NCBI RefSeq assembly: GCF_004138295.1
Contig: NZ_SCFM01000004.1
Location: 124,001-188,000, forward strand
Length of the DNA: 64,000 nt
Source of the DNA: Ectobacillus funiculus
GTDB taxonomy: Bacteria; Bacillota; Bacilli; Bacillales; Bacillaceae_G
Reading direction: 5' to 3'
In this document: positions 1-64,000 of the stretch, piece by piece
Layout: every line of letters begins with the position of its first letter
Numbering within the stretch: the stretch's first letter is position 1
Notes under the pieces: generated by a model
What the model was told of the DNA's origin: nothing
The model's input: the letters and a program-made list of their open reading frames with translations, nothing else
Databases searched by the model: none
Made by a program: the position numbers and the translations under genes

Positions 1-82
1 CAATTTTTGCTAACTCTTGTTTAAGTTCATCAAATTTAGTTGGGCGTGTAATAATCTCAATTTTTGTTAACTTATCACTCAT
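1..82 (-). CDS. P-II family nitrogen regulator, N-terminal fragment
   Basis: Only the first 27 codons lie in the window; the gene runs off the left edge. The readable start (MSDKLTKIEIITRPTKFDEL) matches the beta1-alpha1 segment of GlnB/GlnK proteins, which begin with a K-x-I-x-x-I-I-R-P-x-K-x-x-E pattern. P-II proteins are small trimeric sensors of 2-oxoglutarate and ATP/ADP that usually control an AmtB ammonium channel or nitrogen regulators. The ATG is preceded by AAGGTG at good spacing. It is divergent from speD. The T-loop and C-loop are outside the window, so the subtype cannot be judged. Confidence 0.7.
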   Translation of the reverse strand, partial: MSDKLTKIEIITRPTKFDELKQELAKI

Positions 83-207
83 ACAATCACCTTTTTTACA
101 AATTTTATTTATGACACATTTTTTTGCCATGCGATATACTATGAAGTCCGAGTGATCTCTCTACACGAATAAGCATGAAAATGTTTATCACTTTAATTAT
201 AGTATAA

Positions 208-221
208 GTTACAATTGTAAC
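208..221. promoter_or_regulatory. 14-bp perfect palindrome between P-II gene and speD
   Basis: GTTACAATTGTAAC is perfectly self-complementary. A second half-site, TTGTAAC, follows at 233-239, 18 bp (under two helical turns) after the first. It lies in the 253-bp divergent intergenic region and could be an operator for either gene. It does not match the TnrA/GlnR consensus well. The assignment is inference. Confidence 0.35.
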
Positions 222-335
222 AAATAGACGCATTGTAACAACAGAAACAAATTGATATGTGTGTTTTTTTCTAGGATGGGCACCATAAAAATACCTTTAA
301 ACGTGTTGAAACGCTAAGATTAAGGAGGGTAAAAC

Positions 336-1163
336 ATGAGCTGGCAGCCGGAACAGCATGTTGAATTGCACGATTTCAACAACCTGACAAAAACACTTTC
401 ATTCAATTTTTGGGACGTATGTTGGTACAAAAACGAAAAAGAACGTGCAGCTTATATTGAGTACATAGATGAACAATACAATGCAGATAGACTAACAAAC
501 ATTTTAAGAAATGTATCAGATATTATCGGCGCGCATGTCTTGAATATCGCTAAGCAAGACTATGTACCGCAGGGAGCAAGTGTTACTGTATTAGTGTCAG
601 AAGGTCCCATTGTGGAAGTGCCAACTGAATCATTCGAAGAGTCACCTGGCCCTCTTCCCGAATCTGTAGTTTTAGCTTTAGATAAGAGCCACATCACCGT
701 TCATACTTATCCAGAGTACCATCCAACAGATGGTATTAGTACGTTCAGAGCTGATATTGATGTGTCTACGTGTGGAGAAATTTCACCACTTAAAGCTCTA
801 AATTATTTGATTCACTCATTTGAAGCAGATATTATGACTATTGACTATCGCGTTCGCGGCTTTACTAGAGATATACGAGGCCATAAATTATTTATTGATC
901 ATAATATTAGCTCAATTCAAAATTACATACCGGAAGAAATAAAACATTTATATGACATGATTGATGTGAATATCTATCAAGAAAACATTTTTCACACTAA
1001 ATGCAAACTTCGGGAATTCGACCTAGATCATTATTTGTTTGGATATACAAAAAACTCGTTAAGCGCTAAGGAAATGGAGAACATAACAAGCAAACTGCAA
1101 CAAGAAATGAACGAAATTTTTTATGGGAAAAATATAAATCCTGGGTCAATAAGACCGCATTAA
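336..1163 (+). CDS. speD: S-adenosylmethionine decarboxylase proenzyme, long (class 1A) form
   Basis: Pyruvoyl-dependent AdoMet decarboxylase makes the aminopropyl donor for spermidine synthesis. The 275-residue protein has the E. coli SpeD-type self-cleavage region [12 protein letters not shown], with predicted cleavage between Lys117 and Ser118; Ser118 would become the pyruvoyl group. The E. coli enzyme is 264 residues and cleaves at Lys111-Ser112, whereas the well-known B. subtilis enzyme (SpeH) is the short class 1B form of about 126 residues, so this is the longer class. AAGGAGGG lies just before the ATG. The gene is alone, divergent from a P-II gene, with no spermidine synthase beside it. 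A repeat copy with a terminator-like 3' end (1229-1336) follows it. Confidence 0.92.
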
Positions 1164-1228
1164 TACAATTTCACCGAAAAAGTTGAAACAAATAAACATA
1201 CAAAATAGTGTGTTTATTTGTTTTTACA

Positions 1229-1336
1229 TTTACACTGTAAGAAAGTATAAATTCCTAGCTGAAAGCTCATTCGACGTAGTAGGAATGTTAGAAATACAGT
1301 ATAAGTAGAGCTCGCCAATCGGCGAGTTTTCTTTAT
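1229..1336 (+). repeat. bcr1-like interspersed repeat, copy 1 (internally deleted)
   Basis: It starts TTTACACTGTAAGAAAGTAT and ends with GCTCGCCAATCGGCGAG followed by TTTTCTTTAT. It lacks the internal block (AACTACGCCTCTGTCTTCGCCC) seen in full copies. The terminal hairpin plus T-run lies downstream of speD on the same strand and may serve as its terminator. Confidence 0.75.
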
Positions 1337-1529
1337 TGATTTGACAATACTAGGAATCCTTTTTAATCCGATAAACTATTTCGCTATATGAGAATTCTAA
1401 TAAAATGAGAAAATATGCGGTATTATATCCTTATTTTACTTTTTTAACAAAACAATAACTTGCCGTAATACAGCAAGTTATTGTTAGAAATATCTTGATA
1501 AAAATTTCCGATGCTGAAGGATATCCTTC

Positions 1530-1676
1530 TTAAAGACGATCATCTTCCCAGGCTCTGTCGTAATCTTTTATATTGCTTTTATCTTTTAAAGTATCTTTTA
1601 ATGGAGTCTTTGTAAACTTCTTATCAGTATTATTTTCTATCCGATCTCTTGGTGTGACTGTTTCTTCCTTCCTCAC
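1530..1676 (-). CDS. small hypothetical protein, 48 aa, highly charged
   Basis: The gene starts at GTG with AGGAGG 8 bases upstream and encodes a 48-residue, strongly charged peptide rich in Lys and Asp, ending RAWEDDRL. It has no membrane segment and no Cys. It begins 24 bases after the next gene upstream (1701-1964), so the two are probably co-transcribed. I do not recognise the family. The strong ribosome binding site and the tandem position support a real gene; the length makes this uncertain. Confidence 0.5.
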   Translation of the reverse strand: MRKEETVTPRDRIENNTDKKFTKTPLKDTLKDKSNIKDYDRAWEDDRL

Positions 1677-1700
1677 TTCTATTTCCTCCTACTGTTTGTT

Positions 1701-1964
1701 TTACAATGATTCATGATGATCGTTCAATGAGTTGTCAAAGAACCCTAAAGCACATTTCACTCCTTCTTGAATATCATTTGTCTCGTATGCGGCCAAGTCT
1801 TCAAAGGTAATTTTCAGCTTTACATTCTCTAATTCATAACCGCTGTCCAAGTCAATATTCAAAAGGACCTCGTATCCATCAGCATTAACGCTCGTTTCAA
1901 TAATGTTGAAGGTTTGAATAGATGTACCTGTTTCGTATTGAATGGGCTCTAGAAAATCTGCCAT
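1701..1964 (-). CDS. hypothetical protein, 87 aa, acidic
   Basis: An acidic, soluble-looking protein of 87 residues with alternating hydrophobic stretches (YEVLLNIDLDSGYELENVKL) that suggest beta strands. There is no signal peptide or membrane helix. AAGGTG precedes the ATG. It is the first gene of an apparent two-gene unit with the 48-aa ORF downstream. I do not recognise the family and no function can be given. Confidence 0.6.
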   Translation of the reverse strand: MADFLEPIQYETGTSIQTFNIIETSVNADGYEVLLNIDLDSGYELENVKLKITFEDLAAYETNDIQEGVKCALGFFDNSLNDHHESL

Positions 1965-2027
1965 AAAAATATCACCTTTTTCATTTGATCTAATATCACA
2001 GATATAGCTTGCTCAAATTCTTTTTTC

Positions 2028-2160
2028 TTTACACTGTAAGAAAGTATAAATTTCCAGCCAGAAGTGAATTCGACGTGGCCGGAAATTTTAGGAACACAGT
2101 ATAAGTACAACTACGTCTTTGTCTTCGCCCAAGGCTCGCCAATCGGCAAATTTTCTTTAT
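2028..2160 (+). repeat. bcr1-like interspersed repeat, copy 2
   Basis: Near full-length copy from TTTACACTGTAAGAAAGTAT to TTTTCTTTAT, with the core TTCGACGTGG and the ACTACGTCTTTGTCTTCGCC block. The terminal hairpin is degraded (GCTCGCCAATCGGCAAA). It occupies much of the 450-bp gap 1965-2414, which otherwise holds only the hairpin at 2312-2331 and T-rich sequence. Confidence 0.8.
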
Positions 2161-2311
2161 GAAAAAACACTTGATCCTTTGTTTTTTACGATTTTTTGTT
2201 TTTTTGGTTTTATGAAATTATTACGGTGAATGAAATTATGTGTTTCTGCATACTTATGCCTTCTACCTCCCTTTCCTTTTATTTTTAGTTGCTGATTCGA
2301 CAATTAATACA

Positions 2312-2331
2312 GCTGCCGGAATACCGGCAGC
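2312..2331. terminator. GC-rich perfect hairpin downstream of the six-gene operon
   Basis: GCTGCCGG-AATA-CCGGCAGC forms an 8-bp stem with a 4-base loop about 85 bp past the end of the operon. No clean T-run follows on the minus strand, so it may be a weak terminator or an mRNA 3' end stabiliser. Confidence 0.4.
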
Positions 2332-2414
2332 CCATAAGCTTCATTTTATATTTTAACTTTTATCCTGCTTTCCTCTCTCTATGTCACTTTCATCTCCTAG
2401 AAACCCATCCATTA

Positions 2415-3563
2415 TTAAAATCCCGATTTACGAGCTAACGGTTCGACGATTGTTTGCAAAATGAAGCATAGGATTTTCCATATATGCTTTCGATGTTTTG
2501 GTAAGTGCTGTACATACACAAAACTGTACTCATTTTCCTGCTCCGCCCCCCGGCTTCTCTTGAATCGACCAGCCCCTGCACTAAAATGACCTATATAGTT
2601 ATTTTGAACGACCTCTTCAAGAATAAGGTAAGACAACATGCGATAAAGCCCTTTCCTTTTATCAAGCGACGTATTATAACCTAGGATCGGAGTTGTTAAG
2701 ATCCCGTCTCTCGTAAAAAAGCCAATGGCACCATCTATTTTCCCATCCTTTTTCAACACCCTGTATTCCAATAAATGATGCTTGAAAGCATTTAAATAAT
2801 ATTCTTCCGTGAAAATAGGGTTATGCTCTGAATATTTTTCTATATACAGCTGATTGTATAATTTTCTTACCATTTTTATCTCATCTTCAGTAAGAGCATT
2901 CTGATTTAAGATTTCATAGCCGCTGTTTCTTAATAATCGTCTGTCATTATTCAAATCCTTTCGAGATTTCCGGTTCATTTTTTGCAGCTTTTCTGGATAA
3001 CAAAGGTATACAGAACGAGCAAATAATGGACAAAATCCTAATCCGGAAAGACATGAGAAAAGCTCAGGATATAAACGGCGATTCAATGAACGAAACATAA
3101 TTGCATGCGCAGGGAATTTTTCTTTCAAGAATAGAGCGATGTGTTCTAATTGCTTATGAGTCAGCTGATGATATAGGTTTGTAGATAAAAACCAATTATT
3201 TACTATAACTACTTTGTTGATTTGACTCCGTTTAAACCAGTGCCCCATTATCTGAATCGGAAGTAACAAAAGCTTCTCTAATAAGGGATTCTTAAGTTCC
3301 CAAAGCTCCTCTTTTGCATAAGAAATATAATGGGTATAAGGAGAACAAACATACGAATTTTCATATTCCTCATCATTTATTGTCAGAGGCAGAAGTAAGT
3401 GATCCACTTCTAACATATATGTCTTTGTATTGACATTCTGTATGAAGTACTTTGCTCCATTCCTAAGAATAGGGGTAAAATAATCTCTTATATAGTGACC
3501 ATCCTGTTTGGTGGACCAATCAATTTCATGCAAGGTGGATTTGTCATGGAGTTTGATATGCAT
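2415..3563 (-). CDS. GNAT-like acyltransferase, last gene of the biosynthetic operon
   Basis: A 382-residue protein without signal peptide. Its second half (about residues 190-350) reads like a GNAT/FemAB-type N-acyltransferase fold, with a basic stretch LQKMNRKSRKDLNNDRRLLR, a YRVLKKDGKIDGAIGFF strand pair and a GLYRML segment that resembles an acyl-CoA-binding turn. I place the start at the ATG at 3563, behind GAGGTG, rather than the TTG at 3575 that overlaps the upstream stop. Position at the end of the operon suggests it transfers an acyl group onto, or an amine into, the pathway product. The family call is tentative; the neighbours support membership in the pathway. Confidence 0.6.
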   Translation of the reverse strand: MHIKLHDKSTLHEIDWSTKQDGHYIRDYFTPILRNGAKYFIQNVNTKTYMLEVDHLLLPLTINDEEYENSYVCSPYTHYISYAKEELWELKNPLLEKLLLLPIQIMGHWFKRSQINKVVIVNNWFLSTNLYHQLTHKQLEHIALFLKEKFPAHAIMFRSLNRRLYPELFSCLSGLGFCPLFARSVYLCYPEKLQKMNRKSRKDLNNDRRLLRNSGYEILNQNALTEDEIKMVRKLYNQLYIEKYSEHNPIFTEEYYLNAFKHHLLEYRVLKKDGKIDGAIGFFTRDGILTTPILGYNTSLDKRKGLYRMLSYLILEEVVQNNYIGHFSAGAGRFKRSRGAEQENEYSFVYVQHLPKHRKHIWKILCFILQTIVEPLARKSGF

Positions 3564-3571
3564 ATAACACC

Positions 3572-4897
3572 TCAACTTAAAATCCTTTCAATTCGCTTTA
3601 GCTTTTTTTCAGAGGGCAGTATATCATATTCCGAATAAAAAATTGTCGGTCTTTCGCACCCTGCATCCCTCCACAAACGGTACAGTTCTTCACCTACAGC
3701 ATTTTCAATGCTTGACCTATTGTCATCCCTTTTTATCTTTAATTTTATTTCAATGAATAGATTGGGATGTTGGATAACTTTAAATTCTTCAATATCGGCG
3801 GCTGCCAGCATGACAGCCCTTCGAATAAAATCTGGAAACAAACTAATCTCTTTGGCGGTTGTTTTTCCTCTCCCTATAAAGACATCATCACATCGACCAT
3901 CGATTCTCTCTAGAGCAAGAAAAGGTGATCCGCAGGAACAAGGCTGTTTCTTTTCAATCAACAGATCATTTAAACGATAACGAATAATGGGTTGTGTTTT
4001 ACGACTGAAATCCGTAATAATTGGAATGAATATCCCTCGTCCCTTATCTACGTACTCCTTGTCTATATAGACAAGGTCTTCGTTCATATGAAGAATTCCT
4101 TGTTTGCATGTAGTAGCTAAAAATCCTTCTGTGCACTGATAAATTTGATGCATCACCTGTCCGAAGACAGATTGCATATATTTTTTATCAAGATCTTCAA
4201 GAACCTCTGCTACTGATATAACCTTTTTAGGAGCTATATGTATGTGTCCCTCCTCTTTCCATTCCGCAATTTTACGCAGCATAGAAGGTGGAGCTATCAA
4301 TATAGTAGGTCGTATTTCGTTCAGCCTTTTGATATGAGTTTCAAAGTAATCCAATAGATCAAAAAAGTGAAATGAAATCCGTTTGTTTTTCGTTGTTTCA
4401 TACAGATTACTATTTGCTCGCAAAAAAAACGCAATCTTTTGCTTCTTTAAAATGCTAGAGGGAAGAACCTTTGCTAAGATACTCCCCGCCCACAAATAAC
4501 GTTCCTCTTCCGAAACTAAGAATAGCCCCCTATTTCCACTTGTACCGGAAGACAATCCAATTGTGATATTGTGAATCGTAGGAGAAAAATTCCGTGTACG
4601 CTCTGCTTCAAATGCAACCTGGAATGCTTGTTCTTTTGTAATCCCTGCTGTATTTAAGCTATCGAAGTGTTCCATCATGATTTTTTTATCAATAATCGGA
4701 AGCTGCTCCCATTGTTGCGACGAAACTTCATTCATATATGGCTGATACATATTTTTATAGAAAACAGAATGTTGCAGCACAAACTGCATATGCTTTGCTA
4801 TTCGTGCATTTTGAAAGTTTCGCAGCTGCTCCTCTATCTTAAGTCCGGTCCTGTACTTAGTTTCGATGTATTTTTGGAGAATTTTCAAGTTATTCAT
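3572..4897 (-). CDS. adenylate-forming enzyme, CapK/PaaK (F390 synthetase-related) type
   Basis: The 441-residue protein belongs to the phenylacetate-CoA ligase/CapK branch of adenylate-forming enzymes. It has a Ser/Thr/Gly P-loop SSGTSGNRG at about residues 116-124, a YQCTEGFLA segment equivalent to the aromatic-acid ligase YxxTE motif, a CSCG pair and an R-I-D-G-R-C-D-D motif before the C-terminal domain. Such enzymes activate a carboxylate as an acyl-AMP. The ATG at 4897 lies inside the stop of the upstream gene (ATGAATAA), so translation is probably coupled. It is shorter than typical PaaK. The substrate is unknown; an acid made by the upstream ketosynthase and reductase is a reasonable guess. 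Confidence 0.75.
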   Translation of the reverse strand: MNNLKILQKYIETKYRTGLKIEEQLRNFQNARIAKHMQFVLQHSVFYKNMYQPYMNEVSSQQWEQLPIIDKKIMMEHFDSLNTAGITKEQAFQVAFEAERTRNFSPTIHNITIGLSSGTSGNRGLFLVSEEERYLWAGSILAKVLPSSILKKQKIAFFLRANSNLYETTKNKRISFHFFDLLDYFETHIKRLNEIRPTILIAPPSMLRKIAEWKEEGHIHIAPKKVISVAEVLEDLDKKYMQSVFGQVMHQIYQCTEGFLATTCKQGILHMNEDLVYIDKEYVDKGRGIFIPIITDFSRKTQPIIRYRLNDLLIEKKQPCSCGSPFLALERIDGRCDDVFIGRGKTTAKEISLFPDFIRRAVMLAAADIEEFKVIQHPNLFIEIKLKIKRDDNRSSIENAVGEELYRLWRDAGCERPTIFYSEYDILPSEKKLKRIERILS

Positions 4898-5741
4898 ACA
4901 CGATACCTTCTTGAATCTTTCTCCATGTGTACTCACAGTGCGTAGGCAATATTTCCAACTCAGAATTTTGCTTTGCTAAATGATGAAGCTTCATAATATT
5001 CTTTTGATAAGAAACTACATCAGCAGTTAAGATATTGGCAATTGCGCTTGGATAAATTAAATTTTGATACGTTTTGCTTAGCCACACCGCATCTGCGCAG
5101 AGGAAAACTTGCTTTCCGCTCGTCAGCGTAACGAATATCCCTAATTGTCCAATTGCATGTCCTGTCACATCTACTGCAAATACTGTACCATCTCCCCACA
5201 CATCATGCCCGGCAATAAAGGGATAAAACTGAGACGGGAGCTCTACAGAAGCCTGCTGGTCAAGAAGTTTCATCCTATCCTCTATGTTAGAGGGAAGGGT
5301 ATCTAGCAAGCAGCCCTTTCGTAAGGCCGCAAACTTGCTAATGCCCTGAATATCCGCATATGCTTTATGAAATGTTAGGATAGTTGCATCAGGAAAATCC
5401 TTCAGCCCTGCCGTGTGATCGCCATGGAAATGAGATAAAATGATGTAGCGAATTTCATCCGGTGATATGCCATCCTGGAGAAGCTGATTTTTAATAGATT
5501 GTTGTTCTTGAAAAAAGACAGGCGTTAATTTGGCGTATATAGAATAAGGAAAGCCTTTTGTTGCCTCCATAAAGTGCCTCGCATATCCTGTGTCAAATAA
5601 GATGTACCCATATTTATCATGATGAAGCAAGGCAACAATCGCAGGAAACTTCACCTGCTTCCAGCCGCCTTTCGCATATGCAATTCTTTCAGGGTGTGTA
5701 CAATACCCGCATTCATATAATTTTAGTCTCGTAATGCCCAT
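4890..5741 (-). CDS. metallo-beta-lactamase-fold hydrolase in biosynthetic operon
   Basis: The 283-residue protein has the classic metal-binding motif SHFHGDHTAGL (HxHxDH at residues 104-109), an upstream LFDTGYA strand, a distal GHAIGQLGIFV histidine, a CADAVWL aspartate and a C-terminal PTHCEYTW histidine. This set is complete for a dinuclear zinc hydrolase of the lactonase/thioesterase type. It overlaps the upstream reductase by 29 bases and the downstream adenylating enzyme by 8 bases, so it belongs to the operon. In the pathway it could hydrolyse a thioester or open a lactone; this is inference. Confidence 0.8.
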   Translation of the reverse strand: MGITRLKLYECGYCTHPERIAYAKGGWKQVKFPAIVALLHHDKYGYILFDTGYARHFMEATKGFPYSIYAKLTPVFFQEQQSIKNQLLQDGISPDEIRYIILSHFHGDHTAGLKDFPDATILTFHKAYADIQGISKFAALRKGCLLDTLPSNIEDRMKLLDQQASVELPSQFYPFIAGHDVWGDGTVFAVDVTGHAIGQLGIFVTLTSGKQVFLCADAVWLSKTYQNLIYPSAIANILTADVVSYQKNIMKLHHLAKQNSELEILPTHCEYTWRKIQEGIVYE

Positions 5742-6723
5742 GTGTATTCCACCATTCTACAAAGTGTTGAATTCCCTCTTCTATACTGACCCTTGGAAGG
5801 TAGCCAAGTTCAGTTGTTGCTTTCTTAATATCCAACGTTTGACTTTTTGACAACACACTTACTGTATATTTGGTAAGAAGCGGTTCTTTGCCAAACAATA
5901 TGGTTTTGGAAAGCAGCTCTAACACGTTCGCTATCATAAAAGCCTTTCGAAACGAAATATGTTTATAACGAAACTCCCGCCCGAGACGATGCATGACAGT
6001 TTCAATTACAGAATAGAGATTTACACGCACACCATTTGTAATATTATATTTTTGTCCCAATGTATATGTCGGAGAGTCCATACAAAGTAATAAAGCATCT
6101 ACAACATTTTCTATATATGTAAGATCGATTAAAACCTCATCACCTCCAATTTTTGGGAACATACCTTTTTCGCATACCTTGATGAGACGAGGAAGAATAG
6201 CATTGTCCCCCGGGCCAAATAAAGCTCTTGGTCGAATAGTGATAACAGGAAACCCCTCGCGATGAGCAGCGTCTACTTCTTGTTCCGCTAAATATTTAGT
6301 ATGGGCATAATGATTTACAAATGTCCTCGGTAAAGAATCCGTTTCTTTCACATTTTGTCTCCCATTATAGTAAAAATAAAGACTTGGTGTAGACACATGG
6401 ATAAGACGTTTCACAGCGGCGTGTTTGCTTCCTTCGATGACGTTCTTTGTACCAATGACATTCGAAAGGTAAAAATCCCGATATTTCCCCCATGGAGAAG
6501 AGAGCGCTCCGCTATGAAACACATAATCTTTATCTTTGCATACGGACGCGATAGCCGCTTTATCTTCTAAGGAACAAGGGATAAATGTAATGCCGTCCCT
6601 CTCAAGATCGCTTCCGATCTCTGTATTTCTGCCAATTGCTGTTACCTCATAACCTAAGCTATGCAGCCTAAGTGCCAGCTTTTTTCCTAAAAAACCAGTC
6701 GCTCCTGTTACTAACATCCTCAT
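5713..6723 (-). CDS. NAD(P)-dependent sugar-epimerase/3-beta-HSD-type reductase (OleD-like)
   Basis: Extended short-chain dehydrogenase of 336 residues. The Rossmann motif GATGFLG is at residues 7-13 and the catalytic YAHTK (YxxxK) follows STPSLYF at mid-protein. TIRPRALFGPGD is the usual segment after the active site. The general pattern resembles 3-beta-hydroxysteroid dehydrogenases and OleD, which reduces the beta-keto acid made by OleA. With a KAS III enzyme two genes upstream, reduction of a beta-keto intermediate is a sensible role. It starts 2 bases after the ATP-grasp stop. The OleB and OleC partners of olefin synthesis are absent, so the product is not the classic Ole hydrocarbon. 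Confidence 0.75.
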   Translation of the reverse strand: MRMLVTGATGFLGKKLALRLHSLGYEVTAIGRNTEIGSDLERDGITFIPCSLEDKAAIASVCKDKDYVFHSGALSSPWGKYRDFYLSNVIGTKNVIEGSKHAAVKRLIHVSTPSLYFYYNGRQNVKETDSLPRTFVNHYAHTKYLAEQEVDAAHREGFPVITIRPRALFGPGDNAILPRLIKVCEKGMFPKIGGDEVLIDLTYIENVVDALLLCMDSPTYTLGQKYNITNGVRVNLYSVIETVMHRLGREFRYKHISFRKAFMIANVLELLSKTILFGKEPLLTKYTVSVLSKSQTLDIKKATTELGYLPRVSIEEGIQHFVEWWNTHGHYETKII

Positions 6724-6725
6724 AC

Positions 6726-7889
6726 TTATTCACCGTCCCAGGAAATATCATACGTTGTTTGCTGCAATAGGGAGATGTTTCTCTTTCTACTTTCTCTCCA
6801 AAGTTTACATACGCTATAAAATTGATAAAAAAACGGCTTTTTGTCCCTATGTAAGTAGGTAATGTCCCGATGGGAAGTAATCACTTGAAACCAACGCTTT
6901 CTAACTTTTACATCCCGCAGGAACGAACCTCCGTATAAGAGCAAAGCTAAAGTAAGAGCCATTTTTGTTTCTTTATTGGGAAATAACACATCTTCTGTAT
7001 TTGTTCCTACAAATACAGAAACAATATCGCTGGAAAACAAATGTAACCCACTGGTTGTTCTTGGATTGCATTCAATCGGATACACCTTACCATCCTTTGT
7101 TACGATAAAATCAAAAGCAATTTGACCAGAATACTTCAGCTTTTCAACGAGTATTGAAACAAATGAAAAAATAGGATCACATTCTGTATGTTGAAACGCA
7201 ATGGTTGCCCCAAGACCAGCTGTAAATTCTGTTTGATATACAGAATGGGCAAGAAGCTTGCCGGTTTTTGCAATTGTATAAGAGCAATATTGAGTTCCAT
7301 CTAGCTTTTCTTGAATGAGCCACCCTACCCCTAAAGGCTTTTCCTGCGATAATAACTCTGATTTTGTAACAAATCGAACGCTATCTGAGAAACGGGAATA
7401 TACTGGTTTCAAGACAAACTCTTTTATATGAAGCTGTTCTATTTTTTCTTGATAGGAAAAGGAACCATCCGTTTCTATTGTAACTGGCGCATCCCACCCG
7501 AATTCATTTGTAAAACGGATAAATTCAGCCTTATTGTGAAGTACATTTAATGTGTCGATATCATCTACTAGCACACTGCAGTACGATTCGAAATATTCCT
7601 TGTACTTTGCAATATAAAATGTTTCCTCGCAAGTAGGAATAATCAGATCAATATGATAGTCTTCAATTATTTTTGTCATGGTCTGAACAAACAAGGCTGT
7701 CTCAAACTTCGGGGAAGGGACCTGCAAGAATTTCTTCACCGCATTTGACACCTTTGTTACCGCATAAGAGCAACTGTCCGCAGCATACACTTGTAAGCCT
7801 TGAGATTGCAGCAGTCTGCATAAATGCAAAGTTACTGGTGCTCGAGCACCAGTAACCAAAATGTTTTTAGGTTCACAACTAGTACTCAA
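6726..7889 (-). CDS. ATP-grasp carboxylate-amine ligase-like enzyme
   Basis: The protein has about 387 residues. An N-terminal Rossmann-like part (NILVTGARAPVTLHLCRLL) is followed by an ATP-grasp fold, recognisable by KPVYSRFSDSV, the LIQEKLDG strand and the metal-binding end IECNPRTTSGLHL. ATP-grasp enzymes of this kind ligate a carboxylate to an amine, thiol or alcohol through an acyl phosphate. I prefer a TTG start at 7889, which has GGAGGAG 6 bases upstream and overlaps the ketosynthase stop (CTTGAGTACTAG); a TTG at 7904 would lie within that binding site. It is the second gene of the operon. The substrate is unknown. Confidence 0.75.
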   Translation of the reverse strand: MSTSCEPKNILVTGARAPVTLHLCRLLQSQGLQVYAADSCSYAVTKVSNAVKKFLQVPSPKFETALFVQTMTKIIEDYHIDLIIPTCEETFYIAKYKEYFESYCSVLVDDIDTLNVLHNKAEFIRFTNEFGWDAPVTIETDGSFSYQEKIEQLHIKEFVLKPVYSRFSDSVRFVTKSELLSQEKPLGVGWLIQEKLDGTQYCSYTIAKTGKLLAHSVYQTEFTAGLGATIAFQHTECDPIFSFVSILVEKLKYSGQIAFDFIVTKDGKVYPIECNPRTTSGLHLFSSDIVSVFVGTNTEDVLFPNKETKMALTLALLLYGGSFLRDVKVRKRWFQVITSHRDITYLHRDKKPFFYQFYSVCKLWRESRKRNISLLQQTTYDISWDGE

Positions 7890-8871
7890 GCAAAACTCCT
7901 CCAATGGACAAGCCAGCTGATGTGCCTAATAGGAATACTGTATCTCCACGCTTAATTCTTCCTTGTTTTACCCCTTCGTAAAAAGCCAGCGGAATAGATA
8001 CGGAAATCATATTTCCATAATTCTCAATAATTTTCATAAATCTATCTTCCGAGATTCCAAGTTTTCTTCGAATCAAATTCATAGCAGGACCACTTGCCTG
8101 GTGCGGGACAACCATGGAAACATCGTCTAGAGAAAGGTTTGTGCCTTGAAATACCTTTTCTACAAAGTCAGGAAGAAGTTTCAAAGATAACTTGAATATA
8201 GCCGGGCCATCCATATCGAATAAAAAATCCTCTTTTGTTTCTTCATTATATCCTCTTGGATGAATCATAGTACCGCCCCCACGAATTTCAGACAAATGCG
8301 CACCAGCACTATATGTCTCCATATGGGAAAAAATAATGCCAGCAGTGCCACTTGCCGATTTTGAAATTACCATAGCAACGGCACCATCTCCGAACAATAT
8401 ACTGCTTTCATTCTGTCCCCAGTTTAATCCCACAGAAGAAATTTCTGAAGAAACTAATACTATGTTTTTGTATCTTCCTGCTTCAATCGCATACGAAATC
8501 ATATCAAGTGCTGTTACCCAGCTCAAACAAGTGGAGTTTACATCAAAGCATGGAATTCCCGAATGCTGAAGTCCCAATTGTTCCTGAATAAGGGAAGCTG
8601 TAGAAGGAATTGCCTGCTGTACTGTTCCGCTGCCAGAAATAATACAATCAATATCACAAAATGTAAGTCCAGCATCCTTCACCGCCTTTTTAGCTGCCTC
8701 CGCACCCATAAAAGATGAAGTTTCTCCATCTACGTAGTACCGTATTTTGACCCCGGTTTTACCTTCTGACCAGCCCTCTTTCGTACCAATGATAGCATCT
8801 ACTTCCGCAGAGGTTACCTTTCTTTTTGGCAAATACATGCCCATACCTACTATTCTGATGTTACGTCTCAT
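7879..8871 (-). CDS. 3-oxoacyl-ACP synthase III-like condensing enzyme (not housekeeping FabH)
   Basis: Thiolase-fold KAS III of 330 residues with the full catalytic triad: Cys115 in NSTCLSW, His257 in VPHQASGPAM and Asn287 in NYGNMIS. It is clearly divergent from the housekeeping FabH at 35115-36059: the active-site motif is STCLSW rather than ACSGF. Such enzymes prime secondary metabolite pathways or, like OleA, join two acyl chains. It is the first gene of the six-gene operon, with AAAGGAAG before the ATG and a long palindrome 155 bp upstream. Substrate chain length cannot be read from sequence. Confidence 0.85.
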   Translation of the reverse strand: MRRNIRIVGMGMYLPKRKVTSAEVDAIIGTKEGWSEGKTGVKIRYYVDGETSSFMGAEAAKKAVKDAGLTFCDIDCIISGSGTVQQAIPSTASLIQEQLGLQHSGIPCFDVNSTCLSWVTALDMISYAIEAGRYKNIVLVSSEISSVGLNWGQNESSILFGDGAVAMVISKSASGTAGIIFSHMETYSAGAHLSEIRGGGTMIHPRGYNEETKEDFLFDMDGPAIFKLSLKLLPDFVEKVFQGTNLSLDDVSMVVPHQASGPAMNLIRRKLGISEDRFMKIIENYGNMISVSIPLAFYEGVKQGRIKRGDTVFLLGTSAGLSIGGVLLEY

Positions 8872-9025
8872 AATTCAACTTCCTTTTCTACATTCATAAC
8901 TCCATTATATACAATTACCAAAAAAGTGGTTGTTTTTTGATGTGTTTCAATGACTATAAATAGACCCAATCCATTCAATTCACAAAAAAACATTAGGAAA
9001 TCCAGAGAAAACTGGCATATTCAAT

Positions 9026-9057
9026 CATTTTTTATAACATGCATGTTATAAAAAATG
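9026..9057. promoter_or_regulatory. perfect 32-bp palindrome between the biosynthetic operon and ndk
   Basis: The sequence runs CATTTTTTATAACATG and then its exact reverse complement, centred at 9041/9042. It lies in the divergent region between the ketosynthase start (8871) and ndk (9177). A perfect palindrome of this length fits a dimeric regulator operator. An intrinsic terminator is less likely because there is no loop and no gene converges here. Confidence 0.55.
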
Positions 9058-9113
9058 GAATAGTTGTAATAATGTTCATAGAGAAATTATTCTGACAACA
9101 ACTCTTCTAAACT

Positions 9114-9133
9114 TAAGGAAGAATTTTTTTCCT
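9114..9133. other. small inverted repeat in the ndk leader
   Basis: AAGGAA-gaattttt-TTCCTT is a 6-bp hairpin with an 8-base T-rich loop, about 45 bp upstream of the ndk start. It may be part of the leader; its role is unknown. Confidence 0.3.
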
Positions 9134-9176
9134 TATAAAGGGAATTGGTTGTGAATTTTATAACGAGGTGAATAAT

Positions 9177-9641
9177 ATGACATTACAACGTACATTTATT
9201 ATGGTTAAGCCTGACGGTGTAAAACGAGGTTTGATTGGAGAAATCGTAAAACGTTTTGAACAAAAAGGGTTTCAGTTATTGAGAGCTGAGCTTATGGTAA
9301 TCGAAAAAGAAAAAGCGGAACTTCATTATATGGAACATAAGGAAAAACCGTTTTTTGGGGAATTGGTGGATTTCATTACATCTGGTCCTGTCTTTGCAAT
9401 GGTATGGGAGGGAGAAAACATTATCCAAGTCTCCCGCCTTATGATAGGAAGCACATCCCCTGAAAGTGCAGCTCCTGGGACTATTAGAGGAGACTTTGCA
9501 AACAGTAAACAAGAAAATATTATTCATGGTTCCGACTCTATTGTAAGTGCTGAAAGGGAAATTGCAAACTTGTTTGAACCATTATTAACACGTTTTTCAA
9601 ACCAAGACTTACCATATGATGAGCAAAGAAAAACCATCTAA
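9177..9641 (+). CDS. ndk: nucleoside diphosphate kinase
   Basis: Transfers the gamma phosphate of ATP to NDPs through a phosphohistidine. The 154-residue protein has the N-terminal [14 protein letters not shown] signature and the active-site NIIHGSDS with its catalytic His; [14 protein letters not shown] is the nucleotide-binding segment. I use the ATG at 9177, behind GAGGTG, rather than the GTG at 9168 that falls inside that binding site. It is slightly longer than the usual 148-residue Bacillus Ndk and differs from the consensus in places (for example [14 protein letters not shown]), so it could be a second copy beside the housekeeping one. It is divergent from the biosynthetic operon. Confidence 0.93.
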
Positions 9642-9815
9642 AATTTCAGACGGATATGCTTGAATTGATCGAGGAGGGACTTACAAGGTTTCTCCTTATA
9701 CATTGAAAAACAAGAGTTGGGGCAGATTTTAATATCATTTTAGAAGATTCGGGTGTATTTACATAAATAGTTTCTAGAGAAGTGGTCATTCTAACATAAA
9801 AAGGGGGTTGCTATC

Positions 9816-9971
9816 TTGAAACATAAAACAGATAAAATAGATGAAACAAGCGCAGGGTTAAACCAGATTATTGAAATTATTAATGCTAAAGGAGATGAAG
9901 GTGAACTTAAAGAGATTATTAGCAATACAAAAATAATATCCCATGAGGAAAAAGACAAAACTCTCAAATAA
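9816..9971 (+). CDS. small hypothetical protein, 51 aa
   Basis: The gene starts at TTG behind AAGGGGG (8-base spacing) and encodes 51 charged residues with an amphipathic helix (LNQIIEIINAKGDEGELKEI). There is no Cys and no membrane segment. It sits alone in the 529-bp gap between ndk and the next gene. The good ribosome binding site makes it plausible; I do not recognise the family. Confidence 0.45.
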   Translation: MKHKTDKIDETSAGLNQIIEIINAKGDEGELKEIISNTKIISHEEKDKTLK

Positions 9972-10170
9972 CTAAAGGGGCGGTTGGCGGCACTATGAGC
10001 TTTTTGTCAACAACTGCCTTATTTGTTTCCGGGTAACCTCATTGACCTCCTTTCAATCTCTCGTATCCCTTCAAGCAAAGTAAACAATGGAAATGTCAAA
10101 ATAAACTATAGAGAAAAAAAGAAAGTTTATAACCAGTGAAGATATCTCGCTTAAATGCAGGAGGATTTTT

Positions 10171-10548
10171 ATGAAAGATAATACTATAGATACAGTAAGT
10201 CCAGAAATGAAACAGCAAATTGAACATACAATCCATGGCTTGACATTCACAAAAAACTTCCGGTCTGCCACAGCAGAAGAATGGTATGTTTTTCTTCCCG
10301 GATTTCAAGATTATCGAACAGGAGGAGCCGCGGGAAAAGCGATTATTCACTATAATCTTTATGGCAATCGAGATGTGTTTATCAATACAACTGTTATCCT
10401 AGATGATCCCGCCTTACATAATACAACTCTCCACCCTCTTGTTTATGCCATTGCAGATGAACTGGTCAATCGCTTAGTTGGATATGCCGACACTCTCCTC
10501 TCCGTTCATGCTGGTGAAAACTCATTTGAGGCTGCATATAGACAATAG
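10171..10548 (+). CDS. hypothetical protein, 125 aa
   Basis: A soluble protein of 125 residues with a mixed alpha/beta pattern. It has no signal peptide, no membrane helix and no motif I recognise. GCAGGAGG lies just before the ATG, and a strong terminator follows at 10572-10616, so it looks like a complete single-gene unit. The central segment (EWYVFLPGFQDYRTGGAAGK) is glycine- and aromatic-rich. Confidence 0.7.
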   Translation: MKDNTIDTVSPEMKQQIEHTIHGLTFTKNFRSATAEEWYVFLPGFQDYRTGGAAGKAIIHYNLYGNRDVFINTTVILDDPALHNTTLHPLVYAIADELVNRLVGYADTLLSVHAGENSFEAAYRQ

Positions 10549-10571
10549 AGAAATCCCCCTTACATGGAATT

Positions 10572-10616
10572 AAAAAGGCATAATCACCTCAACAAATGAG
10601 GAGTTATGCCTTTTTT
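10572..10616. terminator. bidirectional intrinsic terminator
   Basis: AAAAAGGCATAA pairs with TTATGCCTTTTTT around an inner CCTCA/TGAGG stem. It separates the plus-strand gene ending at 10548 from the minus-strand lipoprotein ending at 10626. Confidence 0.85.
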
Positions 10617-10625
10617 GGCAATATT

Positions 10626-11180
10626 TTAAACAGGATAGGTCTCTAAATACAGCTTAGTCACTTTACCATCTGTTTCTAAATAACCATTATTCAACTCAAT
10701 TCGTTGTTCTCCTTCTTGCCCTACAAATGCTTCTATACGATCTTCAACTGTATTATTACCCGAAAACATATTAGCGATGCGGATGATTGTTTCAACAGTT
10801 TCAGCATCCTTTTGGTCAGTTGTTAATTCAAGAAATACTGTATTACCATTTATACCCAACATACCTGTTATTCCTTTATCGTTTTTAAAGGAAATTCCAT
10901 TCTCTTTAAAGCTTATATCGAATTTCAATTCTTCCAGCAACATAATTAAATCTTTACTCACCTGAACTAAATTGGTGTTTACTTGATCCAGTGTTTCTAC
11001 ATTTTGTCCTATAGCATCTTTTATTTCCTTAACAGAAGCAGTCAACTCATCACTTATGTTAGATACTTTTTCAATTGATTCATCAGAACAACCTGTACTC
11101 ACAATAAGTATAGATCCAGAAAGGAAAAAAACCAAAAAGACTTTACGCATGGATCTTATATTGTTTTTTAGAGACATCAT
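10626..11180 (-). CDS. small lipoprotein, coiled-coil, unknown function
   Basis: The 184-residue precursor has a basic N-terminus, a hydrophobic segment and a lipobox ending STGC, so it should be lipid-anchored outside the membrane after signal peptidase II cleavage. The next 60 residues (KVSNISDELTASVKEIKD and onwards) have heptad-like hydrophobic spacing and are probably a coiled coil. The C-terminal part looks like mixed beta strands. AAGGAGAG precedes tandem ATGs. I do not recognise the family. Confidence 0.75.
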   Translation of the reverse strand: MMSLKNNIRSMRKVFLVFFLSGSILIVSTGCSDESIEKVSNISDELTASVKEIKDAIGQNVETLDQVNTNLVQVSKDLIMLLEELKFDISFKENGISFKNDKGITGMLGINGNTVFLELTTDQKDAETVETIIRIANMFSGNNTVEDRIEAFVGQEGEQRIELNNGYLETDGKVTKLYLETYPV

Positions 11181-11326
11181 TTTCTCTCCTTATCGTTTAC
11201 ATCTATTTGAGACGATTCTTAGCCACATTCTTCACTATATTATTTTTTAAAACTTGAAGCTGTTCACAAATGGATAGATCTACAAACATATATATAATCA
11301 ACAACTTTTTTATCTAGGAGGCAGAT

Positions 11327-12397
11327 ATGTCAAGTTCACGTTATCCAGGTGCAAAGCCATCCCTCATTGTACGCAAATTGCATCCAGAGAATCAAGAAAC
11401 ACCGATACATTTTATTACTGGAGATGAAATCGATCATAAAATGTTCTATAGGAGAAATCATTTCTCTTATCCAACACTTACTTATTCAAACTATTGGCTG
11501 CCCATAAACGGCTCGGTTGTATCACCGAGAATATTTTCCGCGCAAGACATCCTTAAGTTACCTTCAAGAACAATCACAGCTGTCCTAGAATGTGCTGGAA
11601 ATAAGCGTAGTTTCTTCGAGCCAAAGGTATTTGGTGAACAATGGGAAAATGGTGGTATTAGTCAAGGACGATGGAAAGGGGTTCCCCTAAGGACCCTTCT
11701 TGAATTAACAGGAATACAAGCAGGTGCAACAGAAGTTGTAGTGGAAGGTTATGATTATGGCAAGAGAACTGACCTAGATAACATCTATACTTACGCCAGG
11801 AGCCTGCCTTTGGAAAAAGCTCTTCACCCTGATACCATAATTGCTTATGCATATAACGATCAACCTATTCCTTTTAAGCATGGTTACCCGTTAAGATTAA
11901 TTGTTCCACAATGGTATGGAATGGCCTCCGTAAAATGGATTAAGCAAGTTAGTATCGTTGATTCCCCATTTAAAGGGCCGTTTCAGTCGATTGATTACAT
12001 GTATTATCCAAACAAAGAGAATGATGATAATTCTTTCCCTGTCACAACAATAAATGTGAATTCTACTATACAGCGACCTCTAAACATGGAAGTTCTCGAC
12101 ACTGGCAAGCATATCATTAAAGGTATTGCTTGGACAGGTAAGGGAGTTATTTCAAAGGTTGAGATTAGTACGGATTTCGGAAAAACTTGGTTATATGCAA
12201 ATATTATGAATCAAGATCAGGAACGCTATAGATGGTTTTCCTGGTCATACGAATGGGTTGTATTGGAAAAAGGGGATTATACAATTATGGTCAAAGCAAC
12301 CGATTCGCATAATCAAAGCCAACCTACCAGCCCATTCTGGAATAGAAAAGGATATGGTTATAATGCTATAACTAAAATTAAAGTTAAGATTGAATAA
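11327..12397 (+). CDS. sulfite oxidase-family molybdopterin oxidoreductase
   Basis: Mo-cofactor enzyme of 356 residues. The molybdenum ligand Cys is in LECAGNKRSFF; GGISQGRWKGVPL and HGYPLRLIVPQWYGMASVKW are typical of the sulfite oxidase fold. The C-terminal 120 residues (from about 235) form the Ig-like dimerisation domain, with VEISTDFGKTW. There is no twin-arginine signal and no haem domain, so a cytoplasmic enzyme using an unknown electron acceptor is likely. CTAGGAGG precedes the ATG and a terminator follows. The substrate could be sulfite or another oxo-anion; the family includes non-sulfite enzymes. Confidence 0.88.
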   Translation: MSSSRYPGAKPSLIVRKLHPENQETPIHFITGDEIDHKMFYRRNHFSYPTLTYSNYWLPINGSVVSPRIFSAQDILKLPSRTITAVLECAGNKRSFFEPKVFGEQWENGGISQGRWKGVPLRTLLELTGIQAGATEVVVEGYDYGKRTDLDNIYTYARSLPLEKALHPDTIIAYAYNDQPIPFKHGYPLRLIVPQWYGMASVKWIKQVSIVDSPFKGPFQSIDYMYYPNKENDDNSFPVTTINVNSTIQRPLNMEVLDTGKHIIKGIAWTGKGVISKVEISTDFGKTWLYANIMNQDQERYRWFSWSYEWVVLEKGDYTIMVKATDSHNQSQPTSPFWNRKGYGYNAITKIKVKIE

Positions 12398-12403
12398 TCG
12401 CCT

Positions 12404-12443
12404 AGAAAACTCCTTTTGTATATGTAAACAAAGGGAGTTTTCT
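12404..12443. terminator. intrinsic terminator after the molybdoenzyme gene
   Basis: AGAAAACTCCtTTTG pairs with CAAAgGGAGTTTTCT and T residues follow. The remaining gap to 12796 holds only AT-rich sequence, a possible -10 TATAAT at 12684-12689 and an 11-bp AT inverted repeat (AAATTTTTTTG / CAAAAAAATTT) near 12715-12756. Confidence 0.75.
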
Positions 12444-12796
12444 TGGTATTCCTATTTATCAAAAGTGGCGGGTCCTTCGGAAAGAGATAAATCCCCTTTT
12501 TACATAATAAAAATATCCTATACGTGCGAGAAGTCCCCATTGTTCTTCACAATATACATACGCTTCGCTGTTTGAGACGATTTTAATCTTAGCTCAGCTT
12601 CCTGCTCCAATTTTTAAAGTTTACCAATTATTTTTTGTGCGATAAAATAATTTGTATTAAGGAAACATTTTAGGTTTAGCGCATATAATACAAAAGTCTA
12701 AGATCAAACATACAAATTTTTTTGTCCTTATTTTTTACCCAGGGCAAAAAAATTTTATAAGGGAAAATCGAATATGTAAAGAGGAGGAGTGCCCGG

Positions 12797-13327
12797 GTGA
12801 TTATTCAATCAAAAGCAAATAAAAAAAGATGGTTATTTCCATCTCTCATTGTTTTAATGCGTGTTCTCTTCGGAGTTGGTTGGCTATTAGCTGGAGTAAC
12901 CAAAATTTCCGAAAAATTATGGTTTAAAGAGCCAGGTATATTTCTGAATGAATATTTAGTCAGTTCCTTAGGGAAATCAAATGTCCCATTGTTTTATAAG
13001 GTTTTCATTCAAAACGTGGCATTAAAATACGTAATGATCTTAAACTATGTTATCCCTATCGTTCAAATTATTCTTGGTGTACTTATTATAATAGGCTTAC
13101 TTACTATACCATCAATCTTAATCTGTCTTTCCATGCACATTAACTTTATACTTTCTGGCAATATGAACTTAATAAGTCTTGTTCTTTATACAAGTGCATT
13201 TACTTTAATTATTTTTAGAACAAGTATTTATCATTTAAGTTTAGATAAGTATTTTCATTTGGATATTCTGTTTACTGCGAAAATATCTGTGTTATCTAAA
13301 AAGGAAAAAATACTCAGTAACACTTAG
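12797..13327 (+). CDS. DoxX/DoxD-like integral membrane protein
   Basis: A four-helix membrane protein of 176 residues starting at GTG behind GAGGAGG. The first helix contains LMRVLFGVGWLLAGVTKIS, the arginine and glycine pattern typical of DoxX/TQO small-subunit proteins; further helices lie at about 75-95, 100-120 and 125-140. DoxX family members are linked to thiosulfate:quinone oxidoreductase and to thiol or redox homeostasis. It is not in an operon with the sulfite oxidase-like gene, from which a terminator separates it, though both have redox-sulfur associations. The family is assigned from pattern only. Confidence 0.7.
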   Translation: MIIQSKANKKRWLFPSLIVLMRVLFGVGWLLAGVTKISEKLWFKEPGIFLNEYLVSSLGKSNVPLFYKVFIQNVALKYVMILNYVIPIVQIILGVLIIIGLLTIPSILICLSMHINFILSGNMNLISLVLYTSAFTLIIFRTSIYHLSLDKYFHLDILFTAKISVLSKKEKILSNT

Positions 13328-13530
13328 CTTATTGCCATTAGTGAAATATATCTATTAACATTACAACAATCCAACATAGCAATCCAAAAATATTAAATAG
13401 TATAAACAAATATAACAAGATTCTACTAACCTTCAATATCTCTACTCCTTTACTTATTGATATTAGCGGTTATTTCTAATAATTATATTCTAGAATAACC
13501 TTAACATTCTACCTAAGTATCTAATAAAAA

Positions 13531-13563
13531 GCCGTCACTTCAAAATTTGTGACGGCCTTTTAT
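13531..13563. terminator. intrinsic terminator after the DoxX-like gene
   Basis: GCCGTCAC-ttcaaaattt-GTGACGGC followed by CTTTTATTTA. Flanking A and T runs make it bidirectional. The rest of the gap 13328-13741 is AT-rich with no ORF I can support. Confidence 0.85.
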
Positions 13564-13741
13564 TTATACTATTACAACAAATAGGGTTAGATTCGACAAA
13601 TCTAGATTTCAGTAGTGTTGTATCATCCAGAAGCCTTACATTTTACTAAACTTATGCACAAAAACGTAAAAAATGCTAACCATTAAAGTTGGACATGCAT
13701 ATACTACCAATGTAACAAAGAAACTTAATAGAGAGGTGAAT

Positions 13742-14062
13742 ATGATGGGATATGGATATGAGAAACACGATGACGAATGCAAAAAATGCTATGACTATTC
13801 TTACGAAAAGTACTACATGAAGAAATGTTATTGCAAATGTTGTTACGAACCTTATTACCCAAAAGATGATAGTTATAAATCAGGCTACGACCATAAATCT
13901 GATTATGGCTATGATTATAAATCAAGCTACGACCATAAATCTGATTATGGCTATGATTATAAATCAGGCTACGACCATAAATCTGGTTATGGCTATGATT
14001 ATAAGAAAGACTACGATCATAAATCTGATTATAACTGTGGTTGTAAAAAGCGCTACTACTAA
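13742..14062 (+). CDS. tyrosine- and cysteine-rich tandem-repeat protein, possibly a spore coat protein
   Basis: About 106 residues, of which 28 are Tyr and 8 Cys. The N-terminal part has Cys clusters (ECKKC, KKCYCKCC). Three near-identical 14-residue repeats (YKSGYDHKSDYGYD type) and a fourth degenerate unit follow, and the C-terminus is CGCKKRYY. There is no signal peptide. GAGAGGTG precedes tandem ATGs at 13742/13745. Composition of this kind is usual for cross-linked spore coat or crust proteins of Bacillus (Tyr for dityrosine or oxidation, Cys for disulfides), but no named coat protein is matched. Transcription stops at the hairpin 14084-14121. Confidence 0.75.
   Translation: MMGYGYEKHDDECKKCYDYSYEKYYMKKCYCKCCYEPYYPKDDSYKSGYDHKSDYGYDYKSSYDHKSDYGYDYKSGYDHKSGYGYDYKKDYDHKSDYNCGCKKRYY
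13874..14035 (+). repeat. 42-bp tandem repeat inside the Tyr-rich gene
   Basis: Units at 13874-13915, 13916-13957 and 13958-13999 are almost identical; a fourth, degraded unit spans 14000-14035. The near-identity at DNA level suggests recent slippage or expansion, so copy number may vary between strains. Confidence 0.85.
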
Positions 14063-14083
14063 TCCAATCTGAGTGGGCTGGTG

Positions 14084-14121
14084 AACATGATAGTTTTGAT
14101 TAAAACCAAAACTATCATGTT
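14084..14121. terminator. 15-bp-stem bidirectional terminator
   Basis: AACATGATAGTTTTG pairs exactly with CAAAACTATCATGTT across an 8-base loop, then TTTAC. It sits between the Tyr-rich gene and the converging ABC importer operon. Confidence 0.85.
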
Positions 14122-14168
14122 TTACTTTTTATTGATGAATTCAATTATATTTTCATTTTCAAAAGGTA

Positions 14169-14951
14169 TTAGTCAAGATTAAGAGTTTGAAATAATAAAT
14201 GCGAATACGGATGCTGGAATTGTTGAAAATCCCACTCCAGCTGAGTCAAAGTTTCCACGAGCTCCCCTTGATACATAACAGAAATCCGGTCACATAATTG
14301 TTGTGCGGATTGCAAATCATGCGTTATGAACAAATAGGCGATTTGCTTTTCTTTTTGAATGCGTTTTAACATCTGAATGATAGATGCTTGAGATGGCTGA
14401 TCTAGGCTGGCGATGGATTCATCAAAGATAATGAGTTCTGGCTGCACAGCTAGGGCCTTGGCAATACACACCCGCTGTTTTTGACCTCCACTTAATTGAT
14501 GTGGATACCTAGATAAAAAGGAACGATCAAGCTCCACTAATTTCAGAAGTTCCACACATAATTCTTTGCGATTATTTTCTTCTGGAAAATAATTGCGAAG
14601 CGGTTCTTCTAGAATCTCACTTACGCACATTTTGGGATATAGCGAGGCGGATGAATCCTGCAGCACGAGTTGCATTCGTTTGTAAAGTTGACGTTTCTTT
14701 ATTTGCTTCCCATTAACGGCTTGTCCACTCAGTAGAATTTGACCTGATGTTATGGATTCCAAGTTCATGATAAGTTTGGCTAGCGTGCTTTTCCCGCTTC
14801 CGCTCTCCCCCACTAATCCTAGACTTTCCCCTTTTTCCACTGTTAGGTCCACCTGTCGGACAGCTTGTAGAGTCGGACATTGCTGGAACCACAATCGTCT
14901 TGGTCCTATTGGATATTCTTTTGTGACATGACGTAATTCAAGCAGTGTCAT
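14169..14951 (-). CDS. ABC importer ATPase, Nik/Dpp/Opp family (second ATPase)
   Basis: The 260-residue nucleotide-binding subunit has a Walker A GESGSGKS at about residues 50-57, the ABC signature LSGGQKQRV, Walker B LIIFDESIASLD and an H-loop FITHD. It is of the DppF/NikE type, but the usual oligopeptide C-terminal zinc-like extension is short. It overlaps the upstream ATPase gene by 4 bases. The two ATPases are expected to form a heterodimer driving the two permeases encoded upstream. It is the last gene of the riboswitch-controlled operon. Confidence 0.88.
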   Translation of the reverse strand: MTLLELRHVTKEYPIGPRRLWFQQCPTLQAVRQVDLTVEKGESLGLVGESGSGKSTLAKLIMNLESITSGQILLSGQAVNGKQIKKRQLYKRMQLVLQDSSASLYPKMCVSEILEEPLRNYFPEENNRKELCVELLKLVELDRSFLSRYPHQLSGGQKQRVCIAKALAVQPELIIFDESIASLDQPSQASIIQMLKRIQKEKQIAYLFITHDLQSAQQLCDRISVMYQGELVETLTQLEWDFQQFQHPYSHLLFQTLNLD

Positions 14952-15670
14952 CTAATAATCGCACCTCGATCCATCTGGATAACGCGATCAGCAAGCCTCT
15001 TTACACTTTGTTGATCGTGAGAGATAAGCAAAACTGCCAACCCAAAATCATGTTGCAATTTCTTCAGTAAGGATAAAACCCTTTCGCGATTGATCACATC
15101 CAGAGCAGTTGTCGGCTCATCAGCAATGAGTATCTTCGGCTGTAAGCTTACCATCATTGCCAATAAAACTCGTTGACGCATACCTCCGCTTAATTGAAAG
15201 GGGTAAGAAGCTAAAATAGATTCTGGATCTGTAAATCCAACTTGTTGTAACAGTGAACATAAATACATGTCTAACTCTTTTTTGCTAGTGCTCTGTTTCC
15301 GTTGTAAGACTGTTTCCACCATCTGTTTTCTGACCGTACGAATCGGATTTAACCCATTTAAAGAGTGTTGGATTAGCAGAGCAATCTCTTCACGCCGAAG
15401 CTGCTGCCAATCATGAATATTATAAGTAAGAATATCTCTATCTTGATAAAAAACCTGACCATTTGTCACCCTCGATCCCGCTTCCAATAACCCAACAATA
15501 GCATGTGCCGTCAAACTTTTCCCGCATCCGCTGGGACCAGTAAGAGCGACTATCTCTCCCGGACATACTTGAAACGATACATCTTGGACAATTGGTCTCC
15601 ACTTGCCATCATGCTGACAAGAAATTTCTAACTGTTCAATGCGTAACAGAGAATTAGCAAATGTTGTCAC
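14948..15670 (-). CDS. ABC importer ATPase, Nik/Dpp/Opp family (first ATPase)
   Basis: The 240-residue ATPase of DppD/NikD type has Walker A GPSGCGKS, a Q-loop region IALLIQHSLNGLNPIRTV, the signature LSGGMRQRV, Walker B ILIADEPTTALD and an H-loop LISHD. I take a GTG start at 15670, one base after the upstream stop and behind GAGGTG; an in-frame start at 15718 would overlap the permease gene by 47 bases. It lies between the second permease and the second ATPase, with 4-base overlap downstream. Confidence 0.88.
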   Translation of the reverse strand: MTTFANSLLRIEQLEISCQHDGKWRPIVQDVSFQVCPGEIVALTGPSGCGKSLTAHAIVGLLEAGSRVTNGQVFYQDRDILTYNIHDWQQLRREEIALLIQHSLNGLNPIRTVRKQMVETVLQRKQSTSKKELDMYLCSLLQQVGFTDPESILASYPFQLSGGMRQRVLLAMMVSLQPKILIADEPTTALDVINRERVLSLLKKLQHDFGLAVLLISHDQQSVKRLADRVIQMDRGAIIR

Positions 15671-15671
15671 T

Positions 15672-16499
15672 TCACACCTCTTTTGGAATGGCTGAACTCG
15701 CTTTTTGATACGGTTCACTGATTAATTGGCAACACAAAACAAAAAACAAAATGGCCAGACCTGGAAAAATCATTACATGAGGAGCCAATTGAAAATATGC
15801 CGTAGCATCACGCAACATCACACCCCATTCTGGCGTCGGCGGCTGAGGGCCTAATCCTAAAAAGGAAAGTCCTGCAATCAACAGGACAATCCTGCCCATA
15901 TCCAATGCCCCAAAAATGACGACAGGCGAACCAATTTGCGGGAAAATATAACGCCGCATGATACGCATGCGTGAATTCCCTGACATCTGAGCTGACAGGA
16001 TATACTCCTCTTGGCAAATATTTAGAACAAGACTGCGAATGAACCGAACATAATTAGCCCACCGAACAATAGTGATGGCTAGAATTAAATGAAACAGACC
16101 TGGTCCTAATATACCGACAATCGCGATAGTCAATACAATATCAGGAATAGCCAGTGTGCTATCGACCATCCGCATAAAAAAATAATCAGTACGTCCGCGT
16201 AAGTATCCCGTTAATAGCCCGATAGGAAAACTAATTAGCAAAGTTAACAGCATAATCAAAAACGAGGAGGTCACGCTGATTCTGATTCCGTACAGGATCC
16301 TTGATAATATGCAACGTCCCAAGTGATCTGTGCCGAACGGATAGATCCAAGTGGGCGGTGATAATCTATTAAAAAGATTAACTGTTAAAGGATCGTGAGG
16401 CGCAATAAGTGGAGCAAAAACACCCAATAACATAATCAATATAAGCAATCCAACCCCTGCTAGCAAACTTCTATTAGTGGTAAATAAAATCTTTTTCAT
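15672..16499 (-). CDS. ABC importer permease, NikC/DppC type
   Basis: A 275-residue inner membrane subunit. It has an N-terminal helix, the N-terminal loop FGTDHLGRCILSRILYG characteristic of DppC/OppC/NikC permeases, and the EAA coupling loop region (SAQMSGNSRMRIMRRYIFPQ), with about six membrane helices in all. It should pair with the product of 16515-17441. The spacing to its neighbours is 15 bases upstream and 1 base downstream. Confidence 0.88.
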   Translation of the reverse strand: MKKILFTTNRSLLAGVGLLILIMLLGVFAPLIAPHDPLTVNLFNRLSPPTWIYPFGTDHLGRCILSRILYGIRISVTSSFLIMLLTLLISFPIGLLTGYLRGRTDYFFMRMVDSTLAIPDIVLTIAIVGILGPGLFHLILAITIVRWANYVRFIRSLVLNICQEEYILSAQMSGNSRMRIMRRYIFPQIGSPVVIFGALDMGRIVLLIAGLSFLGLGPQPPTPEWGVMLRDATAYFQLAPHVMIFPGLAILFFVLCCQLISEPYQKASSAIPKEV

Positions 16500-16514
16500 G
16501 AAATGGACCTCCTA

Positions 16515-17441
16515 TCAAATCCGTAGACGCGGGTCTATAAGTACAGAAATAAAATCAACAAGAATGTGGATAATCACAAACAAAAAAGAGGATAAAATGA
16601 CATAGCCTTGAATGATAGGATAATCCCGAAGCTGAATTGCTTTCATAATGTATTTACCCAAACCCGGCCAGGAAAAGATTGACTCAACAATGATACTTCC
16701 GCCCAACATAAACGCAAAGCTCGTTCCTAGCATCGTCACAATAGGCAGGACGGCATGCCGAAAAACTTGAAATAATAAAATCCGGCTGTTTGATAGTCCT
16801 CTTGCCTTCGCTGCTTTTACAAAACTTTGATTCATCATCTCCAACATACTGGATCGTAATATACGGGCGTAAACAGTACCCATTCCTAATCCAAGTGTCA
16901 AGGCCGGTAAAACAAGATGCTTCCAAGAACCACGCCCCATTGGGGGCAACCATCCATACCGGACAGAAAAAACATAAATACATAAAAATCCAAGCCAGAA
17001 GGAAGGAATGGAAGAGCCTAAAAGAGCTATGACTCTCCCCATTCGATCCAGCCAGCCAGTAGAATAAATAGCAGTGGAGATCCCTATAATTAAGGTAACT
17101 GACATCATCACCAGCAATCCAGCAGCAGCCAGTTCAATAGTTGCCGGTAACCGTTTAAGCAGCTCCTCTAATACAGGTTCCTTAGAAACATAGGAGATTC
17201 CCCACTGCCACGTAAAAATATCCATAATCCACTGTACGTATTGGCTCCCTAGCGACTCCGTTAATCCCAACTCTTTGCGTACCGCACTTAATGCTTCTTC
17301 AGACGCAGGAATGTCATTCTTTGTGAGCAAGATATAGGCGGGGTCGCCCGGAGCTAACCTCAACAGCAGAAAAGTAAAGGTAGCGGTGAACAATATCACA
17401 AATAACAATTGCGCAATATGTTTTATCCAGAAGCGTACCAT
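16515..17441 (-). CDS. ABC importer permease, NikB/DppB type
   Basis: The 308-residue membrane subunit begins with the typical LLFVILFTATFTFLLLRLAPGDP segment of DppB/NikB permeases. The EAA loop KAAKARGLSNSRILLFQVFRHAVLP is clear, and six membrane helices are visible. It starts 8 bases after the substrate-binding protein gene. The substrate cannot be told from the permease; the cobalamin riboswitch upstream is the main clue. Confidence 0.88.
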   Translation of the reverse strand: MVRFWIKHIAQLLFVILFTATFTFLLLRLAPGDPAYILLTKNDIPASEEALSAVRKELGLTESLGSQYVQWIMDIFTWQWGISYVSKEPVLEELLKRLPATIELAAAGLLVMMSVTLIIGISTAIYSTGWLDRMGRVIALLGSSIPSFWLGFLCIYVFSVRYGWLPPMGRGSWKHLVLPALTLGLGMGTVYARILRSSMLEMMNQSFVKAAKARGLSNSRILLFQVFRHAVLPIVTMLGTSFAFMLGGSIIVESIFSWPGLGKYIMKAIQLRDYPIIQGYVILSSFLFVIIHILVDFISVLIDPRLRI

Positions 17442-17449
17442 TCAGTTTC

Positions 17450-19021
17450 TCACTTCTTCACATCAACTTGTGCGTTATTATAGTAATACTCAATTGGAAG
17501 AGGAGTAAAGCCTTTGACTCCACTTCTAACAGCAAAAATCGTCTTAGGATGAACGATAAACGATTGTGGGAAATCCTGATTAATCTGTTCTTGAATTTCT
17601 ACAGCCAATCCGTTACGTTTTGTAGCATCACTTGTTTGATTCAGTTGATCAATCATGCTGTCTAGGGCAGGTGAGACATAGTGGCTCACATTCGACTCAC
17701 TAGTAGAACGATAGAAAATGTTTAAGAAATATTGTGGATCGCCCGTGTGTGCCGTCAACATGCTGTACATGGATAAATCCCAATCTTCATTAGCTAAGAC
17801 TTCGTCGATATTCTCCACTTGGCGAAGCTTTACTTGTATGCCCGCCTTTAGCAATTCATTTTGAATGATCTCTGCCATGACGGATAGCTCTGGTCGTTGC
17901 GGAAAAGTTAACATCTTTACTTCAAATGGTTTCCCTTGTTTTTCCCATATGCCCTTTGCATTTTTCTCCCAACCGCCTTGCTTCATCAATTGGTCGATTG
18001 TTTGCGTTTCTTTGACTTTTTCCACCTTACCGAATGGCAAGACTTCGGCAAACGGGCTTTTCGCCTCCGTTCCTTCTCCCTTCATAACCGAGCTGACAAT
18101 AGCTTTGCGCGGGATGGACATATCGACAACTTTTCGATAAGCCAACTCTTTAAATAAAGGAGACTTCATATTAAACAGCAACATGTGCGTCCGCAGAGAC
18201 GGAGCGGTTAAAACTTCGATGTTTTTATCCTTCTTCAATAATTCGGTAGAATCAACTGGAATATCCGTTGCAGCATCAACATCTCCAGATTGCAGAGCCA
18301 TTAATCTTGTATTTCCATCGGCAATATATTTGATTGTCACTTTTGATAAGCGCGCTTTTTCTCCCCAATAATCCTCATATCGCTCTACAACAAGCGACTC
18401 GTCTTTATTGAATTTCTTGATTTTGAAAGCACCTGTAAGAGCAGGATAGCTGAGCTTATTTTCGATTGTTTCTGTATCAACAATGATAGTAGAAGGATCA
18501 GCCAAGTGTGGGATCAAGGCTGCATTTGGCTGATCGGTCACGATTTTCAGTTGATTTGGAGCCAATACTTCTATTGATTTCACTTGCAATAAATCCTTTG
18601 CTTTTTGGTCTTTTTCTATTGAGCGCAGCAAAGAATTTTTCACACTTTCTGCATCCATTTTCTTCCCGTTGTGAAAGCGTACATTTTCCTGTAGGGTAAA
18701 TACCCATGTCGTTTCATTTTCTTGCTTCCACTCTTTTGCTAACCAAGGCTTTGGCTCCAGTTGTTCATTTAATTTTACTAAAGTTTCACCCACACCAGAG
18801 CGCATGATCTCCCAGCTATCGCTGCCATGTGGATCAAGACTTGCTGGACTCCAGGCGAAAGCCATCGTCAATGTTTTACTAGAAGCTGTATTTGCGGAGG
18901 TTTCTTTTTTATCCGTTTTTGTTGCTTCAGGCGATGCAGCACATCCGACTAGTGATAGCGTGAAAACAATGGTAGTCATCCAGATAACCCATGCATGTTT
19001 TTTGTTCCTACTTCTTCTCAT
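17450..19021 (-). CDS. ABC importer substrate-binding lipoprotein, Nik/Dpp family (family 5)
   Basis: The precursor has about 523 residues and a lipobox LSLVGC, so it is a membrane-anchored extracellular binding protein. SLDPHGSDSWEIMRSGVGET and WVFTLQENVRFHNGKKMDAESV are signatures of the family 5 solute-binding proteins that take peptides, nickel or metal-chelate complexes. The ATG at 19021 has GGAGG 7 bases upstream. It is the first gene of a five-gene operon preceded by a riboswitch-type leader terminator and a cobalamin riboswitch, so cobalt, a cobalt chelate or a corrinoid-related compound is the likely cargo. Plain peptide or nickel uptake cannot be ruled out. Confidence 0.87.
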   Translation of the reverse strand: MRRSRNKKHAWVIWMTTIVFTLSLVGCAASPEATKTDKKETSANTASSKTLTMAFAWSPASLDPHGSDSWEIMRSGVGETLVKLNEQLEPKPWLAKEWKQENETTWVFTLQENVRFHNGKKMDAESVKNSLLRSIEKDQKAKDLLQVKSIEVLAPNQLKIVTDQPNAALIPHLADPSTIIVDTETIENKLSYPALTGAFKIKKFNKDESLVVERYEDYWGEKARLSKVTIKYIADGNTRLMALQSGDVDAATDIPVDSTELLKKDKNIEVLTAPSLRTHMLLFNMKSPLFKELAYRKVVDMSIPRKAIVSSVMKGEGTEAKSPFAEVLPFGKVEKVKETQTIDQLMKQGGWEKNAKGIWEKQGKPFEVKMLTFPQRPELSVMAEIIQNELLKAGIQVKLRQVENIDEVLANEDWDLSMYSMLTAHTGDPQYFLNIFYRSTSESNVSHYVSPALDSMIDQLNQTSDATKRNGLAVEIQEQINQDFPQSFIVHPKTIFAVRSGVKGFTPLPIEYYYNNAQVDVKK

Positions 19022-19052
19022 GTACAATCCTCCATTTGCGATTTTTTACAAA

Positions 19053-19093
19053 TAAAAAAGCATCTCTGCCTATTATAGGAGGTCAGAAATGCT
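19053..19093 (-). terminator. leader terminator of the cobalamin riboswitch
   Basis: On the minus strand GCATTTCTGACC and GGCAGAGATGC form a stem followed by TTTTTTATTTG, about 32 bp before the ATG of the binding protein. Its place between aptamer and gene fits a transcription-terminating expression platform. Confidence 0.75.
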
Positions 19094-19221
19094 CAGTAAG
19101 TTAACATACGAAATAAGACTTATTATGTCTATGTAGTCCAAATGCAGTATTAGTCCAGACATATGGTCATTAGTGCATACTAACCACCTTCCTAGTATCC
19201 CGTAGGTCAAACAGTGATGTT

Positions 19222-19405
19222 AAAATAGGCTGGTCTCCTGACTAAGGGTATATCTTTCAGACCTTCCCAGGCATAACCCAGTAATTTTTCTGAAAATTAT
19301 CAGCATAATGTGCTGATCCCCAACACAGTGGCGGGTCCGTGTCGGATTGTAACCGACTTCCCATTTAAGCAGATAAAACCTAAAATAGTTGTATCTTGCA
19401 CCCAT
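19222..19405 (-). ncRNA. cobalamin (adenosylcobalamin) riboswitch
   Basis: Read on the minus strand, the segment carries the conserved cobalamin aptamer strings in order: GGGTGCAAG at the 5' end, GGGAAGTCGGTTACAATCCG, ACGGACCCGCCACTGTG (the B12-box-linked core), CTGGGAAGG, and AGTCAGGAGACCAGCC at the 3' end. These are the hallmarks of the B12 element. It precedes the leader terminator and the Nik/Dpp-type importer operon. High cobalamin is expected to shut the operon off. The exact ends are approximate. Confidence 0.93.
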
Positions 19406-19693
19406 TTTCAAAATATGAAATTTTCAAATGAAACTCTATTCAATAGTTCTCTAAAACTGTCTGTAAAAATTTAAATATTTTTAATATTAGTAAACGTAAA
19501 TACCAGAATTCCTTCCTAATTCTATTGCTTGGGTTTTATCTTGTCAACAAATGTTTGACTAGCTTAGAATGGATTAATTGTAATTATTTTTTTATAATAA
19601 TTATATTTCAGTAAATGAAATTATTTTTTACATGGTGTAAAATATTATGGTAATTGAAATTATACAATGCTTGAAATCTATAAATCCTTCTTG

Positions 19694-19797
19694 ATAAAGA
19701 AACCACGCCGATTGGCGAAGACAGATGCGTAGTTGCACTTGTACTTCGCTCCTAAAATTTCCAGATGCATCAAATCCGTTTCTAGCGGGAAATTTAC
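19694..19797 (-). repeat. bcr1-like interspersed repeat, copy 3 (degenerate)
   Basis: Reverse-orientation copy: ATAAAGAAA, GCCGATTGGCGAAGACAGAT, TAGTTGCACTTGTAC, CCTAAAATTTCC and GGGAAATTTA in the expected order. The hairpin and core are eroded. Confidence 0.65.
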
Positions 19798-19807
19798 CTC
19801 TTACTAA

Positions 19808-19870
19808 AGTAAAACAAAAAGAAATACTGCCTCCCTAGATAGGAGATCCAGTATTTCTTTTTGTTTTACT
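19808..19870. terminator. 22-bp perfect inverted repeat, probable terminator of the NarK-like gene
   Basis: AGTAAAACAAAAAGAAATAC plus TG pairs with its exact complement across a 19-base loop that itself holds a CTCC/GGAG mini-stem. It lies 96 bp past the end of the transporter gene. The stem is unusually long for a terminator. Confidence 0.6.
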
Positions 19871-19965
19871 GATTTTTAGAATATATCGTCTAATGAGTAA
19901 CTTTAAATAATTAAAAGCAAACTGTTTTTTAACCCCTTTATAACTTTCCTCGTACCTCTTATAGT

Positions 19966-21153
19966 TCATGCACTTTTATTCAGATTAGCACTTATACTTG
20001 TTTTTGTTTTATTGCTTCCTGTGTAATTAAGGATTAAACAAAATAGAGAAAAAGCAGCTAATAATACAAATCCTAAAAAATAACTTCCACTTGCATCCTT
20101 TACCAGGCCAAGGACAATAGGAGGAAAAAAGCCTCCAATGCCTCCGATGGCACCTACAATACCTGTTACTGCCCCTGTATTTGCCGAGGAGATTTCAGGA
20201 ACCATCTTGAAAACAGATCCATTTCCTATCCCTACCATGATAGCAATTATGGCACACCCTACACTAAATAGAATTAAATTTTCTATAGTAAAAGCGATGA
20301 AAATACTACATAACAATACACCAGAAAAAACAACGCTTAATAATCTCTTAGCTCCAAATCGATCAGATAAATACCCGCCAACTGGACGGATAAGTGTAGC
20401 AAGCACAACAAACCCCGCTGCCCTGATTCCTGCCGCTAAACCTGTAATGTTAAATAATTCAGATAACAAAGTAGGTAAATAACTACTAAAAGTAACAAAG
20501 GTTCCAAAAGTTAGAAAATAAAAAATAGATAATAACCATGTTTCTTTAAACTTTAATACAGACAAAGATTCCTTTAATGTCTTCGCTCCACCCGAAATCT
20601 GTATATCTTTTGTTCCAAACCAAAAGATGATAGCCGTAATCCCTGTTACAAATGCCAATCCCCAAAATACCCAAGGAAGACCGTAGGAAGCAAAGATCAC
20701 AGGAACTAGAAAGTTTGCTACTGCTGATCCTAAATTCCCCATACCTGCAATCCCAAGAATTAGACCTTGTTTTTGTGGAGGATACCATCTGGACACGTAT
20801 GTAATCGAAATAGCAAATGTTGTTCCTGCCATACCGATAAGAAATGCCCAGAATAATAGCATCTCATAGGAATGAGTAAATCCGGCTCCAATCATGGGTA
20901 CTATAAGAAATAATAATGTTAGAGCATATATTCTCCTGCCGCCATAGCGATCCGTCAAAATTCCCATGGGAATACGCAACAAAGATCCTAACAAAACTGG
21001 GGCAGCTATTAGAATACTCTTTTCTGTTGTACTTAAATGATACATTTGCTGAATTTTTGTGGCGATAGGTGCGAAGACCGACCAAACAGCAAATGAGACT
21101 ATCATTGCCATTGTAGATAACATTAGTATTGAGGTTCTTCTTTTTTCTTCCAT
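19966..21153 (-). CDS. nitrate/nitrite transporter, NarK family MFS
   Basis: The 395-residue MFS protein has 12 membrane helices. The family marks are RIPMGILTDRYGGRR (MFS loop 2-3 motif), GIAGMGNLGSAVANF and GIVGAIGGIGGFFPP, the two glycine-rich signature helices of the nitrate/nitrite porter family. A second loop, RPVGGYLSDRFGAKR, marks the other half. It is monocistronic, with no nitrate reductase genes beside it. A TGTGAC direct-repeat-like motif lies in the promoter region near 21300, but I cannot match it to a full Fnr box. Exchange or uptake of nitrate or nitrite is the likely function. Confidence 0.85.
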   Translation of the reverse strand: MEEKRRTSILMLSTMAMIVSFAVWSVFAPIATKIQQMYHLSTTEKSILIAAPVLLGSLLRIPMGILTDRYGGRRIYALTLLFLIVPMIGAGFTHSYEMLLFWAFLIGMAGTTFAISITYVSRWYPPQKQGLILGIAGMGNLGSAVANFLVPVIFASYGLPWVFWGLAFVTGITAIIFWFGTKDIQISGGAKTLKESLSVLKFKETWLLSIFYFLTFGTFVTFSSYLPTLLSELFNITGLAAGIRAAGFVVLATLIRPVGGYLSDRFGAKRLLSVVFSGVLLCSIFIAFTIENLILFSVGCAIIAIMVGIGNGSVFKMVPEISSANTGAVTGIVGAIGGIGGFFPPIVLGLVKDASGSYFLGFVLLAAFSLFCLILNYTGSNKTKTSISANLNKSA

Positions 21154-21353
21154 CGTATCAACCTGCCTTGCTTTTATAATGTCATATTTAATAACATAAA
21201 ATTGATGACTCTCTTATTTTCATGAATGTATCATACTATCAACCTTGTATAATATGTCGTTTGTTGTAATAAAATCTAACATGATTTTTTATTTCGTTCA
21301 CATTTTCGTCACAAATACCAATCACTAATGTATTTATTTATTCTCGCAGCCGC

Positions 21354-21391
21354 AAAAAACCACGCTACTTTTTTTGCTAGCGTGGTTTTTT
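21354..21391. terminator. bidirectional terminator after the 50-aa gene
   Basis: AAAAAACCACGCTA pairs with TAGCGTGGTTTTTT across a T-rich loop, immediately 3' of the small minus-strand gene 21395-21547. Confidence 0.85.
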
Positions 21392-21394
21392 GGT

Positions 21395-21547
21395 TTAATT
21401 CTTCATTTTTAAATCATCCTCATAAGGGTTAGAAACAACATTGCTGTTCTTTTTAAAGTTAACCGGCGGTAAATCCATATGATATTGTTGCTGGTTCCGC
21501 TCCCCAGGTGATCCAAGCGGCCTTTTTTGCTGCTGTTTGTCTGTCAT
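21395..21547 (-). CDS. small hypothetical protein, 50 aa, Gln/Pro-rich N-terminus
   Basis: The ATG has GGAGG 9 bases upstream, and a strong terminator follows the stop within 4 bases, so this is a well-bounded single gene. The product is hydrophilic (MTDKQQQKRPLGSPGER...) with a probably disordered N-terminal half and an acidic NPYEDDLKM end. There is no Cys and no membrane segment. I do not recognise the family. Confidence 0.6.
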   Translation of the reverse strand: MTDKQQQKRPLGSPGERNQQQYHMDLPPVNFKKNSNVVSNPYEDDLKMKN

Positions 21548-21751
21548 CTTATTGCGCCTCCAATTTCCGTGCTTTTGTACAATTATAATGTATTGTCTTC
21601 CATCTTATTATTTCATTGAAATTGGGCTTTATTCCTTAAAGACGACCAGAAGCGAACAACTTGTTTTGAAGGAGATTGAAAATGATGATTTTGGTCAAGC
21701 TATACATACAGAGCTCATTAATTAAAGTATAGAACCAAGGAAGTGAGAAAA

Positions 21752-21895
21752 ATGGAACGAGTTGATAAAGCTTGCCTTTGTAGTATAACGCAAGAAGAAC
21801 TGGAGCAACGGCTAGATCAAAACGATTTGCAAATTTGTGAAGCCTGTTTAGAGGATGAAAAGTTCACCTTGTATTTAGACAAATTATTTACTTGA
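21752..21895 (+). CDS. small protein with two Cys pairs, 47 aa
   Basis: AAGGAAGTG precedes the ATG. The 47 residues contain ACLCS and ICEACLE, giving a possible CxC...CxxC metal site, separated by an acidic helix (TQEELEQRLDQNDLQ). It is too short for a known enzyme; a zinc-binding or redox micro-protein is possible. It is followed by a gap with an imperfect GCACACCTTT-type hairpin and no clear operon partner. Confidence 0.5.
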   Translation: MERVDKACLCSITQEELEQRLDQNDLQICEACLEDEKFTLYLDKLFT

Positions 21896-22051
21896 TAAGA
21901 TTTCAGGTGTATATGTAAGGTATCCTCACAAGCACACCTTTTTATCACCAAGAAAGGTAGCATTCCTTGCATAAGCAGTGCTACCTCCCTTCCAACCGTT
22001 ATCCTTTACTGCTACGCTCCCCGAACATACAGCAAATTCTGTCTGTTTCCT

Positions 22052-22588
22052 TTATTCTTCCGTCTTTTTCTTTTCATTCTCATAATACTTTTCAAATTCA
22101 ATGGCTTTTGTTATCTCATCTGCTAAAAATATAAAAAACAAATCTGGGATAGAGCTTGGTTCCCTCACTTGATGTTCAAGCAGCTCGTATTCCTGCTGCG
22201 TGTAGAGTTGTCTTTCCGTATTTTGAAGAACTTTAGAATAATATAGATTTCTAGTTGCTGTATCTAATAAAGATCGATGTGATAAGGAGTGGCTTTTAGA
22301 AAAACGTAAAATTTTAAAATCAACTAATGTGATGAGGTCTTCCTCCTGCATCCTGAGTAATTTCCCCATAGTGGATAATTTAGAGGGAATCCAAATAGAC
22401 TGACATTCCCAATGTAGTTCTATCGATAATCCATCCCTTGGATATATATGAGTGGATTGCAGCTGCTGTTGGCCCTTAGAACGGAAATTTTTCGAAATGT
22501 AGACAATGTGATGAGGAAATGTTTGAAGATATCGAAATATTTCTTCACATCTATGCGGGCGGTCTTGATTATAAATTGGGTAATTCAT
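22052..22588 (-). CDS. hypothetical protein, 178 aa, with IDEAL-like C-terminal helix
   Basis: A soluble protein of 178 residues. The C-terminal part (FLADEITKAIEFEKYYENEKKK) looks somewhat like the helical IDEAL motif of small Bacillus regulatory proteins, but the match is loose. The N-terminal 60 residues contain several His and aromatic residues. The ATG at 22588 has GGGGGTG 6 bases upstream; an in-frame ATG at 22609 has no binding site. No operon partner is evident. Function unknown. Confidence 0.6.
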   Translation of the reverse strand: MNYPIYNQDRPHRCEEIFRYLQTFPHHIVYISKNFRSKGQQQLQSTHIYPRDGLSIELHWECQSIWIPSKLSTMGKLLRMQEEDLITLVDFKILRFSKSHSLSHRSLLDTATRNLYYSKVLQNTERQLYTQQEYELLEHQVREPSSIPDLFFIFLADEITKAIEFEKYYENEKKKTEE

Positions 22589-22651
22589 TGATTGCACCCC
22601 CGTTTTCATTTCTTGTGGTTATACATATATGCAGGAGAGCAAAATCAAATG

Positions 22652-22774
22652 ATAAAGAAAACTCGCTGACTGGCGAGCCCCGTTCTTGGGCGAAGACAGA
22701 GGCGCGGTTCCCCTTAACACTTCTTAATACATCAAATCAACTTCTCGTCAGAAATTTATACCCTTAAAGTGAAA
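22652..22774 (-). repeat. bcr1-like interspersed repeat, copy 4
   Basis: Reverse copy from ATAAAGAAAACTCGCTGACT through GGGCGAAGACAGAGGCGCGG to GAAATTTATACCCTTAAAGT. The terminal hairpin is nearly intact (CTCGC/GCGAG). Confidence 0.75.
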
Positions 22775-22916
22775 TCCCTTGATTGAAGCTGCTATATTCC
22801 CTAATTTATGTACCATTAAAAACAAAAATGAATTACAGAAGTTTAAGTAAGTAAGGAGGAGAATAGATGAGTTATATAGTAAAAGTAATAATACGACAAC
22901 AAGGAGGGGTGAAAAT

Positions 22917-23765
22917 ATGGATCTAAGCCAAGGCATTGTACTATTAGTGACACATTCATTTGAAGTGAATCACACCGACCAAACCAATCAAGCAGAAAAA
23001 GTAGTATTGAAAAGGGGCGAAATATACCCTCTTTTGCATTCAAGCGTAAACCTACTTAGTAATAGTGATGGTTCCTACACGGGGATTCCTGCTTACCTTA
23101 TCAATTACAAAAAAAATAAAACCTATATTCCGATTTATATTGAAGCGTGTGCAGAAATAAAAATTATTAACCAAAATGAGTTTGATATAGACAAATATTT
23201 TACACTTCTAAACAGTTCAAGCTCTGATACTTCAAGTTATAGAAAGTTTGACACAGTTGAAAATGCATATGACGTTGTACCTGCAACATCTGTTGCTGGT
23301 CAAGGGCTTACCTTTGATGGGAAGACAGTTAGAGCATCTGCAAATTTCTTACGTGTTAAGTCAGCTTCCCTTTTCCCTCTCAACACTCCTATAGTAATGA
23401 CAGATGGTACTTGGACTACAAGTACGCATGCTATCAATATATCCTTTTCCCTTTACGTGCTAAACAGCAGCGAAATCCGTATTTTATTTGAAGCAACTGG
23501 TTCCCATGAGGATTGGGAGAACAACGCTTTATATGATGATTACATAGAAAAAATGAAGGAAACCATAGAAGAGTATCCATATTTAATAATGGATTACTTT
23601 CAAAATGATGTATCGCAAACACGCTTTGTATTCTCTTATCGATACAAGACAAAAACAAAGGATGAACCTTTAGAATATGCTATAAATTGGGGATACGATA
23701 TCATTAGTGATATTCAACAGTTTACGGATAAGCGAATTATGTTTCTATTACAAGAACAGGAATAG
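22917..23765 (+). CDS. hypothetical protein, 282 aa
   Basis: A 282-residue protein with no signal peptide, no membrane helix and no motif I recognise. It is rich in beta-strand-like segments and has a Ser-rich linker near residue 100 (LNSSSSDTSSY) that could separate two domains. CAAGGAGGGG before the ATG and a strong terminator at 23822-23860 show a complete monocistronic gene. Confidence 0.7.
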   Translation: MDLSQGIVLLVTHSFEVNHTDQTNQAEKVVLKRGEIYPLLHSSVNLLSNSDGSYTGIPAYLINYKKNKTYIPIYIEACAEIKIINQNEFDIDKYFTLLNSSSSDTSSYRKFDTVENAYDVVPATSVAGQGLTFDGKTVRASANFLRVKSASLFPLNTPIVMTDGTWTTSTHAINISFSLYVLNSSEIRILFEATGSHEDWENNALYDDYIEKMKETIEEYPYLIMDYFQNDVSQTRFVFSYRYKTKTKDEPLEYAINWGYDIISDIQQFTDKRIMFLLQEQE

Positions 23766-23821
23766 TTGTTTTTTGTTTCATTTTTAACCTTAATCTTTTC
23801 GGGTGCAATAAACTAACACAC

Positions 23822-23860
23822 AAAGGAGTTCGGATTGATGTTCCTATCCGAACTCCTTTT
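23822..23860. terminator. intrinsic terminator between convergent genes
   Basis: AAAGGAGTTCGGAT and ATCCGAACTCCTTTT form a 14-bp stem with a 10-base loop, serving the plus-strand gene ending at 23765 and probably the minus-strand oxidase gene as well. Confidence 0.85.
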
Positions 23861-23905
23861 AAGTCTATATACTACTTGAATCCTCATTAGGTATATGAAG
23901 ACATA

Positions 23906-25033
23906 TTAATGTTCTAGTTCTTGAATTGCTCCAGCTACACTATAGTGATTAAGTTCGATTTCTATTGATTGACCAAGAGCAAGCTTTGCAAGTTCGGAAC
24001 CTAGGTAAGGTCCAACTGTTAATCCTGAAGCCCCAAGCCCGTTAGCTACCAACACTCCCTCATAACCCGGTAAAGCACCAATCACCGGGAGAAATCCTGG
24101 TGTAAACGGCCTAAACCCTACCCTTGTCTCAAGTACCGTACCATTTGACAAATCTGGAGCAACGGACAATGCTTTATGAAAAACTTCATACAGTCCGCCT
24201 GCTGTCACTCGGTAATCCATTCCGGTTTCATTTTCATGTGTGGCCCCTATAACGATTCGCCCGTCCTCGAACGCAAGAATATACTGGTCATTTGGAGGCA
24301 TAACCACGGGCCATGCGCTAGTATCCATATCTGGTATGTGAAGATGCACAATTTGCGCCTTTTGATAAGTTACTAAAAAATGAATACCTAGCGGCTGCAA
24401 TAACTCATTTGCCCAAGCACCAGCCGTTACGATAACCTGATCTCCTAATACTATCCTGTCCTCTACTTGAACCCCAATAACTCTGTTATTTTTATGAACT
24501 AACTTTGCACTTCCGTAAAGAATGCTGGCTCCATGTTTTCTAGCGGCATTCAAAAGAGACTCACGCAGAGCTCTTCCGTTTACACGGGCTGCACCGCTTA
24601 TATAAACAGAGCTATATTGTTCAGCTAGAAGCGGAAACAAAGCTTTAGTTTCAGTCGTTGATAGCCTATTAACTTCACCGATTTCCGGCGAATCCTGACG
24701 CCGTTTATGTACGCGTTCCTCCATCTTATCCAGCTTCTCATCCTCTGTATGGATACTAATGGCCCCTACTTGTTTATAACCCGTGTCTGTCTCACCATCC
24801 CCTTCTAATTGCTGAATTAAAGAAGTATAATATTTCGCTCCATTTTTCGCCAATTGATACCAGGCTTGGTTGCGGCGTTGCGAAAGCCAAGGACAAATAA
24901 TCCCCGCTGCCGCATCAGTAGCCTGTCCTAAATCTTGACGATCCACTACTATAACACTCGCTCCTGCCTTTGCGAGGTGATATGCAGTAGATGCCCCAAG
25001 AATTCCAGCTCCAACTACAATATATGTTTGCAT
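23906..25033 (-). CDS. FAD-dependent amino acid/amine oxidoreductase, DadA/ThiO type
   Basis: DAO-family flavoprotein of about 375 residues. The FAD-binding dinucleotide motif IVVGAGILGASTAYHLAKAGA is at the N-terminus, followed by a DRQ acidic strand end; the C-terminal GLGASGLTVGPYLG completes the FAD site. RVGFRPFTPGFLPVIG is the substrate-domain segment of glycine oxidase and D-amino acid dehydrogenase relatives. There is no thiazole biosynthesis gene nearby, so a ThiO role is not supported by context. The ATG at 25033 lies behind AAAAGGTG; an in-frame ATG at 25042 is less well placed. The substrate is unknown. Confidence 0.85.
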   Translation of the reverse strand: MQTYIVVGAGILGASTAYHLAKAGASVIVVDRQDLGQATDAAAGIICPWLSQRRNQAWYQLAKNGAKYYTSLIQQLEGDGETDTGYKQVGAISIHTEDEKLDKMEERVHKRRQDSPEIGEVNRLSTTETKALFPLLAEQYSSVYISGAARVNGRALRESLLNAARKHGASILYGSAKLVHKNNRVIGVQVEDRIVLGDQVIVTAGAWANELLQPLGIHFLVTYQKAQIVHLHIPDMDTSAWPVVMPPNDQYILAFEDGRIVIGATHENETGMDYRVTAGGLYEVFHKALSVAPDLSNGTVLETRVGFRPFTPGFLPVIGALPGYEGVLVANGLGASGLTVGPYLGSELAKLALGQSIEIELNHYSVAGAIQELEH

Positions 25034-25354
25034 CGAAAACACCTTTTCTCTTTTGATTCTTCAATTATATACCTGATTCACCTTTTGCTCGCAAATAATA
25101 TTACCTGAAAATTAAAGCAAGAAATTTAAAAACAGGAATACTTTTATATTTTAGAATTTCCGCTATTCGAGTAAACAGGCAAAGAATAACCGTAGCCTTT
25201 TTCTTATTTGTCCGCTTGAAGCACGATACATCACTACAACTTTTAGCTTCATTCCCATGATCCATACACAGCTTACTTATTTACATTTTACTACAGGTCA
25301 GACAATAATATATAAAATAGACTGTTATTTCTGTGATGAGAGGAGTTCATCTAC

Positions 25355-25936
25355 ATGAGACGTTGGCTGAAGCATTTTTTAAACGGAGTTTTGACAATTG
25401 TTCCCATCCTTTTAATCGTGTATGTTTTGTTCGCAACATTCACATTCCTAGATGGGATAGTAGGTAAATTTATTAAAAAGTATATAGGGGAAGCCTATGT
25501 ACCAGGAATAGGGATCATCGTGACGATAGTGTTTCTTACATGTATCGGCTGGCTGTCAACTCATTATGTGTTAAAGGGGATTTTAAATTTAGTAGACCGT
25601 TTGTTTCGCAGAGTTCCCCTTGTAAAAGTATTGTACACTTCTATCCAAGACATCCTTCAATCATTGTTAGGAAAAAAACGTTCATTTTCTAAGGTTGTAC
25701 TTGTAACTATTCCAGGGACAAACATGAAAAGTCTTGGATTTGTAACATCTGAAGAGCTGCATATGCTATATGAGCCTTTACAGGAATATGTTGCTGTTTT
25801 CATCCCACAAACATTCCAAGTGGCCGGAGTAACGTTTCTTGTTCCAAAAAACGATATTGAAGTACTTGATATAAAGTCAGAAGACGCAATGAAGTTTATT
25901 TTATCAGCAGGCATGACAAATCCATCCAACGATTAG
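25355..25936 (+). CDS. DUF502 family membrane protein
   Basis: A 193-residue protein with two N-terminal membrane helices (LNGVLTIVPILLIVYVLF and GIGIIVTIVFLTCIGWLSTH) followed by a soluble domain. The RVPLVKVLYTSIQDILQSL segment after the second helix is typical of DUF502 proteins, whose biochemical function is not established. GAGAGGAG precedes the ATG. It appears monocistronic. Confidence 0.8.
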   Translation: MRRWLKHFLNGVLTIVPILLIVYVLFATFTFLDGIVGKFIKKYIGEAYVPGIGIIVTIVFLTCIGWLSTHYVLKGILNLVDRLFRRVPLVKVLYTSIQDILQSLLGKKRSFSKVVLVTIPGTNMKSLGFVTSEELHMLYEPLQEYVAVFIPQTFQVAGVTFLVPKNDIEVLDIKSEDAMKFILSAGMTNPSND

Positions 25937-26074
25937 CAATCTTATGAAGGTTAATATTTGTTTCATACAGGAAATTACAGTAATATGGCAACTTAGGAAA
26001 AAATTAAGGGTCCAAAACATGAGAATAATTATGCAATAATAATTAGGAACTTCACTACGACGGAAAATGGACAC

Positions 26075-26146
26075 ATTCCTACCTTCTTTTATTTATTTTT
26101 GTTGTTCTATGTTATTAAATTATTGTATGGTAAAGAAGGTAGGAAT
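26075..26146. promoter_or_regulatory. 15-bp perfect inverted repeat with 42-bp AT-rich spacer, upstream of the dUTPase-like gene
   Basis: ATTCCTACCTTCTTT at 26075-26089 is exactly complementary to AAAGAAGGTAGGAAT at 26132-26146. The second arm ends 35 bp before the ATG. It may be a paired operator flanking the promoter or a long 5' UTR stem. Confidence 0.5.
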
Positions 26147-26181
26147 ATAAGAACACGAGGAGTTACAGGAGGATCACACTA

Positions 26182-26559
26182 ATGGATAAACTAGAAACAA
26201 TCTTCACTTTGCAAAAGAAACTAGACGACAAGATTATTGAGGAACGCCAAATTGACAAAAACGTAGCTGATTGGGTATTGGGTATTACAGTTGCAATGGA
26301 TTCTGAAATCGAAGAAATCCGTCAGTTATTACCATGGAAATGGTGGAAAAATGAAAAAGAAATAGATATGGAGGAACTGCGTAAAGAAGTTATTGATTTA
26401 TGGCACTTCCTACCAAGCTTATCTATGAAGGTCGGCTTGACTGCAGAGGATGTATATAATATGTATATGGAAAAAAATCAGGAGAACCATGACCGTCAAG
26501 ATGGCAAGAGCAGCAAAGAAGGGTATGCAGTTAAAGCTACCGAATCTGCACTTAAATAA
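26182..26559 (+). CDS. dimeric dUTP diphosphatase-like protein (all-alpha NTP-PPase)
   Basis: The 125-residue all-helical protein resembles dimeric dUTPases of the MazG superfamily. The metal-binding pattern is visible: EIEEIRQLLPWKWW (ExxE helix) followed by EELRKEVIDLWHFL (ExxD helix). It would hydrolyse dUTP to dUMP and PPi, limiting uracil in DNA. Such genes are common in phages and in Bacillus chromosomes. CAGGAGG lies just upstream. A long inverted repeat precedes it. The C-terminal 25 residues are charged and probably flexible. Confidence 0.78.
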   Translation: MDKLETIFTLQKKLDDKIIEERQIDKNVADWVLGITVAMDSEIEEIRQLLPWKWWKNEKEIDMEELRKEVIDLWHFLPSLSMKVGLTAEDVYNMYMEKNQENHDRQDGKSSKEGYAVKATESALK

Positions 26560-26576
26560 GACAACTATTTCTTAAT

Positions 26577-26607
26577 GGAAATTTATACTTTCCTCCAGTG
26601 TAAAAAA
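26577..26607 (-). repeat. terminal fragment of the bcr1-like repeat
   Basis: GGAAATTTATACTTTCCTCC followed by AGTGTAAA matches one end of the repeat only. It lies directly beside the terminator at 26614-26647. Confidence 0.45.
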
Positions 26608-26613
26608 CGTTGT

Positions 26614-26647
26614 GATCGAAGGAAGATTCATGGATCTTCTTTCGATC
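26614..26647 (-). terminator. terminator of the prolyl isomerase gene
   Basis: GATCGAAaGAAGAT and ATCTTCcTTCGATC form the stem on the minus strand; a run of six T follows after a short spacer. The hairpin also separates it from the convergent dUTPase-like gene. Confidence 0.7.
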
Positions 26648-26657
26648 CAACAAAAAA

Positions 26658-27311
26658 CTATTTTGACATAACCTCAGGTTTATCGTACTTTTCACCAAAG
26701 GTTTCTACCGTCACCTTCTTCATTTTTTGTTCGTGAATCGGCTTGTCCTTACTATCCCGTTCCACATTTACAATTTCGTTAACTGTCTCCATCCCCTCAA
26801 TCACTTTACCAAAAGCAGCATATTCACCATCAAGCTGGGGTGCGTTTTTTACCATAATAAAAAATTGGGATCCCGCAGAATCTGGGTTGTTGGATCTAGC
26901 CATCGAAATGACCCCTGTCTCATGTTTTATATTGTTCTTAAATCCATTCGAGCTAAATTCCCCTCTAATTGTATACCCAGGCCCGCCAGTACCTGTGCCT
27001 TCAGGATCCCCACCCTGAATCATAAAACCAGGAATAACTCGATGAAACGTTAATCCATCATAAAAGCCCTTTTGCGCCAAGGAAATGAAATTCAAGACTG
27101 TATTCGGAGCGACTTCAGGATATAGCTCCACCTTAATCTGCTTATCATTCTCCATGACAATTGTAACAACTGGATTTTTCTCAACCTGAATTTTTTTCGT
27201 AGCCTGTGCCTGCGTTTCCTTTTTATCAGTGTTTGTGCTGCATCCTCCTAAAATTAAAGCAAGGATTACAATCAGTATAGGGAAGGAATACAGTATATTC
27301 TTTCGCTGCAT
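26658..27311 (-). CDS. lipoprotein peptidyl-prolyl cis-trans isomerase, cyclophilin type
   Basis: The precursor has about 217 residues, a hydrophobic signal and a lipobox ILGGCS. The mature domain is a cyclophilin: FHRVIPGFMIQGGDPEGTGTGG, then SMARSNNPDSAGSQFFIMV and LDGEYAAFGKVIEGMETV. It should help fold exported proteins outside the membrane. I start at the ATG 27311, with GGAGG about 11 bases upstream; in-frame ATGs upstream (27338) would add nine residues. Single gene. Confidence 0.9.
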   Translation of the reverse strand: MQRKNILYSFPILIVILALILGGCSTNTDKKETQAQATKKIQVEKNPVVTIVMENDKQIKVELYPEVAPNTVLNFISLAQKGFYDGLTFHRVIPGFMIQGGDPEGTGTGGPGYTIRGEFSSNGFKNNIKHETGVISMARSNNPDSAGSQFFIMVKNAPQLDGEYAAFGKVIEGMETVNEIVNVERDSKDKPIHEQKMKKVTVETFGEKYDKPEVMSK

Positions 27312-27426
27312 GATTACGATCGCCTCCATATAGATCATTTCATTTATATTTATTATAGGTGATAAAATGAAAGCTTTACAAATCTGACTAGGGAGTTTTA
27401 TTACCTTAAGTTCACTTAACCGAATG

Positions 27427-27457
27427 AAATCCTTCTAGCATTGCACTAGAAGGATTT
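27427..27457. terminator. hairpin downstream of the 54-aa gene
   Basis: AAATCCTTCTAG and CTAGAAGGATTT form a 12-bp stem with a 7-base loop. It lies about 110 bp downstream of the small minus-strand gene ending at 27565 and 115 bp upstream of the isomerase gene, so it probably ends the former. Confidence 0.6.
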
Positions 27458-27564
27458 CTTATTACCAGGGAATTTAGATATCAAGGTCTTGCTTCCAAGA
27501 AAACTACCGGAGCTTTAGATTACTTACTGTCGCATGTTTACTTTTCAGGGAGTTGAGAAACTGT

Positions 27565-27729
27565 TCACTTAAAATCTCCTTTATCCTCATATGCGATCAA
27601 GATAACTTCTTTTTGAGTCGCATCCTTCAAACGTTTTTCTAACATTTGAATGTCCGCAACCAAATCCATAGATAAATTAGCAAAGGCATATTGTTGATCA
27701 ACTTGACTAACATTCTGATTATAGTCCAT
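27565..27729 (-). CDS. small hypothetical protein, 54 aa
   Basis: GAGGAGG lies 6 bases before the ATG. The 54 residues form one probable amphipathic helix (ANLSMDLVADIQMLEKRL) and a short C-terminal strand (EVILIAYEDKGD). There is no Cys and no membrane segment. The strong binding site and hairpin downstream support a real gene. I do not recognise the family. Confidence 0.55.
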   Translation of the reverse strand: MDYNQNVSQVDQQYAFANLSMDLVADIQMLEKRLKDATQKEVILIAYEDKGDFK

Positions 27730-27895
27730 AAGAATCCTCCTCAAGAAATATAACCTGCATTTACTACCCTAATTAGTTTTCTGCATTTCAATCGTCATAT
27801 CCTTTAGTTTAGAAAAAAAGATTAAAAATATGTCGCTAAATTTTGGGATTGTACCTTTCAAGGAATTTTATTGTTAACAGTTCTCCAAAATCTTT

Positions 27896-28021
27896 GAATT
27901 TATCCCTTCCAGCTGGAGAACCATTCGACGTAGTGAGAAATTTTAAGAATAAAGTATAAGGGCAACTACGCCTCTGTCTTCGCCCAAGGGCAGGGCTCGC
28001 CAATCGGCGAGTTTTCTTTAT
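27896..28021 (+). repeat. bcr1-like interspersed repeat, copy 5
   Basis: Forward copy missing the first 20-30 bases. It has CCATTCGACGTAGTGAGAAA, the ACTACGCCTCTGTCTTCGCC block and an intact GCTCGCCAATCGGCGAG hairpin followed by TTTTCTTTAT. The rest of the gap 27730-28081 is AT-rich without ORFs I can support. Confidence 0.8.
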
Positions 28022-28081
28022 TAAAAGATTACCATGTGACAAATACTATCCTTACACCATAATGAATAAAGGAGAACAATC

Positions 28082-28318
28082 ATGAAAATGTTAGGAATAT
28101 TTATATTCATTCTTTTATTATCCATTTTACTTAGCTTATCTATGGACATTCTTTTGGGCTTTACTCTCCCTCAAGCATTATTGCATTTACTCAACCCATT
28201 TTGGGTAATGGAAAGTGGAGAATATGTGATGTTAGTACTTCTTTTGTTACTTACAATCGGTCAACAAATCGTGATTATCATAAAAAATAAAGCGAACAAA
28301 TCAAATGGTTCTAATTAG
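28082..28318 (+). CDS. small membrane protein beside the Ger operon, 78 aa
   Basis: Two hydrophobic helices (residues about 3-27 and 45-65) with a short loop and a basic C-terminus. AAAGGAG precedes the ATG. It converges on the ger operon and its last 8 bases overlap the end of the GerAB-like gene. Small two-helix proteins are sometimes encoded next to ger operons, so a link to the receptor is possible but not shown. Confidence 0.65.
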   Translation: MKMLGIFIFILLLSILLSLSMDILLGFTLPQALLHLLNPFWVMESGEYVMLVLLLLLTIGQQIVIIIKNKANKSNGSN

Positions 28319-29423
28319 CTTTATTTTTAACATTTTTAACATGGTTACGAATGATGACAATACTCAGCATTAATAACGGAATAATCAAAAGAAACATACT
28401 ATGAAGATAATAAGGTGCAATAATGAGACCTTCGTCAATATGTTCAGCAAAATTTGAGGCAATACTCATTGATAAAAATATGATAATAATCCCAGCCGGC
28501 AAAATAATTTGTTGATGGTTTTTTAACTTGAATAAATCGACCATCCCTATGACCGCACCATAAAAATAAATTGACACTTTAAAAAACGTAGTGAACAAAA
28601 AACTCAAAACAGCAATAGCATCAAGTCGTTGTAGAAACTCCATAAGATTGATCTTGCCGATTGTTGATAACAATGGAAAAGTAGCCCTCTCCACTTCTTC
28701 AACCCCAAGAACAGCGATATTTAAGGTCGTTGTATAGCTTAAGATCAGACCACTTGAAATTAAGGCAGACAACCAAACCTTTTTCAATGATTGAGGTTGA
28801 TTTAGATAAGGAAACACCATGCTAAAGGCAAACATTTCTCCGAAAGGAAAAAAAGTAGTAATCGGAAATGCTGTCGTTAAGATTGGTTTCCATCCATCTT
28901 CAAGAAATGGCTGCACATTAGGAAGATGGACATTGCCTGAAACCCAGGTTAACAGACTTCCTGTCACTCCAAAAAAGATTATAACGACAATAAATACCTC
29001 TGCCGTTCTTCCCAATACTTCAATCCCTAGATAAAGTACATAACAAATAGCAAGAATCATTAGGATATTGACCGCTAATAACGGTGTTTTTCGCATTGTT
29101 GATGCAAGTAGTATGTCCCCGAAATCACGCAGATTTCGGGAAGCGGCGTACATTAAATATACGATGTATAAGACACCAATTCCCCATCCAAAATATTTAC
29201 CAAATATTTTCCTCGCATATCCGGTAAACGGCAGATCAGGATATTGGCGAAATACAGGGTAGTAAATGAAAAACAAAGCAACCCCACCGCACAAGCCTAA
29301 AAGGATCGCAAACCAAGCGTCCTTTCTAGCGCCTATTCCAAAACTTACGACCAATGCACTTCCAAGTTCAAATATAAACATCATGGAAAATAGTTGGATG
29401 ACACTTACTTTGGCTTTCTCCAT
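28311..29423 (-). CDS. spore germinant receptor B subunit (GerAB/GerKB-like permease)
   Basis: A 370-residue membrane protein with about ten helices of the APC-like fold, starting VSVIQLFSMMFIFELGSALVV as in GerAB proteins. It is the third gene of a tricistronic germinant receptor operon, 91 bases after the C subunit gene. B subunits take part in recognition of amino acid or sugar germinants in the spore inner membrane. Confidence 0.9.
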   Translation of the reverse strand: MEKAKVSVIQLFSMMFIFELGSALVVSFGIGARKDAWFAILLGLCGGVALFFIYYPVFRQYPDLPFTGYARKIFGKYFGWGIGVLYIVYLMYAASRNLRDFGDILLASTMRKTPLLAVNILMILAICYVLYLGIEVLGRTAEVFIVVIIFFGVTGSLLTWVSGNVHLPNVQPFLEDGWKPILTTAFPITTFFPFGEMFAFSMVFPYLNQPQSLKKVWLSALISSGLILSYTTTLNIAVLGVEEVERATFPLLSTIGKINLMEFLQRLDAIAVLSFLFTTFFKVSIYFYGAVIGMVDLFKLKNHQQIILPAGIIIIFLSMSIASNFAEHIDEGLIIAPYYLHSMFLLIIPLLMLSIVIIRNHVKNVKNKAN

Positions 29424-29514
29424 CTTCCTAGAAGACCTCCCTTCGTTCCTTAATCGTAAATTCTTGAGATCGGCATTTGCTTGGCATCCCCCTTCTTCGC
29501 TTGACTTTGTCGCC

Positions 29515-30723
29515 TTATTTTATATATGGTTTTGTCCGCAAGCCTGACCGTCGAATAAACGCTTGTACGTTTACGTTAACTTCTGTCTCGGGAAAGATTT
29601 CATCATCCCATTTTTTCTCAATCTTCTTCCACATTTTTGGGCTTTTGCGATTGATATATTCACTAAAACGGAAAATGTCACTTTTTTGTTCTTTAGCATC
29701 TTTTACGGCCAGCATCACTTCCGATTTTATTTCCCTTCTCATCTGTTTTTCAAGTTTCTCAATGGATTCATGTTTAGCAAGATCGATTGGGCAATGGACT
29801 TCTGAGATGTGACCTTCTGTTCGAACTGTGATCTGAATAACAGGTTTATTGTTTCTTATTTTTGCTTTAATTTTTGTTTTGGAACGCATAACATCCACCG
29901 CAATCCCCTTTTTTTTCTTTTTACAATCAAGGTCTACAATGGTTTTTTTCAATTCATTATTAATCCATGTAGCACCACGGGCAGAGTCTTCATCCAACCA
30001 CTTTTTGAGTTTCCCCCTTTTAAAAATCGCAAGTCCCCTTATTTCCATATCTGTCTTTGGAGATATTTGTTGAATGTTTTGTAAACTGTTCCCTTTTTTT
30101 GGATTTCCAGTAAGCTCAACACCTGTCAAATTTGCTCCTCCTCTCCCTAATTGTTGAATGACTTGATCAGCACGGGTACTTGCATACTCTCCCCAGATTT
30201 TTTTAGTGGCTTCCAGTCCGCTAACAATTTTGGCAGAAGGGACATCCTCTAAAGGGGTTGTGATTTGGAGAAGTGTCTTTGCTGTATTATTTCTGACGAT
30301 TAGAATCGGAAAAAGTGTACGAAATTGGGAGTCGCGTTCAATCCAATCAAACAAATCTTGAATCCCCTTTTTTTTCGCTAACTCCTCGCCAATGACCATT
30401 AATTGAACATGAGGGAAAAAAAGTTCCTGAGGTGACTTTGGTGCAATTTTCCGGAGCGCCTCCGCAACAGTGCTTCCTGTAGCCGAATAAGCCGTAACAG
30501 GCGCGACTTCCGCTTTCCCTCCCATCCCTGCCGCACTTGCTATTTGTCCTTCATTTATAATTTGCACTGTAACGCGATATCTGTTTTCCAAATTATCACC
30601 TCCATCATCAATACCAATAGCGCCTACTATATCAATATCTTGTAATTCAGCACGATCCCAACATCCTGACAATAATATAGTCGATAAAATCATAAAGAGA
30701 ATGATGAATGGTTTATGTTTCAT
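29515..30723 (-). CDS. spore germinant receptor C subunit (GerAC-like lipoprotein)
   Basis: The 402-residue precursor has a lipobox LLSGCWDRAEL; the CWD-R-x-E-L start of the mature protein is diagnostic for GerAC/GerKC lipoproteins. SVSGIDDGGDN-type early loop and the C-terminal MWKKIEKKWDDEIFPETEVNV segment are also family features. It overlaps the A subunit gene by 11 bases (ATG inside the upstream reading frame), so translation is coupled. Outer face of the spore inner membrane. Confidence 0.93.
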   Translation of the reverse strand: MKHKPFIILFMILSTILLSGCWDRAELQDIDIVGAIGIDDGGDNLENRYRVTVQIINEGQIASAAGMGGKAEVAPVTAYSATGSTVAEALRKIAPKSPQELFFPHVQLMVIGEELAKKKGIQDLFDWIERDSQFRTLFPILIVRNNTAKTLLQITTPLEDVPSAKIVSGLEATKKIWGEYASTRADQVIQQLGRGGANLTGVELTGNPKKGNSLQNIQQISPKTDMEIRGLAIFKRGKLKKWLDEDSARGATWINNELKKTIVDLDCKKKKKGIAVDVMRSKTKIKAKIRNNKPVIQITVRTEGHISEVHCPIDLAKHESIEKLEKQMRREIKSEVMLAVKDAKEQKSDIFRFSEYINRKSPKMWKKIEKKWDDEIFPETEVNVNVQAFIRRSGLRTKPYIK

Positions 30724-32359
30724 TAGAATCCCTCTTCGATTTGTTGTCCTTTATTTGACCTTCTCTTGGTGACGGGCCCAGATTTTGCGTATTACCTACT
30801 CTCTTTCTTTTCATTTGGTTAATCAATCGAGGACGTTTTGACAAAAACGGCTTAGGGAAACGGATAATGGTATCTTTCCAATCAGAAATAATGAGTGGAG
30901 CAAAGGGAGTCAAATAAGGAATACCAAAAGAACGAATGCTGCAAGTGTGAGCGACTAAAACAATGAGCCCAAGCCCAATTCCGTAAAGCCCGAAAGAAGC
31001 TGCCAACGTCATCATGATAAGTCGAAGTAAACGTGTCGCATCTGTCATCGCCACATGGGGTATGGTAAAACTGGCGATTGCCGTCCCTGCCACCACAATT
31101 ACCATCGCACTGGAAACAATCCCCGCCTGAACAGCTGCTTGTCCCAATACAAGTGCGCCAACGATTGAAACGGCCTGCCCAATCGGACGCGGCATCCGAA
31201 CGCCTGCTTCCCGCAAAAATTCAAATGTAAATTCCATTAGCAATGCCTCTATAAATACCGGAAATGGAATCCCGTGCCTCTGTGCTGACAGACTAACTAA
31301 TAAAGGTGTCGGAATCAATTCCGGATGAAACGAAATAAATGCAATAAACAGGGACGGTCCAAGAAGAGTAATTAAGAATGCAATCACTCTTAAGTTTCTC
31401 AAAAAACTGACCATATTCCAACGTAAATAATAATCTTCAGCTGTTTGAAAAAATTGAATCCATGTCGCTGGTAAAAGCAAAGGAACTGGTGTCCCATCAA
31501 CAAAAATAGCAATACGTCCTTCCATTAAGTTTCCAGCCACAACATCCGGACGTTCCGTTATAAAGATGGTTGGCCAAAGTGTCCATGTGTCGTCATTAAT
31601 CCATTCTTCAATTGTATTGGAACCGACAACTTCATCTACTTCCATTTTATTCAGCCGCTCTTTGACTTCTTTAAGAAGCTTGTCATTGACAATTCCCTTT
31701 ACGTACATAATGGCCACATCTGTCTGCGTGATCTTCCCTAGTCTCATAGTTTCAACCCATAGATTAGGGCTTTTAATTCTGCGGCGAACCATGGCTGTAT
31801 TGGTAATAAGCGACTCAACAAAGCTCTCTTTAGGCCCCCGGACAGCAGGTTCTGTCGTAGGTTCTGTAATCGCTCTTAACTCTCCGCCCTGTGCAGCACA
31901 ACCAATCGCTCGATCACAACCATCAATCAAAAGAATGGTTTGCCCGGATACGAGGGAAAAGAACAATTTGTTCCAATTCGTGATGTCCTCAATCCCTCCA
32001 AGCGCTAACATATTTTCTTTAATATATACAAGTAATTGATGTGGTTGCTGCGGATCATCGCTTTCAGTATGATTAAAGTTACTCATCAGTCTTTCCATGA
32101 TAAAACTGCCTTGAATCTCCTTATCCGCTAAACCATTTATATAAAGTAGGACAATTTTATGCAGAAAAGGTTTTCCCATTTTAAATTCGCGAATAATTAA
32201 GTCACCGCTATTCCCTAAAACCGTCCTAATGTTGGTAAGGTTTTCATTTATATTTGAACTAAGTTTCTGTTCATTTGAGGTTATTTCAGTTTCCTCGTAC
32301 TGCAACGTCTGCCCTTGTCTTTTCCGCTTGTTTATTAGCCGGTCCCATGCACTGTTCAT
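30713..32359 (-). CDS. spore germinant receptor A subunit (GerAA-like)
   Basis: About 548 residues: a soluble N-terminal half with DLIIREFKMG and the LLYINGLADKEI strand, the GQTILLIDGCDRAIGCAAQG segment and EGRIAIFVDGTPVPLLLPATW, then four or five C-terminal helices including PFPVFIEALLMEFTFEFLREAG. These are signature parts of GerAA/SpoVAF proteins; with the C and B genes following, this is a germinant receptor and not SpoVAF. I use the ATG at 32359; a TTG at 32377 overlaps the GGAG binding site. First gene of the operon. Confidence 0.93.
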   Translation of the reverse strand: MNSAWDRLINKRKRQGQTLQYEETEITSNEQKLSSNINENLTNIRTVLGNSGDLIIREFKMGKPFLHKIVLLYINGLADKEIQGSFIMERLMSNFNHTESDDPQQPHQLLVYIKENMLALGGIEDITNWNKLFFSLVSGQTILLIDGCDRAIGCAAQGGELRAITEPTTEPAVRGPKESFVESLITNTAMVRRRIKSPNLWVETMRLGKITQTDVAIMYVKGIVNDKLLKEVKERLNKMEVDEVVGSNTIEEWINDDTWTLWPTIFITERPDVVAGNLMEGRIAIFVDGTPVPLLLPATWIQFFQTAEDYYLRWNMVSFLRNLRVIAFLITLLGPSLFIAFISFHPELIPTPLLVSLSAQRHGIPFPVFIEALLMEFTFEFLREAGVRMPRPIGQAVSIVGALVLGQAAVQAGIVSSAMVIVVAGTAIASFTIPHVAMTDATRLLRLIMMTLAASFGLYGIGLGLIVLVAHTCSIRSFGIPYLTPFAPLIISDWKDTIIRFPKPFLSKRPRLINQMKRKRVGNTQNLGPSPREGQIKDNKSKRDSNET

Positions 32360-32688
32360 GTTCTTATAGCACTCCAAGTTTATAGTGTCACCGAAAGAAT
32401 GTTTCGATGTGTTCTCTAGTTATTTAGAATGCCTATTTTCCATTTTTTAATACATTTGGGAGAAAGAGTGTATCGCAAAACTAAAGCAAATATTCAAATA
32501 CCACTCCCTTGTCTTTCAACGTATGAAACAAGTGTTCAACCGCATTTCTCGGACCAAAAGAGTGGTACCCAAAATTACGAGAGTTTATACACTTTAAGCA
32601 AGCAAATACCCAACAGTTCATATACTGAAAAAGTAAGATAAAGATAGTTATCATGGTCATCCAGCTACTCACAAAGGAAGTGAACAAA

Positions 32689-33714
32689 TTGATTTTTTTA
32701 AAAAGGCTATGGATTCGAGCAATACGATTTAATACCTGGACATTAGTATTCGCCACTACTTCCCTTGTTTTGTTCAGCAGCATATTTATGAAGCATGTGG
32801 AGCCAGAAGCTTTTCCAAGCACCTTTGATGGTCTATGGTGGACAATGACCACTCTAGCAACAGTAGGGTATGGAGATATTTACCCCACTACTATTATCGG
32901 CAAAATATTCGCTATGCTTCTGTATGTTGTAGGCATTGGGATAATGACATTACTTATTGGGAAAGTAATTGATTTTCTAATCATGCGAAAAAGGCTAAGG
33001 GAGGAAGGAAAATTGCAAATTAAAGATTCTAAGCATATCATTCTAGTAGGTTGGAGTAAAAAAACGCAAATCACACTACAGGAAATTCTAGAGGCCTCAG
33101 AAGAGATGATTATTGTGATTATTGACGAGACCTTAGAGAAAACACCGATTTTGCATGAGCGTGTGAAATTTGTAAAGGGAGATCCCGCCTCAGAACACTG
33201 TCTTCTTCAGGCAAACGTCCTAGAATGTTCAAAAGTATTTATTTTTTCGCCGGAATCTGCTGCATCTTCTAGAGAAGCTGACGGCTCAACAGTGCTTACA
33301 GCTTTATCCATCGAAGGAATCGGCTCCAAACACAAGACAAATATTTACACAATTTGTGAAATTCAAGATGCTAAGCATGTACAAAGCTTTAGGAATGCCA
33401 ACGTAGAGGAATTCATTACCCCTAACGATACAGCCGGTCATTTAGCCGCCCGAACGATTTTATTTAGCGGCGCGAGCGAGGTAATTCGCCAACTAACAAG
33501 CAATAAAGGTTATGATTTGTACATAATGGATAAAAAACCCGTTTGGGGTACATATGCAGATGCTAAAGCGTACCTATCCTCTCATGGAGCTACGCTGCTT
33601 TCTGATGGTACCGACTTTTCTATCATGAAAAGATTAGATGATGTCATTCCAGAAGAAGCAAAACTATTCATAGTCTGCGATGAGGATACGTATAAAAACA
33701 TACACAGTAAATAA
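32689..33714 (+). CDS. potassium channel with RCK/TrkA-N domain, YugO/MthK-like
   Basis: Two membrane helices flank the pore segment TMTTLATVGYGDIYP with the K+ selectivity filter TVGYGD. The cytoplasmic part begins HIILVGWSKKTQ, an RCK Rossmann domain, and continues to a C-terminal ligand-binding lobe. MthK-like channels form tetramers gated by Ca2+ or nucleotides; YugO of B. subtilis is the closest functional example I know. I prefer the TTG at 32689, behind AAAGGAAGTG; an ATG at 32653 would add 12 residues but has no binding site. Single gene, divergent from the ger operon. Confidence 0.88.
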   Translation: MIFLKRLWIRAIRFNTWTLVFATTSLVLFSSIFMKHVEPEAFPSTFDGLWWTMTTLATVGYGDIYPTTIIGKIFAMLLYVVGIGIMTLLIGKVIDFLIMRKRLREEGKLQIKDSKHIILVGWSKKTQITLQEILEASEEMIIVIIDETLEKTPILHERVKFVKGDPASEHCLLQANVLECSKVFIFSPESAASSREADGSTVLTALSIEGIGSKHKTNIYTICEIQDAKHVQSFRNANVEEFITPNDTAGHLAARTILFSGASEVIRQLTSNKGYDLYIMDKKPVWGTYADAKAYLSSHGATLLSDGTDFSIMKRLDDVIPEEAKLFIVCDEDTYKNIHSK

Positions 33715-33740
33715 GGGTATTTCATATAAAGAATAACATT

Positions 33741-33775
33741 CTTCCAGCTAGAAATTTATACGTTCTTAAAAACGT
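33741..33775 (-). repeat. terminal fragment of the bcr1-like repeat
   Basis: CCAGCTAGAAATTTATACGT followed by TCTTAAA matches one terminus of the repeat (CTAGCTGAAAATTTATACTT in copy 8). No other part is present. Confidence 0.4.
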
Positions 33776-33852
33776 AAAAAAGCAACAGCATCGATATAAA
33801 AGGAATACCGATGCTGTTGCCGCTATCATTCAAATATTACTACAAGCTCTTT

Positions 33853-35088
33853 TTATAGCTTTTTAAAAATCAATGTTGCATTATGACCGCCAAATCCTAA
33901 TGAATTGGATAAAACAACATTCACATTTGCCTGCTTTGCGACATTTGGAACATAATCCAAATCAAGTTCTTCATCAGGTGCTTCATAATTAATTGTTGGA
34001 GGAATAATTCCATCACGAATGGCTAAAAGAGAAAAAATTGCTTCAATCGCTCCAGCTGCTCCTAATAGGTGTCCCGTCATCGATTTTGTCGAGCTAACAG
34101 CCAGCTTATAAGCATGCTCTCCAAAAACCTCTTTAATTGCCGTTGTTTCATATAAATCATTATAATACGTGGACGTACCATGGGCATTAATATAATCCAC
34201 TTGTTCATGGGAAATACCAGCGTCTTGGATTGCTAATTTCATCGCTCGCTGACCGCCTTCGCCATTTGGTGCAGGAGTCGTAATATGGTGAGCGTCCCCA
34301 GTAGCACCATAACCAACAAGCTCTCCATAAATATTGGCACCACGTGCTAATGCGTGCTCTAATTCTTCCATAATAATAATCCCGGAACCTTCTGCAATTA
34401 CAAATCCATCACGGTTTTTATCAAATGGACGACTTGCCGTTTTTGGATCAGGATTCGCGGAAAGAGCTGTCATATTTGAAAATCCAGCAACTGTCATTTC
34501 TGTAATAGCAGCTTCTGTTCCGCCTGCAATCATAATATCAGCATGACCATTTTGAATAACACGAAATGCATCCCCGATAGAATTTGCGCCAGAGGCACAC
34601 GCAGTAACAGAACAGTTGTTGATTCCCTTTGCTCCTAATTCAATAGACACACGACCTGAAGCTATATCCGGTATCAGCATTGGAATAATAAACGGACTTA
34701 CACGCTTTGGCCCTTTATCTAAAAACCGCTTATGTTGTTCCTCAAATGCATCTAAACCGCCAATCCCAGAACCAATCCATACTCCAGCACGCTCTGGATC
34801 TACATTTTCTCCTATTTGAAGTCCCGCATCTTTTACGGCCATCTTACTTGCAGCAATAGCAAGCTGAGTAAAACGAGCCATTCTCTTTGCTTCTTTGCTG
34901 TCCATAAATTCTTCTGGTGTGAAGTTCTTTACTTCCCCTGCCACTTTTACATTAAACTTCTCCGTATCAATCCTAGTCATAGGAGAAATCCCTGACACAC
35001 CTTTTTTAATATTTTCCCATGTCGTGTAAGCATCGTTTCCTAAAGGCGTTACAGCTCCAATACCTGTAATAACTACTCTTTTCTTCAT
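33853..35088 (-). CDS. fabF: beta-ketoacyl-ACP synthase II
   Basis: The 411-residue elongating condensing enzyme has the active-site Cys164 in [12 protein letters not shown], the catalytic HGTSTYYND and [13 protein letters not shown] histidines, and the C-terminal [12 protein letters not shown]. It catalyses malonyl-ACP condensation in type II fatty acid synthesis. The ATG at 35088, behind GAGGGGG, is preferred over one 20 codons upstream. It follows fabH by 26 bases in the usual Bacillus fabHA-fabF order. Confidence 0.95.
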
Positions 35089-35114
35089 TGTTTTTCCCCC
35101 TCTTTTATATAGAA

Positions 35115-36059
35115 CTACTTTCCCCACCTTAAGCATACGGAGCCCCAAGTTAGCCCAGCTCCAAATCCAACCATCACAATAACATCATCCTCATGAATGA
35201 GACCATTTTGGATTTCAGTAAACAGAGCTAACGGAATGGAAGCTGCAGAAGTATTTCCATGTTTCTTTACAGTTGCAGAAACCCTCTCAGTTTCAAGGCC
35301 AAACCTTTCTCTTGCTGCATCAATAATGCGGATGTTTGCTTGGTGCGGCACAAGAAAATTAACATCTTCCTTCTGAAGACCTGCCTTTTCCACAACATTC
35401 AGGCTGGATTCAGGCATTTGCCGAACGGCAAATTTAAAAACCTCTCTACCGTTCATTTTTACGGTATTAGTTATCTTATCTACTAGCAGGTGTTTACCTC
35501 CAGCACCGTCCGCACCTAGTTCAAAAGATAAAATGCCTCTTCCTTTTGAGACCTCACTAAGTACAACAGCGCCAGCACCGTCACCAAATAACACACATGT
35601 ATTTTTATCTGACCAATCAATAATTTTAGAAAACTTTTCACTGCCGATTACTAAAACATTTTTATATGCACTGGTTTCAATAAATTGTTGGGCGGTAACT
35701 AAAGCATATATAAATCCTGAACAAGCAACGTTAATATCCATCGCAGGTACATGTTTTATACCGAGAGCCGCTTGTACCATACAAGCAACTGATGGAAAAG
35801 CAGCATCAGGTGTTGCTGTAGCAACTAAAATTAAATCGATATCCTCAGCATCTAAAGATGCATGTAAAAGGGCATTTTTCGCAGCCATAATTGCCATATG
35901 GGACGTATCCATATCATCAGTCGCAACTCTGCGTTCTTCAATGCCTGTTCTTGTACGAATCCATTCATCACTTGTGTCCACTATTTTTTCCAAATCAAAA
36001 TTTGTTACAATATTATCTGGAACATAAGCACCCACACCGATAATCCCAACACATTTCAT
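35115..36059 (-). CDS. fabH: beta-ketoacyl-ACP synthase III
   Basis: The 314-residue initiating condensing enzyme joins an acyl-CoA primer to malonyl-ACP. The triad is Cys113 (VACSGF), His239 (VPHQANIRI) and Asn269 (HGNTSAAS). [14 protein letters not shown] is the usual N-terminal signature. It is first in the fabH-fabF operon. A palindrome at 36082-36098 in its leader resembles a FapR operator. It is distinct from the diverged KAS III at 7879-8871. Confidence 0.95.
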
Positions 36060-36081
36060 TTCATCACCCTAACTCCTTAAT

Positions 36082-36098
36082 TTATGACCAGTTCATAA
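36082..36098. promoter_or_regulatory. candidate FapR operator upstream of fabH
   Basis: TTATGACCAGTTCATAA is an inverted repeat (TTATGA/TCATAA, 5-base centre) 23 bp upstream of the fabH start. FapR represses fabHA-fabF in B. subtilis at a palindrome of the TTAGTACC type; this site has similar layout, but the bases differ, so the assignment is tentative. Confidence 0.4.
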
Positions 36099-36228
36099 TA
36101 TCTACTATCTATTTGTTATTCTACAGTAAACACTTATGAAAAAAAAGGTTTAAGCAAATAAAAAAGCAGAATGCATGCAGTAGAGTGAGTATTATATGAG
36201 TTGCGGCATACAGCAGTTTTAGCTAAAT

Positions 36229-36369
36229 ATTAAAGAAAACTCGCCGATTGCAAGCCTTGCCTTCGGGCGAAGACAGAGGCGTAGTTGCCCTTATACTGTA
36301 TCCCTAAAATTTCCGACTACGTCGAATCCACTCCGAGCTAGAAATTTATACTTTCCTACCGTGCAAAAA
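36229..36369 (-). repeat. bcr1-like interspersed repeat, copy 6
   Basis: Reverse full-length copy from TTAAAGAAAACTCGCCGATT through GGGCGAAGACAGAGGCGTAG and GACTACGTCGAATCCACTCC to GAAATTTATACTTTCCTACC, ending CGTGCAAAAA. It fills most of the gap between fabH and the DJ-1 gene. Confidence 0.85.
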
Positions 36370-36446
36370 ATAAAAGAGGACTCCTTAGAGGAATCCTCAA
36401 GCTATCCAATCCGATTCTGATGAAAAGAGCAGCTCTCTCTTCTTTC

Positions 36447-36971
36447 TTATCGCTCAGCCAATACATCAGCAAACGCTTTAACATACTCAGGCAGATCCGG
36501 CGGACGGCGACTTGATACAAGATGTCCGTCTACCACCACAGGCTCGTCCAACCATTGTGCGCCTGCATTCTCCATATCATCTCGGATACCCGGTGTGCTT
36601 GTTACTTTTTTCCCTTCCAGAATTTTTGCAGAAATAAGCACCCAACCCGCATGGCAAATTTGACCAATTGGCTTTTTTCGTTCCTCCATATGCTGCACTA
36701 GCGCAAGAACTTCAGGAAAACGGCGCAGCTTATCAGGTGCCCATCCTCCCGGCACAAGCAATGCATCATACTCCTCGGGATTTATATCGCCAAATGCAAA
36801 ATCAGATTCTGCCGGAACCCCGTATTTACCTATGTATGTTTCGTTTGCTTTCTCCCCTGCAAGATGGACAATTGCACCTTCCTCGCGCAAACGAAGAATA
36901 GGATACCACAGCTCTAAATCTTCACATTCATGATGCACAAGACTAATGACTTTCTTCTCTTTTAATCGCAC
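36447..36971 (-). CDS. DJ-1/PfpI family protein (YfkM-like general stress protein)
   Basis: The 174-residue DJ-1/PfpI protein has the nucleophile elbow GQICHAGWVL (Cys-His), the LVPGGWAPDKLRR loop and the EECEDLELWYP-type acidic start. Members act as glyoxalase/deglycase-like or chaperone stress proteins. It starts at GTG with AGGAGG about 12 bases upstream. Single gene. Confidence 0.88.
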   Translation of the reverse strand: MRLKEKKVISLVHHECEDLELWYPILRLREEGAIVHLAGEKANETYIGKYGVPAESDFAFGDINPEEYDALLVPGGWAPDKLRRFPEVLALVQHMEERKKPIGQICHAGWVLISAKILEGKKVTSTPGIRDDMENAGAQWLDEPVVVDGHLVSSRRPPDLPEYVKAFADVLAER

Positions 36972-37083
36972 TAACAGAGCACCTCCTAATGATGTATAAG
37001 CTTATTGTAATCTTTTCTCGTGCTTATGGGTAGTATATATCATTCAATTCAACAACAATCCTGACCGTACAAATACCTATGTG

Positions 37084-37839
37084 CTACAATGCTAGCTCTA
37101 GAACAATCGGACAATGATCACTTCCCATTACATGTGAGTGAATATGCGCTTCCTTTATTACTCCCCTCAATTTTTCTGAGACGATAAAATAGTCAATGCG
37201 CCATCCTATATTTCTCTCCCTCACTTTGTTCATATAGGACCACCATGTATAAGCATCTATTTTGTTTGGATGTAGACATCTAAACGTATCAACGAACCCC
37301 GCTTCTAATAATGCCGTCATCTTCTCGCGCTCTTCTTCCGTAAAACCAGAATTCCCCCTATTGGCTCTTGCATTTTTTAGGTCTATTTCGCAGTGAGCTA
37401 CATTTAAATCTCCACATAAAACTACAGGCTTGCTTTTGTTCAATTCCTGAAGATAATTACGTACCTCATCCTCCCAAGAAAGCCTAAATTCAAGTCTAGC
37501 TAAATCCCTTTGAGCATTTGGTGTATATACATTAACCAAATAAAATTCTGCAAAATCTAGGGTAATGATTCTCCCTTCAGGCTCTTCGTTCTTTATGCCA
37601 ATGCCATATTTTACAGACAGCGGTTTCTTTTTGGTAAATATAGCCGTGCCTGAATACCCTTTTTTCACCGCATAATTCCAATATTGAAAGTAGTTTTCTA
37701 AATCAAGTTCAATTTGTCCTGCCTGTAACTTGGTTTCTTGGACACAAAATATATCCGCATCCACCCCTTTAAAATATTCTAAAAACCCTTTGCGTACACA
37801 TGCTCTAATGCCGTTAACATTCCAAGAAATGAGTTTCAT
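37084..37839 (-). CDS. exoA: exodeoxyribonuclease III / AP endonuclease
   Basis: The 251-residue EEP-fold nuclease has the N-terminal MKLISWNVNGIRACV, the FCVQETKLQ metal glutamate, VVLCGDLNVAH and the C-terminal GSDHCPIVLEL catalytic His. It cuts DNA at abasic sites and removes 3' blocks in base excision repair. It is followed upstream on the same strand by a HAD phosphatase gene 22 bases away, so the two may be co-transcribed. Confidence 0.95.
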   Translation of the reverse strand: MKLISWNVNGIRACVRKGFLEYFKGVDADIFCVQETKLQAGQIELDLENYFQYWNYAVKKGYSGTAIFTKKKPLSVKYGIGIKNEEPEGRIITLDFAEFYLVNVYTPNAQRDLARLEFRLSWEDEVRNYLQELNKSKPVVLCGDLNVAHCEIDLKNARANRGNSGFTEEEREKMTALLEAGFVDTFRCLHPNKIDAYTWWSYMNKVRERNIGWRIDYFIVSEKLRGVIKEAHIHSHVMGSDHCPIVLELAL

Positions 37840-37861
37840 AAATACTGGTGTTCTCCTTGTT

Positions 37862-38482
37862 TCATAATATATTTAAAATCTCTTCTGGCATATGAACCAT
37901 ATAATCTGGTTTTTCCGGTGTAACCAGCTCAGCTGAGTCATATCCCCATCCGACCCAAATTATTTTCACAGGAACTTTCTTACAGGCAATGATATCCCTA
38001 CACTCATCACCGATATAAATAACCTCAGACCCTTTTAGCTTATTTGTTTGCAAGAATTTCTTAATAACTTGATCTTTTCCAAAAATCTTACTTGAACATA
38101 GTACCTCTTTCACGCTATCTACTGCATTTTCCCGCAAAAACTCTTTAATATTCCCCTCAGAGTTAGAAGAAATAATAACAATTTGGTAACCTCTGCTTTC
38201 TAACTCATCTAATAGTAATTTCACTCCATCAAACAAAATAATATCCTTAATAGATTTCTTGTATAAACGATATATCTCAGGTACTACAAGAGGTATTTTG
38301 TACAGTGGGAAGTTTAACTGTTTGGCACGCTCCTTTATCGACAGCTTCCTTAAAGCATCTAAATCCTGATGATGTATTTTTTTAAATTTATACTTATCAG
38401 CAAGCTGATTCCAAGCCGATATGAATACATCTTTTGAATCGGCCAACGTGCCATCGAAATCAAACAAAATATACTTAATCAT
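37862..38482 (-). CDS. HAD-superfamily hydrolase, phosphoglycolate phosphatase-like
   Basis: The 206-residue HAD phosphatase has motif I FDFDGTLADS, motif II VIISSNS, motif III lysine in the KIFGKDQVIKKF region and motif IV YIGDECRDI. A helical cap lies between motifs I and II. It probably dephosphorylates a small metabolite such as phosphoglycolate; the substrate is not readable. AAGGTG precedes the ATG. It is upstream of exoA with 22 bases between them. Confidence 0.85.
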   Translation of the reverse strand: MIKYILFDFDGTLADSKDVFISAWNQLADKYKFKKIHHQDLDALRKLSIKERAKQLNFPLYKIPLVVPEIYRLYKKSIKDIILFDGVKLLLDELESRGYQIVIISSNSEGNIKEFLRENAVDSVKEVLCSSKIFGKDQVIKKFLQTNKLKGSEVIYIGDECRDIIACKKVPVKIIWVGWGYDSAELVTPEKPDYMVHMPEEILNIL

Positions 38483-39025
38483 AATTATTCACCTTCTGTT
38501 CCCTCTAATTTGATACGATTTTCTAACTCATGCTAGTTTATAGTATATATGAGAAAGAGCAGGGCCAATATGTTTTCTTCATAGAAATGTTCTTTCCCCT
38601 CATTCATGCTTTTACCATATAACAAATCTATCTCATTTGGCTTCATTTTTCTTTTTCCATTCATCCCGGATTTTTCGCAAGCACGGGTTGCATTCTTTCA
38701 GTCGCTCCAATAAAGTAAACATGGCGTACAGAAAAGCCAGAGGACACTTATGTACAAAGGCCTACAAGATTCATTCTCTAGTTCTGTCCTCTCTATATCC
38801 TATACATGCAAACCAAGGTCGAGTAAGCAATATCCCCATGAATACGATATGTATTCTTCTATAATTCAGAAAAGGAGAGGTTAGTATGAACAATAAAGGT
38901 TAGCTGATCACGAATGAATATATTGACAAAAATTTTTATTTGTGATATGATTAAAATTTAAAAAGTTGATAAATACTCTCTTTAATGGTAAATTATTCAT
39001 GTACTATAAAAAGGGAGAGGATTAA
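38483..39025. other. intergenic region, nothing supportable
   Basis: Divergent region of 543 bp. A 29-codon minus-strand ORF (38637-38726, ERLKECNPCLRKIRDEW...) looks protein-like but lacks a ribosome binding site. A five-codon ORF at about 38886 follows a good AGGAG and ends at once. No repeat copy was seen. Confidence 0.4.
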
Positions 39026-39739
39026 ATGAAACTACATAAAGGATTAGCAATGTTAGAATTAAAAATTCAAGGCTTCAGATTAAACCCAACACTGATATGG
39101 GATGATGAAATGGCGGTTTTAATTGATACTGGTATGCCTGGACAATTGGAGCAAATCCGCCTAGCTATGAGTGAAGCCGGAGTATCTTTTGATAAATTAA
39201 AAGCGGTAATTCTAACCCATCAGGATTTAGATCACATTGGCTCTCTTCCTGAGATTCTCAACCAATCGAATAACAACATCGAAGTGTATGCACACGCTCA
39301 TGATAAACCATATATTGAAGGAACATTACCTCTCCTTAAAACAGACCCAAATAAAATGAGTAAAGAACAATGGGCAGCATTACCAGAACAAATGAAGTTC
39401 TTATACAAAAATCCCCCGAAAGCAAAGGTAGATCAAACCTTGGAAGATGGCCAAGAACTTTCCTATTGTGGCGGTATCCAAATTATCTTTACACCAGGTC
39501 ACACACCTGGGCATATTAGCCTCTACTTAAAACAAAGTAAAACCCTTGTTGCAGGTGATGCTATGGTAGTAGCTGATGGCATTTTACAAGGACCCGTCCC
39601 GCAAACGACACCGGATATGAAAACTGCAATAAACTCTCTAAAAAAGCTTTTGCACCTCGATATTGAAACAGTGATTTGTTATCACGGTGGTTTATGTAAT
39701 ATTACGGAGAAAAAACAACTAGAAAACTTGGTAAAGTAA
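39026..39739 (+). CDS. metallo-beta-lactamase-fold hydrolase
   Basis: The 237-residue MBL-fold protein has the metal site THQDLDHIGSL (HxDxDH), a VLIDTGMPG strand, the FTPGHTPGHISLY histidine, VAGDAMV aspartate and a final CYHGG histidine. It resembles YflN-type hydrolases of Bacillus, with unknown substrate. AGGGAGAGG precedes the ATG. It is a different branch from the MBL protein at 4890-5741. Confidence 0.87.
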   Translation: MKLHKGLAMLELKIQGFRLNPTLIWDDEMAVLIDTGMPGQLEQIRLAMSEAGVSFDKLKAVILTHQDLDHIGSLPEILNQSNNNIEVYAHAHDKPYIEGTLPLLKTDPNKMSKEQWAALPEQMKFLYKNPPKAKVDQTLEDGQELSYCGGIQIIFTPGHTPGHISLYLKQSKTLVAGDAMVVADGILQGPVPQTTPDMKTAINSLKKLLHLDIETVICYHGGLCNITEKKQLENLVK

Positions 39740-39886
39740 TCAATATACATTGAGATATTACGTAGTACGGAACATAAATACCCATTTTCATTTCCTGATT
39801 ATTTCTGAATAACTATGATAAAAGGGTCGGCAAGGATCACTACCGACTGGATTGTGTAAGAGTAAAATGCTAAGGGGGAGTTACGT

Positions 39887-40381
39887 TTGATAAATGATAT
39901 CCAAGGAGTTCGCAAAGAAGTGTTGCAAAGCGTTTCAGGCCTAACAGATTTACAGTTAAACGAAAAACAAGCCGACAAATGGAGTATTATGCAAGTGTTG
40001 GAACACCTATACCTAACAGAGAAGTTAATTGTAAATAAGCTGAAGGCCGTAATGGCAAGTAGCGAGGAAACAGCGGCAGAGGATAGACCTATTCATCTAG
40101 TAATAAATCGCGATCATAAAATTGTAGCTCCACAATTTTTGACACCTTCTGACGATTTTATAACACTTGCTACGATACAAGAAAAATTGCTTGCGTCACG
40201 TACTTCTCTAGAGGAGTTTCTTGCTGATACTGATCAAGAGAAGATGCGAAAACGCTCATTACTCCACCCAGTTTTTGGTCTTCTCAATATAAAACAGTGG
40301 GTAGAGTTCATTGGTTTGCATGAGAAGCGCCATTTGGCGCAAATCGAAGAGCTAAAACAAGAGTTAGGGTTGCGTGAATAA
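39887..40381 (+). CDS. DinB/YfiT-like four-helix bundle protein
   Basis: The 164-residue protein of the DinB superfamily starts at TTG behind AAGGGGGAG. It has the pattern QADKWSIMQVLEHLYLTEKL (first His of the metal triad), and the C-terminal IGLHEKRHLAQIEEL with two more His. Such proteins bind a divalent metal and often act as thiol-dependent transferases. The substrate is unknown. Probably a single gene. Confidence 0.85.
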   Translation: MINDIQGVRKEVLQSVSGLTDLQLNEKQADKWSIMQVLEHLYLTEKLIVNKLKAVMASSEETAAEDRPIHLVINRDHKIVAPQFLTPSDDFITLATIQEKLLASRTSLEEFLADTDQEKMRKRSLLHPVFGLLNIKQWVEFIGLHEKRHLAQIEELKQELGLRE

Positions 40382-40473
40382 CATCAAGCGCAAACAAGGC
40401 TAATGCTCGCCTCTTTCTGCGAAGGAATTGCCGAGCAAGAACCAACTGCTCTTTTATCGATCGTTAACCAATG

Positions 40474-40514
40474 GAACATGATAGGTTTTGTTTTTAGTTC
40501 AATCTATCATGTTC
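40474..40514. terminator. hairpin terminator after the DinB-like gene
   Basis: GAACATGATAGgTT pairs with AAtCTATCATGTTC and T-rich sequence follows. The arm AACATGATAG is shared with the terminator at 14084-14121. Confidence 0.7.
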
Positions 40515-40760
40515 TCTTCTTACTCATAACGAATCCTAGTCAATCCGATACTAAAGAAAACAACAGCAAAATTAGCAAAATCCCTGTATCTAACATAATC
40601 TCTATACTAGATCCGCCCTTTGCGATTAATTCTGTAAATCCACACATAGCCCGCCAAGAGCCGGTAATGCGCTTGGCAGGCTTTACAATCACATAAAATG
40701 GACATTGGATTTACTAGTATTATATACCAGTACAACCAGTTACCCCAGATTTCTTTTTGT

Positions 40761-40840
40761 TTTTGCACTTTATGAAAGTATACAGATCATTCGACATAGT
40801 GAGAAATTTTAGAAATACATTATAAGTCCAACTACGCCTC
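40761..40840 (+). repeat. bcr1-like interspersed repeat, copy 7 (truncated, fused to a gene)
   Basis: Forward copy from TTTTGCACTTTATGAAAGTA through ATTCGACATAGTGAGAAATT to AACTACGCCTC, where it stops. The last bases give the GAGGCGTAG end of the sensor kinase gene on the minus strand. Confidence 0.7.
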
Positions 40841-42238
40841 GTCAATATTTTTAACAGCTAATGTATTTATAGGTATATATATATTGATTGTTGTTCCTTT
40901 GCCAGCTTCACTCAAAATATCCACCGTTCCACCGTGAGTTTCAATGATTTTCAAGGCGGTCATCATCCCTAATCCAGTTCCTTTATCTTTTGTTGTATAA
41001 AATGGGAGTCCGATTTTAGGCAACAATTCCTCTGGAATCCCGCAACCGTGATCAATAACTTGGATACACACACCCTCCTTACAATCGTTTTGTAAGTTGA
41101 TCTTTATCTTTCCCCCATTAGGCATAGATTCGATGGCATTTTTTATAAGATTAATAAAAACCTGTTTAATCTGGGCCCCAACACAATTTACAAGTGGCAA
41201 CTCGTCCGAAGTTACATCAATATCAACTTTATTTATAAGGGCTTGGGAGTGAAGTAATATAACGACGTTGTCCACCATTTCTTTTATGTCCTCAAAATGA
41301 AACTGATGGACTTGCGGTTTAGCTAATAAAAGCAACTCCCCCGTAATGGTTTCAATTCGATTAATTTCCTCTAACATAATATGAAGATAATCTTGTAAAT
41401 TATCTGCACTCGAAGTTTTCATGAGCTGCAAAAAACCTTTAAGTGATGTAAGAGGATTTCGGATTTCATGCGCAATGGAAGCGGAAAGCTGTCCAACAGC
41501 TGAGAGCTTTTCAGATCGAAGCAACCTTTCTTCCGTTTGTTTCTCCATTGTGATATCTTTCGCAATTCCATACACACCTACAATATCTCCATCTACTATA
41601 ATAGGAATATTTGTAACATTTACATAAACGACATGCCCATCCTTATGCAACGCTCTCGCTTCATAATTTTGAGTGATACCGTTGGCAGCATTTCGATAAT
41701 ATTGCTTTACCTTTGCTAGGTCGTCTTCATGAACTAACGGCACAAACGATAATTGCAATAACTCTTCTTCAGTATAACCAAACAATGATTCTGTTTTTGA
41801 GTTTACACTTAGATAATTTCCATTTAAGTCAAAGGAATAAACTGCATCAGGATTTTGTTCAAACAATGATTTATAATGCTGCTCATGTTGTTTTAAGGTT
41901 TTTTTCTGTTTTGTAATATCTTTAAAGAATATAGAGAGACCACTTGATGAAGGATATGCTCGTACATCGAACCATGTATCTAGCGGCGGAAAATATGCGT
42001 CAAAGGTTACAGGTATTTGTTCAGCAAGGGCTTTATGGTACTGTTTATAAAATGGCAGGTTAACAACTTCCGGAAATTCTTCCCATACATTCTTGCCGAT
42101 TAGGTCATCACGATTGCGAAATAAGAGATAACTAGCCTCATCATTTATATAGGTAAAGCACCAATTTTCATCCAGTGAAAAAAAACCATCGGTGATTCTA
42201 TCTAGGATTTCTATTGCATTTGCTTGCAAAATCTTCAT
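40832..42238 (-). CDS. PAS-domain sensor histidine kinase, sporulation-kinase-like
   Basis: A soluble kinase of 468 residues without membrane helices. Two PAS domains (about 8-110 and 122-232) precede the HisKA H-box QLSASIAHEIRNPLTSLKGF with phospho-acceptor His257, then the N-box INLIKNAIESMPNGG and G-box GTGLGMMTALKI. The H-box wording closely resembles B. subtilis KinA/KinE, so a phosphorelay role at sporulation is plausible. There is no adjacent response regulator. The last three residues and stop (DEA-stop) come from repeat copy 7. Confidence 0.9.
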   Translation of the reverse strand: MKILQANAIEILDRITDGFFSLDENWCFTYINDEASYLLFRNRDDLIGKNVWEEFPEVVNLPFYKQYHKALAEQIPVTFDAYFPPLDTWFDVRAYPSSSGLSIFFKDITKQKKTLKQHEQHYKSLFEQNPDAVYSFDLNGNYLSVNSKTESLFGYTEEELLQLSFVPLVHEDDLAKVKQYYRNAANGITQNYEARALHKDGHVVYVNVTNIPIIVDGDIVGVYGIAKDITMEKQTEERLLRSEKLSAVGQLSASIAHEIRNPLTSLKGFLQLMKTSSADNLQDYLHIMLEEINRIETITGELLLLAKPQVHQFHFEDIKEMVDNVVILLHSQALINKVDIDVTSDELPLVNCVGAQIKQVFINLIKNAIESMPNGGKIKINLQNDCKEGVCIQVIDHGCGIPEELLPKIGLPFYTTKDKGTGLGMMTALKIIETHGGTVDILSEAGKGTTINIYIPINTLAVKNIDEA

Positions 42239-42426
42239 AAGAAAATCATCACCTCAACCATATGATAGATACAGTTTTATATTCCATTTATTCCCTTGCA
42301 ATTCCTGCTTTACAAATATGTATTCATGTGCCTAAATTATTTCCGCCAAGTGTGTAAATAAAGCCTGGATATTAAATTTCATTAAATTCTAATATATTTA
42401 TATCGATATAAATTAACCCTTAAAAC

Positions 42427-42453
42427 TGCCAGGAAATGAAGATTTTCCTAGCA
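42427..42453 (-). terminator. hairpin downstream of the 49-aa gene
   Basis: TGCtAGGAAA and TTTCCTgGCA form a stem; AGTTTTAAG follows on the minus strand. It probably ends the small gene 42477-42626. Confidence 0.55.
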
Positions 42454-42476
42454 GAGCTTCTTTTTTCTCGTTTCTA

Positions 42477-42626
42477 TTATTTAAAGTAAGGGAAATACGG
42501 AATTGGAACCGTACTTTTTACATCAGGCTTTATAACAATTTCCTTTCCATTTTTTGTTACATCCATTTGTAAGGATAACGAGCCGCTTCCATCATAATAC
42601 AGTGGTTTTCCCGCTGTTTTATCCAT
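42477..42626 (-). CDS. small hypothetical protein, 49 aa
   Basis: The ATG has GGGGTG 5 bases upstream and the coding region ends just before a hairpin. The product (MDKTAGKPLYYDGSGSLSLQ...) has probable beta strands (SLSLQMDVTKNGKEIVIKPD) and a Pro/aromatic end PIPYFPYFK. There is no Cys. I do not recognise the family. Confidence 0.55.
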   Translation of the reverse strand: MDKTAGKPLYYDGSGSLSLQMDVTKNGKEIVIKPDVKSTVPIPYFPYFK

Positions 42627-42691
42627 CCGATCACCCCTATTTTCTTTTGGATATTAGAAGGAATCTTCTATACATTAGAATTCTGTTCAAA

Positions 42692-42740
42692 ACAGTAGAT
42701 TACCTTTTTACAACAGTAGATTACCTTTTTACAACAGTAA
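42692..42740. repeat. 21-bp tandem repeat, 2.3 copies
   Basis: ACAGTAGATTACCTTTTTAC plus A occurs at 42692-42712 and 42713-42733 with a partial third unit to 42740. It lies between the 49-aa gene and the purT terminator and overlaps no gene. Confidence 0.8.
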
Positions 42741-42810
42741 TAATATTCCATTATTTTTTACACTTTAAGAAAACAGTTAGCATTCAATCAACTAGCCGAT
42801 AAGAATAATA

Positions 42811-42859
42811 AACAGCAAAATCCCCACCTTATAATGGTTAAAGTGGGGATTTTGCTGTT
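42811..42859. terminator. 17-bp-stem terminator of purT
   Basis: AACAGCAAAATCCCCAC pairs exactly with GTGGGGATTTTGCTGTT. The inner edge overlaps the purT stop codon by 2 bases. Confidence 0.85.
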
Positions 42860-44018
42860 ATGCTTTTTGTATACGTAAGCAATCTAATGCCAGCTTAGCG
42901 TTCTCTCTAGCTTTTTCTACTGTATCAGCAGACGATAAGGTTACAGCTACGCGGCGGCCTACCTTTGTCACAGGTTTTCCGAATACCCGAACTTGTGTAT
43001 TTGGTACAGCTAAAGCCTCACCCAATCCACTAATTGCATACTCATTCAATTCCTCAGTTGATTTTAATGGACGACTCGCGCCAGGTGTTACAAGTGTAAT
43101 TTCAGGAATAGGAAATCCTAAAATTGCTCGAACATGTAATGCAAACTCTGATAAATTCTGGGTAGCAAGGGTAACAAGGCCTGTATCATGCGGACGCGGA
43201 GACACCTCGCTGAAGTACACCTGATCTCCAGATAAGAAAAGCTCTACCCCAAACAACCCATAGCCTCCAAGCTCCTCTGTAATGGTTTGAGCAATCCGTT
43301 TTGCTTCCTGGATTTGCTTCTCTGTCATATAATGAGGCTGCCAGGATTCAATATAGTCTCCATCCTTCTGTATATGGCCAATTGGAGGACAAAATAATGT
43401 TCCGTTCACCGTGCGCACAGTAAGAAGAGTAATCTCTGAGTCAAATCGGATAAACTCTTCAATGATAACTCTTCCATTTTGCACTCGGCCTCCTTCCATA
43501 GCTATTTTCCAGCACTCCTCCAATTGTTCTTCAGAACGACAGACACTTTGTCCTTTTCCTGAAGAGCTCATCAGCGGCTTAATTACGCATGGAAAACCAA
43601 TTTCTTTAGCACCCTGTACAAATTCTTCATATGTATCAGCAAATTGATATTTGGCTGTCGGAAGCTGCAGCGTTTCAGCAGCTAACCGACGAATCCCTTC
43701 GCGGTCCATCGTAAGTTTAGCTGCACGTGCAGTAGGAATGACCTGGAATCCTTCCTCTTCTAGTTTGACTAATTCAGATGTGGCGATTGCCTCAATTTCC
43801 GGCACAATTAAATCAGGCTGTTCCTTTTCAACAATCTCTCTTACTCGCTCCGCATCCAGCATGTCAATGACATAGCTTCGATGCGCCACTTGCATAGCCG
43901 GAGCATGTTCATATCGATCTACAGCAATAGTCTCAACACCAAGACGCTGCGCTTCAATTATAACCTCTTTCCCTAATTCACCTGATCCTAATAATAAAAT
44001 TTTCTTCGATTGATACAT
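42858..44018 (-). CDS. purT: formate-dependent phosphoribosylglycinamide formyltransferase 2
   Basis: The 386-residue ATP-grasp enzyme makes formyl-GAR from GAR, formate and ATP in purine synthesis. It starts with [22 protein letters not shown], continues with the ATP-grasp segments [16 protein letters not shown] and [19 protein letters not shown], and has [17 protein letters not shown] near the C-terminal third. Length is normal. It is monocistronic; paired PurR-type boxes lie just upstream (44053-44095). Confidence 0.96.
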
Positions 44019-44052
44019 ACGATTGCCCCTCCCTTATCTCTTCACAGTTATT

Positions 44053-44095
44053 ATAAACGAACTATTGTAAAACAAAAACGTTTTTGTTCGTTTTT
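44053..44095. promoter_or_regulatory. paired PurR boxes upstream of purT
   Basis: ATAAACGAACTATT at 44053-44066 and, inverted, AAAAACGAACAAAA around 44082-44095 share the CGAAC core of the Bacillus PurBox; the arms are about 16 bp apart, as in B. subtilis PurR control sites. A third CGAACTAT lies near 44148. Confidence 0.65.
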
Positions 44096-44219
44096 TAGAG
44101 CGTATATATAATTTGAAATCGTTCATATTCTAAAACATTAGATAATTAACGAACTATTCATTAAAAATCATACGATTTCATATGTATTTCAGGAATGCAT
44201 CGTAACGTTATACTATTGT

Positions 44220-44621
44220 CTAGTCTCGCAGTTCTTTTATATAGAATGTACGTTGCCGCGGCCCATCAAACTCACAAAAATAAATCCCTTGCCAAGTTCC
44301 AAGCAGGAGTTGCCCATTTGTGACAATCACATGCTGTGACGCGCCAACCGTACTCGCCTTCATATGTGCAGCTGTATTCCCTTCTGCGTGGCGATCTAGC
44401 TGGTGATGCCAAGGATATACTTCATCAAAGCGGCGGATCATATCCCGTTTCACATCAGGATCCGCATTCTCGTTGATTGTAATCCCAGCCGTTGTATGCG
44501 GACAATATACGACAACTGCGCCTTCCTTGAGATGTTGTTCCGTTATAAATGACTGAACGATATCTGTAATTTCAAGCATTTCATCTCGTGTTGATGTACG
44601 CAATGTGAATTTTTTAAGCAT
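44220..44621 (-). CDS. YjbQ/UPF0047 family protein (secondary thiamine-phosphate synthase-like)
   Basis: The 133-residue protein has the family core [35 protein letters not shown] and [18 protein letters not shown]. Members have weak thiamine-phosphate synthase activity; their true role is unclear. I use the ATG at 44621, behind GGGAG, and not the one at 44666. Single gene. Confidence 0.9.
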
Positions 44622-44926
44622 ATTTCTTCTTTCTCCCTTACATTTCTTTTTACACAATTTCAACATGAAAATCAGATTATTTCAAGTATACACCATCATT
44701 CGGAATGGAGATTTAATAGATTGAGTCTCTTAATCCTAGCATAGATTATATCTACTCATTAAATGAATTACAAATATTCCCTCTAATGTAAAAATAGCAA
44801 GAATTTTGCTGCAAAAAACGAAGGAAAATGTCTATCACTTTAAGGTTATCTAAAGAGTATTTCATGTTATAATCTTGTAAAAGTTAACAAAAGTGGGAAT
44901 GAAGCAGGGAAACTGGAGGAACTATT

Positions 44927-45133
44927 ATGTTAATCGAAGATTTAATCCATCAATTCATCTTAATTAAAAAACGAGAGCCTTCACATTCTAGTGAGCTGCT
45001 CCGCTATATTAAGAAGAGTTATATATACGGAGAATTATCTGCCGTTGAATATAAAAAACTATTTCTCGATTTGAATTTAACAAGTATAACAAGAAAAGAA
45101 CGATATTTTTTAAGCACAAATACAAATTTTTAA
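44927..45133 (+). CDS. YppF-like small protein
   Basis: The 68-residue protein resembles B. subtilis YppF: VEYKKLFLDLNLTS and ELLRYIKKSYIYGELSAVEY are the recognisable parts. ACTGGAGGAAC precedes the ATG. Function unknown. Two small genes follow each other here on the same strand, with 107 bases between. Confidence 0.7.
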   Translation: MLIEDLIHQFILIKKREPSHSSELLRYIKKSYIYGELSAVEYKKLFLDLNLTSITRKERYFLSTNTNF

Positions 45134-45240
45134 TATAGAATACAAGCTTTGTACATTGGTTGATAAGATTTGTATTTTTATTTTCTTTAAATACGGCTTA
45201 CAGCTCTAGACAAGACAATAAAGTAAAGGGATGGGGAACT

Positions 45241-45438
45241 ATGATAAAGATTGGTTATGCTATTTGTACAAATTGCGGATGTAATAAAGCTACGGTAGAG
45301 GTTTATCGTTGTCAAGATTGTAAAAAAATGTACTGTAAAAAATGTCTCGAGGACGTTGCTAACTGCTCAAATCCAGAATGTGGAACAACAAGCCTTGAAC
45401 ACAAAGGTTATATTCAACCATTTGATGAAGCACTATGA
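45241..45438 (+). CDS. small zinc-ribbon-like protein, 65 aa
   Basis: A protein of 65 residues with eight Cys in CxxC-type pairs (CTNCGC, CQDCKKMYCKKC, CSNPEC), so it probably binds two zinc ions. GGGATGGGG precedes the ATG. Treble-clef or B-box-like spacing is possible, but I do not recognise the family. Role unknown; such proteins may act as nucleic acid or protein adaptors. Confidence 0.65.
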   Translation: MIKIGYAICTNCGCNKATVEVYRCQDCKKMYCKKCLEDVANCSNPECGTTSLEHKGYIQPFDEAL

Positions 45439-45521
45439 AGTAACACCGTGTTGATACAGTGTTGCTTACAAAGCACCTGCCTTGAGTAAGAAATAGGAGT
45501 TTTTATCAATATACAGAAAAA

Positions 45522-45562
45522 AAGAAGCTATCCATCTACATCTAGTAGTTGTCGAGCTTCTT
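45522..45562 (-). terminator. hairpin downstream of the SPFH gene
   Basis: AAGAAGCT and AGCTTCTT pair around a loop holding a small CTAC/GTAG stem, with T residues on both sides. It lies 185 bp past the SPFH stop. The rest of the gap 45439-45746 shows only a weak AACAC/GTGTT hairpin after the zinc-ribbon gene. Confidence 0.5.
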
Positions 45563-45746
45563 TTCTTCGTTCAATGGGCTTTTTCAGTACCTCCCTCCTC
45601 ATCCCTTGAGGAGGAGGACTTCTTTCCGGAAAGCCTGTTAAAATATTGACTATATCTGTAGTTACCCATCGTAATAATACTATTCGGAGAACATCGCCTT
45701 ACTTCTCAAGATAACTTACTATAAAACAATATTTTACTCACTATAT

Positions 45747-46532
45747 TTACTTAATTTGAATAAACGGAGCAGCATCTCCGCTAACTTGAGGAAGCTTGCC
45801 ATCCCACTTTTCAATTTTCTTCATCTCGACAATCTCTGGAGATAAGGACTCCTTCAAAATACGGTTTGCTTCTGCTTTTCCCTTCGCTTCTTCAATATCA
45901 CGCTCAGCGGCAACAATGGCTTGTTGCTTTTCAATCTCCAACTTTTCTAATTGCTGCTGTGCATCTACGACACCTTGAATGGCTTTTGCTGTATTTTCGT
46001 CTGGCTTAGGAGCCTCAAGTGTCACAGAATCCACCATAAAACCAGTAGCACTTACAATGTCACGAAACTCTTTTTCAATAGCTGCGTTAATTTCGCCTTG
46101 ATGCTGAAACACCTCAAGCACTGAATACGTGGAAAATACATTCAATGCTGCTTTCTTAATACGGGTTTGCAGCCAGCCGCTTTCAATCACTTCTGGATCC
46201 TGCCCCTTAAACTTATTGTAGATGTCCGGCAGCTTTTCAGCATCATTTGAGTAATCATATGACAAACTAATAGCTAAAGGTTTACCATCCTTTGTTTGAA
46301 CATTAAATTCTTGTACATGTACCGTCTCAGTAGATACTGGATACTCCGTCACACGTTTGAATGGGGACACTAAATGCCACCCTTGACCAAGCGTTTCCTT
46401 CTCGACACCTGTGCTTCTGCTGTAAACTACTCCCATATGACCTTGATCAATTACTTCCACACTCATTGCTGTTAAAATCCCGCCAACTAAAAGTCCTACA
46501 CCTAATATGGATGCTCCTACAATTCTTCTCAT
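45747..46532 (-). CDS. SPFH/prohibitin-like membrane protein
   Basis: A single N-terminal membrane helix precedes an SPFH domain (VIDQGHMGVVYSRSTGVEKE, then LISPFKRV-type turn and FNVQTKDGKPLAISLSYDY) and a C-terminal coiled-coil rich in Glu, Lys and Ala (EIEKQQAIVAAERDIEEAKG). The pattern is close to prohibitin. It begins where the upstream micro-protein gene ends (TAATG), so the two are translated together. Such proteins form large rings that organise membranes or proteases. Confidence 0.87.
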   Translation of the reverse strand: MRRIVGASILGVGLLVGGILTAMSVEVIDQGHMGVVYSRSTGVEKETLGQGWHLVSPFKRVTEYPVSTETVHVQEFNVQTKDGKPLAISLSYDYSNDAEKLPDIYNKFKGQDPEVIESGWLQTRIKKAALNVFSTYSVLEVFQHQGEINAAIEKEFRDIVSATGFMVDSVTLEAPKPDENTAKAIQGVVDAQQQLEKLEIEKQQAIVAAERDIEEAKGKAEANRILKESLSPEIVEMKKIEKWDGKLPQVSGDAAPFIQIK

Positions 46533-46675
46533 TATTTTTTCTCCTCCTTAAAAAAGTTTTTAATTTTTACAGCTACATTTCCCATAAAATCAAAGGCTCC
46601 TAATTTCCCTGCAATAACCCAAATCCCTATCAATAAGAAAACCAGCAATATTAGACCGACTAACAGTGAAAACAT
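46532..46675 (-). CDS. micro-membrane protein coupled to the SPFH gene, 47 aa
   Basis: GGGAGG precedes the ATG. The product is a single hydrophobic helix (LLVGLILLVFLLIGIWVIAG) followed by a short amphipathic tail (FMGNVAVKIKNFF) and charged end. Its stop shares one base with the SPFH start codon (TAATG). The strict coupling suggests a common complex. No family recognised. Confidence 0.65.
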   Translation of the reverse strand: MFSLLVGLILLVFLLIGIWVIAGKLGAFDFMGNVAVKIKNFFKEEKK

Positions 46676-47176
46676 ACAGTTCCTCCCTTGCCTTACAAGA
46701 AGCTTTTTTATAGATTCCTAGAATGAATAACTTTAAACGCACAGTAAATATTTAGCTTGAAGCACTTTTTCCTGCTCTTTTAAATTACCCCGACTTCACT
46801 AACAAGAATTACTATGTATGATGCGTGTATTGTCCAGCCTTTCCTTTCGGTCAATCATCAAAAATGAATGAACTATCAAAAAAATCTTTCATATCATTTT
46901 GATTTAAATAGTTATGTATAATTTATATCTACTTTTACTTAGGAGAATTAATTCATAAAAAGAATAACTATCTGCTCTTTCTTGCAACGAGCTTAAAACA
47001 CTCGTCTTTCAGCATGCTCTTCAGCCCTGTCTGTACGCTCTACTATAGCTCTTGCTGACCACTGCATACCTCATAAAAAAATTTATTCATAAATTATGTA
47101 ACAATCCTACTCTCAATATATAAAAATCATACACAAAGCAACCAGCACTCCTCCATACGGAATGTCTTATTAACAG
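46676..47176. other. intergenic region, nothing supportable
   Basis: 501 bp between the SPFH operon and the GNAT gene. It is AT-rich, with one AGGAG followed by no proper start codon. No repeat copy, terminator or RNA motif was recognised. Confidence 0.4.
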
Positions 47177-47773
47177 TTATATCCTTCTTTTGGATTCAAG
47201 ATAGTTTTTAATTTTTGCTTTTGTAGTAGCCCAATCCTGTTCTATGATGCTGTAAAATACTGAATTACGATAAGAGCCATCTTGCCGGATCATATGGTTT
47301 CTTAAAACCCCTTCCTTTACCCCTCCTATTCGTTCGATCGCTTTTTGTGACCGCAAATTTCGTTCATCCGTCTTAAATTGTACTCGGATTATCCCTAAAG
47401 TCTCAAAGCAGTATTCTAATAACAAGTATTTACATTCTGTGTTTATGTTTGTCCCCCATACAGAAGGATTCAACCAGGTCCAGCCAATTTCCACACTTTT
47501 GTTTGGCCGGGAAATTCCTAAAAATCTTGTGGTACCAAGCACTTTATTATTCTCACGAAGCAAAATAACAAATGGAAACTCTTCTCCCAGACGTTTTCTC
47601 TTTAACGCTTCTTCTACAAAGGATTGCATATCAGCTAATGTGTTCATTCCTCTCGGTAAATGTGTCCAAATATCTTGTTCTTTCCCACTTTCATATAAAC
47701 CTTGTACATGATATCTCTCCATGGGTACAATTCGCACAAGATCTCCTCTTAATTCATCAAACAAAATCTCCAT
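47177..47773 (-). CDS. GNAT family N-acetyltransferase, RimJ/RimL type
   Basis: The 198-residue protein follows the RimL pattern: LRGDLVRIVPMERYH at the start, VLGTTRFLGISRPNKSVEIGWTWL in the middle, then ECKYLLLEYCFETLGIIRVQFKTDERNLRSQKAIERIGG, the acetyl-CoA-binding and family-defining segment. The target (ribosomal protein, antibiotic or small amine) is not predictable. AAGGGTG precedes the ATG. Confidence 0.88.
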   Translation of the reverse strand: MEILFDELRGDLVRIVPMERYHVQGLYESGKEQDIWTHLPRGMNTLADMQSFVEEALKRKRLGEEFPFVILLRENNKVLGTTRFLGISRPNKSVEIGWTWLNPSVWGTNINTECKYLLLEYCFETLGIIRVQFKTDERNLRSQKAIERIGGVKEGVLRNHMIRQDGSYRNSVFYSIIEQDWATTKAKIKNYLESKRRI

Positions 47774-47884
47774 ATTATCACCCTTCCTTTTTAATCCATT
47801 TTATCATGTAAGGATATGAAAAATATGCCAATTTTTCAGACGAAACGCCTACATAAATCTATTTGCATAGAAAAAAACACAAAA

Positions 47885-47925
47885 AGAGGCTTCTCACAAG
47901 CCTAATGAGCTCATGAGAGGCCTCT
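47885..47925 (-). terminator. terminator displaced from ansR by a repeat copy
   Basis: AGAGGCcTCTCA and TGAGAaGCCTCT form a 12-bp stem with one wobble on the minus strand, followed by a T-rich run. The nearest upstream minus-strand gene is ansR; repeat copy 8 lies between. Confidence 0.6.
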
Positions 47926-47937
47926 CGGAGAGTAGTG

Positions 47938-48070
47938 ATTTAGAGTCGATTGGAAAGCCCTGCCCTTGGGTAAAGACAGAGGCTTGGTTACACTTACACT
48001 GTATTTCTACAATTTTCGGCTACGTCGAATTCACTCCTAGCTGAAAATTTATACTTTCCTACAGTGTAAT
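47938..48070 (-). repeat. bcr1-like interspersed repeat, copy 8
   Basis: Reverse copy: GTCGATTGGAAAGCCCTGCC, TAAAGACAGAGGCTTGGTTA, GGCTACGTCGAATTCACTCC and GAAAATTTATACTTTCCTAC, ending AGTGTAA. The hairpin end is degraded. Confidence 0.8.
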
Positions 48071-48098
48071 AAAACGCTCCCTAATAAACCTTGATATA

Positions 48099-48449
48099 TT
48101 AAGGTTTATCCATTCCATGTACATTCATATCCCGCTTATACCTAATAAAGGCGATAAAATCACGAATTTCTTCAGATGTTAACAGTTGTTGGTCTAAGCT
48201 GATGCTTTGGTTAGCCGTTTTTAATAATGACGCGAGCTCTAGCTGAACGATTTTATGATCTGATCGAGCTAGGATATAATCGACTGTTGTATCAAATAAA
48301 TCTGCCATTTGACATAAAGCATGCAGCGGCGGCTCTCTATATCCTGATTCATAACCCGCATATGTGCTTTTGGCAATTCCGAGGCGATCTGCTGTTTCCT
48401 GCATAGACCAATTTCTGCTTTTTCTAAGATCTGCCAAACGTTTTAACAT
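48099..48449 (-). CDS. ansR: XRE-family repressor, AnsR-like
   Basis: A protein of about 116 residues. The N-terminal helix-turn-helix (RLADLRKSRNWSMQETADRL, then GIAKSTYAGYESGYREPP) is that of the Cro/CI family and closely matches the AnsR pattern of B. subtilis. As there, the gene is divergent from the asparaginase gene, which it should repress until asparagine is present. I prefer the ATG at 48449, behind GGGGAG; an ATG at 48467 is possible. Confidence 0.82.
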   Translation of the reverse strand: MLKRLADLRKSRNWSMQETADRLGIAKSTYAGYESGYREPPLHALCQMADLFDTTVDYILARSDHKIVQLELASLLKTANQSISLDQQLLTSEEIRDFIAFIRYKRDMNVHGMDKP

Positions 48450-48622
48450 TCTGTTTCTGCTCCCCATACTAATTTTTCCTGATTATAACACGCAGGAAAA
48501 TAATAAGAAAGATAAATGTACGCATTTTGAATACAATAGTTGCTTTTTTAATGCTTTTGATTTTATAATATTCCATATAAATACGCAAATTGCGCACGAA
48601 ATTACAAATAGAGGGGTTAATC

Positions 48623-49627
48623 ATGAAGAAATTATTATTACTTGCAACGGGAGGAACAATAGCATCTATAGAAAGCAATGAGGGACTGGCTCCAGGATTG
48701 TCTGCTGAGGAACTGTTACATCATTTTGAAAATACTCCTCAAACTATCCAGGTAGATTGCAAAATCCTGATGAATCGCGATAGTACAAACATGCAGCCGG
48801 AGCATTGGCTTCAAATGGCACAAGCCATTGCAGAGCATTATGAGCAGTATGATGGATTTGTGATTACTCATGGGACGGATACACTAGGCTATACATCCGC
48901 TGCGTTATCTTACATGCTAACAAATTTACAAAAGCCTGTTGTCATTACAGGTTCGCAGGTTCCAATTAGTTTTAAGAAGACGGATGCGAAAAAGAATGTT
49001 GCAGATGCGCTTCGGTTTGCAAGCGAAGATATTGGCGGTGTCTTTGTAGTATTCGACGGCCGGGTTATTATTGGGACAAGAGCTGTAAAAATGAGAACGA
49101 AGAGCTATGATGCCTTTGAAAGTATTAATCATCCATATGTCGCATATATAAGCGGAAATGATGTTGCATATAGCTGGAAGCCGGCACAAACTCAAAGTCC
49201 ATTTGCACTTAACGCCAGCCTTTGTCCTGATGTATTTTTAATGAAATTATATCCGGGAATGAAGCCAGAAGTGTTTGATTTTATCAAGAAAATGTACAAA
49301 GGTGTTATTATCGAGAGCTTCGGAAATGGAGGGTTACCCTTTGAAGACCGAAGCTTGTTGCCAAAAATAAAGAATTTAACAGAAGCTGGCATTTCGGTCG
49401 TAATTACGACGCAATGCTTAGAAGAAGGCGAAGATTTATGCCTATACGAGGTAGGAAGAAAAGTAGCTCACTATAATGTAATCCTATCAGGTGATATGAA
49501 CACAGAGGCAATTGTCACAAAGCTCATGTGGACACTCGGAAAAACAACAGAAATAGCAAATGTAAAACAAATAATGGAATCTCCAATCGCTTGGGACCGC
49601 TCCGCCGATTCTGAAAAGGAAGATTAA
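48623..49627 (+). CDS. ansA: L-asparaginase, type I
   Basis: The 334-residue amidase hydrolyses asparagine to aspartate and ammonia. The first active-site motif [10 protein letters not shown] (Thr12) is at the N-terminus and the second, [15 protein letters not shown], near residue 75-90. There is no signal peptide, so it is cytoplasmic. The ATG at 48623 has GAGGGG 6 bases upstream. It is divergent from ansR. No ansB (aspartase) follows; a terminator lies directly downstream, unlike the ansAB operon of B. subtilis. Confidence 0.95.
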
Positions 49628-49647
49628 AGAAAATTTCTTTTTAAAAA

Positions 49648-49694
49648 AATAAAGAAGCGAAATGGGCAATATAAGCCTATTTCACTTCTTTATT
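49648..49694. terminator. bidirectional terminator between ansA and the BASS transporter
   Basis: AATAAAGAAG and CTTCTTTATT flank an inner GAAATgGGC/GCCtATTTC stem. The far end overlaps the stop of the converging gene. Confidence 0.85.
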
Positions 49695-50688
49695 ATTGCT
49701 GTACCTGTTTCTTAGGTATATACTCCGTTACCATGCTATTTTTAAGATCCTTTTTCGCATACACTTTATGAATCATATAACCATACAAGGAAGCTAACAC
49801 CTGCTGAAATAACATCCCAATTACAACTGGCACAGCTACAGGGGCCGGGAAATAGGATACAGCCAAAACAGCACCCGCACTAATATTCCTCATACCGCCA
49901 GTAAATACGAGTGTCACAGTATCATCTCGCCCCCACTTAAAAAGACTGCTAATTAGCCAAGAAAATAAATAGCCTGAAGAAGCAATACCGAACACAACAA
50001 CAGCAATTAAAATGAGCTTACCATCTATATGAGATAGATGCGGGGCAATAATAGAGCTATTAATCATTACAACGGCAGCCAGGCCGACTTTAGAAACAGG
50101 GGCTAATTTTGTTCCCCAGGTTTCTTTTACCTTCCCCGCAGTAAGCTCGTTCAAAAACATCCCCAAAACGGAAGGGATAACCACCATTCCAAATAACCCT
50201 TTCATCATTCCAAACACATCCATTACAATCTTCTCCCCGACAAATAGCGAAAGGCTGTATGGCACAATAAAGGGAGAAAGAAATGTGTCAATTAAAATAA
50301 GAGAAAGAGCTAGGGCTATGTTTCCTTTGTAAATAGAAATCCAAATAAAGCTTGTAATTCCTGTTGGGATCATAACCGCTAAAATAAGTCCTGTAACGGT
50401 AAACATATCCTTGCTAAAGATAAGGTGACCAATTCCCCAAGCCCAAGCAGGCATAATGACATGTAAAATAAGCAGTGCTGTTAGCATAGGCAAAGGGTGG
50501 GAAATCACTTGCCGCAGAGATTTGAAATTGGAACTTAAACTGCCAGCAAAAGTCATAAAGGCAAAAATCCATGGGACTAAATAGGAGTAAGACTTAAAGC
50601 TATCCGTCAAGATAACTCCTATTATTACACTAATGGGAGTAATAGCCGGCATACACTTTTCCAACTGCCGATTTATTTGTTGCAACAT
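49693..50688 (-). CDS. bile acid:sodium symporter (BASS) family transporter
   Basis: A 331-residue membrane protein with nine to ten helices. FTGGMRNISAGAVLAVSYFP and MIPTGITSFIWI are typical of BASS proteins, including the conserved asparagine/glycine crossover region. The B. subtilis relative YocS is the likely functional comparison. The cargo may be an organic anion. Single gene. Confidence 0.83.
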   Translation of the reverse strand: MLQQINRQLEKCMPAITPISVIIGVILTDSFKSYSYLVPWIFAFMTFAGSLSSNFKSLRQVISHPLPMLTALLILHVIMPAWAWGIGHLIFSKDMFTVTGLILAVMIPTGITSFIWISIYKGNIALALSLILIDTFLSPFIVPYSLSLFVGEKIVMDVFGMMKGLFGMVVIPSVLGMFLNELTAGKVKETWGTKLAPVSKVGLAAVVMINSSIIAPHLSHIDGKLILIAVVVFGIASSGYLFSWLISSLFKWGRDDTVTLVFTGGMRNISAGAVLAVSYFPAPVAVPVVIGMLFQQVLASLYGYMIHKVYAKKDLKNSMVTEYIPKKQVQQ

Positions 50689-50922
50689 CTCTCTTTCACT
50701 CCTATTGTATATATGTCCAGACTACATGTTTTCAATATATTGTATTATACCACAGTTTTTCTGGGGCATTTGAAAATATCAGATAAGCCATCAAACTTTT
50801 TCCAAAGAAATAATCCATAAAATCGCCGATTGGACTAATGAAAAGCACTGAACAATCCATACTAAAAAATGTGAGCAATCCTCATTTGCTTGCAATAGCT
50901 GTTAAAAGGAGGTTAAACCACT

Positions 50923-51078
50923 ATGGCTAAAAAGTATTTTCAAGAGGGAAAGATTAACCAAAATGCAGATGCAACCTCTAGTAACAAATATGAATTCTCC
51001 ACAGAAACGGACCCAAAGTCAGCTATGGGAGCCGCTGGAAATACTAGTAAAAAACAAAATGCGAATAAACAGCAATAG
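50923..51078 (+). CDS. small SASP-like protein, 51 aa
   Basis: AAAGGAGG precedes the ATG. The 51-residue product is hydrophilic and rich in Lys, Asn, Gln and Ala. The segment YEFSTETDPKSA followed by KKQNANKQQ resembles the repeat unit EFATETDxxAVKKQNAQS of gamma-type small acid-soluble spore proteins, in a single short copy. That makes a spore amino acid store plausible. It lies opposite a second similar ORF and converges on it. Confidence 0.6.
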   Translation: MAKKYFQEGKINQNADATSSNKYEFSTETDPKSAMGAAGNTSKKQNANKQQ

Positions 51079-51123
51079 TGTATAAGCAGAGAACACAGCC
51101 AACATATTTTGTGATGCAACCAA

Positions 51124-51151
51124 AAATCCCCGCTCCTTAAAGCGGGGATTT
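51124..51151. terminator. terminator between the two SASP-like genes
   Basis: AAATCCCCGCT-ccttaa-AGCGGGGATTT, a perfect 11-bp stem. It serves both converging genes. Confidence 0.88.
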
Positions 51152-51159
51152 CTAATATA

Positions 51160-51312
51160 CTATCCTTGCTGTTTTCCAGCATTTTGATGATTCGGTGTAT
51201 CTTGATACTTTTGCTTTCCATTATTTGTAGCTTGTGCACTGAACTCCCTAGAATACTCTGTGTTGAGGTTTGCATGAATTCGATTGTTTTTAGATGCTTT
51301 ATCTTTTCCCAT
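51160..51312 (-). CDS. second small SASP-like protein, 50 aa
   Basis: The ATG at 51312 lies behind AGGAGG. The 50-residue product contains NTEYSREFSAQATNNGKQKY and ends NAGKQQG, again a Lys/Asn/Gln-rich composition with an EFS-A motif as in gamma-type SASPs. In-frame extension to 51381 has no binding site. It converges on the SASP-like ORF at 50923-51078. Confidence 0.58.
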   Translation of the reverse strand: MGKDKASKNNRIHANLNTEYSREFSAQATNNGKQKYQDTPNHQNAGKQQG

Positions 51313-51400
51313 GTTTTGGCCTCCTGAGCACGATTGGAGAAATAGCCACTGCTCCCTTCTCCGCTCATAGTTTGACCGCAAACATAAAAATCATGCAAAT

Positions 51401-52081
51401 TTACCTGCTTTCAACATCAACCGATACAATTTCGTTCAATTCCTTTAAGGAACTATATATATCCGTTGTATACAGATTTTCCGCAGCGAGAATTACCATC
51501 TCCAACTGCCGCTGACCATCCTTTACATCCTTCACTTTGACACGCTTCACCTGGATATGTAATTTCTTGATTTGCTTGAAAATTTCATTTAAGTCTTGGC
51601 TCTCGTTCACAATCAGTTTAAGGGACAAATCCTTCTGTCTTAAAGAGCTAGGACCAACTCGCTTGATAACAAATGGAAATACGTTAATGGCAAGAATAAT
51701 AAGCAGCATAGCGACAACAGCTTCTAAATAAAAACCCGCTCCTACGGCGATTCCTAAAGCCGAAGCTGCCCAAACCATGGAAGCAGTCGTCAAACCTGAA
51801 ATTACATCATTGCTTCTCCTTAAAATTACACCTGCTCCTAAGAAACCAACTCCACTAACAATTTGTGCAGCAAGACGCATTGGATCCATATTCGTATGCC
51901 CTGGCACAGAATATTTAGCAACCGACTGAATCGAAACAATTGTGATTAAGCAGCTTGCAACAGAGATAACCATGCTTGTTTTCACTCCAAGTGGTTTATT
52001 CTTTAACTGCCTATCAAGACCGATGAACAAACCAAGGAAAAGAGAAATCAATAGTTTCGCAAAAAATGGAAGAGTCATCAT
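51401..52081 (-). CDS. MgtC/SapB family membrane protein
   Basis: A 226-residue protein with four to five N-terminal helices and a C-terminal ACT-like domain. LLISLFLGLFIGLDRQLKNK, the R-x-x-A-Q-I-V-S-G-V-G-F-L-G-A-G and LTTASMVWAASALGIAVG segments are MgtC signatures. Members are tied to Mg2+ limitation and membrane energetics rather than transport. AAGGGGGG precedes tandem ATGs. Confidence 0.9.
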   Translation of the reverse strand: MMTLPFFAKLLISLFLGLFIGLDRQLKNKPLGVKTSMVISVASCLITIVSIQSVAKYSVPGHTNMDPMRLAAQIVSGVGFLGAGVILRRSNDVISGLTTASMVWAASALGIAVGAGFYLEAVVAMLLIILAINVFPFVIKRVGPSSLRQKDLSLKLIVNESQDLNEIFKQIKKLHIQVKRVKVKDVKDGQRQLEMVILAAENLYTTDIYSSLKELNEIVSVDVESR

Positions 52082-52168
52082 CAGCCCCCCTTGTCTTTGT
52101 TCGATATTTGTTCCTTATAATACCATAAAAAATGAAGCTTGTGTAAAGAAAGAACAAAGCATCCCCTG

Positions 52169-52301
52169 AAAAAAACTCGCCGATTGGCGAGCCCTGCCCC
52201 CCCGGCGAAGACAGAGGCATAGTTGCCCTTATACTTTATTCCTAAAATTTCTCGCTACGTCGAATGGGCTTCCTGCTATAAATTTATACTTAAAGTGTAA
52301 A
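52169..52301 (-). repeat. bcr1-like interspersed repeat, copy 9
   Basis: Reverse full-length copy: AAAACTCGCCGATTGGCGAG hairpin, GGCGAAGACAGAGGCATAGT, CGCTACGTCGAATGGGCTTC and AAATTTATACTTAAAGTGTA. Confidence 0.85.
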
Positions 52302-52350
52302 CAAAAAAGACCTCAGCTGCATTAGACAGTGGAGCCTTCTTTGTTATTTT

Positions 52351-53070
52351 TTATTTTGCTTCGTTTTCACTGTTAGGTGCACATGCTATGTCAGTACATC
52401 CATCACCCGCAGAATCATGCAAAATCGTAAGGGGCTGTTCTTCGCTCCACGCTTTTTCTAGTGCTGATAAGAACACCTCGCTTGGCTGCGCGCCGGAAAT
52501 TGCGTATTTTCGATTTATGACAAAGAACGGAACACCTTGGACACCAATCGTTCTCGCTTCCTGCTCATCCTTGCGCACTTCTTCTGCGTACTCCTCTCCA
52601 GCTAACATATTGGCAGTTTCATTTGGGTCTAAACCAATGTCTTTAGCCAAAGCCACCAATATTTTATGATTGCCAATATGTTCTGAATCAGTAAAATGAG
52701 CTCGTAATAGCCGCTCTGTCATTTCATGCATCTTTCCGTGACGGGCCGCGAAATACATAAGGCGATGTGCATCAAATGTGTTTGTCTGAATCGCTGTATG
52801 AAAGTGAAAGGTCAATCCAACTCCTGCTGCTTGCTGCGCAACATTATTTGTCATTGCTTGTGCTTGTTCATAGCTCATCCCGTATTTCGCAGCAAGCATT
52901 TCATGCGTATCATGCTTACTATCACGATCAGCATGCGGATCAAGCTCAAAGCTACGGTATATCACTTCCACCTGATTTTGCTGAGGGAATTTCGCCAGCG
53001 CTTGCTCAAAACGGCGTTTTCCAATATAACAGAATGGACATACAAAATCAGACCATACTTCAATTTTCAT
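52351..53070 (-). CDS. DsbA-family oxidoreductase, FrnE-like
   Basis: A thioredoxin-fold protein of 239 residues with the CPFC motif (Cys11, Cys14) in VWSDFVCPFCYIGKRRFEQA and a cis-Pro region GVQGVPFFVINRKYAISGAQ. This is the FrnE/2-hydroxychromene-2-carboxylate isomerase-like branch of DsbA. There is no signal peptide, so it acts in the cytosol; redox or stress functions have been shown for related FrnE proteins. Single gene. Confidence 0.9.
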   Translation of the reverse strand: MKIEVWSDFVCPFCYIGKRRFEQALAKFPQQNQVEVIYRSFELDPHADRDSKHDTHEMLAAKYGMSYEQAQAMTNNVAQQAAGVGLTFHFHTAIQTNTFDAHRLMYFAARHGKMHEMTERLLRAHFTDSEHIGNHKILVALAKDIGLDPNETANMLAGEEYAEEVRKDEQEARTIGVQGVPFFVINRKYAISGAQPSEVFLSALEKAWSEEQPLTILHDSAGDGCTDIACAPNSENEAK

Positions 53071-53298
53071 TTTATAGCCTCCATTTAAAATAATTCTTAG
53101 CTATCATATCATGTTCCTATCCCAAGTAACACGTGCCACGTTTTGAACACAAAACAAAAAGCCGCGCCTATGTGCGCAGCTCACATAAAAGAAATTTCTT
53201 TATTCCTCCCTTCATTGTTTCTCTTATCTATAGAAGATCCCCTACGGATCTTATTCTCAAATAAAAGATAAGCTCCCCTCCTTAAAATGGATTATGAT

Positions 53299-54009
53299 TT
53301 ATTTCCATGCACGCGGTTCTGCACGCGGGAGCGGAAATTTCCAATCACCTGGACCAAGAAAGCGTAAAGACACCGTACCAAGCCAAGCGTTTTCTTCGAA
53401 CAGCCTCATCTTAAGCACCCTAATTGGCGTATCCTTCAATTTTTCACGAGCTACATATATGTTGTTTTGCGGCTTCTTGTGATCCACTCGGGCAATTCTT
53501 GTCATAATTCGTTTCACAGCTTTCCCCTGTCCTTTTCGGTTTCCTTTCTCACCCGTCTTCGGAACAATGAACAATAGCTGTTCTGTGACTTTCATTGTCT
53601 CAACCTTCTTGCGCTTCATTTTGCGCCGTACTGTTGCCTGCTCTTTTTCTTTGTGCACGAGCATGTATTCATATCCCTGTGCTGTGTCTCTTCGAACAAT
53701 AGAAAGCATCGGTGTTATCATACACTCTAATTCTTCGCCTGCCACTTCCGTATTCATTGGCGAAGGCGGCTTCAGCTTCAAGAGCTGCGGAGCCGGTTTT
53801 CCTTCCTTCTTAGCAGCAAAGTTAGATTGCAGCAGCGCAACCTTGCCTACAAAGCCGAATTCTTGTAATTCGCCCTGCTCGTCTAACAGCACGCGCAATA
53901 GCGGCTCCTTGACAACTCCTGCCCCATCAGCAAGTTTTGCTTTTAAACCAGAAAAGCTAACAAAGATGCAAGTGTGATTCTGTTCTAGCTGCGTTCTCAC
54001 AACTTCCAT
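53299..54009 (-). CDS. hypothetical basic protein, 236 aa
   Basis: A soluble protein of 236 residues with no signal peptide. The C-terminal half is strongly basic (ATVRRKMKRKKVETMKV, KGNRKGQGKAVKRIMTRIAR) while the first 100 residues look like a mixed alpha/beta domain. The ATG at 54009 lies behind GGTGGGG. Basic patches suggest nucleic acid binding, but I do not recognise the family. Single gene. Confidence 0.65.
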   Translation of the reverse strand: MEVVRTQLEQNHTCIFVSFSGLKAKLADGAGVVKEPLLRVLLDEQGELQEFGFVGKVALLQSNFAAKKEGKPAPQLLKLKPPSPMNTEVAGEELECMITPMLSIVRRDTAQGYEYMLVHKEKEQATVRRKMKRKKVETMKVTEQLLFIVPKTGEKGNRKGQGKAVKRIMTRIARVDHKKPQNNIYVAREKLKDTPIRVLKMRLFEENAWLGTVSLRFLGPGDWKFPLPRAEPRAWK

Positions 54010-54357
54010 GCTATCCCCACCTTCTCCGGACACTTACAGGTATCTCTTACCTGTAACTATTAATTTCTCATAAATTTCCTATATTCCTTCTGTATCTATA
54101 CCGATTTCCTCTCGTCATTTTTCTGCTGCCATCGAGTTTTATTTCCTTTTATCGAGCGATCACAAGAAAATCCCCTATCGAAATTATCAGATTGCCGATG
54201 AATGCTGTAAAATGATTAAAATTTACTTTTACAAGAAGATATTTCATCAGCTAACAATATTCAGGGGTAAAATAGAGTAGAAATGTGCTAAAATAGTTTT
54301 GGTGCGGAGATTTTATATCCTTCCGCGAGATTTTTACAGTGATAAAGGAGAATACAC
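54010..54357. other. divergent promoter region of ppaC, nothing else seen
   Basis: 348 bp, T-rich on the ppaC side. AAAGGAGAAT precedes the ppaC ATG. No repeat copy, hairpin or RNA motif was recognised. Confidence 0.4.
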
Positions 54358-55290
54358 ATGGAAAAAGTACTTGTTTTCGGACACAAAAACCCAGACACAG
54401 ATTCAATTTGTTCCGCAATCGCTTATGCGGCATTAAAGAAGGAGCTTGGAGTAGATGCAGAGCCAATCCGTTTAGGCGGCGTAAATAACGAAACGCAATT
54501 TGCCTTAGACTACTTCAAAGCAGAAGCGCCTCGCTTAGTGGAAAAGGTTGCAGCTGAAGTAAACAACGTAATCTTAGTAGACCATAACGAACGCCAACAA
54601 AGTGCAGATGATATCGATCAAGTTCGTGTATTAGAAGTTATCGACCATCACCGCATTGCGAACTTCGAAACAAGCGACCCATTATACTACCGCGCAGAGC
54701 CTGTAGGCTGCACAGCAACAATTTTAAATAAAATGTACAAAGAGCGCGGCGTAGAAATTTCCAAACAAGTTGCAGGTCTTATGCTATCTGCTATCATTTC
54801 TGACTCTTTACTTTTTAAATCTCCGACATGCACAGAGGAAGATGTAGCAGCAGCTCGCGAGCTTGCTGAAATTGCAGGTGTAGATGCAGACAAGTACGGA
54901 TTAGACATGTTAAAAGCAGGCGCTGATTTGAGTGACAAAACGGTTGAGCAATTAATCTCCCTTGATGCAAAAGAATTCCAAATGGGTAACTACAAGGTAG
55001 AAATCGCACAAGTTAACGCAGTTGACACAAATGATGTTCTTTCCAAGCAAGCAGAAGTCGAATCAGTATTAAATCGTGTAATCGAAGAAAAAGGATTAGA
55101 TTTATTCTTATTCGTCGTGACTGATATTTTAACAAACGATTCCGTTGGACTAGCTCTTGGTCGTGCAACAAATGCAGTAGAAAAAGCATACAACGTAACA
55201 CTTACAAACAATACAGCTGTATTGAAGGGCGTTGTATCACGCAAAAAGCAAATTGTTCCTGTTTTAACAGATACATTCAACGCGCTGTAA
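54358..55290 (+). CDS. ppaC: manganese-dependent inorganic pyrophosphatase
   Basis: Family II pyrophosphatase of 310 residues hydrolysing PPi to 2 Pi. Metal ligands are visible: His9, Asp13 and Asp15 in GHKNPDTDS, Asp75 in LVDHNE and the DHH motif with His97 in [11 protein letters not shown]. The DHHA2 C-terminal domain ends with [13 protein letters not shown], the substrate-binding SRKKQ. No CBS or DRTGG insert. Single gene ending in a strong terminator. Confidence 0.97.
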
Positions 55291-55302
55291 TTAGATTACA
55301 TC

Positions 55303-55347
55303 AAAAAGACCGCTCCGTTTATCATACATACTTGGAGCGGTCTTTTT
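55303..55347. terminator. terminator of ppaC
   Basis: AAAAAGACCGCTCC and GGAGCGGTCTTTTT form a perfect 14-bp stem with a 17-base loop. Confidence 0.9.
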
Positions 55348-55443
55348 GCATTTTGGCATATAAAATTCCAACCGGAAACGAATTCGATGTAGCGGAAAAT
55401 TTGAGGAACAAAGTGGAAGAGCAACTCCGCTTCTCTCTTCGCC
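55348..55443 (+). repeat. bcr1-like interspersed repeat, copy 10 (degenerate)
   Basis: Forward copy: GCATATAAAATTCCAACCGG, AATTCGATGTAGCGGAAAAT, TTGAGGAACAAAGTGGAAGA, CAACTCCGCTTCTCTCTTCG. It lacks the hairpin end and stops beside the phosphoesterase stop codon. Confidence 0.65.
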
Positions 55444-55446
55444 TAG

Positions 55447-56583
55447 TTACGAACGAAAACGTACAGTCAGTTCAAGTATCTCACAGCGGCTGGCAAGCCG
55501 AATTGGCGGACCCCACGTACCAAAACCGGAAGACACAATAACATGCATCTTCTCCTTTAGCATATATCCCCAGTCCAGCTCAAATACCCTGCGTGTAATC
55601 CAGTGATTAGGAGCAAACTGCCCGCGATGCGTGTGACCGCATAACAACAAGTCAACACCAGCTGCTGCGGCTTTATCAAAGTGATAAGGCTGATGATCCA
55701 TCATAATAATTGGCCATGTTACATTTAAATCTTGTAGTAGCTCCTGTACACTCACCCGGCCAGCAGGATCGATTGTTTCCGCTGCTTTATCCTTTCTTCC
55801 TGCAAGATAAAAGGAATCATGAATAAGCACAGATTCGTCCTGCAAAACACGAATGCCAATTGCCTCCATTTGCTTTACATACTCCTTGATATGACCGCCA
55901 TAGTAATCATGATTACCAGGCACAGCATATATACCAAACGGTGCTTGCAGCTGGCTCATAACTTTGGACATTTCCTTTCGCATAAATGGCTCAATCACAT
56001 CATCGATCACGTCACCTGGAAGAAGTACTAGATCAGGCTGCATGTCCTTGACTCGTTCAACAAGCCGTGTTAAATGCCGGTTCTCGACAATATTTCCTAG
56101 ATGAAGATCTGATGCAACCGCAATTCGCAGTTCCTGTAAATCCCCCGCTGGCTTATCAATATCAATTTCATAAGTGCGCACAATAGGTACCCATGCATTC
56201 CAAGATCCCCAAACCAGTAAAGCAAGGAAGAGAAGCGAAACTGCGGCTATCAGAATTGGCATGTACGTATTAAATGGGACATCTGCTATTCTCGAAAACC
56301 ATGCAACAAGGTCAGCTAAAGGTAAAAGAATAATGGCAAACTCCATCACCGCAAAATAATAGGAGCCAATGAGCTGCATGAACCTTCGAATGGATCCTGG
56401 CAACAATTTGATTCTTCCGAACAGATAGGAAAAGGCAATCACAAAGAATATGACCCAATATACAGTATGAATAATATTTGTTGAAAAATAGGATAAAGCG
56501 TACAAGCCATGCCAACCGATATAAATATTTATTGCTAAATATGTTAATAATATAAGAACAAATATGCTAATTGTTTTATACAT
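55447..56583 (-). CDS. membrane-anchored calcineurin-like metallophosphoesterase
   Basis: A 378-residue protein. The first 130 residues hold four membrane helices; the rest is a metallophosphoesterase with VASDLHLGN, LVLLPGDVIDD, VPGNHDYYGG, MMDHQP and LLCGHTHRGQF, the complete dimetal motif set. The general layout is that of YkuE/YaeI-type enzymes, which may act on lipid-linked phosphates. It ends next to repeat copy 10. No obvious operon. Confidence 0.9.
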   Translation of the reverse strand: MYKTISIFVLILLTYLAINIYIGWHGLYALSYFSTNIIHTVYWVIFFVIAFSYLFGRIKLLPGSIRRFMQLIGSYYFAVMEFAIILLPLADLVAWFSRIADVPFNTYMPILIAAVSLLFLALLVWGSWNAWVPIVRTYEIDIDKPAGDLQELRIAVASDLHLGNIVENRHLTRLVERVKDMQPDLVLLPGDVIDDVIEPFMRKEMSKVMSQLQAPFGIYAVPGNHDYYGGHIKEYVKQMEAIGIRVLQDESVLIHDSFYLAGRKDKAAETIDPAGRVSVQELLQDLNVTWPIIMMDHQPYHFDKAAAAGVDLLLCGHTHRGQFAPNHWITRRVFELDWGYMLKEKMHVIVSSGFGTWGPPIRLASRCEILELTVRFRS

Positions 56584-56790
56584 AATTCGTCTCCTTTCCG
56601 TACCTAACGGATTTAGGCTGCCTGCATTTGCATTACTCTTCTTTATGGAACAGCTGCTGCTTCCATTATGGATTTCCGCTCTTTATTAAACTTGTCCAGT
56701 TTAGAAGAACCTTCGCTAAAATCAAAACTTCTCCGTATAACACGTATAAAGGCAGTTATTCATCTAAAAGCAGCGGATTGTTTGAGCCTC

Positions 56791-56929
56791 TTTTGCACTG
56801 TAAGAAGATATAAATCTCTAACTGGAAGACCATTCGACGTAGCGAGAAATTTTAGGAATAAAGTATAAGTGCAACTACGCCTCTGTCTTCGCCCAAAGAC
56901 AGGGCTCGCCAATCGACAAGTTTTCTTTA
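56791..56929 (+). repeat. bcr1-like interspersed repeat, copy 11
   Basis: Forward full-length copy: TTTTGCACTGTAAGAAGATA, CCATTCGACGTAGCGAGAAA, CAACTACGCCTCTGTCTTCG, and a degraded hairpin GCTCGCCAATCGACAAG then TTTTCTTTA. It fills the gap between the phosphoesterase gene and the 54-aa gene. Confidence 0.85.
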
Positions 56930-56998
56930 GCTTATGCACATGCAACGTCCCTTTGCATATCGTATAGATAATCATATTTGGCTAAGGAGGCATACACC

Positions 56999-57163
56999 AT
57001 GACCATAGTAGAGGCTGCTGACAATAACAGCTACACACAAGGATTCCTACTAGCTATTATTATCATCCTATTTGTGCTAGTTGCTATCTCAGGAATTTAT
57101 AGTGTAGTATACCCAATTGTGGCCAGTGCTGTTTATACTGTATACCCTAACTTACCGCTATAA
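56999..57163 (+). CDS. small single-helix membrane protein, 54 aa
   Basis: AAGGAGG lies 8 bases before the ATG. The product has a short polar N-terminus (MTIVEAADNNSYTQGF) and one long hydrophobic helix. It recalls the tiny sporulation membrane proteins of the YjcZ type (GFALI-like helix), but lacks their Gly-Tyr-rich start, so this is only a suggestion. Confidence 0.55.
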   Translation: MTIVEAADNNSYTQGFLLAIIIILFVLVAISGIYSVVYPIVASAVYTVYPNLPL

Positions 57164-57194
57164 CTGCTAGCGTTTTGATATCTTGTGCTATTTG

Positions 57195-57821
57195 TTACAT
57201 TCTTCCTTTTATGAAGTATACTGTCAATGCCACATATTCGCGAATATACGATTGAATGAGCGCACGCTTTGGAGTATCCGCCGCTAATCCCTGAACAGAT
57301 AATCCTGACTTCCTAGCAACTGATACTGCTCGATATACATGATAATCATTAGTGACAATTAGACCTTTCTTTGCCTTTGCAGGAATAAAGGCCTTTGAAA
57401 ATGCGATGTTCTCTTCTGTGCTTGTAGACTTATCCTCCATGAGGATGCGATGTTCAGGGATGCCGTGCTCTATGAGCTCAAGCTTCATCACCTCAGCTTC
57501 AGACATATTCTCACCGTTCCCTTTTCCACCTGAAACAATTGCAAGGGTTTGCGGATTATCTTCTAAATACTGCGCTGCCCTGTCAATACGATAACGCAGT
57601 GACAGAGAAGGAGCTTCTCCTTTTACACGTGCGCCTAACACTATCAGATAATCGGCATGGGATGGCAGTTCCATATGACTATACCGATACATAAATGTCT
57701 GCAGGATCAGGATGTACACAGTCACTAGACTAATGACAACGGCTAAGTATCTACGTAATTTCTTTTGTGACAATATAAACTTCTCCTTACCGGATTTGAT
57801 ACACTTCCCCTGACGAGACAT
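57195..57821 (-). CDS. YdcF/SanA-like DUF218 membrane protein
   Basis: A 208-residue protein with one N-terminal membrane helix (YLAVVISLVTVYILILQTF) and a DUF218 domain: YLIVLGARVKGEAPSLSLRYRIDRA, AIVSGGKGNGENMSEAEVM, HRILMEDKSTSTEENI and IVTNDYHVYRA. Members affect cell envelope synthesis or permeability. The start is uncertain: the ATG at 57821 has AGGAAG, while a TTG about 18 codons later has AAGGAG. Confidence 0.85.
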   Translation of the reverse strand: MSRQGKCIKSGKEKFILSQKKLRRYLAVVISLVTVYILILQTFMYRYSHMELPSHADYLIVLGARVKGEAPSLSLRYRIDRAAQYLEDNPQTLAIVSGGKGNGENMSEAEVMKLELIEHGIPEHRILMEDKSTSTEENIAFSKAFIPAKAKKGLIVTNDYHVYRAVSVARKSGLSVQGLAADTPKRALIQSYIREYVALTVYFIKGRM

Positions 57822-57871
57822 CTATAGCTTCCTGCTATTGAGAAGCTACGGAAGCTTTTAGACATAGTAGT

Positions 57872-59101
57872 TCATTTGATCTCCTCGGTCCTTTCATATC
57901 GAGAATCGAGAAAATCCACAATATGAATGAGATGTCCTTCCATTGTTGCTGGCGTTACACATGCTCCCCATTCCAATTTATCGTGATGACATAAAATATT
58001 GTGCATCAGCTGATGAACATCTGCAATCGGAAGTGAAATATGCTCCGTCTCTAACATCTTCGCTAGCAGCATTGTCCCATAAGGAATATGCCCAACATAC
58101 ATTCCGATGGGATCCATAGAAATACCGGTCGGCTTTCTCTCTTCAAGAGCTGACAAATCCGCTGTTGGAAAGAGAAAGCGAAAATCATCGTACCCTTTTC
58201 CCGCATGATGATATTCAAGTAATTTGCCAAGATCATGGTAAAAAATGGAGCATATTAACCGTGAAGCATTCGGTATTTCCTCCTTATACTTCACCATGCT
58301 ATAAAAATGATTATACACATGATCAATCGCATCTCTCCAAACAAGGTTCCTTACATTTCCGCCAGGATTATCCGACATATAATCCTTCCGAAGCTCATTT
58401 TTATATTCTCGTTCGATAACAGCAATAAGCTCTAAGATACCTTTATATGGATTGGTTGACTTTACAATATATCGAGCTAAACGCATTAATCCTACCGTAT
58501 GCTTGAGCAGTCCGCCCAAATATGCATGGTGATGTCCTTTTGCAGCCGGACGCACTGAAAAATCGTTCCAAAACCGCTTCATCGCTGACAGCATAAGAGT
58601 CCGATACGGCTCCTCTGTCTCCTGTACATAGCAATATAGCTCTACAATAAAATCTTCCAGACTTTGCTGTGTAGCTGGTATAAGAGAAAAAGGATTCACC
58701 TGTCCGGTTACCGGTATAAGCTGATCAATGGTAACACTTTTAAAGCCTTGATATTCTTCCACCTTTCCTGCTATTTCGAAGACAGCGTACTCTTCTAGCA
58801 ATGGTATAGATGCGGCGACAGATCCGTCATTGTCCCACATTTTCGTATTGATTGTACATACATTATTGCTAAAACGAATTTTCAGATAGGGTTTATCTGT
58901 TTTTGTTCGTTCTACGGAGTGATCTATATATAAAAAGCGGGCATTGTTTAGACGGTTTCCTGCTTGTGCTTGTTCAATATCAAATGTTTCCGACCCGCTT
59001 ACAAGCTTAGGAGCAGGAAATTCTCTTAAAATCTCCTGTCTGTCAGCATCAGATGTTTGTATAGTAATAGGCACAGCACCGTAAAAATATGGTTGAGTCA
59101 A
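57872..59101 (-). CDS. OB-fold plus HD-domain protein (YhaM-like)
   Basis: A protein of about 409 residues. After an N-terminal stretch, an OB-like domain (PYLKIRFSNNVCTINTKMW and VFEIAGKVEEYQGFKSVTID) precedes an HD domain with HAYLGGLLKHTVGLMRLAR and ICSIFYHDLGKLLEYHH. The order is that of YhaM, a 3'-5' exoribonuclease of Bacillus (314 residues), but this protein is longer and the inner residues differ. I use the TTG at 59101, behind GAGGGGGAG; an ATG at 59218 would add 39 residues with no binding site. Confidence 0.75.
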   Translation of the reverse strand: MTQPYFYGAVPITIQTSDADRQEILREFPAPKLVSGSETFDIEQAQAGNRLNNARFLYIDHSVERTKTDKPYLKIRFSNNVCTINTKMWDNDGSVAASIPLLEEYAVFEIAGKVEEYQGFKSVTIDQLIPVTGQVNPFSLIPATQQSLEDFIVELYCYVQETEEPYRTLMLSAMKRFWNDFSVRPAAKGHHHAYLGGLLKHTVGLMRLARYIVKSTNPYKGILELIAVIEREYKNELRKDYMSDNPGGNVRNLVWRDAIDHVYNHFYSMVKYKEEIPNASRLICSIFYHDLGKLLEYHHAGKGYDDFRFLFPTADLSALEERKPTGISMDPIGMYVGHIPYGTMLLAKMLETEHISLPIADVHQLMHNILCHHDKLEWGACVTPATMEGHLIHIVDFLDSRYERTEEIK

Positions 59102-59235
59102 TTGCTCTCCCCCTCTTGTTTTCGAAAATACCTTTTCTTCTACTTTATCACGAAATAGTCTCTTCTGGAAATTTGATCGAAGGTTTAAAGTCCCAGTACA
59201 TATGCTGTACTCGAACACTTCCCCAAGAACCTACA

Positions 59236-59300
59236 AATTAAAGGCGCGCCCTGTCCTTGGGCGAAGATAGAGGTGTAGTTACGCTTATCCTTTCTTAAAA
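59236..59300 (-). repeat. bcr1-like interspersed repeat, copy 12 (fragment)
   Basis: GCCCTGTCCTTGGGCGAAGA, TAGAGGTGTAGTTACGCTTA and TTTCTTAAAATG match the central block of the repeat in reverse. Both ends are missing. Confidence 0.6.
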
Positions 59301-59384
59301 TGGAACACAAAAAAGACAAGATAATCCGCTTTCCACAGAATAGAAATACCACCCACTATGTATGAAAAGGAGTTCTCTTGTCTC

Positions 59385-59498
59385 ATGAATAGCTTGACGC
59401 ATCAACAACTTCTCGACAATACTTTGTGTAACTGCATAATCAAGTTTATCTGCTATGAAACCAAACATAGGGTATCTCTGGAGAGAACCAAAAAATGA
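59385..59498 (+). pseudogene. 37-codon ORF, possibly the start of a lost gene
   Basis: ATG with an AGGAG 12 bases upstream, then NSLTHQQLLDNTLCNCIIKF and a stop after 37 residues. The wording looks like the beginning of a larger protein such as a transposase, but I cannot name one. It stands in the 471-bp gap 59102-59572 beside a repeat fragment. Confidence 0.3.
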
Positions 59499-59572
59499 CT
59501 ACAAACTGCCTAGGAGTACCTGTTCAGGTTTTAAACGGAAATTTTTGTATATATTTTTAATCCAGTACAGTT

Positions 59573-60217
59573 TTATAATGAATCATCAACTTTCATGGAC
59601 GAATATGAAGGCTTGTTAATGAAAATCACTTGATTATATCGATCAATTAGAAACCCAACTCCAAGAACAAAAACAATTGTCCCTATTCCTACACCAGTTA
59701 CATGGTGTTGAAATAAACAAATGCTGGTGCTAATAGATAAAGGAATAGACATACATAAAATTGATCCGACAGTATAGCTTTTCTTTAATTTCGCAAACGC
59801 TTGCAGCAGATAATCTAACGGTAAATAAACGGAGTTACACTGGAAATGAATGCTTAATGCAATTGCGATAAAATTGATCCCGATTACTAAATATAGTGAC
59901 CGGATCCATATGTTTTCTGATGCAAAAATTAGACCAAGTAAAAAGACAAATACATCAATGAATAAACCAAACACAAAAGAAAGAACGATACTTTTTACAA
60001 TCGTCCACAAAGTAAACCTTACTTTCAATAAATAACTAAGAACAAAAGAAGATACATTAATGGCGGACCCAATGGACAATGGCATGATTGACACAAGGTT
60101 TTGGCCTGCAGATGTCCACGGGGAACTTCCTAGGTTTGCAGTGATCATAAGACTATTTCCTAATGCATTTAAGCTAATGGATAAAACAACCCAAAGGTTG
60201 ACCCGTTGGACTCCCAT
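59573..60217 (-). CDS. YczE/YitT-like integral membrane protein
   Basis: A 214-residue membrane protein with five helices. LNALGNSLMITANLGSSPWT at the start is the signature of YczE-family proteins. In B. subtilis yczE lies beside surfactin genes and is needed for full production; here the neighbours are different. There is no signal peptide other than the first helix. Single gene, divergent from the YesL-like gene. Confidence 0.78.
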   Translation of the reverse strand: MGVQRVNLWVVLSISLNALGNSLMITANLGSSPWTSAGQNLVSIMPLSIGSAINVSSFVLSYLLKVRFTLWTIVKSIVLSFVFGLFIDVFVFLLGLIFASENIWIRSLYLVIGINFIAIALSIHFQCNSVYLPLDYLLQAFAKLKKSYTVGSILCMSIPLSISTSICLFQHHVTGVGIGTIVFVLGVGFLIDRYNQVIFINKPSYSSMKVDDSL

Positions 60218-60599
60218 TCCCCCACCCCACTTTTAATATTCCCGATATTTTTGATGTAGTTATATCCTTATGCTAAACACTATTAATTTTCCGCACAAAG
60301 TTTATCCGGACATAATGAAGATTCTTTTTGTTTTTATATCAATTTACCCAGATGAAATGATTTATTGATTAGAAGTTTTTTAAAGAATGGGAAGAAAGAT
60401 AAGGTCCACAACAATCTATCAAGTACTAGGAACAATTTAATAAACAAAAATAATCCTCGAGCATTAACTATTTTCAGAAAATTAAGTTTGTTTATTCTTC
60501 CTGTATTTGCTATAATTTTAAATCAATCAAATATGTATCAAACCTTACATAAAATTGAAAGCGCTGTATTTATTCTTAAATGATTAGGAGGTTGTATCT
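60218..60599. other. divergent intergenic region, nothing supportable
   Basis: 382 bp of AT-rich sequence. A 72-codon plus-strand ORF (60365-60583) starting at TTG has one hydrophobic segment but no ribosome binding site. No repeat copy or RNA motif was recognised. Confidence 0.35.
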
Positions 60600-61232
60600 A
60601 TGCAACAAAAGGCATTTAGCATTTTAAAGATTTCTGACTGGATTTTAAAGCTTGCTTATTTAAATGCTCTATTCATTGCTTTTTCTTTTTTAGGTTGTCT
60701 CATTGGAGGAGTTTTTCCGGCAACAACAGCCATGCTTACTGTCATCCGAAAATGGCTTATGGGTGATACTGAAATCCCCATTTTTTCAACGTTTTGGGTT
60801 TCCTATAAAAAAGATTTTTTAAGAAGCAACCTTCTAGGATATATTCTAACCTTTATAGGATTTACTCTCTTTATGTATTATCTTCTCCTGAACCAAACCG
60901 TTAGTGAGGTTGCAGTATGGCTTCGATATCCACTTGTTATCATCACAATTATTTACATTGTATTTCTTTTATACGTGTTCCCTGTATTTGTGCATTATGA
61001 AATGAAAATACCACAGATTCTCAAAACCACTTTTTTGATTATGAGTGTTTCTCCACTTTCAACAATTATGCTCATAGCAGCAGGGATCATCCTTTACTTT
61101 ACAATGTCAAATTTCCCGGGACTAATCCCTCTTTTTGGAGGAAGCTTAATAGGCTTTATTGTCATGTGGTCCTCCTACCTTGCATTTTCACATTTAAAAC
61201 GAAAAGAAGAAAAAACCGTGGTACTAGATTAA
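60600..61232 (+). CDS. YesL-like DUF624 membrane protein
   Basis: A 210-residue protein with five helices. LAYLNALFIAFSFLGCLIGGVFPATTAMLTVIRKWL is the N-terminal signature of DUF624/YesL proteins, which are usually encoded with carbohydrate ABC importers and glycan-degrading enzymes. AGGAGG precedes the ATG. It is followed, 140 bases later, by the sulfatase-fold gene on the same strand. The function is unknown. Confidence 0.85.
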   Translation: MQQKAFSILKISDWILKLAYLNALFIAFSFLGCLIGGVFPATTAMLTVIRKWLMGDTEIPIFSTFWVSYKKDFLRSNLLGYILTFIGFTLFMYYLLLNQTVSEVAVWLRYPLVIITIIYIVFLLYVFPVFVHYEMKIPQILKTTFLIMSVSPLSTIMLIAAGIILYFTMSNFPGLIPLFGGSLIGFIVMWSSYLAFSHLKRKEEKTVVLD

Positions 61233-61372
61233 TATAAGCATTATGTCCGAATCGACCATTTGTATGGCGTAATCGGTTTCGAAATTTTACATACAGGAAT
61301 TTATAATGGTAATACGCATATGCAAGAACTATCTAAAAGCCTTATTTGAACGAAAGATAAAGGAGGAACACC

Positions 61373-62779
61373 ATGAAAATAATTATGATTTCACTTGACT
61401 CTCTCCGTGCTAAGAGACTAAGCAGCTATGGATATACTAAACCAACAAGTCCCTATATAGATAAGATTGCCTCTGAAGGTGTTCTGTTTGAAAAGGCCTT
61501 TGCTTCAGATATCCCAACCGAGGTAGCACATACCTCGATTTTCACTGGAAAGATAGGACTTCGCAATGGAGTCGTATCACATGGATCGGAGTTAACAACT
61601 CTCTCTAAAAAAATAGATTGGCTTCCGACAATACTTCGTCAAGCGGGTTTCACAACAGGGGCAGTAGATAATTTATATCAACTAAAAGAGTGGTTTGCTC
61701 GAGGCTTTCGTTATTATACAAATAGTGTTGGGAAAACTCGTTGGATTGATGGACACACAATAAATGAGTTGGCAAAGCCATGGCTTAAAGAACATAAAGA
61801 TGAAAACTTTTTTCTGTTTCTACACTATTGGGATCCTCATACACCGTATCTGCCACCGCAAGAATATATCCCTCTTTTTTACGATCAAAATAAAGATCCA
61901 TTCGATCAACAAAATCGCAGTATGGAACCGGCCTATAATCATATGGCCTATCCGTTTTTTAAGCATCACCATTTTGATTTACTTGGCCCTGTTACGGATG
62001 CTGATTATATCAATTCCTTATACGATGCTGAAATACGCTACTTAGATAATAAACTGAAGGAAATCGATCATTATCTAGAAGAACTTGGAATTAAAGACGA
62101 AACTCTTCTTATTTTATTTGGTGACCACGGTGAGAGCCTAACAGAGCATGATGTCTACTGGGATCACTGTGGGTTATATGATGCAACAGTTCATGTCCCC
62201 ATCATTATGAGATGGCCTGGACATATCCCGCAGGGCAGACGAGTAAAGGGGCTCATTCAACAGGTAGATTTATTTCCAACCATCTTAGAAGCTATTAATA
62301 CAAACACCGAAATCGACATAGACTCTATTAAAATCCCTGAAAATATTGATGGTCAAAGCTTATGGCCATCAATTCTCGGCCAGGAGGATGGGACGCGCTC
62401 AAAAGTTTATCTCAGTGAATGCGCCTGGCAGGCAGCAAGAGGGGTACGAACAGAAAAATATAAATATATCCAAACGTTTGACGGCGGACCTTTTACACGT
62501 CCCCAAAGAGAACTATATGATTTATCCTCTGATCCCGAGGAAACGATTAATCTAGCAGAAACACATATCGAACTGGCAGACCAGTTTGAGCTGGATCTTC
62601 ATAATTGGGTGGATACAGTCTTACAAGGCAAGGAGGATCCCATGTTCATTCAGTTAGAAAAGGAAGGCCTGCCATTTCGTAAAAGAATTGAAAAAATCCT
62701 TTCTGAATCAGGCCTTTCATGGGATGAATGGAAAAGGAATCCAAGTCGTGAAAGACTAGATGTTATGACTCGTTCATAG
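61373..62779 (+). CDS. sulfatase-fold hydrolase lacking the formylglycine motif
   Basis: A 468-residue protein of the alkaline phosphatase superfamily. It has the N-terminal IMISLDSLRAKRLSSYGY, metal site GDHGESLTEHDVYWDHCGLY and a C-terminal REKYKYI-like region (TEKYKYIQTFDGGP). At the place of the sulfatase C/S-x-P-x-R motif it reads PTEVAHTSIFTG, so Thr49 would be the nucleophile and no formylglycine can form. It may therefore hydrolyse phospho- rather than sulfate esters. AAGGAGG precedes the ATG. Probably co-transcribed with the YesL-like gene. Confidence 0.82.
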   Translation: MKIIMISLDSLRAKRLSSYGYTKPTSPYIDKIASEGVLFEKAFASDIPTEVAHTSIFTGKIGLRNGVVSHGSELTTLSKKIDWLPTILRQAGFTTGAVDNLYQLKEWFARGFRYYTNSVGKTRWIDGHTINELAKPWLKEHKDENFFLFLHYWDPHTPYLPPQEYIPLFYDQNKDPFDQQNRSMEPAYNHMAYPFFKHHHFDLLGPVTDADYINSLYDAEIRYLDNKLKEIDHYLEELGIKDETLLILFGDHGESLTEHDVYWDHCGLYDATVHVPIIMRWPGHIPQGRRVKGLIQQVDLFPTILEAINTNTEIDIDSIKIPENIDGQSLWPSILGQEDGTRSKVYLSECAWQAARGVRTEKYKYIQTFDGGPFTRPQRELYDLSSDPEETINLAETHIELADQFELDLHNWVDTVLQGKEDPMFIQLEKEGLPFRKRIEKILSESGLSWDEWKRNPSRERLDVMTRS

Positions 62780-62975
62780 TACATATACAAAAACCCCTTC
62801 AATATGCTTCAAAATATATAAAGCTAAAAATTTAGGGCTATCAACGTCTCAGACTGTTGAAAACAAACTCGTCAACTACAAAGAAGTAAATTAGGTAGGG
62901 TTTAGCTGCTGCATATAAGGTCTTTTGTAACAAATTCATACCTCAATAGGACTAAATTCATTTGTAAAACCCAAA

Positions 62976-63015
62976 GTCAAAACCACCCGTTTTCTCACTC
63001 ACGGGTGGTTTTGAC
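62976..63015. terminator. bidirectional terminator between the sulfatase-fold gene and the RsgA-like gene
   Basis: GTCAAAACCACCCGT pairs exactly with ACGGGTGGTTTTGAC across a 10-base loop. Confidence 0.85.
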
Positions 63016-63055
63016 TTCATTAGGGCCTTTTGTAGTTGCGCTCCTAAACAACCTT

Positions 63056-64000
63056 TTATCTTCTTTTGTTTTGTTCTCTAAAGAATTTCCTTACATTTTT
63101 CATGCCACTCATGCTGCCGAAGATGTCAGTTATTTTTTCTTTTTCAATCATTCTAGAATTCAAGTTATCGTACTTCGCTTCTTTTTCTAGCTTCCAATAG
63201 CTTTCCAACCGTTCAACTGACAAATGACCATCCTCTATGGCTTTTTGCACGGCGCATTTCGGTTCACTTTTATGAGAACAGTCGTTAAAATGACATTGAG
63301 CCGCGAGATCATCAATGTCTGCAAACGATTTTGACAAATTCGCACTAATAATCCCAAGTTCCCGCATCCCGGGTGTATCAATGACAACACCTAAGCCAGG
63401 CAAAAAGATTAGCTCTCGTCTTGTCGTGGTGTGCCGCCCCTTATCATCATTTCGGATACCACCGGTATCTAATACGCTGTGACCGAGAAGACAATTAATC
63501 AAGGTTGACTTTCCAACACCAGAAGAGCCAATGAATGCTACAGTCTGACCACCTGATAGATACGTTTTCATGGCTGGTTGCCAATCGTCCGATAAACTAG
63601 TCGTTACAAGAACATCCACACCGATAGCAATCAATGATATATCGTAAAGCCTGCTCTCAAGATCTTTACAAAGATCCGATTTAGTCAGCATAATAACCGG
63701 AGTCGCTCCGCTATCCCAAGCGATAGAAAGATAACGCTCTAGTCTCCGAAGATTAAAATCATTATTCAATGACATACAGATCAAAATGGTATCAATGTTT
63801 GTAGCCACTACTTGGAGATCACTTGTAGTTCCTGCCACTTTTCGCGCAAACACGCTTTTCCGTGTAAGTATATGGTGAATAATTCCATTTCCTTGTACAT
63901 TATCAGTTCGATCGACCATGACAAAATCTCCGACAGACGGGTATTCAGACATTGCTCCTACGCTGTGGAGAAACTTTCCCGATATTTCAGCTGTTAATTC
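63056..64000 (-). CDS. RsgA-like ribosome biogenesis GTPase, 5' end outside the window
   Basis: A circularly permuted GTPase. The order of motifs is G4 (LTKSD), then G1 FIGSSGVGKSTLINCLLG, then G3 DTPGMREL, followed by the zinc-binding Cys-His set CHFNDCSHKSEPKCAV. This is the YjeQ/RsgA layout, acting in late 30S subunit maturation. The reading frame stays open through the right edge: ELTAEISGKFLHSVGA precedes the apparent ATG at 63952 and fits the OB domain, so the true start is outside. RsgA normally lies with prkC/rpe; here it stands alone, which suggests a second copy. Confidence 0.87.
   Translation of the reverse strand, partial: ELTAEISGKFLHSVGAMSEYPSVGDFVMVDRTDNVQGNGIIHHILTRKSVFARKVAGTTSDLQVVATNIDTILICMSLNNDFNLRRLERYLSIAWDSGATPVIMLTKSDLCKDLESRLYDISLIAIGVDVLVTTSLSDDWQPAMKTYLSGGQTVAFIGSSGVGKSTLINCLLGHSVLDTGGIRNDDKGRHTTTRRELIFLPGLGVVIDTPGMRELGIISANLSKSFADIDDLAAQCHFNDCSHKSEPKCAVQKAIEDGHLSVERLESYWKLEKEAKYDNLNSRMIEKEKITDIFGSMSGMKNVRKFFREQNKRR

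Follow-up and report, generated by a model that had tools for sequence, protein, structure and literature searches.

The six genes between positions 2415 and 8871 of the 64,000-nucleotide stretch of Ectobacillus funiculus DNA analysed here (the window) were found to be a real, conserved enzyme set forming one biosynthetic unit, which probably makes a fatty-acid-derived product. Our leading reading, held tentatively and at a little under an even chance, is of an operon for lipid-type biosynthesis whose conserved core consists of four enzymes (KAS, SDR, MBL and adenylating enzyme; the quartet), in which the KAS may fuse an acyl chain with a second activated unit. All six open reading frames (ORFs) were confirmed in the ORF listing of the window and are given here with the hairpin that follows them:

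7879-8871, minus strand: KAS III-type condensing enzyme, core gene 1, MxnB/CorB-like (PRK07204, PDB matches)
6726-7904, minus strand: ATP-grasp ligase, accessory (PRK06849, ATP-grasp_3)
5713-6723, minus strand: NAD(P)-dependent extended SDR, OleD-like, core gene 2 (NF042422 OleD, below cut-off)
4890-5741, minus strand: MBL-fold hydrolase, lactonase-like, core gene 3 (AttM, below cut-off; HxHxDH intact)
3572-4936, minus strand: F390 synthetase-related / PaaK-type adenylate-forming enzyme, core gene 4 (TIGR02304)
2415-3575, minus strand: putative GNAT/FemAB-like transferase, accessory, weakly assigned (FemAB_like, below cut-off)
2311-2332, minus strand: terminator-like hairpin directly 3' of the last gene (9 pairs, 7 of them G-C; consensus match only)

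A preliminary description had reported six overlapping or touching genes, and with the longest starts this arrangement was recovered as four overlaps (26, 29, 47 and 4 nt) and a 2-nt gap between the ATP-grasp and SDR genes. Later in-frame starts that seem better positioned would reduce the overlaps of the ATP-grasp and adenylase genes and leave a short gap in place of the GNAT overlap, and the set is tightly packed with either choice of starts. Terminator-like sites, scored by consensus match only, numbered 15 in the region relative to 5.0 expected. No transporter or regulator was present among the six genes, no ACP or PPTase gene lay inside the operon, and Pfam scans of the six proteins revealed no PKS/NRPS partners, bearing out the earlier view of a single unit free of such modules; the longest ORF listed in positions 1-40000 of the window was of 554 amino acids. 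An anti-phage system was rejected, as 0 PADLOC families matched any of the six proteins at E≤0.001. A DNA-level search for the whole operon on plasmids gave no match, and no relatives were found in the viral contigs searched.

The gene neighbourhood was surveyed in 53 Paenibacillus-family loci, picked non-randomly by skipping down 124 ranked positive genomes, and the quartet stood together in the order KAS-SDR-MBL-adenylase in 52 of them, with the ATP-grasp gene present in 52 and the GNAT gene in 35 (exceptions were L099, without an MBL gene beside the others, and L086, without either accessory gene). The ATP-grasp and GNAT genes are optional parts of the operon. Where ORFs were merged or overlapping (L088, L125, L128, L131, L132, L136 and L138), domain coordinates and tblastn were used to fill in the loci, and L032 was entered as adenylase and ATP-grasp only, its KAS, SDR and MBL genes standing 15-19 kb off. 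In a family of Bacilli with genomes of about 2 Mb, which look like streptococci, the order SDR-MBL-adenylase-KAS was seen in 8/8 loci examined out of 33. The quartet was found also in a Fusobacterium and on proteobacterial plasmids; an adenylase match was present in 69 plasmid records, of which 13 were opened, 11 having a contiguous quartet and two, Pseudomonas megaplasmids, a dispersed one. Of 5426 complete E. coli genomes, 671 contained at least 80% of the length of an E. coli segment carrying the quartet, without ATP-grasp and with other tailoring genes. The quartet is an accessory trait in E. coli, and genes for a fatty acid desaturase, a fatty acid hydroxylase and a PAP2 protein lie 3' of it. 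The core quartet is widespread and not peculiar to the source organism.

Distances among the core proteins, measured in the 75 of 79 loci that hold all four, were correlated for all six pairs (r 0.92-0.95), with 0/500 permutations as high for any pair. Within the organism's own family TIGR02304 exceeded its cut-off in only 1 of 19 genomes, as might be expected if the genes were neighbours by chance or a set in decay; however, the order kept in 52/53 and 8/8 loci, the congruent divergence, the open frames and the conserved catalytic motifs all speak against this reading, which we consider hardly credible. Chance neighbourhood is excluded because the gene order is conserved, and the survey, which the preliminary description had itself proposed, naming genes that do not travel together as its refutation, left that description standing and refuted chance or decay.

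The KAS of the window scored 532 bits against the KAS III equivalog model PRK07204 (NCBIfam cut-off 402), a cut-off that was missed by the KAS of the E. coli quartet (332 bits) and that of locus L019 (288 bits). Its best PDB matches were MxnB 4v2p (254 bits) and CorB 4yuc (245 bits), with the top FabH at 190 bits, and the E. coli KAS, divergent from it, behaved similarly (MxnB 171, CorB 157 and FabH 149 bits). Judged by sequence comparison, the nearest solved relatives of the operon KAS are MxnB and CorB, with an identity of 39.8% in the alignment. The catalytic triad (C115, H257 and N287 in the window KAS) was intact in 76/76 operon KASs, these being the 79 loci minus L023, L024 and L032, where the KAS was out of range. 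A KAS match from L. adelaidensis was set aside, as it sits in an ordinary fab cluster.

A rather unlikely alternative, though the strongest of those considered, is FabH-like elongation, in which the KAS would use malonyl-ACP to lengthen an unusual acyl starter. The linear beta-keto chain would then be reduced by the SDR, released by the MBL and activated by the adenylase, with no fusion of chains. The intact triad, a score of 226 bits against the FabH model TIGR00747, and residues A92 and D110, common to the operon KAS and FabH and different in MxnB/CorB, favour it and count against chain fusion. The available part of PMC4578411, which places MxnB/CorB within the FabH clade, is also counted against chain fusion. 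However, the curated FabH cut-off of 292 bits was missed, MxnB/CorB stood 55-65 bits above the best FabH, a housekeeping-type FabH gene exists separately from the operon in the window (35115-36059), and, among the sequences compared, Q86, G199 and S260 were common to MxnB/CorB and the 17 operon KASs of a small tree and occurred in 0 of 4 FabH-type sequences. In this tree the FabH-type sequences formed a separate group (support 0.97), and MxnB/CorB nested inside the operon KASs only via the Ketogulonicigenium sequence L033 (support 0.84), a dependence that we also count against chain fusion; without L033, MxnB/CorB would be the sister group of the operon KASs. MxnB/CorB also carry an insertion near 244, which is counted on the same side as A92 and D110. 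The row ownparalog_L001, the longest ORF of its locus, reads as a FabF-type neighbour rather than a KAS III paralog and served as a distant outgroup only.

The SDR gave its top matches with two OleD models (226 and 203 bits), of which NF042422 was the best family even though its curated cut-off of 580 was far from reached, and its best PDB match was a decarboxylating sterol-4-alpha-carboxylate 3-dehydrogenase (84 bits). OleD and sterol-carboxylate dehydrogenase act on, or prefer, alpha-substituted beta-keto or beta-hydroxy acids, a preference that favours chain fusion and argues against the linear chain of FabH-like elongation. The best NCBIfam match of the MBL was likewise below cut-off (AttM lactonase, 96 bits against 390), as was 4-pyridoxolactonase (77 bits); AHL lactonases ranked first in its PDB search, and its HxHxDH metal motif was intact and conserved in homologues. 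For the adenylase, TIGR02304 (F390 synthetase-related) was exceeded with 600 bits over a curated cut-off of 251.9, the best PDB match was phenylacetate-CoA ligase 9s3l (52 bits), and the SSGTSG, YQxTEG, RYxLxD and GRxDD motifs and the C-terminal Lys were conserved in 79 aligned sequences. Of the families named earlier, KAS, ATP-grasp and adenylase were thus upheld by curated cut-offs, the nearest families of the SDR and MBL lay well below theirs, and the GNAT call drew little support; intact catalytic motifs, claimed for all six proteins, were found kept across aligned homologues of the KAS, SDR, MBL and adenylase.

The OleD matches, together with neighbouring adenylating and lactonase-like enzymes that mirror OleC and OleB in chemistry, would suit an Ole-type olefin or beta-lactone pathway with replaced parts, in which the KAS, SDR, adenylase and MBL take the roles of OleA, OleD, OleC (beta-lactone synthesis) and OleB. 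Like the present operon, OleABCD brings together a thiolase-fold condensing enzyme, a reductase of the OleD type and an enzyme that forms adenylates. We regard this pathway as improbable: the window KAS scored only 60 bits with 3row/3s21, which we take to be OleA chains, relative to 254 for MxnB, the SDR fell far under the OleD cut-off, and Pfam scans of the six proteins found neither an alpha/beta hydrolase (OleB) nor a PF00501 enzyme (OleC), in keeping with the preliminary description. That description had nevertheless compared the KAS to OleA, and here the comparison failed at the distinguishing glutamate of OleA and PpyS, a position that holds I88 in the window KAS and was isoleucine in 39 and leucine in 37 of the 76 operon KASs; the KAS is nearer to MxnB/CorB. 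The position (OleA E117, PpyS E105, MxnB V94) was anchored through MxnB V94, as given in the available part of PMC4578411, and the alignment, the OleA sequence itself being outside that alignment. OleA-type condensation was rejected as the mechanism because this glutamate is missing in 76/76.

The enzymes encoded by pqsA, pqsD and pqsE belong to the same three classes as those of the operon (PaaK-comparable adenylating enzyme, KAS III and MBL), and a Pqs-like route, with an aromatic or other small acid as the starter that is activated by the PaaK-type enzyme and extended by the KAS III, and with the MBL in the part of a thioesterase like PqsE, would also fit the position of TIGR02304 nearest to aryl- and phenylacetate-CoA ligases. 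We give this route still less credence than the Ole-type pathway, as the window KAS matched 3h76, presumably PqsD, a PQS enzyme, with 106 bits and PqsC with 54 bits relative to 254 for MxnB, no row named PqsE appeared among the 44 PDB matches of the MBL at E≤1, and lipid-type genes adjoin the E. coli quartet.

The ATP-grasp protein exceeded the curated cut-off of PRK06849 (414 bits against 406) and matched Pfam ATP-grasp_3, with no PDB sequence match. AlphaFold models of both accessory proteins, each supplied with five related sequences, carry little weight because of their low confidence (pLDDT 61 for ATP-grasp and 50.5 for the GNAT-like protein); the former, a hint only, matched CPS-like 2pn1, L-amino-acid ligases 3vot/4wd3 and many biotin carboxylases, a fold that only suggests a carboxylate-amine ligase type, and the latter was unusable. 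The GNAT-like protein gave no match in NCBIfam or PDB searches and in Pfam matched FemAB_like only (20.8 bits, cut-off 27); its homologues are labelled GNAT family in their records, and adjoin the quartet in Paraburkholderia and two Rhizobium records. The roles of both proteins in what follows rest on these weak matches.

Beside the observed gene content, order, conservation, family placement, catalytic motifs and absence of the OleA-type glutamate, we infer the substrates, reaction order, head groups and product of a chain-fusing pathway along the following lines. The MxnB/CorB-like KAS would load an acyl chain on Cys115 and condense it with a second activated unit, for which a beta-ketoacyl thioester is the likeliest candidate, and the product would be an alpha-substituted beta-keto compound; we propose that OleA's glutamate may not be needed because the alpha-carbon of a beta-ketoacyl thioester is acidic enough. 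The OleD-like SDR would then reduce the ketone to a hydroxyl, the lactonase-like MBL would free the acid by hydrolysis of the thioester or of a lactone that forms during release, and the F390 synthetase-related enzyme would convert this acid to an acyl-AMP again. Lineage-specific enzymes would finally add a head group, here probably an amine or amino acid joined through an amide bond by the ATP-grasp ligase and GNAT/FemAB-like protein, and elsewhere through a glycosyltransferase, a sulfotransferase, a DUF3419 protein, or a phosphatase with a fatty-acid hydroxylase and desaturase. The desaturase, hydroxylase and PAP2 genes adjoining the E. coli quartet support the lipid link; the operon's want of an ACP or PPTase gene and the low SDR and MBL scores count against chain fusion. 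The beta-keto- or beta-hydroxy-acid-derived product proposed earlier remains the best guess.

Among known systems, the ketosynthases of myxopyronin (MxnB) and corallopyronin (CorB) resemble the operon KAS in the CHN triad, the absence of an OleA-type glutamate and Q86/G199/S260, but differ at A92 and D110, and the operon KAS, unlike them, is linked with genes for an SDR, an MBL and an adenylase. According to the accessible text of PMC5724707, MxnB, an enzyme with two substrate tunnels, joins two beta-keto chains, and MxnB/CorB act at the end of PKS/NRPS lines to make a pyrone, whereas the operon is without PKS/NRPS. The PpyS/PyrS pyrone synthases are, in the available part of PMC4578411, stand-alone ketosynthases for fatty-acid-derived chains, like the operon KAS, but PpyS requires E105. 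The N-acyl homoserine lactonases AttM, AiiA and GcL share the MBL fold and HxHxDH with the operon MBL, which scored far under their cut-offs and, in contrast, is embedded in a biosynthetic operon. The models PRK07204, PRK06849 and TIGR02304 name no product, and searches of a collection of open-access papers found no description of the six-gene cluster or its product, in agreement with the earlier failure to recognise one. The available portions of the literature on Legionella lpg2228, which we take to be a possible relative, held expression tables and no pathway information, and the cluster was not described in the accessible parts of PMC2649909, PMC5467263, PMC9823363 or PMC10850344.

As the enzyme set has been kept together in soil Bacilli, streptococcus-like small Bacilli genomes, a Fusobacterium, proteobacterial plasmids and 671/5426 E. 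coli genomes, it likely makes something useful. In a bolder form, which we think doubtful and less likely than FabH-like elongation, the quartet would be a general bacterial module spanning Bacillota, Fusobacteriota and Pseudomonadota (the last including roughly an eighth of complete E. coli genomes), joining two fatty acyl chains to give a mycolate-like alpha-alkyl-beta-hydroxy acid with neither the OleA glutamate nor PKS/NRPS, with head-group enzymes chosen per lineage, and would be the source of MxnB/CorB. If true, chain-fusing ketosynthases of the MxnB/CorB type would have both a native context and an ancestry, and three NCBI protein families would share one function.

All six ORFs were found where the preliminary description had placed them, on one strand (ORF listing). 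If the longest starts are assumed, neighbouring genes overlap by 26, 29, 47 and 4 nt and are separated once, by 2 nt; other start choices would make some of the overlaps shorter. A family scan gave the assignments listed here.

7879-8871, minus strand: condensing enzyme (KAS), a KAS III (PRK07204, 532 bits)
6726-7904, minus strand: ATP-grasp protein (PRK06849, 414 bits)
5713-6723, minus strand: SDR, nearest profile OleD (226 bits against a cut-off of 580)
4890-5741, minus strand: MBL protein, nearest profiles AttM (96 bits) and 4-pyridoxolactonase (77 bits), both under their cut-offs
3572-4936, minus strand: adenylase, F390 synthetase-related family TIGR02304 (600 bits)
2415-3575, minus strand: GNAT-like protein, named from the labels of homologues in public records; sole family match FemAB_like, sub-threshold
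2332-2311, minus strand: G+C-rich hairpin, then a T-containing tail, directly past the last operon gene

The operon is adjoined by a nucleoside diphosphate kinase gene (9168-9641), which shares 64-68% identity with its closest match in every one of the family's 18 other genomes and has a second copy on another contig. The protein encoded at 13673-14062 is small, rich in Tyr, Asp, Lys and Gly, and contains repeated KSGYDHKSDYGYDY-like units. A SpeD-like gene (336-1163) adjoins, in the sister genome G002, a stretch matching window 37604-37842, so a rearrangement or a gain of sequence took place here in one of the two lineages.

The nearest solved structures to the window KAS by PDB sequence search were the myxopyronin and corallopyronin ketosynthases MxnB (254 bits) and CorB (245 bits), the best FabH scoring 190, chain 3h76 (which we take to be PqsD) 106 and chains 3row and 3s21 (presumably OleA) 60. 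The divergent E. coli KAS likewise had MxnB (171) and CorB (157) on top, with FabH at 149. A small 25-sequence tree grouped four FabH-type sequences with support of 0.97 and put MxnB and CorB inside the operon KASs, a nesting that depends on the Ketogulonicigenium sequence alone, as only this falls between them and FabH (support 0.84). Residues Q86, G199 and S260 occur in MxnB/CorB and in all 17 operon KASs of the tree but not in the four FabH-type sequences; against this kinship, A92 and D110 are common to operon KASs and FabH but not MxnB/CorB, and the latter two further have an insertion near 244. MxnB and CorB are placed within the FabH clade in PMC4578411, which would fit the operon KASs being a FabH-derived group. 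FabF- and FabH-type genes, read from translations, also lie side by side at 33853-36059, separate from the operon KAS, and are apparently a housekeeping pair.

In OleA and the pyrone synthase PpyS a glutamate is donated by the partner subunit, and MxnB/CorB have V94 at that position (PMC4578411). The equivalent in the window KAS is I88, 27 residues ahead of the catalytic Cys as in MxnB. I or L occupied this position in 76/76 operon KASs, making an OleA mechanism unlikely, and the catalytic Cys, His and Asn were invariant in the same 76. The KAS may instead act like MxnB, with a beta-ketoacyl nucleophile, or like FabH, with malonyl. MxnB takes two carrier-protein-borne chains in two tunnels, according to PMC5724707.

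The best PDB match of the SDR was a decarboxylating sterol-4-alpha-carboxylate 3-dehydrogenase. This enzyme and OleD act on alpha-substituted beta-keto or beta-hydroxy acids, which fits with a fused product. Alignments of homologues showed SHxHxDH, GHA and a later Asp to be retained in the MBL protein, whose best matches (profiles and PDB) are lactonases, and ANL-type motifs with a C-terminal Lys in the adenylase, a distant relative of phenylacetate-CoA ligases. A PDB search with the ATP-grasp sequence found nothing at E<=0.1, and the protein's low-confidence model resembles CPS-like proteins, L-amino-acid ligases and biotin carboxylases, so amide formation by it would be a guess. With the enzyme classes and their co-occurrence as the observed part, the most likely course would be condensation by the KAS, ketoreduction, hydrolytic release, re-activation of the acid as an acyl-AMP and attachment of a head group; the version in which two chains are fused we hold tentatively, at a little under an even chance.

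TIGR02304 exceeded its cut-off in one of the 19 genomes of the window's own family, namely the window's own, and 9 of 398 genomes drawn evenly across the phylum matched at E<=1e-40, this one included. Matches were found in 124 of 344 genomes of the Paenibacillus assamensis family (G416) at E<=1e-60 and in 33 of 147 of a family of ~2-Mb Bacilli genomes. The expectation that the genes travel together was borne out in 53 Paenibacillus-family loci picked by us from the 124: 34 had the order KAS, ATP-grasp, SDR, MBL, adenylase, GNAT, 17 had it without GNAT, one lacked both ATP-grasp and GNAT, and one lacked MBL. All six genes in the window order were also present in four Paenibacillus species picked up through the KAS alone and on a Paenibacillus urinalis plasmid, and Pontibacillus had five of the six. 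In the ~2-Mb family the order was SDR-MBL-adenylase-KAS in all eight loci examined (of the 33). This family may be Streptococcaceae, to judge from its genome size and from ffh- and guaA-like neighbours. Many Paenibacillus-family loci (L020, L021, L022, L094, L097, L108 and others) carry a second, short-chain SDR (~290-325 aa, TGTSSGFG near its start) after or inside the operon. In loci L023 and L024 the TIGR02304 gene stands alone, and after it comes a ~405-aa protein that the two loci have in common (sub-threshold HGSNAT_cat match in L023), perhaps another use of the adenylase family.

Adenylase matches occurred in 69 plasmid records, and in the 13 opened the KAS-SDR-MBL-adenylase quartet was contiguous in 11 and dispersed in two. 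It is contiguous in Ketogulonicigenium, Paracoccus, Pseudomonas sp. FeN3W, two Rhizobium, Paraburkholderia and E. coli, as well as in Burkholderia stagnalis and Fusobacterium vincentii, whose records are unannotated and whose genes were located by search. The two dispersed cases are Pseudomonas megaplasmids (L032, L034), where the genes are spread over 10-20 kb among hypothetical ones. Among the mutants tabulated in a transposon screen of kiwifruit-canker Pseudomonas is one hit in a gene for 'coenzyme F390 synthetase' (PMC9823363). The Fusobacterium record (L146), filed as a plasmid, is chromosome-sized at 2.1 Mb; its quartet is arranged as in the ~2-Mb Bacilli family and is 49-60% identical to the L140 version, which suggests that the quartet was transferred between these groups. 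The E. coli locus is as follows.

L035, 6001-12882, E. coli JJ2434 chromosome: quartet, then PAP2, FA_hydroxylase and FA_desaturase (Pfam)

This segment sits between narI and tRNA-Tyr/purU in the one chromosome viewed, had a match in 672 of 5426 complete genomes (at least 80% of its length in 671), and no description of it was found in the open-access literature searched.

Homologues of all six genes occur in Paraburkholderia (KAS-SDR-MBL-adenylase-ATP-grasp-GNAT) and in Rhizobium sp. BT03, with ATP-grasp on the opposite strand, which indicates that ATP-grasp and GNAT are part of the system, yet optional. Other quartet neighbours are a glycosyltransferase (L019), an MGT-like one (L086), a sulfotransferase beside a TetR regulator and a DUF3419 protein (sulfotransferase, TetR and DUF3419 being record labels). 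Across the 75 of 79 loci having all four core proteins, pairwise distances correlated at r = 0.92-0.95 for each of the six protein pairs, a level reached by 0/500 permutations, and distances for ATP-grasp (63 loci) and GNAT (42 loci) each correlated with those of the adenylase at r = 0.91; since related genomes are not independent, these values show congruence and not a significance level. The preliminary description had not recognised the cluster as a described one, and no account of the cluster was found in the open-access full-text literature searched, a coverage outside which most subscription papers and bioRxiv fall. The kinds of enzyme are known; their combination, spread and KAS group appear unrecorded in the literature searched. 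We consider it almost certain that the operon forms one biosynthetic unit, with a product that is probably acyl-derived, and in our reading the core of the system stays the same while its tailoring genes are exchanged.
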